NCBI GenBank assembly: GCA_019454765.1
Contig: JACFNR010000030.1
Span: 1 to 35,125, forward strand
Length of the DNA stretch: 35,125 nucleotides
Reading direction: 5' to 3'
Origin: Trueperaceae bacterium
GTDB lineage: Bacteria; Deinococcota; Deinococci; Deinococcales; Trueperaceae
Shown: positions 1-35,125 of the stretch, piece by piece
Position numbering within the stretch: the stretch's first letter is position 1
How the letters are laid out: each line of letters opens with the position of its first letter
Made by a program: the position numbers and the translations under genes
Notes under the pieces: model-generated
Database searches by the model: none
Told to the model about the DNA's origin: nothing
What the model saw: the letters and a program-made list of their open reading frames with translations, nothing else

Positions 1-46
1 ATTCGTAATCGGCAGGTCGTCGGTTCAAATCCGACCATTGGCTCCA
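1..46 (+). tRNA. tRNA-Thr(CGU), 5' part cut off by the window edge
   Basis: The 3' portion of a tRNA is visible. The anticodon loop TTCGTAA is at 2-8, with anticodon CGT at 4-6 reading the Thr codon ACG. The 3' strand of the anticodon stem is at 9-13 and a 5-nt variable loop at 14-18. The T arm has stem GTCGG/CCGAC around the loop TTCAAAT at 24-30. The acceptor 3' strand is at 36-42, with discriminator T43 and an encoded CCA at 44-46. The D arm and 5' acceptor strand lie before the window, so their pairing cannot be checked. The identity rests on the anticodon alone. Confidence 0.9.
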
Positions 47-49
47 ACG

Positions 50-85
50 GAAGCGCCCGCCCGGCAGACGCCGGGCGGGCGCTTC
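50..85 (+). terminator. Strong GC hairpin after the tRNA, probable terminator
   Basis: A perfect 16-bp inverted repeat (50-65 with 70-85) encloses the 4-nt loop AGAC and starts four bases after the tRNA CCA end. No T tract follows, so it is not a canonical intrinsic terminator. It could equally stop transcription or protect the 3' end. It also faces the 3' end of the secreted-protein gene on the other strand and may serve both. Confidence 0.6.
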
Positions 86-150
86 ACACGTCTCGCGCGT
101 GGGGCGGGCGGCGCGGCGGCACCTGGCCGGCACGCCGCCCGCCCCACGGC

Positions 151-738
151 TCAGTTGGCGTGGTACTCGACCAGACGCTCCTCGCGGGTGAGCTCGCCCT
201 CCTCGTAGTAGCGGGTGGCGATGGGCAGGGGCAGGTCGAAGTCGATCACCCACTCGAAGGCGCGCTCGTACTCGTCCTCCGAGTTCTTCGACTCGAGCAG
301 GAGGTGGTGCCCGGTGCGACCGCCGTGCGTCTCCTGGCCGAGGACCGTCACCCGACCGGCGCCGAACAGGCTCATCCGTTCCCCCGCGACCATGTCCATG
401 TCCGCCAAGGCGGGCACGAGCATCATCAGGTACATCGAGGTGAAGCCAGTCATGAGCCCCATCATGTCGCCCATCAGGGCGTTCTCCAGCGGCTGGTAGC
501 TGGTGCGGGTCGTGGTCACCTCGAAGAGCGGCGCGCCCTCCTCGTCCACGACGGAGCTGGCGCGGATGTCGACGCTGTAACCGAGCTCGGGCCCGCCGTT
601 CTCCGTCGTCACGAACCTGAAGTAGGCCGGTCCCTTCAACTCGTAGGGCGTCCACGACTGGGCGAGCGCGGTGGCGGCCAGGACGAGGGCGAGGGTGGCG
701 AGCGCGGTTCTGAGGGTGGTGCCAAGGTTACGTGGCAT
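151..738 (-). CDS. Secreted or membrane-anchored protein of unknown function, Met-rich segment
   Basis: A 195-residue protein that I do not recognise. The start is placed at the ATG whose first base is 738, because AAGGAGG lies 8 nt upstream and the protein then opens with a clear signal peptide (positive N terminus, hydrophobic run at about residues 11-26, likely cleavage near ALAQS at 24-28). A longer reading from 789 would put 17 unlikely residues before it. The mature part is mostly beta-type and acidic. Residues 89-122 are unusual, with ten methionines in 34 positions in a hydrophobic context that could be a membrane or surface helix. No catalytic motif or lipobox Cys is seen. The protein is probably exported, and its function is unknown. 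Confidence 0.75.
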   Translation of the reverse strand: MPRNLGTTLRTALATLALVLAATALAQSWTPYELKGPAYFRFVTTENGGPELGYSVDIRASSVVDEEGAPLFEVTTTRTSYQPLENALMGDMMGLMTGFTSMYLMMLVPALADMDMVAGERMSLFGAGRVTVLGQETHGGRTGHHLLLESKNSEDEYERAFEWVIDFDLPLPIATRYYEEGELTREERLVEYHAN

Positions 739-768
739 GCGGGGTGCCTCCTTCTGGGACTTGCCCCC

Positions 769-774
769 AGGATA
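769..774 (-). promoter_or_regulatory. Possible -10 box for the secreted-protein gene
   Basis: TATCCT on the minus strand lies 30 nt before the start codon at 738. On the same strand the 11-bp repeats just upstream carry TTGACG, a good -35 match, at 795-800 and 784-789. The spacings of 20 and 9 nt are not ideal, so the assignment is tentative. Confidence 0.3.
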
Positions 775-783
775 GGGACGGGG

Positions 784-860
784 CGTCAACGCGCCGTCAA
801 CGCGCCGTCGACGCGCCGTGGGCGCGCCGTGGGCGCGCCGTGGGCGCGACGTCGAGGCGC
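784..860. repeat. Seven tandem copies of an 11-bp unit
   Basis: Seven head-to-tail 11-bp units start at 784, 795, 806, 817, 828, 839 and 850. Units 1 and 2 are identical (CGTCAACGCGC). Unit 3 differs from them by one base. Units 4 and 5 are identical (CGTGGGCGCGC). Units 6 and 7 are degenerate. The array lies between the divergent secreted-protein and TauE-family genes. The period is close to one DNA helical turn, so every copy shows the same face. The array may bind a regulator or may simply be a slippage-generated microsatellite. Confidence 0.85.
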
Positions 861-903
861 CGCCGGCCCCCTCGCCGCCCGCCCCGGCGCGGCGCGTCGT
901 CCC

Positions 904-933
904 TTAACCTGCGTCGCCCCGCGGGTGTAGGGT
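904..933 (+). promoter_or_regulatory. Candidate promoter of the TauE-family gene (leaderless layout)
   Basis: TTAACC at 904-909 (-35-like) and TAGGGT at 928-933 (-10, TAnnnT) are 18 nt apart. The -10 ends 5 nt before GTG 939 and 8 nt before ATG 942. Transcription would therefore begin at or next to the start codon. No Shine-Dalgarno sequence is visible, which fits a leaderless mRNA. Confidence 0.45.
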
Positions 934-941
934 GGCGCGTG

Positions 942-1694
942 ATGTCGGTGCCCATGCGTTCTCTCTTCATCGGTCTGGCGGGCGGCTTCTTCGGGAGCAT
1001 GGTCGGCCTCGGTGGGGCGGTCGTGATGATCCCCCTCCTGACGGGCTGGGCCAAGCTGAGCCAGCACAAGGCGCACGCCACCAGCCTCGTGGCCGTGGTG
1101 TTCACGGGCCTCATCGGCGCGGCGGCGTACGCGGGCGGCGGCGCCCTCGACTGGGGCATCGCCGTCCCGGTGGCCGTCGCGGCCGTCGTCACCTCCACCG
1201 TGGCGGCCGCCTACTCGTCGCGCGTGCCGGCGGGCGTCCTAAAGCGCATCTTCGGCGGCCTGCTCGTGGCCGCCGCCGTGGCCCTCATCTTCGGGTTCGA
1301 CGTGGCCGGCGGCGGGCTGGGCGGCGCCTGGCGCCTCCCCGGCGCGGTGCTGCTCGGGCTCCTGTCCGGGACCCTGACGGGCCTGCTCGGCATCGGCGGC
1401 GGCGCGTTCATCGTGCCACTTCTGATATTCGTGTTCGGTCTCGACCAGCACCTCGCCCAGGGGACCAGCCTGGCGGTGATGATCCCGGCGGGCATCGCGG
1501 GCACCGCCGTGCACGTCCGCAACCGCCGCATCGCCGGGAACGTCGTCGTCGGCCTGATCGTCGGGGTGGCGCTCGGCGCCTTCGGGGGCGGCAAGCTGGC
1601 CCTGCTCACGCCCGAGCGGCCGCTGCAGGTCATCTTCGGCGTCATCCTGCTCTGGACCGGTTACCGCTACCTCCGGCCGCAACCGCGGGCGTGA
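942..1694 (+). CDS. TauE/SafE family sulfite/sulfoacetate exporter-like permease
   Basis: A 250-residue integral membrane protein of the TauE/SafE (DUF81) family, whose studied members export sulfite, sulfoacetate or other organic anions. The family's internal duplication is visible. A glycine-rich motif (GLGGAVVMIPLL at about 22-33) recurs in the second half as GIGGGAFIVPLL, each heading a set of hydrophobic helices, eight in total. The start is ATG 942. GTG 939 and ATG 954 are alternatives, and the upstream reading is repeat-derived low-complexity sequence. It is followed 41 nt later by a NitT/TauT-type ABC permease, so a role in sulfur or sulfonate traffic is possible. The substrate cannot be read from the sequence. 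Confidence 0.9.
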   Translation: MSVPMRSLFIGLAGGFFGSMVGLGGAVVMIPLLTGWAKLSQHKAHATSLVAVVFTGLIGAAAYAGGGALDWGIAVPVAVAAVVTSTVAAAYSSRVPAGVLKRIFGGLLVAAAVALIFGFDVAGGGLGGAWRLPGAVLLGLLSGTLTGLLGIGGGAFIVPLLIFVFGLDQHLAQGTSLAVMIPAGIAGTAVHVRNRRIAGNVVVGLIVGVALGAFGGGKLALLTPERPLQVIFGVILLWTGYRYLRPQPRA

Positions 1695-1735
1695 CGTGAC
1701 CGCTGCCGCGCCCGCCGGGTGAGTGGGAGGGGCAG

Positions 1736-3496
1736 GTGAGGGAACCGCGCCGGGGCGCCGGCGAGCCGCGCCTCACCGTCGCGCCCCTCTCGGTGCAGGC
1801 GTCCCGGCGGGCGCCCACGCGCTGGGACCTGCTCGCCTTCGGCGTGGTCATGGCGGGCTTCGTGCTCGTGGCCCTTGGCAGCCGCGGGGTCCTCGGCACT
1901 CTGGAGGAATCCGCGGCGGTGGCGGCCTCGCTCGACCCGACGCGCCTCCCGTGGTACGCGGCCCGCACCAGCCTCCGCATGATCGTGGCGCTGGTGCTGT
2001 CGACGCTGTTCACCTTCGGCTACGCCACGTTGGCGGCCAAGAACCGGCGCGCCCGCGCCTTCCTCCTGCCCCTGCTCGACATCCTGCAGTCGGTGCCCAT
2101 CCTCGGCTTCGTGTCGGCCGTCGTCGTCCTCTTCATGAGCCTGACACCGGGCCGCGTGCTGGGAGCGGAGCTCGTGGCCGTGTTCGCCATCTTCACGAGC
2201 CAGGTCTGGAACATGACCTTCAGCCTCTACAACTCGCTCGTCACGCTCCCGCGCGAGCTCGACGAGCTGGCGCGCTCCTACCGCCTCGGCCCGTGGATGC
2301 GCTTCTGGCGCGTCGAGCTCCCGTTCGCGCTGCCGCCCCTGGTCTGGAACGCCATGATGTCGATGTCGGGCGGTTGGTTCTTCGTGGTGGCCGCGGAATC
2401 CATCTCGGTCGGACGCTCCACCGTCGACCTGCCGGGGGTCGGAACCTACATCGCCGCGGCGCTGACGGCCTCCGACCTCGGCGCGGTCGGCTGGGCCGTC
2501 CTCACCATGGCGGTCGTCATCCTCCTCTACGACGTGCTCCTCTTCCGCCCCCTCGTCGCCTGGTCGGCACGCTTCCGCTACGACACCACCGCCGGTCACG
2601 TCGAGGAGCCGCGCTCGCTCGTGCTCGAGGCCCTGAGGCGCTCCCGCTGGGTCGACGCGCTCGCCGGTCGCGCCGCGCGCCTGGCGCGCAGGCGGACCCG
2701 CCCGCGCCCGGACGCGGCCGTCGGCGCGGCGCCGCCCGACCCGACCACGCTGCGCCGCCGCGACCGCGCCTGGGGCGGCTTCGCCGCGGTGGTGGCGACC
2801 GCCTCACTCCTGCTGGTGGCGCGCTACCTGCAGAGCGAGGTCTCGCCCGCCGAGGTGGGCCACGTGCTGCTGCTCGGCGTGTACACGATGGTGCGCGTAC
2901 TCGTCCTCGTCGTGCTCGCCAGCCTGGTGTGGGTGCCCGTCGGCGTGATGGTCGGGCTGCGGCCCCGCCTCACCGCCTGGGTGCAGCCGCTGGCGCAGTT
3001 CCTGGCCGCGTTCCCCGCCAACCTCCTGTTCCCGCTCGCCGTATGGGCCATCGTCCGTTACGGCCTCGACCCCAACGTCTGGCTGAGCCCCCTGATGATC
3101 CTCGGCACGCAGTGGTACATCCTCTTCAACGTCACGGCCGGCGCCGCGGGCATCCCGGGCGAGCTGCGCGACGCCGCGGCCAACCTCCAGCTCAAGGGGT
3201 GGCTCTGGTGGCGCAAGCTGGGGCTGCCGGCCGTGTTCCCGACCTTCCTGACGGGCGCCATCACGGCGTCGGGCGGTGCCTGGAACGCCAGCATCGTGGC
3301 GGAGCTCGTCCACTGGGGCAACGACAAGGTCGAGGCTGCGGGCCTCGGAGCGTACATCGTCAAGGCGACGGAGGCGGGCGACCAGGCGCGCATCGTGCTG
3401 GGAATCGCCGTGATGAGCCTCTTCGTGGTGGTGCTGAACCGCGCGTTCTGGCAGCCGCTGCAGCGGCGGGCCAGTCAGGGGTACCGTCTTGAGTGA
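1736..3496 (+). CDS. NitT/TauT-type ABC transporter permease, two fused membrane domains
   Basis: A 586-residue inner-membrane permease with two binding-protein-dependent transport domains in tandem (about 70-290 and 345-580). Each contains the cytoplasmic loop that contacts the ATPase. The first runs from ELDELARSYRLGPW through the following LP, and the second from GELRDAAANLQLKGW through LPAVFP. The two domains are separated by a basic, proline/arginine-rich linker at about 295-335. Typical single-domain family members have about 250-300 residues, so this is a fused pair that can form the whole channel. The start is GTG 1736, chosen because GGGAGG lies about 5 nt upstream. The gene is followed directly by its ATPase. 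No periplasmic binding protein gene is next to it. Confidence 0.9.
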   Translation: MREPRRGAGEPRLTVAPLSVQASRRAPTRWDLLAFGVVMAGFVLVALGSRGVLGTLEESAAVAASLDPTRLPWYAARTSLRMIVALVLSTLFTFGYATLAAKNRRARAFLLPLLDILQSVPILGFVSAVVVLFMSLTPGRVLGAELVAVFAIFTSQVWNMTFSLYNSLVTLPRELDELARSYRLGPWMRFWRVELPFALPPLVWNAMMSMSGGWFFVVAAESISVGRSTVDLPGVGTYIAAALTASDLGAVGWAVLTMAVVILLYDVLLFRPLVAWSARFRYDTTAGHVEEPRSLVLEALRRSRWVDALAGRAARLARRRTRPRPDAAVGAAPPDPTTLRRRDRAWGGFAAVVATASLLLVARYLQSEVSPAEVGHVLLLGVYTMVRVLVLVVLASLVWVPVGVMVGLRPRLTAWVQPLAQFLAAFPANLLFPLAVWAIVRYGLDPNVWLSPLMILGTQWYILFNVTAGAAGIPGELRDAAANLQLKGWLWWRKLGLPAVFPTFLTGAITASGGAWNASIVAELVHWGNDKVEAAGLGAYIVKATEAGDQARIVLGIAVMSLFVVVLNRAFWQPLQRRASQGYRLE

Positions 3497-3506
3497 GGTG
3501 AGGCCG

Positions 3507-4841
3507 ATGCCGACCGTCTCGACCGACGACTGGACGACGGGCACCGAGCTCGTCAGGCTCGCGGGCGTCGAGAAGAGCTTCCCCCGCCCCGGCGGTAAGC
3601 CGCTGGCCGTCCTCGAGGGCGTCGACCTGGCGCTCGCGCGCGGCGAGATTCTCGGGGTGCTCGGCCGTTCCGGCTCCGGCAAGAGCACGCTGCTGCGCAT
3701 CATCGCGGGCCTCACGCCCGCCAGCGGCGGCGCCGTGACCTTCAAGGGGCGCCCCGTCACCGGCCCGCCTCCCGGGGTGGCGATGGTGTTCCAGAGCTTC
3801 GCGCTCATGCCTTGGCTCACCGTCCTGGAGAACGTGCAGCTAGGGCTGGAGGCGCTCGGCCTGCCCCAGGCCGAGGTGCGCGCCCGCAGCGTCGCCGCCA
3901 TCGACCTCATCGGCCTCGACGGCTTCGAGATGGCGTACCCGCGCGAGCTCTCGGGCGGCATGCGGCAGCGCGTCGGCCTCGCCCGCGCCATCGTGGTGCA
4001 CCCCGAGGTGCTGCTCATGGACGAGCCGTTCTCGGCCCTCGACGTCCTGACGGCCGAGACGCTGCGCACCGACCTGCTCGACCTGTGGGCCGAGGGGCAG
4101 CTCCCGATCGGCGCCATCGTGCTCGTCACGCACTCGATAGAGGAGGCCGTCCTCATGTGCGACCGCGTGGTCGTGTTCTCCTCCAAGCCCGGCCGGGTCG
4201 TGATCGACCTGCCCATCGACCTGCCGCGCCCGCGCGACCGCTCGGACCCCCGCTTCGGCGAGCTGGTGGAGCGGCTCTACGCCGAGCTGGTGGGTGCGCC
4301 GCGGGTCGGTCGGGCCGTCAAGGTGGCGGACCGGACCGTCAAGGCGTCGCCCTTCGAGCACCTGCCCAACGTCGCCACGGGCCTCCTGACCGGCCTGCTC
4401 GAGGCGCTCGCCGCGCCGCCCTACTCCGGCAGCGCCGACCTGCCCGTGCTGGCGGCCGCCCTGCAACTGGAGGTCGACGACCTGTTCCCCGTCGCGGACG
4501 CGCTGCAGCTGCTCGGCCTGGCCCACCTCGTCGAGGGCGACCTCGTCATCTCCGAGCTGGGCGAGCGCTTCGTGGACGCCGACGTCGACGAGCGCAAGGC
4601 CCTCTTCGCCGAGCAGCTCAGGGCCAGGATCGGCCTGGTGGGGCACGTGTTGCAGGTGTTGGCCGAGCGTGCCGACCACCACGCCCCCTACTCGCGCTTC
4701 AGCTCGGAGCTCGAGGACCACCTGGCGCCCGCGGCGGCGGAGGAGACGCTGCGCACGGCCATCACCTGGGGCCGGTACGCCGAGCTGTTCAGCTACGACG
4801 ACCGCGCTCAGATGCTTGGCCTGGAAGACGTGACGGCGTGA
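3507..4841 (+). CDS. NitT/TauT-type ABC transporter ATPase with C-terminal AAA-associated domain
   Basis: A 444-residue ATPase partner of the preceding permease. Residues 15-255 form the nucleotide-binding domain, with Walker A GRSGSGKST at 53-61, Q-loop around VFQSF, signature LSGGMRQ at 148-154, Walker B VLLMDEP and a switch His in VTHS. Residues from about 285 form the AAA-associated C-terminal domain found on a subgroup of nitrate/sulfonate/bicarbonate ATPases, a helical module of unknown regulatory role. ATG 3507 is preferred because GAGGTG lies 6 nt upstream. TTG 3489, overlapping the permease stop and preceded by AGGGG, is a credible alternative. The substrate is unknown. Confidence 0.9.
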   Translation: MPTVSTDDWTTGTELVRLAGVEKSFPRPGGKPLAVLEGVDLALARGEILGVLGRSGSGKSTLLRIIAGLTPASGGAVTFKGRPVTGPPPGVAMVFQSFALMPWLTVLENVQLGLEALGLPQAEVRARSVAAIDLIGLDGFEMAYPRELSGGMRQRVGLARAIVVHPEVLLMDEPFSALDVLTAETLRTDLLDLWAEGQLPIGAIVLVTHSIEEAVLMCDRVVVFSSKPGRVVIDLPIDLPRPRDRSDPRFGELVERLYAELVGAPRVGRAVKVADRTVKASPFEHLPNVATGLLTGLLEALAAPPYSGSADLPVLAAALQLEVDDLFPVADALQLLGLAHLVEGDLVISELGERFVDADVDERKALFAEQLRARIGLVGHVLQVLAERADHHAPYSRFSSELEDHLAPAAAEETLRTAITWGRYAELFSYDDRAQMLGLEDVTA

Positions 4842-5506
4842 GCGCCCGCCCGGCGGGGCGGGGCTTCAGGGAGCCCGTCAACGCCGGCACGCACCTGGCG
4901 GGCGCCGTCGTCGCGGCCGTGGCCACCGCCGCGCTCGCCCTCCTGGCGCGCGACCGGCCGCTGGCGCAGGCCGCGTTCCTCGTGTTCGGGGCCTCGTCGG
5001 TCGCGCTGTTCGGCGCCAGCACCCTGCTGCACGCCGTGTGGGCCGGCCCGCGCCTCGCGCGGTGGCTCAGGCGGCTCGATCACGGCGCCATCTACCTGCT
5101 CATCGCGGGCTCGTACACCCCCGTGACGCTCGTGGCGGTGCGGCCGGTGAACCCCGCCCTCGCCTGGTGGCTCTTCGGGCTCGCGTGGCTGCTGGCCGCC
5201 CTCGGCCTCGTCTTCAAGGCGTTCTGGCTCGGCGCGCCCCGCTGGTTGAGCACCGCCCTCTACGTCGGCATGGGCTGGCTGGTGGTCGTCGCGTTAGGGC
5301 CGGTGGCTCGCGCCTTGGGGCCGGCCAACCTGACGTGGTTGGTGCTCGGCGGCGCGTTCTACACGGTCGGCGCCGTCGTCTACGCCACGAAGCGCCCACG
5401 CCTTGTGCCCGGCGTCTTCGGCTTCCACGAGCTGTGGCACCTGTTCGTGCTGGCCGGTTGGGGGTGTCACCTGGTGATGATGCTGCGCCTCGCGACCGCC
5501 GTCTGA
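4838..5506 (+). CDS. Hemolysin III / adiponectin-receptor family membrane protein
   Basis: A 222-residue protein with seven hydrophobic helices and the conserved polar residues of the HlyIII/PAQR family. These are the early EPVNAGTHLAG, a His in STLLHAVW, DHGAIYLLIAGSYTP, and the C-terminal HELWHLFVLAG with paired histidines. In the family these histidines bind zinc in a putative intramembrane hydrolase site. The start is GTG 4838, overlapping the ATPase stop as GTGA, so the gene is probably translationally coupled. Family members are linked to membrane stress and fluidity. The original hemolysin name does not imply a toxin. Its inclusion in an ABC transporter operon is unexplained. Confidence 0.88.
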   Translation: MSARPAGRGFREPVNAGTHLAGAVVAAVATAALALLARDRPLAQAAFLVFGASSVALFGASTLLHAVWAGPRLARWLRRLDHGAIYLLIAGSYTPVTLVAVRPVNPALAWWLFGLAWLLAALGLVFKAFWLGAPRWLSTALYVGMGWLVVVALGPVARALGPANLTWLVLGGAFYTVGAVVYATKRPRLVPGVFGFHELWHLFVLAGWGCHLVMMLRLATAV

Positions 5507-5516
5507 GCGGGCAGCG

Positions 5517-5541
5517 GGCGCGCCGGCCCGGCCGGCGCGCC
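5517..5541. terminator. Hairpin between convergent genes, possible bidirectional terminator
   Basis: A perfect 12-bp inverted repeat (5517-5528 with 5530-5541) lies in the 72-nt gap between the convergent HlyIII-type gene and the P5C dehydrogenase gene. More GGCGCC-type self-complementary sequence follows up to 5575. There is no T tract on either strand, so any termination activity is inferred from position. Confidence 0.5.
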
Positions 5542-5578
5542 GGATCGGCCGGCGCCCGGCGCCCGGCGCGCCCGCACG

Positions 5579-7126
5579 TCAGAAGCGCTCGGTGATCGTC
5601 TTCATCTCCACGAAGTTGCGCAGGTAGTCTGGGCCGCCCGCCTTGGTGTTCGAGCCCGACATCTTGAAGCCGCCGAACGGCTGCACGCCCACCAGCGCGC
5701 CCGTGATCTTGCGGTTCAGGTAGAGGTTGCCGGCCTGGAACTCGGCGCGCGCCCTGGCGAGGTTCTCGCGGCTGCCGCTGAACACCCCGCCCGTCAGCGC
5801 GTAGGCGCTCGCGTTGGCGATCTCGAGGGCGTGAGCGAAGTCGCGCGCGCGGATGACGGCCACGACGGGTCCGAAGATCTCGTCGCAAGCGATGGTCGCG
5901 CTTGGCGCCACGTCGGCGAAGACGGTGGGCTTCACGTACCAGCCGTCGCCCGGCGCGGCCTCGCCCCCCGTCACGAGGCGCGCCTCTCGCTTGCCCGCCT
6001 CCACGTAACCGAGCACCTTCTGGTACTGGCGCTCGTTGATGACGGCCGTGACGTCGTGGTTCTCGTCGGCGGGACCGACACTGAGCCGCTCGGTGAGCTC
6101 CTTGACGCGCGCCAGCAGCTCGTCGTGCACCTTGTCGACGACTATGAGGCGGCTCATGGCCGAGCACTTCTGGCCCTGGAAGCCGAAGGCGCTCGCGACG
6201 GCCGCCCGCGCCGCCTCCTCCAGGTCGGCCGTCTCGTCGACGATGAGCGCGTCCTTGCCGCCCATCTCGAGGAAGGTGCGCTTGAGCCAGGTCTGGCCCG
6301 GCTGCACCTTGGCGGCGCGCTCGTAGATGCGCACGCCCGTGGCGACGGAACCCGTGAAGTTGATGAAGCGCGTGCGCGGGTGGTCGACGAGCGCGTCGCC
6401 CAGCACGGCGTCCTCGCCCGTCAGGAGGTTGATGACGCCGGGCGGGAAGCCCGCCTCGGCCACGAGCTCCATGAACTTGGCGGCGATGACGGGGGTGGCG
6501 GGGGAGGGCTTCAGGATCACCGTGTTGCCGACCACCACTGGGCCCACGGTGGTGCCAACCAGGATGGCGAGCAGGAAGTTCCAGGGCGGGATCACCACGC
6601 CGACGCCCATGGGCTGGAAGAGGGTCACGTTCTCCTCGCCCGGATGGTCGTGAGTGGGCAGCGGCTCCGCGAGCGGCAGCGCCGTGCGGGCGTAGTACTC
6701 GCAGAAGTCGATCGCCTCCGCCACGTCGGCGATGGCCTCCAGGTAGTTCTTGGACGCCTCGAACACCAGCCAGGCCGCGAGCTCCTCGCGCCGGCGCCGC
6801 ATGATGGCCGCCAGCTTCACGAGCAGGCGTGCGCGCTCGGCCATGCTCCAGCGCGACCACGAGTCGTACGCCGCCCAGGCGGCGTCCATGGCGCGGTCGA
6901 TCTCGGCGGGACCCGCCGCGGCGGCGCGGCCCACCAGGCGTCGCTTGTGCGACGGGTCGAACGACTCGAGCCAGGCGCCGGTGGTGACCGCGGCGCCGCC
7001 TATGGTGAGCGGGTAGTCGCGACCCAACCGCCCCGCGACGTCCGCCACGGCGGCCTTGAAGCTCGCCAGCGTGGCCGGATCTGTGAAGTCGGCGAACGGT
7101 TCGTTCGTGTAAGGCGTGAAGAGCAT
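5579..7126 (-). CDS. pruA: 1-pyrroline-5-carboxylate dehydrogenase
   Basis: A 515-residue NAD-dependent aldehyde dehydrogenase that oxidises glutamate-gamma-semialdehyde (P5C) to glutamate, the second step of proline breakdown in the cytoplasm. The length matches the Thermus/Bacillus monofunctional enzyme. The catalytic Cys is C321 in FGFQGQKCSA and the general base is E287 in FLEMGGKDA. The cofactor-site segment PWNFLLAILVG is at about 181-191. The start ATG at 7126 has AAGGGAGGG upstream. The gene follows the proline dehydrogenase gene by 66 nt, and the two form a proline-to-glutamate operon. This corresponds to the separate-gene arrangement rather than a fused PutA. The symbol rocA is also used for this family. 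Confidence 0.96.
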   Translation of the reverse strand: MLFTPYTNEPFADFTDPATLASFKAAVADVAGRLGRDYPLTIGGAAVTTGAWLESFDPSHKRRLVGRAAAAGPAEIDRAMDAAWAAYDSWSRWSMAERARLLVKLAAIMRRRREELAAWLVFEASKNYLEAIADVAEAIDFCEYYARTALPLAEPLPTHDHPGEENVTLFQPMGVGVVIPPWNFLLAILVGTTVGPVVVGNTVILKPSPATPVIAAKFMELVAEAGFPPGVINLLTGEDAVLGDALVDHPRTRFINFTGSVATGVRIYERAAKVQPGQTWLKRTFLEMGGKDALIVDETADLEEAARAAVASAFGFQGQKCSAMSRLIVVDKVHDELLARVKELTERLSVGPADENHDVTAVINERQYQKVLGYVEAGKREARLVTGGEAAPGDGWYVKPTVFADVAPSATIACDEIFGPVVAVIRARDFAHALEIANASAYALTGGVFSGSRENLARARAEFQAGNLYLNRKITGALVGVQPFGGFKMSGSNTKAGGPDYLRNFVEMKTITERF

Positions 7127-7152
7127 GTCAGTCCCTCCCTTGGACGGTGGGC

Positions 7153-7175
7153 GGGCCGCGCCGCGACCGCGGCCC
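7153..7175 (-). other. Hairpin between proline dehydrogenase and P5C dehydrogenase genes
   Basis: GGGCCGCG (7153-7160) pairs with CGCGGCCC (7168-7175) around a 7-nt loop, within the 66-nt intergenic spacer. There is no T tract, so a partial terminator or mRNA-processing or stability element would be a guess. Confidence 0.4.
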
Positions 7176-7192
7176 TGGCGGCTCGGGGCGCC

Positions 7193-8134
7193 TCAGCCGA
7201 ACAGGCCGCGCGCCACGAAGGCGAGGTTGGCGGGGCGCTCCGCGAGGCGCCGGCTGAAGTAGCCGTACCAGTCGGCGCCGAACGGCACGTAGACGCGCAC
7301 CGGGTGCCCGGCGGCGGCCAGGCGCTCCTGCAGGTGCGGCCTCACGCCGAAGAGCATCTGGACCTCGTAGCGGTCGGCGCCCAAGCGCGCGCCCCGCACG
7401 AACGCCAGGAGCTCGCGCAGCAGCGCCTCGTCGTGCGTGGCGATGTTCAGCTTGAGGCCGGCGTCAAGCGCCCCGTAGGCCAGCTCGCGGTAGGCGGCCT
7501 CGATGCCGCCCACGTCCTGGAGCGCGTCGGCGGGCGCCTCGCGGTAGGCGCCCTTGACCAGCCTGAGCGCACCGTGGCCACCCAGCTCGGCGTCGAGCGC
7601 CACGAGCCGTTCGAGGTCGTGCGGGGTGCGGTGCAGGTAGCTCTGCAGCACCGTGCTGACGTGGCGGTGCCCGGCGCGGTGGAGGCGCTCGTACAGGTCG
7701 AGGGTGCGGTCGACGTACGGCACGTTCTCCATGTCTAGGCAGACGTGGCCGCCCAGGCCGCCGACCAGCCCGGCGATGCCGTCGGCCAGCTCGAAGGCCA
7801 GCTCGGTCGAGACGCCGAGGCCCAGCTGGGTGGGTTTCACGCTCAGGTACGGTTCCACCCCGGCGGCGTGCGCGGTCCGCACGCCCGCCTCGACGGCGGA
7901 GGCGGAGGCGCGCGCCGCCGCCTCGTCGGCGACGAACTCGCCCAACAGGTCGAGGATGACGCGCCGTCCGCTGCGCTGCAGCGCGAGCAGGGCCGGGACG
8001 GCGGCGGCGGCGTCCTCGCCCGCCACGAAGCGCCCCACGCCCACGCGCCAACCGTGACGTTGGAAGGTCGACCGCACGAGGGGGGCGTCCGCGATGGCTA
8101 GGGTCAGTTGCCGGTAGAGGGTGGCGGTGTTCAT
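7193..8134 (-). CDS. Proline dehydrogenase (FAD-dependent, monofunctional)
   Basis: A 313-residue TIM-barrel flavoenzyme that oxidises proline to P5C and passes electrons to the membrane quinone pool. The size fits the Thermus-type single-domain enzyme of about 307 residues. Family motifs are present in order: LSVKPTQLGL, RLVKGAYRE, IATHDEALLREL, and the C-terminal substrate-site segment ending YGYFSRRLAERP. The start ATG at 8134 has no obvious Shine-Dalgarno. TAGAAT on the minus strand ends 12 nt before it, suggesting a very short leader. It is the first gene of a two-gene proline catabolism operon with P5C dehydrogenase downstream. It is often called prodh or putA in annotation. Confidence 0.93.
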   Translation of the reverse strand: MNTATLYRQLTLAIADAPLVRSTFQRHGWRVGVGRFVAGEDAAAAVPALLALQRSGRRVILDLLGEFVADEAAARASASAVEAGVRTAHAAGVEPYLSVKPTQLGLGVSTELAFELADGIAGLVGGLGGHVCLDMENVPYVDRTLDLYERLHRAGHRHVSTVLQSYLHRTPHDLERLVALDAELGGHGALRLVKGAYREAPADALQDVGGIEAAYRELAYGALDAGLKLNIATHDEALLRELLAFVRGARLGADRYEVQMLFGVRPHLQERLAAAGHPVRVYVPFGADWYGYFSRRLAERPANLAFVARGLFG

Positions 8135-8146
8135 GGCGTCGGTTCG

Positions 8147-8152
8147 ATTCTA
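8147..8152 (-). promoter_or_regulatory. Candidate -10 box of the proline operon
   Basis: TAGAAT on the minus strand lies 12 nt upstream of the ATG at 8134, which predicts a leader of about five nucleotides. No convincing -35 is visible. The remaining divergent region up to 8371 contains only a possible short upstream reading frame (8316-8375). Confidence 0.4.
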
Positions 8153-8371
8153 CCCGTGCCGAAGGCGCGTCCCGGCGTCCCCCCCGACCCGAGTAAACAT
8201 TCGAACAGTGACCACGGCGAGGCCGCTGCTAACTTGGTGCCAGCGCGTGACGGCGCGCGCGACCCGCCCGGTAAGGACGGCCGCGCCGCCCGGCCGCGAG
8301 GAGGATGCGCCGCCGATGCCGAGTGCTGGCCCCATGTCACCACAAGGTCGCTCCCGAACCGGAGCCGCCCG

Positions 8372-8938
8372 ATGAGGCTCTACTGCGTCCGTCACGGCGA
8401 GACGGACTGGAACCTGGTCGAGGCGCGCGGCGCGAAGGGGTGGGCCAAGGACTTCGCCCCGCTCACCGCGCTGGGGCGGTTGCAGATCGACACCATCGCC
8501 CGCGACTACCGGCTGCAGGAGGCGGAGGCCATCCTGTGCAGCACCTACACGAGGGCGCTGGAGTCGGCCGCGCTGCTCAGCCGAGCCATCAACAAGCCGC
8601 TCTACGTCGAGCACGACCTCCACGAGTGGTTGCCCCAGAAGGACCCGTTCGGCGAGATCGACCCCGGCTCGTTCGAGCGCGCGCGCCAGAGCCTGTCCGG
8701 CACGCGCATCGAGGAGGACGCCCCGTGGGAGTCCCTCGACGAGGTGCGTAGCCGCGTCATCGCGGTGCTGCGCCGCTACCGCCGCTTCGAGACGTTGGTG
8801 GTGGTCACGCACGGGGTGGTCATCGGCAGCCTGGTGGGGGTGCAACGCCTCGTCGACCACGCAGAGATCGTGCCGTTCGACCTGGACCTCGACAGCCCCA
8901 TCCAGGTGGGGGCCGGCCCCCACAGGGTGGCGCGGTGA
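8372..8938 (+). CDS. Histidine phosphatase family protein (phosphoglycerate mutase-like)
   Basis: A 188-residue protein with the family signature RHGET at 7-11 (phospho-accepting H8) and the second catalytic His in VVTHGVV (H147). An Arg in TYTRALES (R61) matches the phosphate-pocket position. It most resembles the broad-specificity phosphatase branch (GpmB, CobC/PhoE-like), so the substrate is unknown. ATG 8372 is chosen because RHG must lie close to the N terminus. A weak GGAG lies about 7 nt upstream, and the A-TGA also ends a short upstream frame. The acetyltransferase gene overlaps its stop (GTGA), so the two are coupled. Confidence 0.88.
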   Translation: MRLYCVRHGETDWNLVEARGAKGWAKDFAPLTALGRLQIDTIARDYRLQEAEAILCSTYTRALESAALLSRAINKPLYVEHDLHEWLPQKDPFGEIDPGSFERARQSLSGTRIEEDAPWESLDEVRSRVIAVLRRYRRFETLVVVTHGVVIGSLVGVQRLVDHAEIVPFDLDLDSPIQVGAGPHRVAR

Positions 8939-9558
8939 GCGCCGGGAAGGCGCTGCCCTCCGACGCCGTCCTGACGGGCGAGCTGGTTCGCCTCGAGCCG
9001 CTCACGTGGGAGCACGTGCCGGCGCTGCTCGAGATTGCCTACGCGTACCCCGACGAGTTCCGCCTGACGTCCACGCCCACCAACGACGCGGAGGCGGAGG
9101 CGTACTTCGGCGCCGTCCTGCGGCAGCGCGCGGCCGGCGAGGCCCACCCCGTCGCCGTGGTCGACGGGGCCGGGCGGGTGGTCGGCACGAGCCGCCTCAG
9201 CGAGGTCAACTTCAAGCACCGGCGCTGCGAGCTGGGCTTCTCGTGGTACGACCCCGCCCTGTTCCAGAGCGGCGTCAACGTCGAGAGCAAGCTGCTGCTG
9301 CTGACGTTCGCCTTCGAGGCGCTCGGCCTCCTGCGGGTGCAGATCCACACCGACACCCGCAACGTGCGCTCGCAGCGCGCCATCCTGGCCCTCGGCGCCC
9401 GCTTCGAGGGGGTGTTGCGCCGCCACCAGGTGGCCAAGGACGGCTACGTGCGCGACACCATGGTGTACGCCATCACCGACCTCGACTGGCCCGAGGTCGA
9501 GGCGCGCCTGCGCGAGCGGCTCGCCAGGCGCCTCGCGCGCTCAGGCCACGCCGCCTGA
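8935..9558 (+). CDS. GNAT family N-acetyltransferase (RimJ/RimL-like)
   Basis: A 207-residue acetyl-CoA-dependent acetyltransferase of the RimJ/RimL-type GNAT group. The N-terminal strand LVRLEPLTWEHVPALLEIA is typical. The central GTSRL and CELGFSW strands follow, and the acyl-CoA region is degenerate. The late segment VQIHTDTRNVRSQRAILALGARFEGVLR is the usual N-x-x-S-x-R-x-x-x-x-L-G-F/A-x-x-E-G pattern. The acceptor could be a protein N terminus, an amino acid or a small molecule and cannot be predicted. The start is GTG 8935, with a 4-nt overlap with the phosphatase stop. Confidence 0.88.
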   Translation: MSAGKALPSDAVLTGELVRLEPLTWEHVPALLEIAYAYPDEFRLTSTPTNDAEAEAYFGAVLRQRAAGEAHPVAVVDGAGRVVGTSRLSEVNFKHRRCELGFSWYDPALFQSGVNVESKLLLLTFAFEALGLLRVQIHTDTRNVRSQRAILALGARFEGVLRRHQVAKDGYVRDTMVYAITDLDWPEVEARLRERLARRLARSGHAA

Positions 9559-9584
9559 GGGGCGCCGCCCTCCGGCCTGCCCCG

Positions 9585-10286
9585 TCAGCGGATGCCGTGG
9601 AGGATCTCGTCGAGGCCCTGCGGGTCCGTGATGAAGACCTCCTTGGGCCGCGTCTCGATGACGCCCTCGGCCTCCAGCGCCTTCAGGGCGCGCGTGACCG
9701 TCTCGCGCGACGTGCCCGCCAGGTTCGCCAGCTCCTGGTGCGTCAGCCGCACCAGCGCCCGCTCCGCCTCGTGCTCCACGACGCCGCCCTCGTAGAGGCG
9801 CAGCAGCACGTAGGCCACGCGCCCCTGGGCGTCCTTGTACGAGAGGATCTGCGACTCGTCGTCCATGCCGCGCAACCGCTCGGCCAGCGTGGCGTTGAGG
9901 TTGAGGCTGATGGTGGGGTAGTCGGCGATGAGCTTGCGGAAGTCGTCGTTGAAGAGCAGGTAGGCGCTCACCTCGCCGAGCGTGATGGCCGTCGCGCTCC
10001 GCGAGGCCTCGCCCAAGAGCGCCATCTCGCCGAAGTAGGCGGGGGGCTGCAGGATGGCCAGCGTCTTCTCGTGGCCGCCCAGGTCGATCTTGGAGAGCTT
10101 CACCAGCCCGGCCTCGAGGATGTACAGCGCCTCGCCCTTGTCGCCCTCCTGGAACACCGTGGTGTTGGCCTCGTACACCCTCTTGCGCACGGCCGCCGCC
10201 GCGATCTCCAGCGCCCGCTCCGGCGCGCCGCGGAAGAGAGGAACTCGGCTCAACAGCTGATGGAGGGATCGGTCCGGGTTGCTCAC
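9585..10286 (-). CDS. Crp/Fnr family transcriptional regulator
   Basis: A 233-residue one-component regulator. The N-terminal cyclic-nucleotide-binding beta-barrel spans about 15-130 and includes GEALYILEAGLVKLSK and the PAYFGEMALLGEASRSATA phosphate-cassette-like segment (GEMALL, R, SATA), compatible with cAMP binding. A dimerisation helix follows, then a winged helix-turn-helix at about 180-210 containing LTHQELANLAGTSRETVTRAL. No Fnr-type cysteine cluster is present. The start is GTG at 10286 with TGGAG about 6 nt upstream. It is convergent with the acetyltransferase gene and divergent from the LolD-like ATPase, with overlapping promoter sequence. The target genes cannot be inferred. Confidence 0.93.
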   Translation of the reverse strand: MSNPDRSLHQLLSRVPLFRGAPERALEIAAAAVRKRVYEANTTVFQEGDKGEALYILEAGLVKLSKIDLGGHEKTLAILQPPAYFGEMALLGEASRSATAITLGEVSAYLLFNDDFRKLIADYPTISLNLNATLAERLRGMDDESQILSYKDAQGRVAYVLLRLYEGGVVEHEAERALVRLTHQELANLAGTSRETVTRALKALEAEGVIETRPKEVFITDPQGLDEILHGIR

Positions 10287-10353
10287 GCACGCTCCACTTC
10301 GGGCGGGGCGGGGGTCGTAAGGCCCCCAGGGACGGGTGTCACTCGCTGGCCCG

Positions 10354-10359
10354 TATAGT
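10354..10359 (+). promoter_or_regulatory. -10 box of a leaderless promoter for the LolD-like ATPase
   Basis: TATAGT ends 6 nt before GTG 10366, so transcription should start at or beside the codon. Its complement gives TACTAT, a possible -10 for the divergent Crp/Fnr gene. The two promoters may therefore overlap and compete. No good -35 is seen for either. Confidence 0.55.
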
Positions 10360-10365
10360 AACCCC

Positions 10366-11073
10366 GTGACTCATGTCGTGGCGGCTCGCGGCCTCGAGCG
10401 GCGCTTCAGGGCGCCGGGCGGCGACGTGGAGGTGCTGGCGGGGGCGTCCCTGGCGTTGGCGGAGGGGGAGGTGGCCGCCGTGCTCGGCCCCTCCGGTTCG
10501 GGCAAGAGCACGCTGCTCCACCTGCTAGGTGGGTTGGATCAGCCGGACGCCGGCGAGATCTACTGGGGCGACTTCCCCGTCCACCTCCACGCGCCGCGGG
10601 AGCTGGCGGCCCGCCGCGCTCGGTACGTCGGCCTGATCTTCCAGAACCACTACCTGCTGCCCGACTTCACGCTCCTCGAGAACGTGGCCATGCCGAGCCG
10701 CATCGTCGGCGCGCCGGACGAGGCGCGGGCGCGCGGCCTCCTCGAGCGCGTGGGGTTGGGCGCGCGCCTCGACTTCCCGCCGACGCGGGTCTCGGGCGGC
10801 GAGAGGCAGCGCGCGGCCGTGGCGCGCGCGCTCGCCCTGAGCCCGCGGCTCCTGCTGGCGGACGAGCCCACCGGCTCCCTCGATCACGCCCGCGCCGAGG
10901 AGGTGTTCGAGCTGCTGCTCACGCTGGCCGCCGAGGAGGGCGCCGCCGTGGTGGTCGTCACGCACGACGAGCGCCTCGTGGCGCGGCCCGGGGTGGCCCG
11001 GTTGCGCCTCGAGGACGGCAGGCTGGTGCCGGGCGCGCGGTCGCCGGCGGCGGCCGTCGGCGCGGTCGGCTGA
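10366..11073 (+). CDS. ABC transporter ATPase, LolD/MacB-like, without a neighbouring permease
   Basis: A 235-residue ATPase of the lipoprotein-release/macrolide-export (LolD/MacB/FtsE-like) class. Walker A GPSGSGKST is at 41-49. The Q-loop is FQNHYLLPDFTLLENV, typical of LolD. The signature is VSGGERQRAAVARAL, Walker B is LLLADEPTGSLD, and the switch His is in VVTHDE. GTG 10366 is chosen because the -10 box TATAGT sits only 6 nt upstream. A longer frame from GTG 10336 would begin upstream of that promoter. Such ATPases normally work with an FtsX-type permease. None is adjacent, since the next genes lie on the opposite strand. Confidence 0.88.
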   Translation: MTHVVAARGLERRFRAPGGDVEVLAGASLALAEGEVAAVLGPSGSGKSTLLHLLGGLDQPDAGEIYWGDFPVHLHAPRELAARRARYVGLIFQNHYLLPDFTLLENVAMPSRIVGAPDEARARGLLERVGLGARLDFPPTRVSGGERQRAAVARALALSPRLLLADEPTGSLDHARAEEVFELLLTLAAEEGAAVVVVTHDERLVARPGVARLRLEDGRLVPGARSPAAAVGAVG

Positions 11074-11100
11074 CGCCCGCGCGGACCGGCGCGCCTTGGT

Positions 11101-11985
11101 TCAGACGTTGCGCAGTCGCGGGTCCATGAGGTCGCGCACGGCGTCGCCGAGCAGGTTGAAACCCACCACGGCCAGGAAGATGCCCAGCCCGGGGAAGATC
11201 GACATCCACGGTGCCCGCAGGAACTGCGAGAAGCCGTCGCGGATCATGAGGCCCCATTCGGGCGCCGGAGGTTGGGCGCCGAGCCCCAGGAAACCGAGGG
11301 CCGCCACGTCGAGGATGGCGGTGCCGATGCTCAAGGTGAGCTGCACGATCAAGGGCGCCATGGAGTTGGGCAGCACGTGCTTGAACACGACCCTGAAGCC
11401 GCCCGACCCGAGCGCGCTGGCCGCCTGCACGTACTCCGACTGCCGCACCTGCATGACGACCGACCTGACGATGCGCGTGTAGATCGGGACCTGGGTGATG
11501 GAGATGGCGATGAGCGCGTTGGTCAGGTTGGGACCGAGCGTGGCCACGATGGCGATGGCGAGCAGGATGCCAGGGAACGCCAGGAGGATGTCGATGCACC
11601 ACACGATGATGGTGTCGACCCACCCGCCCACGTAACCGGCCAGCAGGCCGAGGATGGTGCCGGCCACCACGGCGAACGCAACGGCGATGAGCCCGACGCG
11701 GAGGCTGATGCGACCGCCGTGCAGCACGCGCGTGAAGATGTCGCGGCCCAGCTCGTCGGCCCCGAACCAGCGCTCGGCGGACGGGGGGCTGAGGCGCGCC
11801 CGCAGGTCGCGGTCGCGGGTGGCGTCGTAGGGCTTGATGAGCGGCGCGAGGAGCGACACGATCACGAGGAACAGCACGACGGCGAGGCCGAGCACGCCGG
11901 TGGGGTGGCGCCGGAAGCGGCGGAACAGGTCGGCCGCGCCCCTGCGCGGCGCGAGGTCGTCGGTGGTCGCGGTGGCGGTGGTCAT
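11101..11985 (-). CDS. Oligopeptide/dipeptide-type ABC permease, DppC-like
   Basis: A 294-residue inner-membrane permease of the DppC/OppC family. It has a cytoplasmic N terminus, a first helix (GVLGLAVVLFLVIVSLLAPLI), the periplasmic segment HWFGADELGRD-like (here RWFGADELGRDIFTRVLHG), and a permease domain with five helices. The ATPase-contact loop is YVQAASALGSGGFRVVFKHVLPN. The start is the ATG at 11985, which overlaps the DppB-like stop as ATGA, so translation is coupled. It is the last gene of the binding-protein, DppB, DppC operon. The DppD/DppF ATPases are absent and must be encoded elsewhere. Peptides, nickel or other solutes are all possible substrates. Confidence 0.92.
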   Translation of the reverse strand: MTTATATTDDLAPRRGAADLFRRFRRHPTGVLGLAVVLFLVIVSLLAPLIKPYDATRDRDLRARLSPPSAERWFGADELGRDIFTRVLHGGRISLRVGLIAVAFAVVAGTILGLLAGYVGGWVDTIIVWCIDILLAFPGILLAIAIVATLGPNLTNALIAISITQVPIYTRIVRSVVMQVRQSEYVQAASALGSGGFRVVFKHVLPNSMAPLIVQLTLSIGTAILDVAALGFLGLGAQPPAPEWGLMIRDGFSQFLRAPWMSIFPGLGIFLAVVGFNLLGDAVRDLMDPRLRNV

Positions 11986-13037
11986 GAGTACTGGATCCTC
12001 GGGTCGATGAGGGAGTAGGAGAGGTCCACCAGGAGGTTGACGACCACGAACAGGACCGCCACGAAGATCACGCCCCCCTGGATGATGGGGTAGTCGCGGG
12101 CCGAGATGCCGTCGTAGACCCAGCGGCCTATGCCGGGCCAACTGAAGACCGTCTCGGTGAGGATGGCACCGGACAGGAGCGTGCCGAAGCTGAGGCCGAT
12201 GACGGTGACGACCGGGAGGAGCGCGTTCCTGAGCGCGTGCCTGCGCACCACGCGGAGCTCCGAGATCCCCTTGGCGCGCGCCGTGCGGACGTAGTCCTGA
12301 CCGAGCACCTCGAGCATGGCCGAGCGCGTCATGCGCACCACGATGGCGAGCGGGATCGTGCCCAGCGCGACCGCGGGCAGCACCAGGTGCTTCGCCGCGT
12401 TCCAGGCGGCCGTGAGGTTGCCCCGCAACAGGCCGTCGATGACGTACAGGCCGGTTATCGGTTCGACCGTCATGGCCGACGATAGGCGCCCGGAGGGGGG
12501 CAGCCACCCCAGCACCACCGCGAACACGTAGATGAGGATGATGCCGAGCCAGAAGACGGGGAACGACACCCCGGCGATGGCCACCAACACGACGGCCGTG
12601 TCGGCGATCGTGCCGCGGCGCAGGGCGGCCCACACCCCCGCCGGGATGCCGATGGCGATGGCAAGGAACATGGCCGCCAGCGTCAGTTCGAGCGTGGCGG
12701 GGAAGCGGTGGAGCAGGCTCTGGGTCACCGGCACCAGGGTGAGGATGGAGCGCCCGAGGTCGCCGCGCAACATGCCGCCCATGTAGTCGAAGTACTGGGA
12801 ATCGAAGAGGGTGCCGATGTTGCCCGTCTCGCGGAAGCCGGCCGTGTTCAGGAAGAGGGGCCGGTCGAGGCCCAGGTCGGCGCGCAGACGCTCGATGAGC
12901 TTGGGCGCGGCGCGCTCGCCGAGCATCGCCTGCGCCGGGTCGCCGGGGATGATGCGGGTCAGGAAGAAGATGAGCAGCGTCACCCCGACGAGGACGGGGA
13001 TGAGCCCGAGGATGCGGCGGATCAGATACGCGGTCAA
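11982..13037 (-). CDS. Oligopeptide/dipeptide-type ABC permease, DppB-like
   Basis: A 351-residue permease of the DppB/OppB family. It opens with YLIRRILGLIPVLVGVTLLIFFLTRIIPGDPA, with the classic first helix and P-G-D-P motif. A six-helix permease domain follows with the contact loop around DYVRTARAKGISELRVVRRHALRNALLP. The start is a TTG at 13037, supported by AAGGAG 6-7 nt upstream and by the family N terminus. It forms the channel with the DppC-like protein encoded by the overlapping downstream gene. Confidence 0.93.
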   Translation of the reverse strand: MTAYLIRRILGLIPVLVGVTLLIFFLTRIIPGDPAQAMLGERAAPKLIERLRADLGLDRPLFLNTAGFRETGNIGTLFDSQYFDYMGGMLRGDLGRSILTLVPVTQSLLHRFPATLELTLAAMFLAIAIGIPAGVWAALRRGTIADTAVVLVAIAGVSFPVFWLGIILIYVFAVVLGWLPPSGRLSSAMTVEPITGLYVIDGLLRGNLTAAWNAAKHLVLPAVALGTIPLAIVVRMTRSAMLEVLGQDYVRTARAKGISELRVVRRHALRNALLPVVTVIGLSFGTLLSGAILTETVFSWPGIGRWVYDGISARDYPIIQGGVIFVAVLFVVVNLLVDLSYSLIDPRIQYS

Positions 13038-13156
13038 GCGGTGCTCCTTGGGCGCGCCTCTCGTGTGGCGGCCGGGCGGATGCTCGCCGGGGACCGACGG
13101 GTCCGCCGGACGGCGACGAAGATATGCACGGTCAACATAACCCTACAAGCCGTCGT

Positions 13157-13180
13157 GGGGCGCCCGCTGACGGGCGCCCC
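13157..13180 (-). terminator. Intra-operon hairpin between binding protein and permease genes
   Basis: GGGGCGCCCG (13157-13166) pairs perfectly with CGGGCGCCCC (13171-13180) around loop CTGA. It lies 38 nt after the binding protein stop and 120 nt before the DppB-like start. Such hairpins commonly protect the upstream mRNA or partly terminate, giving more binding protein than permease. No U tract follows. Confidence 0.6.
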
Positions 13181-13217
13181 AGCGACTATCGCGACTTGCT
13201 TGCGCTTTACCTTGCGA

Positions 13218-14786
13218 TCACTCGGTCTTGGTGACCGGGTGCAGGCTCACGGAGCTGAAGCCGAGCGGGCTCGGGATCCAGCCGGAGATGTTCTTGCGCG
13301 TGGCGTTGAGGGACACGTTGTGCGCCATGGGGATGGACGCGGCGGCGTCGGCCACGGCGTCGACGACCGAGGCGTAGAGCGCGGCGCGCTCGTCCTGGTC
13401 ACCGATCTGACCGGCCTTGGCGAGGGCCTCGAGCACGTCGGGGTTGTCCCAGCCCTGCGCGGCGGAGTGGTCGGGGCCGAAGAAGGTGAGGAGGAAGTTC
13501 TCGGGGTCGGCGTAGTCGGCGTTCCAGCCGAGCATGTACATGGGGAACTTGCCCGTGGGGTAGTCGGCCAGGTAGGTCGTCCAGTCCTCCGTCTTCAGCT
13601 CGGCGCGGATGCCGACGTCGGCCAGGTACGACGCGACGGCCTCGGCGATCGGCTGCGGGGAGGGGAAGTACGGGCGGCTGACGGGCATGTACCAGAACTC
13701 GACGTCGAGGCCGTTCGGGTAACCGGCGTCGGCCAGGAGCTCCTTGGCCTTCTCGGGGTTGTACTCGTACGGCCACGGCTTGCCGTGCCCGAACATGGAG
13801 GGCGGCAGGTGGTCCTGGGCGACGATGCCGAGACCCTCGTAGAAGGCGTCGACGATGGCCTCGCGGTCGATGGCGTAGGCCACGGCCTGGCGCACGAGGA
13901 CGTTGTCCATCGGGGCGCTGAGCTGGCTCATGCCGATGTAGCCGACGTTCATCTCGCCCTCGGCCGTCTGGACGGTGAGGTTAGGGTCGTTCTTGACCGT
14001 CGTGAGGTCGTCGGAGGTCAGGAGGACGGCGATGTCGATGGTGCCGGCCTGCAACTCGGCGAGGCGAGCGGTGGGTTCCTGGATGCCGCGGAAGACGACG
14101 CGCTCGACGCCGGCGGGGCCGCCCCAGTAGTCGGCGTTGCGCTCGACCACGACGCGTTCACCCTCGACCCACTCGACGAACTTGAAGGGGCCGGTGCCGA
14201 CGGCGCCCACGTTGGGCGTGCCGTAGTTGACGCCGGCGGCCGTGATGGCGGCGGGGCTGCCGAACTGGAAGTAGCCGGCGGCGAAGAGGGCGGGCAGGAA
14301 CGGCACGGGCGCGGTCGTGTTGATCTGCACCGTGTACTCGCCGGTCACGTCGACGGAGGCGATCTTGTTGCCCTCGCCCACGGGACCGCCGAAGACCCAA
14401 CCCCAAGGCACGAAGGTCTTGCCCTGCGCGCGGTTGCCTACCGGGCTGTTCGGGTCGTTCCAGCGGTCGATGTTGAACTTGACGGCCTCGGCGTTGAACG
14501 GCGTGCCGTCATGGAACTTCACGCCCTGGCGAAGCTCGAAGGTCCAGACGGTGGCGTCGTCGTTGGGCGTCCAGGAGGTGGCAAGGGCCGGGATGAGGTC
14601 GGTGCCGCCGGGGGCGAAGTCGACGAGGCGTTCGGTGATCTGCCCGCTGACGACGAGCGAGTTGCCGTCTTGCGAATCGGCGGCGTCGAGTGAGGACGGG
14701 AAGCCCGACGTCCCGTACACGAGGGTCTGCGCGTTCACCATCCCGAAAGTCAGGAGGAGAGCGGCAACAACTAGTAGTCTCTTCAT
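13218..14786 (-). CDS. ABC transporter substrate-binding protein, DppA/OppA family (SBP_bac_5)
   Basis: A 522-residue periplasmic solute receptor. A Sec signal peptide is clear (MKRLLVVAALLLTFGMVNAQ, cleavage after NAQ or NA), with no lipobox Cys. Family segments are visible: the TWTPNDDATVWTFELRQGVKFHDGTPFNAEAVKF motif (in part W-T-F-x-L-R-x-G-V-K-F-H-D-G), ending with AVKFNIDRW, then GTGPFKFVEW and VRQAVAYAIDRE. The ATG at 14786 has GGAGGT 4-5 nt upstream. It is the first gene of the importer operon. The ligand could be di- or oligopeptides, and sequence alone does not decide. Confidence 0.94.
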   Translation of the reverse strand: MKRLLVVAALLLTFGMVNAQTLVYGTSGFPSSLDAADSQDGNSLVVSGQITERLVDFAPGGTDLIPALATSWTPNDDATVWTFELRQGVKFHDGTPFNAEAVKFNIDRWNDPNSPVGNRAQGKTFVPWGWVFGGPVGEGNKIASVDVTGEYTVQINTTAPVPFLPALFAAGYFQFGSPAAITAAGVNYGTPNVGAVGTGPFKFVEWVEGERVVVERNADYWGGPAGVERVVFRGIQEPTARLAELQAGTIDIAVLLTSDDLTTVKNDPNLTVQTAEGEMNVGYIGMSQLSAPMDNVLVRQAVAYAIDREAIVDAFYEGLGIVAQDHLPPSMFGHGKPWPYEYNPEKAKELLADAGYPNGLDVEFWYMPVSRPYFPSPQPIAEAVASYLADVGIRAELKTEDWTTYLADYPTGKFPMYMLGWNADYADPENFLLTFFGPDHSAAQGWDNPDVLEALAKAGQIGDQDERAALYASVVDAVADAAASIPMAHNVSLNATRKNISGWIPSPLGFSSVSLHPVTKTE

Positions 14787-14896
14787 GGCACCTCCACAGT
14801 GCTAGTGAGACAGCGCTAAGCGGTTCGCCCGGTCGTTCCCGGCCGTACCACGGCCGTTACGGTGGCGTCCGAGGCCTGCACTGTATTCGAGTGAAG

Positions 14897-14905
14897 ATTC
14901 TAACA
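14897..14905 (-). promoter_or_regulatory. Extended -10 element, likely promoter of the peptide importer operon
   Basis: On the minus strand TGTTAGAAT (TG-n-TAGAAT) matches an extended -10. It predicts a leader of about 105 nt before the binding-protein ATG at 14786. No clear -35 is visible, as is usual for extended -10 promoters. Confidence 0.45.
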
Positions 14906-14958
14906 CGGCACCGCGGCGCCGGGTGAGGCGGCCTGAACCTCGCCTTTAGGTTCGCTCG

Positions 14959-14984
14959 GCGCCGCGGCGGGCCCGCCGCGGCGC
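14959..14984. repeat. 26-bp perfect palindrome upstream of the FAD oxidase promoter
   Basis: Bases 14959-14971 are exactly complementary to 14972-14984 with no central gap. The palindrome ends 9 nt before the -10 box at 14994, so it covers where a -35 would lie. It is a candidate operator for a dimeric regulator. A cruciform, or a terminator for transcripts from the left, is less likely because no gene runs into it on this strand. Confidence 0.7.
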
Positions 14985-14993
14985 ATGCAGCCT

Positions 14994-14999
14994 TAGAGT
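14994..14999 (+). promoter_or_regulatory. -10 box of a leaderless promoter for the FAD-linked oxidase
   Basis: TAGAGT ends 7 nt before ATG 15007, the spacing expected when transcription begins at the start codon. There is no Shine-Dalgarno, which agrees with a leaderless message. Confidence 0.55.
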
Positions 15000-15006
15000 A
15001 GGCCGC

Positions 15007-16374
15007 ATGAACCTGGCCCTAGAACTCGCCCGGCTGCTGGGCGACGACCGCGTCGACACCACCCCCGCCGTACTCGCCCAGCACTCGCACGGCGAGTCGT
15101 ACGCCGACGGCGTCACGCCGGCCGTCGTCGTCTACCCCCACGACACCGCCGAGGTCAGCCGGCTGCTGCGGTTCGCGACCGCGCACGGCGTGCCCGTCAC
15201 CCCCGTGGGCGCCAACTCCAGCCTCGAGGGCCACACGGTGCCCGCAGCCGGAGGCGTCTCCCTCGACCTCGGCCGGCTCGACCGGCTCCTCGAGGCGCGG
15301 CCCGAGGACCTGCTGGTGGTGGTGCAGCCGGCCGTCACCTACCCACGCATCAACGAGCACCTCAAGCGCCACGGGCTCTTCTTCCCCATAGATCCCGGGG
15401 CGCACGCCTCCATCGGCGGCATGGTGAGCACCAACGCCTCCGGCACCGCCGCCGTGCGCTACGGCACGACTGGCGACTACGTCCTGGCCCTCGAGGTGGT
15501 GACCCCCACCGGGGACGTCCGTCGCCTCGGGAACCGGGCGCGCAAGTCGGCCAGCGGTTACGACCTGTGTGCGCTCTTCACGGGGGCGGAGGGGACGTTG
15601 GGGGTTATCACGGAGGTCACGCTGCGCGTGGTGGGGTTGCCGGAGGCGGCGGCCGCGGCGCGCCTGCCGTTCCCCGACGCCTTCCGGGCCACGTCGTTCG
15701 TCACTCGCCTCATCCAGGCGGGCGTGCCCGTGGCCCGCTGCGAGCTGGTGGACGCCAACAGCATCCGCTCGGCCAACGCCTACTCCGGCACGGACTACCC
15801 GGAGGAGATGACCGTGTTCCTGGAGTTCCACGGCAACCCGGCGGGCATAGCGGCGGAGGTCGAGCTGGCGCGCGAGCTCGCCGAGGCGGCCGGGGCCGGC
15901 GCCTTCGAGGCGGCCACCGACGCGGGCGAGCGCGCCAGGCTGTGGGAGGCCCGTCACACGATGCTCTTCGCCTCCAACGCCGCGCACCCCGGGCTGCATA
16001 GCCTCATAACCGACGTGGCCGTCCCCATCTCGCACCTGCCCGAGGCGGTCACGGCGGCGCTCGCCGATTGCGCCGAGAACGGCTTCGACGCCAACCTGGT
16101 CGGCCACGTGGGCGACGGCAACTTCCACCTCACCCTCTACGTCGAGGACGACCCGGCCCGGCGCGCCGCCGCGCAGGGCGTGGTCGACCGCATGACTTAC
16201 CGCGCGCTCGACGTCCTCGGGACGGCCACGGGGGAGCACGGCGTGGGCCTCCGCAAGCTCAAGTACATGGAGCGCGAGCACGGGGCGGCGCTCGACCTGA
16301 TGCGCACCCTGAAAGCCACCCTCGACCCGGCCGGCATCATGAACCCGGGCAAGAAGCTACCGCCCGCGCGATGA
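15007..16374 (+). CDS. FAD-linked oxidase, GlcD / D-lactate dehydrogenase family
   Basis: A 455-residue flavoprotein of the FAD_binding_4 plus FAD-oxidase C family that oxidises 2-hydroxy acids (glycolate, D-lactate or related). The N-terminal FAD domain shows PVTPVGANSSLEGHTVP, PGAHASIGGMVSTNASG and LFTGAEGTLGVITEVTLRV. The C-terminal substrate domain has NLVGHVGDGNFHL with the metal/substrate histidines, GEHGVGLRK, and ends IMNPGKKLP. It lacks the Fe-S domain seen in larger homologues. No GlcE/GlcF partners are adjacent. The start ATG 15007 is supported by the near -10 box. The next gene overlaps its stop as ATGA. Confidence 0.93.
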   Translation: MNLALELARLLGDDRVDTTPAVLAQHSHGESYADGVTPAVVVYPHDTAEVSRLLRFATAHGVPVTPVGANSSLEGHTVPAAGGVSLDLGRLDRLLEARPEDLLVVVQPAVTYPRINEHLKRHGLFFPIDPGAHASIGGMVSTNASGTAAVRYGTTGDYVLALEVVTPTGDVRRLGNRARKSASGYDLCALFTGAEGTLGVITEVTLRVVGLPEAAAAARLPFPDAFRATSFVTRLIQAGVPVARCELVDANSIRSANAYSGTDYPEEMTVFLEFHGNPAGIAAEVELARELAEAAGAGAFEAATDAGERARLWEARHTMLFASNAAHPGLHSLITDVAVPISHLPEAVTAALADCAENGFDANLVGHVGDGNFHLTLYVEDDPARRAAAQGVVDRMTYRALDVLGTATGEHGVGLRKLKYMEREHGAALDLMRTLKATLDPAGIMNPGKKLPPAR

Positions 16375-17384
16375 GCGGGCCGCTCGACGCGTACCCGCTC
16401 CTGCTGCAGCCCCGCCTCCACCGGCGCCTGTGGGGCGGCTCGCGCCTGGCGGCGTGGCTCGGCGACACCGGCCTACCCGTGAGCGGCCCGGCTGACGAGC
16501 CTGTGGGGGAGGCCTGGCTGGTGGGAGCCGACAACCTCGTGACCAACGGCGCCTACCGGGGCGTGTCGTTGGGTGCCTTGGCGGCGACGCACGGGGCCGC
16601 GTTGGTGGGGGAGGCGCCGTTCGCGCGTTACGGCGCCGTGGTGCCGCTCCTCGCCAAGCTGCTCGACGCGCGGGAGGACCTCTCGATCCAGGTCCACCCC
16701 GACGACGCCTACGCGCGGCGCGAGCACCCTGGCAGCGGTCACCTAGGCAAGGCGGAGGCCTGGTACGTGCTCGAGGCGGCGCCGGGCGCCGGGGTGCTGC
16801 GCGGCTTCACGCGCGCGACCGAGCCGGCCGCCCTCAGGGCGGCGGCGCTCGACGGCACCCTGCCGAGCCTCATGCGGCGCCTCCCCGTTGTACCCGGGAG
16901 CGTCGTCGTCAACCCGGCCGGGACGGTGCACGCCGTCGGGGCGGGCTGCCTCCTGTTCGAGATCCAGCAGGCCAGCGACCTGACCTACCGCCTGTTCGAT
17001 TACGGCCGCCGCGGCGCCGACGGGGCGCCGCGCGAACTGCACCTCGACAGGGCCCTGGCGGTGGCGGACCTGAGTGGCGGCGGCGAGCAGGGCGCCGCCC
17101 CCCGGCCGTCGAGCTCCGGCTGGACGCGCCTCGTGCAACTGCCGGAGTTCAGCCTGGACGCGCGCGCCATGGCCGGCGGGGCCCCGCTGGCGGGCGCCAC
17201 GAGCGCCGCCTCGTTCGAGCTCCTGTTCGTGGCGGCAGGGGAGGCGACGGTAGCGGGCGGGGGCGTGGCCGCCAGCCTTGTCGCCGGGGGCGCCGCGGTC
17301 CTGCCCGCCGGCCTGGGCGCGTACACGCTGCAGGGCGAGGGCACCATCCTCCGCTGCCTGGCCGGTGCGGGCCGGTCGGCGTGA
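16371..17384 (+). CDS. manA: Mannose-6-phosphate isomerase, type I
   Basis: A 337-residue zinc-dependent cupin that interconverts mannose-6-phosphate and fructose-6-phosphate, feeding mannose and GDP-mannose metabolism. Zinc ligands are recognisable as Q107 and H109 in SIQVHPDD, E129 in GKAEAWY, and H187 in GTVHAVG. The catalytic-loop Arg is in FDYGRRGADG. The length is close to the short Bacillus-type enzymes rather than the roughly 390-residue E. coli form. The ATG start overlaps the oxidase stop, and the DUF84 gene overlaps its own stop (GTGA), giving a tightly coupled trio with no obvious metabolic link. Confidence 0.93.
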   Translation: MSGPLDAYPLLLQPRLHRRLWGGSRLAAWLGDTGLPVSGPADEPVGEAWLVGADNLVTNGAYRGVSLGALAATHGAALVGEAPFARYGAVVPLLAKLLDAREDLSIQVHPDDAYARREHPGSGHLGKAEAWYVLEAAPGAGVLRGFTRATEPAALRAAALDGTLPSLMRRLPVVPGSVVVNPAGTVHAVGAGCLLFEIQQASDLTYRLFDYGRRGADGAPRELHLDRALAVADLSGGGEQGAAPRPSSSGWTRLVQLPEFSLDARAMAGGAPLAGATSAASFELLFVAAGEATVAGGGVAASLVAGGAAVLPAGLGAYTLQGEGTILRCLAGAGRSA

Positions 17385-17986
17385 CGCCGACCGGCCCAGC
17401 CGCCCCGGCGACGCCCCTTGACCCGGGCGCGCTCTCGCCCCTGGCACGCGTGGCGCTCGGATCGACCAGCCCGGCCAAGGTCAGGGCGGCGGAGGCGGCC
17501 CTCGCGCGCATCCACGGTCGTCCCGTGGCGGTGACGGCCGTGAGCGCGCCGTCCGGCGTGCCCGCCCAACCCGTGGGCAGCGAGGAGACCTTCCGGGGCG
17601 CGTTGGCGCGGGCGCGGGGCGCCCTGCGGCTGACGCCGGGCGCGCTCCTCGGCCTGGGCATCGAGGCGGGGGTCGAACGCCCGCTCGGGGAGGCCGGTCC
17701 CCTCCACGCCGGCGCCTGGGTGGTGGCGGTCGACGGGGCGGGGCGGACGGGGACGGCGCGCTCGGCCACGTTCGAGCTGCCCCCTCACCTGGCCGCCGCG
17801 GTCGCGGCCGGGGCGGAGCTCGGCACGGCGCTCGACGCCGGCTACGGCCTGACGCGCGCGAAGGACGGCCCCGGCGCAGCGGGGGTGCTGAGCCGGGGCC
17901 TGGTGGATCGGTCCGAGCTTTACGTTCAGGCGATCCTGCTCGCGCTGGTGCCTTGGTTGGCGCCCGCGCCGAGGGACGCGGCCTGA
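17381..17986 (+). CDS. DUF84 family inosine/xanthosine triphosphatase-like protein
   Basis: A 201-residue member of the DUF84 (YjjX-like) NTPase family, which hydrolyses non-canonical ITP/XTP and so keeps deaminated purines out of nucleic acids. The family start VALGSTSPAKVRAAEAAL is at about 23-40. VPAQPVGSEETFRGALARA follows, then GLGIEAGVE with the acidic metal-binding position, and the late LTRAKDGPGAAGVLSRGLVDRSELYVQAI. The first 20 residues are a low-complexity Pro/Ala extension, so an internal start is possible. GTG 17381 is favoured by the GTGA overlap with manA. Confidence 0.82.
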   Translation: MTPTGPAAPATPLDPGALSPLARVALGSTSPAKVRAAEAALARIHGRPVAVTAVSAPSGVPAQPVGSEETFRGALARARGALRLTPGALLGLGIEAGVERPLGEAGPLHAGAWVVAVDGAGRTGTARSATFELPPHLAAAVAAGAELGTALDAGYGLTRAKDGPGAAGVLSRGLVDRSELYVQAILLALVPWLAPAPRDAA

Positions 17987-18014
17987 CCCGCGGAACGCCG
18001 GCCTAGCGCGCGCG

Positions 18015-20420
18015 TCAGCTCCCGGCCGCGGCCGCGCCGGGCTGCGCCGCCGGGCGCTCCTCGCCCGGTGGCACGAACGGCTCGCCGGCGGCCGGCTCGG
18101 CCGGGACGAGCATGACGTCGAGGACCTGCCTGAACTCGCTCACGGGCACGACGGTCAGGTCGGCGAGGATGACGTCGGGGACCTCCTCGAGGTTCGCCTC
18201 GTTGTCCTTGGGCAGGATGACGGTGCCGATGCCCGCCTGGTGCGCGGCCAACAGCTTCTCCTTGACGCCGCCGATGGGCAGCACGCGGCCGCGCAGGGTG
18301 ATCTCGCCCGTCATGGCCACGTCGCCGCGAAGGGGGCGACCCGTGAGGGCCGACACCACGGCGCTGGCGATGGCGATGCCGGCCGAGGGGCCGTCCTTCG
18401 GGGTGGCGCCCTCCAGCACGTGCACGTGCAGGTCGCGCTTCTCGTGGAAGTCGGCCGCGATGCCGTACTCCTCGGCGTGCTTTCGCAGGTAGGCGATGCC
18501 GGCCTGGGCGCTCTCCTTCATGACGTCGCCCAGTTGGCCGGTGAGCGTCACGACGCCCTTGCCGGGCACGGCGACCGTCTCGATGTCGAGCGTGACGCCG
18601 CCCACCGAGGTCCAGGCGAGGCCGTGGGCCAGGCCCACCTGCGGCTCCTTCTCCGCCTGGTCGTCGCGGTACGGCGGCACGCCGAGGAGCGCGCGGATGG
18701 CGGCCGCGTCGACCGTCCGCACCCCCTCCCAGGGACCGGTGAGGAACTCCTTGGCCGACTTGCGGGCGGCCTTGGCGATGAGGCGGTCGAGGTTGCGCAC
18801 CCCCGCCTCGCGCGTGTACTCGGTGACGATGCGCCTGAGCGCCCCGTCGTCGAACGCCAGGTGCTCGTTAAGGCCGTGGTCGCGCAGCTGCCGCGGCACG
18901 CGGTAACGCTTGGCGATCTCGAGCTTCTCGGAGAGCGTGTAGCCCGGGATCTGGATGACCTCCATGCGGTCGAGGAGCGGTCGCGGGATGGTCGAGAGGC
19001 TGTTGGCGGTGGTGATGAACATGACCTTGGAGAGGTCGTAGGGGATCTCGAGGTAGTGGTCGGCGAACGTGTTGTTCTGCTCCGGGTCGAGCACCTCGAG
19101 GAGGGCCGAGGACGGGTCTCCCCGGAAGTCGGCCGTCATCTTGTCGACCTCGTCGAGCAGGAAGACGGGGTTGATGGTGCCCGCCGTCTTCATGCCCTGG
19201 ATGATGCGGCCGGGCAGGCTGCCGATGTAGGTGCGGCGGTGGCCCCTGATCTCCGCCTCGTCGCGCACGCCGCCGAGGCTCATGCGCACGAACTTGCGGT
19301 TGAGGCTGCGCGCGATCGACTTGCCGAGGCTCGTCTTGCCCACGCCGGGCGGGCCCACGAGGCAGAGGATGGGCGCGCGGTAGTCGGCCGACTCGACGTC
19401 CTTCGTGAGCTGCCGGACCGCCAGGAACTCGAGGATGCGCTCCTTGGGCTCCTCCAGCGCGTAATGGTCCTCGTCGAGGACCTCCTGGCTGTGCCTTATC
19501 TCGAGACGCTCCTCGTCGACCTCGCTCCACGGCAGGTCGACCAGCGTGTCGACGTAGGTGCGCACCACGGTGGCCTCGGGTGAGCCGCCGGCCATCTTCT
19601 CGAGGCGGTCGATCTCCTTCAGCGCCCGCTCCTTGGCGTGCTCGGGCATGTTCTTGGCCTCGACCTTGGCGCGGAGCTCCTCGGTCTCGCTCTCCTCGCT
19701 GGCGCCCAGCTCCTTCTGGATGGCCTTCATCTTCTCGCGCAGGTAGTACTCGCGCTGGTTCGAGTCCATCTGCTGCTTGACGCGGGCGCTGATCTCCTTC
19801 TCCGTGTCGAACCGTTCCAGGTCGCGCGTGAGGAAGCCGTAGACAAGCTCGAGGCGCTTGACCGCCGACGCCTCCTCCAGGGCGGCCTGCTTGTCGGCCA
19901 CGTCCCAGGTGGCGAACTTCGCGACCACGTCGGCGAGGGAGCCGGGCTCCTTCATGGCCTTGAGGTTCTCCAGGTGGAAGGAGTCGAGGCGCATGTTCTT
20001 GTTCTGCTGCGCGTACTCGCCGAACGCCACCTTGACCTGCTCGCTCAGGGCCTGGACGGTCTCGTCTTGCCGGTCGCCCGCGACCTCCGCGATGGTGGCC
20101 ACCCGGGCGCGGAGCGTGCCGCCCGGCACGTACTCCTCGATCCGGGCCCGGTCGCGACCCTCCACCAGCACCTGCAGCGTGTCGTTGGGGAGGCGGATGA
20201 CCTGCTTGACGACCGCGAGCGTGCCGACGCCGTAGAGGTCGTCCTCGCCCGGATCGTCGATGCGAGAATCGCGCTGGACGACGAGCAGGACGCGGTTGTC
20301 GCCGGCCTGCGCCTCCTCGAGCGCCCGCTTGGACTTCGGCCTGCCGACGTCCACGTTCTCGAGCGTGCGCGGCAACACGACCTGGCTGCGCAACGCGATG
20401 ACAGGAAGTTCCCAATCCAT
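18015..20420 (-). CDS. lon: ATP-dependent Lon protease
   Basis: An 801-residue cytoplasmic AAA+ serine protease that degrades misfolded and regulatory proteins. The N-terminal substrate-binding domain (LPVIALRSQVVLP) is followed by a coiled helical region (REKMKAIQKELG). The AAA+ module has Walker A GPPGVGKTS near residue 355 and Walker B VFLLDEVDKM. The C-terminal protease domain has catalytic S679 in KDGPSAG and K720 in GGVKEKLLAA. The length matches typical LonA (about 780-810). The last 25 or so residues form a Pro/Ala/Glu-rich tail. The ATG at 20420 lacks a close Shine-Dalgarno, the nearest purine tract (GAGGGGG) being about 12 nt upstream. No heat-shock element could be recognised. Confidence 0.97.
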   Translation of the reverse strand: MDWELPVIALRSQVVLPRTLENVDVGRPKSKRALEEAQAGDNRVLLVVQRDSRIDDPGEDDLYGVGTLAVVKQVIRLPNDTLQVLVEGRDRARIEEYVPGGTLRARVATIAEVAGDRQDETVQALSEQVKVAFGEYAQQNKNMRLDSFHLENLKAMKEPGSLADVVAKFATWDVADKQAALEEASAVKRLELVYGFLTRDLERFDTEKEISARVKQQMDSNQREYYLREKMKAIQKELGASEESETEELRAKVEAKNMPEHAKERALKEIDRLEKMAGGSPEATVVRTYVDTLVDLPWSEVDEERLEIRHSQEVLDEDHYALEEPKERILEFLAVRQLTKDVESADYRAPILCLVGPPGVGKTSLGKSIARSLNRKFVRMSLGGVRDEAEIRGHRRTYIGSLPGRIIQGMKTAGTINPVFLLDEVDKMTADFRGDPSSALLEVLDPEQNNTFADHYLEIPYDLSKVMFITTANSLSTIPRPLLDRMEVIQIPGYTLSEKLEIAKRYRVPRQLRDHGLNEHLAFDDGALRRIVTEYTREAGVRNLDRLIAKAARKSAKEFLTGPWEGVRTVDAAAIRALLGVPPYRDDQAEKEPQVGLAHGLAWTSVGGVTLDIETVAVPGKGVVTLTGQLGDVMKESAQAGIAYLRKHAEEYGIAADFHEKRDLHVHVLEGATPKDGPSAGIAIASAVVSALTGRPLRGDVAMTGEITLRGRVLPIGGVKEKLLAAHQAGIGTVILPKDNEANLEEVPDVILADLTVVPVSEFRQVLDVMLVPAEPAAGEPFVPPGEERPAAQPGAAAAGS

Positions 20421-20516
20421 GCCGCCATTGAACCCCCTCGCGTGCCGGTAGCTCCGTAAGGTGGCTGACGACGCCCGGGCTACGTGCCGCGCCCCTCGCG
20501 GGGGGTAGGCGGACGC

Positions 20517-21893
20517 CTACAGTTCGATGGTCACCCCGAGCTCGGGCGTCCTGACCCGCGCCAGCCGCGGGGCCAGCTCGGCGGCGAACGCGTCCATCAC
20601 CGCCGGTTCGCCGTGCACCAGCAGGAGCTGCCGCGCCCTCGTGGCCTCCAGGAACGCGAGCAGGTCGCCGCGGTCGGCGTGCGCGGAGAACCCCTTGATG
20701 TTCTCGACGTGGGCCCTGACGACGATCTCCTCGCCGAACAGCCGCACCCGCCGGGCCCCCTCGAGGAGCGCCCTGCCGAGCGTGCCGGCACCCTGGTAGC
20801 CGACGATCACGAGGCTGGCCTCCTCGCGCCACAGGTTGTGCTTCAGGTGATGCTGGATGCGGCCGCCCGTCATCATGCCCGAGCCGGCGATGATCACGGC
20901 GCCGCCCTCCACCCCGTTGATGGCCTTGGACTCGGCGGCGCTCACCGTGAACTCCAGGGTGGGCGGCGCGAAGGGGTCGGTGCCGGCGGCCAGCTCGGCC
21001 ATGATCGGCGGGCGGAACTCGTTGCGGCAACTGACGTAGAGGCGCGTCATGCGCGTCGCCATGGGCGAGTCAAGGTAGACGGGCAGTCGGGCGACGGCGC
21101 CGCTCGTCATGAAGCGGTCGAGGAGGTAGAGGACCTGCTGGGCCCGCTCCGTGGCGAAGGTGGGGATCATCACCTTGCCGCCGCGGGCGAACGACCGCTT
21201 CAGCACCGCCAGGAAGTGCTCCTCCGTCGCCTGGCGGTTCGGGTGCGTCTGATCCGCGTACGTGCTCTCGAGCACCAGGACGTCGCACTCGTTCGGGACC
21301 GCCGCCGGCGCCTGGATGGTGCTCTCGTGGTTGCCGAGGTCGCCCGAGAACGTGATGCGTAGGTCGGGGGTGGTGAGCTCGATGTAGGTGCTGCCCAGGA
21401 TGTGGCCGGCCGACCTGAACCGGGCCACCACGCCGTCGGCCACCCTGGTCGGCTCGTCGAGCGACACCGCCTTGAAGCGAGCCAGGGCCCGCTCCACCTC
21501 GGCGGGCGTGTACAGGGGCGGGGGGACCTCGTCCTCCCGGCCCGCGCGGCGCGCCTTGCGCATGGCGCGGTCGAAGTCCTCCTCCTGCAGCTTGGCGGAG
21601 TCGCGGAGGATGACCCCGGCGACCTCGGCCGTTGCCTCGGTGGCCAGGAAGTCGCCCCCGTACCCCTGCGCCACCAGGAGGGGGAGGCGGCCGACGTGGT
21701 CGAGGTGGCCGTGCGTGACGAGCACGGCGTCGAGTGCGGCGGGCTCGAACGGGAACGGCAGGCGGTTCGTTGCCTCCAGCTCCGCGCCCCCCTGGAACAT
21801 GCCGCAGTCGACCAGCAGTCGCGCCCCGCCGACCTCGAGGTGGTGGCAGCTGCCGGTGACCGTGCGGGCGGCGCCCGCGCCGGTGAACCTCAC
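20517..21893 (-). CDS. Metallo-beta-lactamase/beta-CASP protein, probable RNA nuclease
   Basis: A 458-residue protein of the CPSF73/Ysh1-like bacterial beta-CASP group (the T. thermophilus TTHA0252 type), metal-dependent RNA endo/exonucleases. MBL motifs occur in order: VTHGHLDHVG, SAGHILGST, and FSGDLG. The beta-CASP insert includes LESTYAD, PTFATERAQQ and AGSGMMTGGRIQHHL. The C terminus has GFSAHADRGDLLAFL and LVHGE. The start is GTG 21893, matching the family opening (M-R-F-T-G-A-x-x-x-V-T-G-S-C) and overlapping the upstream MBL gene stop as GTGA. It may act in RNA decay or maturation. Direct proof of the substrate is not possible here. Confidence 0.92.
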   Translation of the reverse strand: MRFTGAGAARTVTGSCHHLEVGGARLLVDCGMFQGGAELEATNRLPFPFEPAALDAVLVTHGHLDHVGRLPLLVAQGYGGDFLATEATAEVAGVILRDSAKLQEEDFDRAMRKARRAGREDEVPPPLYTPAEVERALARFKAVSLDEPTRVADGVVARFRSAGHILGSTYIELTTPDLRITFSGDLGNHESTIQAPAAVPNECDVLVLESTYADQTHPNRQATEEHFLAVLKRSFARGGKVMIPTFATERAQQVLYLLDRFMTSGAVARLPVYLDSPMATRMTRLYVSCRNEFRPPIMAELAAGTDPFAPPTLEFTVSAAESKAINGVEGGAVIIAGSGMMTGGRIQHHLKHNLWREEASLVIVGYQGAGTLGRALLEGARRVRLFGEEIVVRAHVENIKGFSAHADRGDLLAFLEATRARQLLLVHGEPAVMDAFAAELAPRLARVRTPELGVTIEL

Positions 21894-22810
21894 GCCCGCA
21901 CCCAGCGCAGCCGGGCGTCCGCCAGCTCGCACCGCACGAGCCCGAGCTCCCGCGCCCGCGCCAGGTGAGCCGAGACGACGCACAGGTCGAGGTGGTAGCG
22001 CGCCAGGTCGTCGACGACCATGCCCAGCGCTCGCGCCGCGCCCGCCATGACCGCCTCCGTGGACGCGCCGTCGCACTGCTCGATGACGGCCTCCGCCGCG
22101 GCCAGCACGGCGCGGCGGTTGGCCGCCGCCGCCCCCTTAAGGTCGGTGGTGGGTTCGCCGTGACCCGGCAGCAGCAGGCGCGCCGCCTGCGCCGCCACGA
22201 CGTCGAACGCGGCGAGCTGCCCCGCCACGTCCTGCGCGAACGGGATGGGGTACTTGCCGAGGGTGTCGGCCCCGAAGACGGCGTCCGCCGCCAGGAGCAC
22301 GTCGTCTACTAGGACCGCGAGCTGCCGGTGCGCGTGCCCGCGCACGTCGACGAGGGTGATGTTCGCGTCGCCGACGGTGACCTCGCCCGGCCCCACCACC
22401 CGGTGGACGGGGGAGGGGTCGGCCATGAGCCACTTGCCCGTCAGTTCAGGCAGCGGCTTCGCGCCGTGGAACAGGTAGATGGGCTCGAGGTAGGGCGTCC
22501 TGATCAGGTCCGCCTCGACCTCGGGCGCCCACACCAGGGCGTCCGGGTACTGACGCAGTAGGTAGGCGTTGCCGCCGTGGTGGTCGGCGTGGCTGTGGGT
22601 GCAGAGGATGTGGCCGAGCTCGAGCCCCAGGGCGCCGAGCGCCTTGCGGACCTTCCGACCGTACTCCTTGTCGAGGCCGCTGTCCACGAGCAGCGCCTGG
22701 CCGCCGCCCACGTCGACGATGGCGCAGTTGACGCCGCCGAGTAGGGCGTGGACGCGCTCCGACAGCCGTACGGTGTCAGGGCCCTTGCTGCTGGTCTGGG
22801 AGCCTGTCAT
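21890..22810 (-). CDS. MBL-fold metallohydrolase (glyoxalase II-like)
   Basis: A 306-residue hydrolase with the metal-binding signature CTHSHADHHGG (H-x-H-x-D-H), a further ligand region VRGHAHRQL, the Asp in LLAADAVFG and the final His in LLPGHGEP. The C-terminal 75 residues form a helical extension (EAVIEQCDG through the end) resembling a small winged-helix cap seen on some thiolesterase-type MBL proteins. The ATG at 22810 has no Shine-Dalgarno. A -10-like TAGGCT lies 5 nt upstream, suggesting a leaderless message. It overlaps the beta-CASP gene by 4 nt. The substrate is unknown. Confidence 0.87.
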   Translation of the reverse strand: MTGSQTSSKGPDTVRLSERVHALLGGVNCAIVDVGGGQALLVDSGLDKEYGRKVRKALGALGLELGHILCTHSHADHHGGNAYLLRQYPDALVWAPEVEADLIRTPYLEPIYLFHGAKPLPELTGKWLMADPSPVHRVVGPGEVTVGDANITLVDVRGHAHRQLAVLVDDVLLAADAVFGADTLGKYPIPFAQDVAGQLAAFDVVAAQAARLLLPGHGEPTTDLKGAAAANRRAVLAAAEAVIEQCDGASTEAVMAGAARALGMVVDDLARYHLDLCVVSAHLARARELGLVRCELADARLRWVRA

Positions 22811-22815
22811 GCGCC

Positions 22816-22821
22816 AGCCTA
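22816..22821 (-). promoter_or_regulatory. Candidate leaderless -10 box for the MBL hydrolase
   Basis: TAGGCT (TAnnnT) on the minus strand ends 5 nt before the ATG at 22810. No -35 match is visible. The box is supported mainly by the recurrence of the same layout at other starts in this window. Confidence 0.35.
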
Positions 22822-22846
22822 CCGGTTGACGGCCCGCCGCGGCGCC

Positions 22847-22867
22847 GGGCCCGGACCGGGTCCGCCC
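22847..22867 (-). terminator. Hairpin after rsmB, possible terminator
   Basis: CGGACC (22852-22857) pairs with GGTCCG (22859-22864) around one G, extended outward by GGG/CCC with a bulge. It sits in the 61-nt gap after the rsmB stop and before the MBL hydrolase gene. No U tract follows. Confidence 0.4.
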
Positions 22868-22871
22868 GCGG

Positions 22872-24200
22872 TCAGCCCCCGGTCCGCCGCAGGCGGGCCA
22901 GGTAGAAGCCGTCTACCCCCGCCAGCGGCAGGACGAACGCGCCCGCCCCGACGGCGCGTGAAGGCAGCGGCAGGTTGGGCGGCTCGGGGTCGAAACCCGG
23001 GACGGCGGCGAGGAAGCGCGCCACCACGTCCGGCCCCTCGTCGGGGGTGAGGGAGCAGACGGCGTAGAGGAGGACGCCGCCCGGAGCGGTGACGGCCGCG
23101 GCGTTCGCCAGCATGCCGGCCTGCGTGCGGGCGGCGGCCGCCACGTCCGCCGCCGTCAGGCGCAGCTTGATCTCGGGGTGCCCGCGCAGCGTGCCGGTGC
23201 CCGTGCACGGCGCGTCGAGGAGCACCCAAGGGGCGCTCTCGAGGGGCGGCGGGCGCAGCAGGTCGGCGGTCAGGTGCGTGACGTGAAGGCCGAGGCGCGT
23301 CAGGTTGTGGGCGGCGGCGGCGCCGCGGCGCGGGTCGAGCTCCACGGCCGTCACCTCCGCGCCGAGGGCGGCCAGCACGGCGCTCTTCACCCCGCGGCCG
23401 GCGGCGAGGTCGAGCACCCGGTCCCCGGCGCCGGCGCCCAACGCGAGCGCGACCGCCAACGAGGCGGGGTTCTGCGGTTGCACCAGGCCGGAGCGGAACG
23501 CGGCCAGGCTCGCCACCGGCAACGGCGAGCGCACCCGCAGCGGGCGCGGACCCCCGAGCGCGCCCCAGCCGAGGGGCTCGCTAACGGCACCGTCGGCCGT
23601 CAGCGCGGCGTCGGCGGCGGGCGAGAACGCGGTCAGCCAGAGGGGCTCGGGCTCGAGCATGGCGGCGGCCGCCGCCGCGGCGTCGCCGCCCAGCGCCGCC
23701 TCGAGCCGCGCGTAGAGCCAGCCGGGCATTGCCGCAGCGAGGGCCGCCGCGGCCGGGCCGGCGGCGGCCACGTCCGGCCGCTCGACCCGGCGCAGGACGG
23801 CGTTGACCAGGGGCGCGAGGCGGGGGTGGGTCTCCTTGACGACGTCCACCCAGGCGCTGACCGCCGCGTAGGGCGGCGTGCCGCGCCACAGGATCTCGTA
23901 GGTCCCCAGCCTGAGGGCGTCGAGCGCCGCCGGCGGCAGGCGCTCCGGGCGCTCCAGCAGGGGCGCCAACGCCGCGTCGACCTGCGGCAGGCGCCGGACG
24001 GTGCCGTAGGCGAGGTCCGTCGCGAGCGCCCGCTCCTCGCGCTCCAGGCCGGACGCGCGCAGGAACTCGTCGAGCGTGGGCGCCAGGAACGCCCCGCGCT
24101 GCACCCGCGCCACGACCGCCGCCGCCAACGGGCGCGCGCCCGCGGGAGGGCGGCCGCCAGCGGGGGCGGCTCGTGCGTGGCGACGGGGCACTCGGCTCAC
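22872..24200 (-). CDS. rsmB: 16S rRNA (cytosine-C5)-methyltransferase RsmB family
   Basis: A 442-residue SAM-dependent m5C rRNA methyltransferase. The N-terminal third is a NusB-like RNA-binding domain (from ARVQRGAFLAPTLDEFL to VNAVLRRVERP). The C-terminal methyltransferase has the SAM motif VLDLAAGRGVKSA and both catalytic cysteines, in DAPCTGTGTLRGHPEIK and YAVCSLTPDEG. The length agrees with E. coli RsmB (429). The start is GTG 24200. The first 25 residues are a Pro/Ala/Arg-rich stretch without homology, so an internal start remains possible, but a -10 box TAGCTT sits 6 nt upstream of this GTG. The usual partner genes (fmt, def) are not adjacent. Confidence 0.92.
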   Translation of the reverse strand: MSRVPRRHARAAPAGGRPPAGARPLAAAVVARVQRGAFLAPTLDEFLRASGLEREERALATDLAYGTVRRLPQVDAALAPLLERPERLPPAALDALRLGTYEILWRGTPPYAAVSAWVDVVKETHPRLAPLVNAVLRRVERPDVAAAGPAAAALAAAMPGWLYARLEAALGGDAAAAAAAMLEPEPLWLTAFSPAADAALTADGAVSEPLGWGALGGPRPLRVRSPLPVASLAAFRSGLVQPQNPASLAVALALGAGAGDRVLDLAAGRGVKSAVLAALGAEVTAVELDPRRGAAAAHNLTRLGLHVTHLTADLLRPPPLESAPWVLLDAPCTGTGTLRGHPEIKLRLTAADVAAAARTQAGMLANAAAVTAPGGVLLYAVCSLTPDEGPDVVARFLAAVPGFDPEPPNLPLPSRAVGAGAFVLPLAGVDGFYLARLRRTGG

Positions 24201-24206
24201 CGCGCC

Positions 24207-24212
24207 AAGCTA
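24207..24212 (-). promoter_or_regulatory. Candidate leaderless -10 box for rsmB
   Basis: TAGCTT on the minus strand ends 6 nt before GTG 24200, with no Shine-Dalgarno between. This is the same spacing as at the LolD-like and FAD oxidase genes. Confidence 0.45.
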
Positions 24213-24259
24213 ACCCGCGCCGCCGGTCCCCGGGGAGGTGAGCTCGCCGCGCGTGCGGG

Positions 24260-24565
24260 TCAGGCGGGCGGCGGTTCGCTCGCCTCGGCCGCGCCCCCCG
24301 CCAACTCGAACGCCTCGATCAGGAAGCGGACGGCCGTGCGCTCCTCCTCGTGAAGCTCAAGCTTCACGAACGACGGCACCGTGCGGAGGTCGAGCCCCTC
24401 CGCCTCGATGTACGACCGCGCGATGGCTATGGCCTTGACCGCCTGGTTCACCGCGTGCGGGCCGATGGCCTGGACCTCGACCTCGCGGGCGCTCCTGAGA
24501 AGCGCCGCGATCGCCCCGGCGACCGAGTTCGGCCGGGAAGTTCCGGAGACGCGAAGGATTTCGAT
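24260..24565 (-). CDS. spoVS: Stage V sporulation protein S family protein (SpoVS), apparent ATC start
   Basis: A 101-residue SpoVS protein, an Alba-like small fold probably binding nucleic acid. Conservation with Bacillus and Thermus SpoVS is strong: the opening E-I-L-R-V-S, then RPNSVAGAIAALLR, EVEVQAIGPHAVNQAVKAIA, PSFVKLEL and EEERTAVRF. The family protein begins M-E-x-L-K/R-V-S, so Met-1 aligns with the ATC codon at 24565-24563, with GGAGGT (24576-24571) exactly 5 nt before it. The only upstream in-frame start, GTG 24604, would overlap the -10 box and add 13 unrelated residues. The C-terminal 15 residues are an extra acidic/Pro tail. No sporulation genes are nearby, and in this lineage the role is presumably gene regulation. 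Confidence 0.85.
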   Translation of the reverse strand: MEILRVSGTSRPNSVAGAIAALLRSAREVEVQAIGPHAVNQAVKAIAIARSYIEAEGLDLRTVPSFVKLELHEEERTAVRFLIEAFELAGGAAEASEPPPA

Positions 24566-24570
24566 GTCGG

Positions 24571-24601
24571 ACCTCCATGGGGCTGGGTTACGGGGATTAT
24601 G
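24571..24601 (-). promoter_or_regulatory. spoVS -10 box and ribosome binding site
   Basis: On the minus strand CATAAT (24601-24596, 5 of 6 to consensus) predicts a start of transcription near 24589. GGAGGT follows at 24576-24571. The leader would be about 24 nt. An ATG at 24578 overlaps the GGAGGT but is out of frame with spoVS. Confidence 0.5.
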
Positions 24602-24660
24602 CACCGCGCGAGCAGGCGCCGTTGCCCGCGCGTCACGCTGCCGCGGCAGCGCGACGCGCC

Positions 24661-24689
24661 TTGACACGGCTCCCCGACGCTCGTATAGT
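24661..24689 (+). promoter_or_regulatory. Sigma-70 promoter of the ilv-leu operon
   Basis: A perfect -35 TTGACA (24661-24666), a 17-nt spacer and -10 TATAGT (24684-24689) form the best promoter in the window. Transcription should begin around 24696, right at the leader ATG 24698. It lies about 60 nt from the divergent spoVS promoter. Confidence 0.9.
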
Positions 24690-24697
24690 GCCCACCA

Positions 24698-24769
24698 ATG
24701 ACGGTTTCGCTGCACGGGACTACGATCAGCTGGGGCCTAATTACCAGCTCGTGGGGTCGTGCCGGCTAA
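24698..24769 (+). CDS. Putative ilv leader peptide (23 codons)
   Basis: A short frame from ATG 24698 to TAA 24767-24769 lies between the ilv promoter and the ilv attenuator-type terminator. It has no Shine-Dalgarno, and the predicted transcription start is within about 2 nt of the ATG, so it would be translated as a leaderless frame. Codons 10, 14 and 15 are ATC (Ile), CTA (Leu) and ATT (Ile). CTA and ATT are uncommon in the surrounding GC-rich genes. The branched-chain codon content is modest compared with enterobacterial ilv leaders. The function, sensing Ile/Leu charging by ribosome stalling, is inferred from position only. Confidence 0.55.
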   Translation: MTVSLHGTTISWGLITSSWGRAG

Positions 24770-24823
24770 CCGCCATCTAGCCTGCTCTCGAGCCCCGCCG
24801 CAACCTCGGCGGGGTTTCTTTTT
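24728..24823 (+). promoter_or_regulatory. Putative ilvB attenuator region with alternative hairpins
   Basis: Hairpin A pairs AGCTGG (24728-24733) with CCAGCT (24744-24749), and its 10-nt loop contains the CTA-ATT codons. Hairpin B pairs GGCTA (24764-24768) with TAGCC (24778-24782) across the leader stop. The terminator is at 24793-24814. GTGGGGT (24751-24757) can pair with GCCCCGC (24792-24798, two G-U pairs), which would block the 5' arm of the terminator. The elements are compatible with ribosome-controlled attenuation. The pairings were found by eye and not energy-tested. Confidence 0.55.
24793..24823 (+). terminator. Intrinsic terminator (attenuator) upstream of ilvB
   Basis: CCCCGCCG (24793-24800), loop CAACCT and CGGCGGGG (24807-24814) form a perfect 8-bp stem, followed by TTTCTTTTT (24815-24823). 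It is the only hairpin in the window with a real U tract. It sits between promoter and structural gene, 45 nt before the ilvB ATG, so some regulation must allow read-through. Confidence 0.92.
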
Positions 24824-24868
24824 GAGCGCGGTCGGCAAGCGATTTCGGAGAGGGCGCGGAGGTCATCG

Positions 24869-26583
24869 ATGACGGGTTCGGAAGTAGTGATGAAGATGCT
24901 CGAGCGGCAAGGCGTGGAGGTGATCTTCGGGCATCCGGGCGGGGCCATCATGCCCATCTACGACGCCCTCTACGACTCGCCCATCAAACACGTGCTGGTG
25001 AGGCACGAGCAGGGCGGCGCCCACATGGCCGACGCCTACTACCGCGCCAGCGGCAAGACGGGCGTGTGCTTCGCGACCTCCGGCCCCGGCGCCACCAACC
25101 TGGTGACGGGTCTCGCCACCGCCATGATGGACTCGTCGGCGCTGGTGGCCATCACGGGCAACGTGCCGAGCGGGCTGATCGGCACCGACGCGTTCCAGGA
25201 GGCCGACGTCTACGGCATCACCGGCCCCGTGACCAAGCACAACTACCTCGTCAAGGACGTGGCCGAGCTGCCGCGAGTGATGGCGGAGGCGTTCCACATC
25301 GCCTCGACCGGCCGCCCCGGGCCGGTGCTGATCGACATCCCCAAGGACGTGCAGCTCGCCAAGTTCGAGGGGAGCCTCGACGTGGCCGTCGACCTGCCCG
25401 GTTACCGCCCCACCGTCGTGGGCCACGCCGGCCAGGTGGCGAAGGCCGCCGAGGCCGTGCGCGCCGCGAAGCGGCCCGTCCTCATCGTGGGCGGTGGCGC
25501 TCAGGTTGCCACGCGCGAGGTGGCCGAGCTCGTCGCCCGCACCGGCATCCCGGTCATCACCACCCTGATGGGCATCGGCGCCTACCCACCCGCGGCCGAG
25601 GAGGCGCTGGGCATGCCCGGCATGCACGGCACCGTCACCGCCAACAAGGCGATCAGCCACTGCGACCTCATCCTGGGTGCCGGCCTGCGCTTCGACGACC
25701 GCGTGACGGGCAAGATCAGCCGCTTCGCGCCCAACGCGACCGTCGTCCACATCGACATCGACCCCGCCGAGATCAGCAAGCTCGTCAAGGCGCACGTGCC
25801 GGTGGTCGGCGACCTGCGCGACGTCCTGCCGCGCCTCACCGCGGAGCTGGGGCGCCTCGACATCGACCCGTGGCGCGAGACGCTGGCGGACTGGAAGGAC
25901 ACCTACCCCGAGAAGTACAAGCTCGACAAGCCGCTCGTCTCGCAGGAGATCCTGGCCATGCTGCGCGAGGCGACCGGGGGCGACTGCATCGTGGCCACCG
26001 AGGTCGGGCAGCACCAGATGTTCGCGGCACGGATGCTGCCGTCGACCAAGGCGCGCTCGTTCATCACCTCCGGCGGCCTCGGCACCATGGGCTTCGGCCT
26101 GCCCGCGGCCATCGGCGCCGCCATCGCCAGGCCGGGCGAGACCGTCGTACTCGTGGCGGGCGACGGCAGCATCCAGATGAACATCCAGGAGCTGGCCACC
26201 CTCTACAAGCAGAACGTGCCCGTCATCATCGCCATCCTCAACAACGGCATGCTCGGCATGGTGCGGCAGTGGCAGGAGCTCTTCCACGCCCAGCGCTACA
26301 GCGAGGTCTACCTCGCGGACTCGAACCCCGACTTCGCCAAGCTGGCTGAGGCCTACGGCATCGAGGGGCACAACGTCTTCGACCGCGAGACGGCCCGCGA
26401 GGCCGTCGCGGCCGCCGTGGCCGCCAAGAAGCCCGTCCTCCTCAACTTCTTCGTCTACGAGGCCGAGAAGGTCTTCCCGATGGTGCCGTCCGGCGCCGGG
26501 GTCGACGAGATGATCCTCGGCGATCAGGCGCCGACCGCGCCCGCGCAGGCCGCCGCGGCGCAGAGCGCCGAGGCGGTGACGCG

Positions 26584-26587
<4 letters not shown>
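24869..26587 (+). CDS. ilvB: Acetolactate synthase, large (catalytic) subunit
   Basis: A 572-residue ThDP-dependent enzyme that condenses two pyruvates to 2-acetolactate (valine/leucine branch) or pyruvate with 2-oxobutyrate (isoleucine branch). The catalytic Glu is E47 in VRHEQGGAHMAD. The ThDP/Mg motif GDGS begins at G431, followed by IQELATLYKQNVPVIIAILNN. An FAD-contact region is in the middle domain. The last 20 or so residues are an Ala-rich tail. The ATG has GGAGGT 5 nt upstream. It is the first structural gene of ilvB-ilvN-ilvC-leuA-cimA and lies behind a promoter and attenuator-type terminator. ilvN overlaps its stop (GTGA), favouring equal subunit synthesis. Confidence 0.97.
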
Positions 26588-28216
<1,629 letters not shown>

Positions 28217-28250
28217 GGGGCGCCGGGTAGGGGCCAGGGAGGACAGGCAG

Positions 28251-29807
28251 ATGGCGTACATCAAGTTCTTCGACACCACGCTCCGCGACGGCGAGCAGAG
28301 CCCGGGCGTGGCGCTCAACACGCAGCAGAAGCTCGACATCGCCCAGGCGCTCGCGAGACTCGGGGTCGACATCATCGAGGCGGGCTTCCCGATCACCTCG
28401 AGCGGCGACTTCGACTGCGTCCAGCGCATCGCGAAGGAGGTGCGCGGTCCGGTCATCGCGGCGCTCGCCCGCACCCACAAGCTCGACATCGAGCGGGCCG
28501 CGGAGGCCATCGCGCCCGCCGAGCGGGGCCGCATCCACCTCTTCACGAGTGCCAGCGACGTGCACCTCGAGTACATGCTCCGCAAGACGCGCGACGAGGT
28601 GCTCGCCATCTCCGACGAGACCGTCAGGTACGCCAAGCAGTTCACGGACGACGTCGAGTTCTCGGCGCAGGACTGCATGCGCGCCGACCCCGCCTTCGTC
28701 TACGAACTCGTGCGCGTGGCCATCGCGGCCGGCGCCACCACGGTGAACATCCCGGACACCACCGGCTACGGCACGCCCCTCGACTACGGCGCCCTCATCA
28801 GGAGCATCTTCGAGAACGTGCCGGAGGCGCGCGGCGTGGCCATCTCGACCCACTGCCACGACGACCTCGGCATGGCGACGGCCAACACGCTGGCGGCGGT
28901 GGAGAACGGCGCCACGCAGGTCGAGGTCACCATGAACGGCATCGGCGAGCGCGCCGGCAACACGGCGCTCGAGGAAGTCGCCATGGCGCTCTACACCCGC
29001 CGCGACCATTACGGGCACGACATCGGCATCAACACCCGCGAGCTCTACCGCGTGTCGCGGCTCGTGTCGCGCTACACGGGCATGATGGTGCAGCCGAACA
29101 AGGCGATCGTGGGGGAGAACGCCTTCGCGCACGAGTCCGGGATCCACCAGGACGGCGTCATCAAGAACCTGAGCACGTACGAGATCATGAACGCCGAGCT
29201 GGTCGGACGCGAAGCGGGCGTGCTCGTGATGGGCAAGCATTCGGGGCGCAACGCCTTCCGGCAGCGACTCGGCGAGCTCGGCTACCAGGACCTGTCGCAG
29301 GAGCAGCTCAACGAGCTGTTCAAGCAGTTCAAGGAGCTCGCCGACGTCAAGCAGTCCGTCACGACCGAGGACCTGCGCGCCCTCGTCGAGAACGAGATCG
29401 TCAAGGTGGCCGAGACCTACAGGCTCGAGCACGTGCAGTTCCAGTCGGGGATGGGCGGCATGACGCCGCAGGCGCTCGTGCGCTTGCGCTCGCCCGACGA
29501 GCTGCTCGAGGCCACGGCCACCGGCTCGGGTCCCGTCGACGCCGCCTTCAAGGCGCTCGCCAGCCTCACCCCCATACCGCTGGTGCTCGAGAGCTACGAC
29601 CTCAAGGCCATCGGCAGCGGCACGGACGCGTTGGGCGAGGTGACGATCCGCGTGACGGCGGGTGGGCAGACGCTCTTCGGCCGCGCCATCTCGACCGACG
29701 TCGTGCACTCGTCGGTGCTCGCCTACGTCGACGTCATGAACAAGCTCGCGGCCGGGGTGGGCAGGGCGAAGGCGGAGGGCGCCACCCTCACCATGACGCT
29801 ACCGTGA
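28251..29807 (+). CDS. leuA: 2-isopropylmalate synthase
   Basis: A 518-residue acetyl-CoA-dependent synthase that makes 2-isopropylmalate from 2-oxoisovalerate, the committed step of leucine synthesis. The HMGL-like TIM barrel begins FFDTTLRDGEQSPG (R12, D13). The metal-binding HxH region is STHCHDDLGMATANT, followed by VTMNGIGERAGNTALEE. The C-terminal portion from about 390 is the LeuA dimer/regulatory domain that binds leucine. The start ATG has GGGAGG about 8 nt upstream. The next gene, cimA, overlaps its stop. LeuB and LeuCD are not in the window. Confidence 0.95.
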   Translation: MAYIKFFDTTLRDGEQSPGVALNTQQKLDIAQALARLGVDIIEAGFPITSSGDFDCVQRIAKEVRGPVIAALARTHKLDIERAAEAIAPAERGRIHLFTSASDVHLEYMLRKTRDEVLAISDETVRYAKQFTDDVEFSAQDCMRADPAFVYELVRVAIAAGATTVNIPDTTGYGTPLDYGALIRSIFENVPEARGVAISTHCHDDLGMATANTLAAVENGATQVEVTMNGIGERAGNTALEEVAMALYTRRDHYGHDIGINTRELYRVSRLVSRYTGMMVQPNKAIVGENAFAHESGIHQDGVIKNLSTYEIMNAELVGREAGVLVMGKHSGRNAFRQRLGELGYQDLSQEQLNELFKQFKELADVKQSVTTEDLRALVENEIVKVAETYRLEHVQFQSGMGGMTPQALVRLRSPDELLEATATGSGPVDAAFKALASLTPIPLVLESYDLKAIGSGTDALGEVTIRVTAGGQTLFGRAISTDVVHSSVLAYVDVMNKLAAGVGRAKAEGATLTMTLP

Positions 29808-31450
29808 GCGGCCTAGCGCCGGCGCGCGGCGGCGGGGTCGTCGAGATCTACGACACGACGCTGCGCGACGGCACGCAGGGCCAGGACGTGCAGTTCACGA
29901 GCGACGACAAGGTCGCCATCGCCAAGCGCCTCGACGCCTTCGGCGTCGACTACATCGAGGGGGGCTGGCCAGGCTCCAACCCGAAGGACGCGCGCTTCTT
30001 CGAGGCGATGCGGGGGGTGGAGCTCGCTCACGCCAAGCTCACCGCCTTCGGGAGCACGCGCCACAAGGACGCCCTGCCCGAGGACGACGCCAACCTGCGG
30101 GCCCTGCTCGACGCCGGCACGGAGGTTGTGGCCATCTTCGGGAAGTCGTGGACGCTGCACGTGGAGCACGCGCTGGGCGCCACGCTGGACGCGAACCTGG
30201 AGATGATCCGCACGTCGGTCGAGTACCTGCGGGCGCAGGGGCGGCGCGTGCTCTACCTGGCCGAGCACTTCTTCGACGGTCACGCGGCCGACGCCGACTA
30301 CGCCCAGGCCACGCTCCGGGCGGCCCTGGCGGGCGGCGCCGAGCGCCTCGTGCTGTGCGACACGAACGGCGGGTCGTTGCCGGGCACCGTCTCCGACCTG
30401 ACCAGGGCCGTGGTGGCGATGAGCCCGGTGCCCGTCGGCATCCACGCCCACAACGACGGGGAGCTGGCGGTGGCGAACAGCCTGGCTGCCGTGCAGGCGG
30501 GCGCCTCGCACGTGCAGGGCACGATCAACGGCTATGGCGAGCGCTGCGGCAACGCCAACCTGGTCAGCATCGTCGCCAACCTGAGCCTGAAGCTCGGGCG
30601 CCCCCAGCCGCAGCGGCTCGCCGACCTGAAGGCGTTGTCGCGCTACGTCGACGAGCGCGCCAACCTGTCACCCAACGTCCGCGCCGCCTACGTCGGCGAC
30701 GGCGCCTTCGCTCACAAGGGCGGGGTGCACGTGTCGGCCGTCAACAAGCTGCCGCAGACGTACGAGCACGTGCCGCCCGAGTCGGTGGGGAACCGCCGGC
30801 GCGTCCTCGTGTCGGACCTCTCCGGGCGCGCCAACGTGGTCGCCAAGCTGGCGGAGTGGGCCGACGGGGCCGCCCCCCACGCCGGGGCGGCGCATGCCGC
30901 CGGCGCCGATGCTCGCGAGGTGGTCGCGCACATCAAGGAGCTGGAGGCGCGCGGCTACGCCTACGAGGGCGCCGAGGCCAGCTTCCAGTTGCTGACCCGC
31001 AAGGTGCAGGGCGGCTTCGAGCCGTACTTCCACATGGACGGCTTCACGGTCATGATCGACAAGACGGTCGGCGCGCCGCGCTGCGAGGCCACGGTGCGGC
31101 TGCGGGTGGGGGAGCATGCGGAGCATAGCGCCGCCTCCGGCGACGGGCCCGTCAACGCCCTCGACCGCTGCCTGTTGAAGGCGCTCGGGTCCTTCTACCC
31201 GTCGCTCCTGACGCTCACGTTGCGCGACTACAAGGTGAGGGTGCTGTCCGGCCCGGAGACGGGCACCTCGAGCGTCGTGCGGGTGCAGGTCGAGATGGGC
31301 GACGGCAACACCACCTGGAGCACGGTCGGGGCGAGCACCAACATCATCGAGGCGTCGTACGAGGCGCTCATCGACGCCTACGAGTACAAGCTCGTCACCG
31401 ACGGCGTGGTGCCGCCGGCGGCCGGCAAGGAGCTGCCCGCCAGCGCCTGA
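29804..31450 (+). CDS. cimA: (R)-citramalate synthase
   Basis: A 548-residue LeuA relative of the CimA family that condenses pyruvate with acetyl-CoA to (R)-citramalate, opening the threonine-independent route to 2-oxobutyrate and isoleucine. The CimA-type opening is IYDTTLRDGTQGQDVQFT (about 15-32). GGWPGSNPKD follows, then the metal site GIHAHNDGELAVANSLAAV and GTINGYGERCGNANL. The C-terminal LeuA-type regulatory domain (YKVRVLSGPETGTSSVVRV) probably senses isoleucine. The start is GTG 29804, in a GTGA overlap with leuA. It is the last gene of the operon, ending 9 nt from the convergent kinase gene with no terminator visible between. Confidence 0.94.
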   Translation: MSGLAPARGGGVVEIYDTTLRDGTQGQDVQFTSDDKVAIAKRLDAFGVDYIEGGWPGSNPKDARFFEAMRGVELAHAKLTAFGSTRHKDALPEDDANLRALLDAGTEVVAIFGKSWTLHVEHALGATLDANLEMIRTSVEYLRAQGRRVLYLAEHFFDGHAADADYAQATLRAALAGGAERLVLCDTNGGSLPGTVSDLTRAVVAMSPVPVGIHAHNDGELAVANSLAAVQAGASHVQGTINGYGERCGNANLVSIVANLSLKLGRPQPQRLADLKALSRYVDERANLSPNVRAAYVGDGAFAHKGGVHVSAVNKLPQTYEHVPPESVGNRRRVLVSDLSGRANVVAKLAEWADGAAPHAGAAHAAGADAREVVAHIKELEARGYAYEGAEASFQLLTRKVQGGFEPYFHMDGFTVMIDKTVGAPRCEATVRLRVGEHAEHSAASGDGPVNALDRCLLKALGSFYPSLLTLTLRDYKVRVLSGPETGTSSVVRVQVEMGDGNTTWSTVGASTNIIEASYEALIDAYEYKLVTDGVVPPAAGKELPASA

Positions 31451-31459
31451 GGCCGCGCG

Positions 31460-33310
31460 TCAGCCGTAGGCCGCGACCGTGCCGTCGAGGGCCGCGACGA
31501 TGACGCGGTCGCCCAGCGGCAGGGCCGACGCCTGGATGGCGGCGTTGGCCACCTTGTCGAGGAGCAGCACGCGGCCGCTGCGAGCGTCGAGCACGATGAG
31601 GTCGCCGCCCTCCGTCACCACGTAGAGCGCGCCCGCCGCCACGGCGGGCGCCGCCGTGACGGGCGCCGGCAGCGGCCTCGTCCAGACGTCGTCGCCGCTG
31701 CGCAGCGCGAGGCAGTGGAGGCGTTGCCCCCACGACACGACGTAGACGTACTGCTGCCACACGACGGGCGTGCTCCACTGCTCGCCCTCGAGGTCGTAGC
31801 TCCACAACACCTCGCGCTTGGCGAGGTCGAAGGCGTGCACCTCGCCGTCGCGCACGGGTATGAGGAGCACGCCGCCCGCCGCCGCCGGCGGGGTGGTGAC
31901 GGCGCCCACCTCCACCTTGAAGGCGGGGCCGCCGGTCTGGGCCCGCACGGCGTGGAGCCAGCCGTCGCGGGTCGGCACCAGCGCGAGGCCCGCGTGCAGC
32001 GTCGGCGCGGTTGCGGGCGGCCCGCCCAGGTCGGCGCGCCACCGCTCCTCGCCCGTCCGCGACCAGTGCGCGAGGCCGCCGTCGAGGCTCACCACCAGCT
32101 CGTCGCCGTACGCCGCCGCCCCCACGACCTCGTCGTCGAGGCGCTGCCAGGCGAGCTCGCCGCGGGGCCAATGGAGGGCGCTCATGGCGCCGTCGCGGCT
32201 CGTCATGAAGAGGGTGTCGGCCACCACCAAGGGCGGTTGGCTCGCCTCGTCGTGGAGCTCGAAGGTGGCGTGCAGGCCGCCGTCGGCGGGGCGCACGACG
32301 GCGAGCGCGTCGGAGCGTTGCCCGACCAGCAGGAAGCCGCCCGCCGAGGAGAGCCCGGAGGGGAACTGCGGTCCCTCGTCGAGTTCCAGGCTCCAACGGC
32401 GGGCCAGCGTGGCGGGGTTGGCCGGGCCGTTCGGGTAGGCGCCGGTGCGGCCCGGCCCGGCGTGGGCCTGCTGCGGGGCGCGGCCCAGCACGGCGGCGCG
32501 GATGGCGCGCAGGGCGTCGGCCACCGCCCAGCCCGAGCTGGGTCGCTTGGCGGGGTCCTTCTCGAGTAGCGCCAGGATCAGCCGCGCCAGCGGCGTGGGC
32601 ACCTGCGGGTTGACGTCTTGCGGGTGCGCGGGCGTGCCGTAGACGTGCTGGTAGAGGACGGCCTGGTCGTTGTCGGCGTCGAAGGCGGCCACGCCCGTGG
32701 CCGTCCGGTAGAGCACCGCTCCGAAGGCGTAGAGATCCGTGGCGGCGCCGGTGGGCTCGCCCGTCGCCTGCTCGGGGGCCATGTACTGCGGCGTGCCGAG
32801 GGTGAAGCCGGTGCGGGTGAGGGCGCGCGAGCTCTCGGTGAGCTGCACCAGCCCGAAGTCCATCACCTTGGGGGTGCCCTGCGGCGTCACCAGGATGTTG
32901 CGCGGCGTCAGGTCGCGGTGGACCATGCCGAGGCGGTGGACGTAGCCGAGGGCCTCGGCGACGGTCGTGGCCGCCCCCAACAGGCGGTCCGCGCCTTCAG
33001 GGTCGCCCTCGTATGGCCCGATGTCGGTGATCGGTCCGCCCTCGATGAGTTCCATGGCGAAGTAGACGTACTGGCCGAGGCCGAGGTCGTAGATGGTGAC
33101 GATGCCCGGGTGGTTGAGGCGCGCCAGGGCGCGGATCTCGCGCCGGAAACGTTCGCTGTCGGCCTCGGTCAGGTGTGGCCTGAGCGCCTTGAGGGCGACG
33201 GTGCGCTCGAGGTGCGTGTCGCGCGCGCGGAACACGTGCGCCATGCCGCCGACACCGAGGGGCCCGAGGATCTCGTACCGGTCGTCGACCTTGTCGCCGG
33301 TCTCGAACAT
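31460..33310 (-). CDS. Serine/threonine protein kinase with C-terminal PQQ-type beta-propeller
   Basis: A 616-residue protein. The Hanks-type kinase domain (about 11-275) has the glycine loop LGVGGMAHVF, ATP-binding K41 (VALK), E58, catalytic loop HRDLTPRN (131-138), DFG 151-153 and APE 178-180. The usual Lys of HRDLKPxN is Thr135. The Asp and Asn are intact, so activity is likely but the loop is atypical. After a Pro/Gly/Ala linker, residues about 305-616 form repeated PQQ-like beta-propeller blades (for example WRADLGGPPATAPTLHAGLALV and GALYVVTEGGDLIVLDARSG). No transmembrane helix separates the halves, so the propeller is probably cytoplasmic. It starts 18 nt after the ribbon-helix-helix gene stop, suggesting one transcript. 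Confidence 0.92.
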   Translation of the reverse strand: MFETGDKVDDRYEILGPLGVGGMAHVFRARDTHLERTVALKALRPHLTEADSERFRREIRALARLNHPGIVTIYDLGLGQYVYFAMELIEGGPITDIGPYEGDPEGADRLLGAATTVAEALGYVHRLGMVHRDLTPRNILVTPQGTPKVMDFGLVQLTESSRALTRTGFTLGTPQYMAPEQATGEPTGAATDLYAFGAVLYRTATGVAAFDADNDQAVLYQHVYGTPAHPQDVNPQVPTPLARLILALLEKDPAKRPSSGWAVADALRAIRAAVLGRAPQQAHAGPGRTGAYPNGPANPATLARRWSLELDEGPQFPSGLSSAGGFLLVGQRSDALAVVRPADGGLHATFELHDEASQPPLVVADTLFMTSRDGAMSALHWPRGELAWQRLDDEVVGAAAYGDELVVSLDGGLAHWSRTGEERWRADLGGPPATAPTLHAGLALVPTRDGWLHAVRAQTGGPAFKVEVGAVTTPPAAAGGVLLIPVRDGEVHAFDLAKREVLWSYDLEGEQWSTPVVWQQYVYVVSWGQRLHCLALRSGDDVWTRPLPAPVTAAPAVAAGALYVVTEGGDLIVLDARSGRVLLLDKVANAAIQASALPLGDRVIVAALDGTVAAYG

Positions 33311-33328
33311 CGCGCGCTCGCCCCGCCC

Positions 33329-33538
33329 TCAGGCTTCGTCGAGAGCCTTCAGGATGTCGGGGTCGAGGGCGCCCTGTTCGACGGCGCGGTTGAGCATCTC
33401 GATGCCGAGCCTGACGACCTCCGACTTCGACACGAGCCGTTCGGGGTTCGAGAGCTGGTACGCCGTCTTCGTCAGCAGTGAGTCCTGCTCCTCCGTGATG
33501 ACGACCTGAAGACGCTTGCTCTTCTCGCGCTTGGCCAA
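33329..33538 (-). CDS. Small ribbon-helix-helix (CopG/Arc-type) protein
   Basis: A 69-residue basic protein. A beta strand RLQVVIT (9-15) is followed by helices EEQDSLLTKTAYQLS and SKSEVVRLGIEMLNRAVEQG, the RHH DNA-binding arrangement, with S-K-S-E-V-V-R-L-G-I typical of helix 2. The start is a TTG at 33538, preceded by GGAGGAAGG. A longer frame from 33604 adds 22 low-complexity residues. No toxin gene is adjacent, so it is not obviously an antitoxin. The kinase gene follows within 18 nt, and murA is divergent 207 nt away. It may regulate its own operon or murA. Confidence 0.75.
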   Translation of the reverse strand: MAKREKSKRLQVVITEEQDSLLTKTAYQLSNPERLVSKSEVVRLGIEMLNRAVEQGALDPDILKALDEA

Positions 33539-33619
33539 GGCCCTTCCTCCGGGGTGGCGCGCCGGCCGGGCGGTTCGTCCGCCGCCGGAAGTGCGATGCG
33601 CCACTTGCTCGCTGCGCAG

Positions 33620-33628
33620 ATCATAGCA
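33620..33628 (-). promoter_or_regulatory. Extended -10 promoter of the RHH-kinase operon
   Basis: On the minus strand TGCTATGAT (TG-n-TATGAT) is a good extended -10 and predicts a leader of about 75 nt. The hexamer 17 nt further upstream (CGTCAA) is a poor -35. Confidence 0.55.
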
Positions 33629-33642
33629 GGATGAGCATGTCC

Positions 33643-33671
33643 TTGACGCGTATGATGTGACGCATTAGACT
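33643..33671 (+). promoter_or_regulatory. Sigma-70 promoter of murA
   Basis: TTGACG (33643-33648), a 17-nt spacer and TAGACT (33666-33671) form a good vegetative promoter. The start of transcription would be near 33678, about 68 nt before the murA ATG. It lies back to back with the RHH-kinase promoter, the two -10 boxes being about 40 nt apart. Confidence 0.7.
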
Positions 33672-33745
33672 CGTTCTGAGCCACGTGTGTAACTTGCACA
33701 TCGTACTCGGGTCTTCCGCGCGCCGCCGCGCCTTTGGAGTTGGGG

Positions 33746-35038
33746 ATGGAGAACCACGACCTTCTGCTCGTACGGGGCGGCACGCCCCTCACCGGCGAGC
33801 TCACCGCCTACCGCGCCAAGAACTCCGCGCTCTACCTGATGCTGGCGGCCCTGCTCACCGACGAGCCGGTGGTCCTCCACGACGTCCCCAGGCTGTCCGA
33901 CGTGCTCGTGAGCGAGGAGATCCTCCGCCACGTCGGACTCGCCACGCGCTGGGAGGGGCACGACCTGCACCTCCACGCGGCCAACCTCCGCACTCACCAC
34001 GCGCCATACTCCCTGGTCAGCAAGATGCGCGCCTCCTTCGTGATCATGGGGGCGCTCCTGGCCCGCACCGGCGAGGCGCGCGTGAGCATGCCGGGCGGCT
34101 GCGCCTTCGGGCCGAGGCCCGTCGACCGCCACCTCGAGGCGTTCCAGGCGCTGGGCGCGTCGATCGTCGAGGAGGACGGCGACTTCTACGCCAAGCGCAC
34201 GGGCAAGCTGCAGGGCGTCGTCAGGTTCGAGGCGCCGACCGTCGGCGGCACCCAGAACGTCCTGCTCGCCTCGGCGCTCGGCGCCGGCGAGGTCGTGATC
34301 GAGAACGCCGCGCGCGAACCCGAGGTGCCGGACCTCGCCAACATGCTCAACGCCATGGGCGCGGACGTGCGGGGCGCCGGGACCTCGGTGATCACCGTCG
34401 TGGGCGCGCCCCGCCTGCGCGGCGTCCACCACCGCCCCATCGCAGACCGCATCGAGGCCGGCACCTACCTGCTGGCCGCGGCCGCTACCCGCGGCGCCAT
34501 CACCCTCTCCGACCTGGAGCCCGCACACCTGACGGCCGTGCTCGACACCCTCGAGCGCACCGGCGTCGAGGTCCGGCGCGGCGCAGACAGCGTGAGCATC
34601 GACGCCACCGGTCCGCTGCGTCCGGTGGACGTCGAGGCGCGCGAGTACCCCGGCGTGCCGACCGACCTGCAGGCGCCGTTCTCGGCCTACCTCGCCACCC
34701 TGCCCGGCCTCAGCCGCGTCCGCGACCACGTGTACCCCGACCGCTTCACCCACGTCGAGGAGCTGGCGCGCGCCGGCGCGCGCCTCAGCCTGGAAGACGG
34801 CACGCTCGAGATCCGCGGCGGTCCGCTGCGCGGCGCCGCCATGTACGCGGCCGACATCCGCGCCGGCGGCGCCCTCGTGGTGGCTGCCCTGGCCGCCGAG
34901 GGCCTGAGCGAGGTGGGCGGGATGCGCTTCGTCGACCGCGGCTACGAGCGGCTGGCGGAGCGCCTGCGCGCGCTCGGCGCCCGCGTGGAGCGCGCCGTCA
35001 CCCCGCCGCTTGCGGCGACGGGCACCTACGGCGCGTGA
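33746..35038 (+). CDS. murA: UDP-N-acetylglucosamine 1-carboxyvinyltransferase
   Basis: A 430-residue cytoplasmic enzyme that transfers enolpyruvate from PEP to UDP-GlcNAc, the first committed step of peptidoglycan synthesis. The EPSP-synthase-like fold is shown by AYRAKNSALYLMLAALL (K25, N26), the active-site loop MPGGCAFGPRPVDRH with C119 (the Cys attacked by fosfomycin), PTVGGTQNVLLASALG, and YPGVPTDLQAPF. The late Arg region is FVDRGYERL. The length is typical (about 420-430). ATG 33746 is chosen because GGAG lies 6 nt upstream. TTG 33734 is a less likely alternative. Only 87 nt remain after it, including a hairpin at 35071-35100. Confidence 0.95.
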   Translation: MENHDLLLVRGGTPLTGELTAYRAKNSALYLMLAALLTDEPVVLHDVPRLSDVLVSEEILRHVGLATRWEGHDLHLHAANLRTHHAPYSLVSKMRASFVIMGALLARTGEARVSMPGGCAFGPRPVDRHLEAFQALGASIVEEDGDFYAKRTGKLQGVVRFEAPTVGGTQNVLLASALGAGEVVIENAAREPEVPDLANMLNAMGADVRGAGTSVITVVGAPRLRGVHHRPIADRIEAGTYLLAAAATRGAITLSDLEPAHLTAVLDTLERTGVEVRRGADSVSIDATGPLRPVDVEAREYPGVPTDLQAPFSAYLATLPGLSRVRDHVYPDRFTHVEELARAGARLSLEDGTLEIRGGPLRGAAMYAADIRAGGALVVAALAAEGLSEVGGMRFVDRGYERLAERLRALGARVERAVTPPLAATGTYGA

Positions 35039-35070
35039 GCACCGAAGCGGCCTCCGGCACTCACGGCTGA

Positions 35071-35100
35071 GGTCCCGCACGCCTAGGTCGGCTCGGGACC
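35071..35100 (+). terminator. Hairpin after murA, possible terminator
   Basis: GGTCCCG (35071-35077) pairs with CGGGACC (35094-35100) around a 16-nt loop, 33 nt after the murA stop. No T tract follows within the window, so function is uncertain. It could also belong to the leader of the next gene. Confidence 0.3.
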
Positions 35101-35125
35101 GCCGAGTTCCCCGCTGACGTCCCCG

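Follow-up and report, generated by a model that had tools for sequence, protein, structure and literature searches.

A family-conserved AUC or AUA start codon of spoVS in the Trueperaceae and its probable role in weak translation initiation

The spoVS gene in the window (the whole stretch of 35,125 nucleotides analysed here) raises the question whether it truly starts at ATC and, if so, what such a start would mean for its expression. Few non-canonical starts have been documented in genes other than infC, and gene finders limited to ATG, GTG and TTG are expected to misplace or drop genes that start at AUH (ATC, ATA or ATT in the DNA, hereafter ATH). We know of no sporulation in this bacterial group. 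The comparative evidence shows the ATC to be the position of the spoVS start; also shown are its conservation, the Shine-Dalgarno sequence (SD) and parallel starts in other genes. We consider it likely that this genuine AUC start, together with its strong SD, attenuates translation and probably renders it sensitive to IF3; the attenuation and the IF3 step we infer from the codon class.

The spoVS locus and its first codon

The features of the locus, all on the minus strand, are the following.

24260..24565, minus strand: spoVS coding sequence with ATC start, 101 codons plus stop, identified by PF04232 profile match, translation and family-wide orthologs
24563..24565, minus strand: putative ATC (AUC) start codon of spoVS, aligned with the ATG, GTG, ATC or ATA starts of orthologs
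24560..24562, minus strand: second codon GAA, conserved though GAG dominates, according to ortholog loci and codon usage
24571..24576, minus strand: Shine-Dalgarno GGAGGT, 5 nt 5' of the ATC, read from the sequence and from ortholog SDs
24576..24578, minus strand: out-of-frame ATG overlapping the SD, rejected as a frameshifted start and absent from relatives
24596..24601, minus strand: CATAAT, possible -10 element from a weak sequence reading, directly adjoined by the alternative GTG at 24604-24602

The frame belongs to the SpoVS family, since its match to PF04232 (E-value 2.9e-35) scores 120.3 bits versus a cut-off of 24 and is nearly full-length, covering positions 1-82 of the 83 in the profile. 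Profile position 1 falls on residue 2 of the frame. The nearest solved structure is 2eh1 (E-value 1e-31), and the source genome has a single spoVS copy. The minus strand around the start is ccatGGAGGTccgacATCGAAATCCTTCGCGTCTCC, in which ccat is followed by GGAGGT, the spacer ccgac and the codons ATC GAA ATC CTT CGC GTC TCC (5' to 3'). Translation begins IEILRVSGTSRPNSV..., or in longer form IEILRVSGTSRPNSVAGAIAALL....

An earlier note on this DNA had placed ATC at the first homologous codon, with GGAGGT 5 nt before it, with no close in-frame ATG, GTG or TTG and with GTG 24604 as the in-frame alternative. The first point is borne out by the PF04232 alignment and the minus-strand reading, and motif, spacing and coordinates were correct on re-reading. 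As to the others, the frame is open up to a stop 174 nt upstream of the ATC and holds as canonical codons only GTG at -39 (24604-24602, the alternative named), -102 and -150, none of them with an SD. Downstream, the first canonical codon is a GTG at codon 39, i.e. 38 codons on and inside the conserved domain, so that no canonical start with an SD is found nearby. CATAAT was not picked up by the promoter scan; CAGAAT or CACAAT occurs near its place in some relatives of the same genus. An Rfam search of the window gave no match.

The plus strand of the window at 24661-24869 carries a divergent promoter found by the promoter scan (TTGACA-17-TATAGT, 11 of 12 positions), a possible leader ORF of 23 aa with Val, Leu and Ile codons (24698-24769) and a terminator-like hairpin with a T-run (24790-24817), ahead of an acetolactate synthase gene at 24869. 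This arrangement looks like an ilvB attenuator, for which Rfam gave no match either.

Conservation and history of the start codon

A family search for spoVS gave matches in 34 of 39 genomes, and 35 loci from these 34 genomes were compared. The codon aligned to residue 1 is ATC in 22, ATA in three, ATG in six and GTG in three; the remaining locus (L055) is a divergent copy with ATG one codon earlier. ATC is spread over 12 genera, ATA is found in two more, and ATC is also present in the complete single-contig genomes G036 (3,260,398 bp), G012 and G020. The check proposed in the earlier note, a look at the start codon in independent assemblies of relatives, has thus come out in favour of ATC, with the AUH class conserved across species in 25 of the 35 loci.

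At spoVS, an AUH start is marked by the onset of homology, a well-spaced SD and the lack of a usable canonical start. GGAGG or longer lies 5-8 nt before the start in 23 of the 25 ATH loci, and L021 and L024 have a weak SD only. In a per-column profile of these 25 loci conservation starts at the SD and the start codon, and no conserved sequence was found upstream of the SD. Six (L004, L005, L013, L014, L017 and L056) have no ATG, GTG or TTG back to the in-frame stop, which lies as near as 6 nt upstream in L005, 15 nt in L056 and 21 nt in L004; L017, from a genome of the window's own genus (G022), has an open frame of 105 nt without any canonical start. Nearest canonical codons 3' of the start vary in place among loci. 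In L008, L011, L013 and L014 a second ATC stands one codon 5', which makes the exact start codon ambiguous there. At the second codon, 71 of 76 loci of the order have GAA, a codon that makes up about 20-23% of all Glu codons in two sampled genomes; an initiation region would be expected to show such a preference.

In a GC-rich genome an SD+ATC pair by itself is no more than chance would produce, and several chance pairs turned up in the survey of G036 described below; the spoVS start goes beyond chance because it is conserved across genera. Its presence in 12 genera, its standing as the sole possible start in several of them and its recurrence in finished genomes together identify the ATC, on comparative grounds, as a real start.

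The history of the start was traced on a DnaA+IF3 tree built by a quick method from 35 genomes, for some of which the data were partial. On this tree ATH occurs throughout the family, and the trait ATH versus NTG needs three changes, all away from ATH: g10 and g8 each went to ATG, and g15 to GTG or ATG. ATH looks like the ancestral state of the family's spoVS. Outside the family, 41 sampled Thermus/Meiothermus-type loci (L046-L050, L057-L086) start with GTG (36) or ATG (5), the GTG usually being accompanied by a strong SD; Bacillota and Collinsella have ATG. No Deinococcaceae came up when the class and the phylum were searched. The GTG starts suggest that a weak spoVS start may be favoured more widely, in the Thermus/Meiothermus-type families as well.

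The same start class recurs in other genes of the family. All 29 infC orthologs counted begin with ATA, ATT or ATC; a thirtieth copy (G004) was left out as it looks foreign. Thermaceae-like infC has ATA, in two cases ATC, often directly after a stop. The analogy with infC and IF3 drawn in advance fits these counts. The accompanying view that AUC and AUU starts chiefly concern infC holds for infC itself and is too narrow for this family, since all 30 genomes examined have ATC, ATA or ATT as the start of phoH (PF02562; L255:11051 (-), L291-L320). The ATH of phoH follows shortly 3' of a GAG/GGAGG-type SD, is never replaced by ATG, GTG or TTG and is more strictly conserved than that of spoVS. Thermus-like phoH has ATG, and Meiothermus-like phoH has an ambiguous ATA TTG. 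rsfS (PF02410; L188-L217) is not conserved in this respect: ATH is found in some genomes, such as ATT in G036 and G001 and ATA in G037 and G024, and others have canonical starts. dnaA was considered as a further ATC-start gene and rejected, as it mostly has ATG in the family. The source genome has ATC in spoVS and phoH, ATT in infC and ATG in dnaA.

It is conceivable, though in our judgement unlikely, that the ATC of spoVS is a tolerated and selectively neutral weak start, for which the strong SD suffices and which serves no regulation. Strong SDs at 23 of the 25 ATH loci, the three lineages that moved to ATG or GTG and the GTG of relatives outside the family would all agree with neutrality, and the weak start is not essential because those three lineages have lost it. 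Against this, ATC or ATA persists in deep branches of the family although ATG is a single mutation away, and in the same genomes infC and phoH, but not dnaA, have ATH in every genuine ortholog examined. Most of the family has retained AUC or AUA as the spoVS start, and therefore selection most likely favours weak initiation.

Genome-wide frequency of ATH starts and further readings of the locus

The frequency of such starts was surveyed with a codon-usage gene model on 1.6 Mb of G036 (half of the genome; 1,437 modelled genes), by screening for SD-led ATH or CTG sites near gene starts. As the screen needs a recognisable SD, its ATH count is a lower bound. After sites with a plausible canonical alternative were discarded by reading, about six clean starts were left, i.e. 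about 0.4% of genes: spoVS (ATC), infC (ATA), rsfS (ATT), phoH (ATA) and two ATC candidates. One candidate (868109; L274:8109 (-)) is a thioredoxin-fold membrane protein that has a stop immediately 5' and no canonical alternative, the other (186241; L137:6241 (+)) an FGGY-family kinase. The ATH start is gene-specific in the family, not general.

These figures make it improbable that initiation is relaxed family-wide, so that AUC would be an ordinary start after IF3 or the initiator tRNA had lost discrimination. Several unrelated genes with ATH in the G036 survey and the unusual starts reported for Deinococcus deserti would fit such a loss. However, SD-led sites near gene boundaries show enrichment of ATG and GTG but not of ATC, clean ATH starts are few, and IF3 looks intact: in the source genome it is complete through the C-terminal domain, and both domains align to E. 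coli IF3.

Translation from an upstream GTG (24604, 24667 or 24715), giving an N-terminal extension, is still less probable. The open 174 nt of the window would permit it, yet these GTGs lack an SD, 24604 adjoins the -10-like element, and conservation does not extend 5' of the SD. Moreover, relatives L004, L005 and L013 have stops 6-36 nt 5' with no canonical start between, same-genus L017 has none either, and Thermaceae-like SpoVS genes begin at the same position with GTG.

Sequencing or assembly error, with ATG as the true codon, had been named as the main competing explanation and deserves next to no credence. The window does come from a draft of 93 contigs, and C for G is a single-base difference; error is nevertheless excluded because ATC recurs in 22 independent loci of the family, among them those of the finished single-contig genome G036 and of G012 and G020, and other loci have ATA at this same codon. 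A programmed frameshift into the spoVS frame from the ATG at 24578 (ATGGAGGTC, Met-Glu-Val), whose peptide looks like the MEV with which other SpoVS proteins begin, can be dismissed with similar confidence, as that ATG runs into the SD and relatives that keep SD and ATC lack it.

Probable mechanism and comparison with known systems

For a genuine AUC start of spoVS we propose the following course. The near-perfect SD (GGAGGU, 5 nt) would place the 30S subunit at the AUC, which fMet-tRNA would read with a third-position mismatch, so that SpoVS would begin Met-Glu-Ile-Leu-Arg-Val-Ser. IF3 disfavours AUC, AUU and AUA starts, and the spoVS start appears to have been held in this discriminated class (AUC or AUA) by selection, most likely for weak initiation. 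SpoVS synthesis would then have a low ceiling, and its level would follow the ratio of IF3 activity to 30S subunits. With an SD as strong as this one, much of the output could be regained. infC (which encodes IF3), phoH and spoVS share the start class and could therefore react jointly. From start codons and SDs we infer a low output, a dependence on IF3 and co-regulation with infC and phoH.

The set of phoH, infC and spoVS is the most interesting extension of the finding. We put forward only tentatively, and at less than even confidence, that the Trueperaceae may have a small IF3-keyed translational regulon of AUH-start genes, comprising infC and phoH always, spoVS in most genera and rsfS in some. 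If this is true, it would link the balance of IF3 to ribosomes with rRNA maturation (PhoH/YbeZ type), ribosome silencing and a process controlled by SpoVS. Likewise, if IF3 sensitivity is true, the choice of start codon would serve the whole family as a regulatory code that connects initiation factor supply with ribosome-related genes. spoVS and phoH provide two conserved examples, and the sister lineages with ATG or GTG in spoVS a built-in comparison.

Among the closest known systems is infC (AUU, AUA or AUC, autoregulated by IF3), with the same start class and a strong SD in the same genomes. Unlike infC, SpoVS is no initiation factor, and any IF3 effect would act in trans rather than as autoregulation. 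In the same phylum, unusual initiation codons of Deinococcus deserti are the subject of a 2010 paper by Baudet and colleagues (listed by title among the references of PMC3305630); they reportedly include those of dnaA (ATC), rpsL (CTG), infC and one more gene, and could overlap with the present finding; in contrast, dnaA of the Trueperaceae mostly has ATG. In a literature search of open-licence papers we found none that pairs Truepera with SpoVS, nor, by titles and abstracts, any about a non-canonical spoVS start among the seven listed for SpoVS and start codons.

Outside the phylum, E. coli pcnB resembles spoVS as a non-infC gene with a rare start: its AUU is inefficient and limits expression (Binns and Masters 2002, as cited in PMC13009471). 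It differs in gene, codon and phylum, and was tested experimentally. In S. aureus, expression from conserved AUU and AUA starts with extended SDs is about 10% of that from AUG in poor medium, and for ccpN the output in rich medium is about 30% of that from AUG (PMC13009471). For ccpN (AUA) and cvfC1 (AUU) the starts were located by Ribo-Ret and their output was quantified with reporters (PMC13009471), whereas the start of spoVS is known here from sequence. By analogy, the near-perfect SD and AUC of spoVS would be of the same design as these genes. Non-canonical starts as a kind are thus known from infC, pcnB and S. aureus ccpN; what is new, as read from the family's genomes, is a family-wide conserved AUH start in spoVS, of a class shared by phoH.
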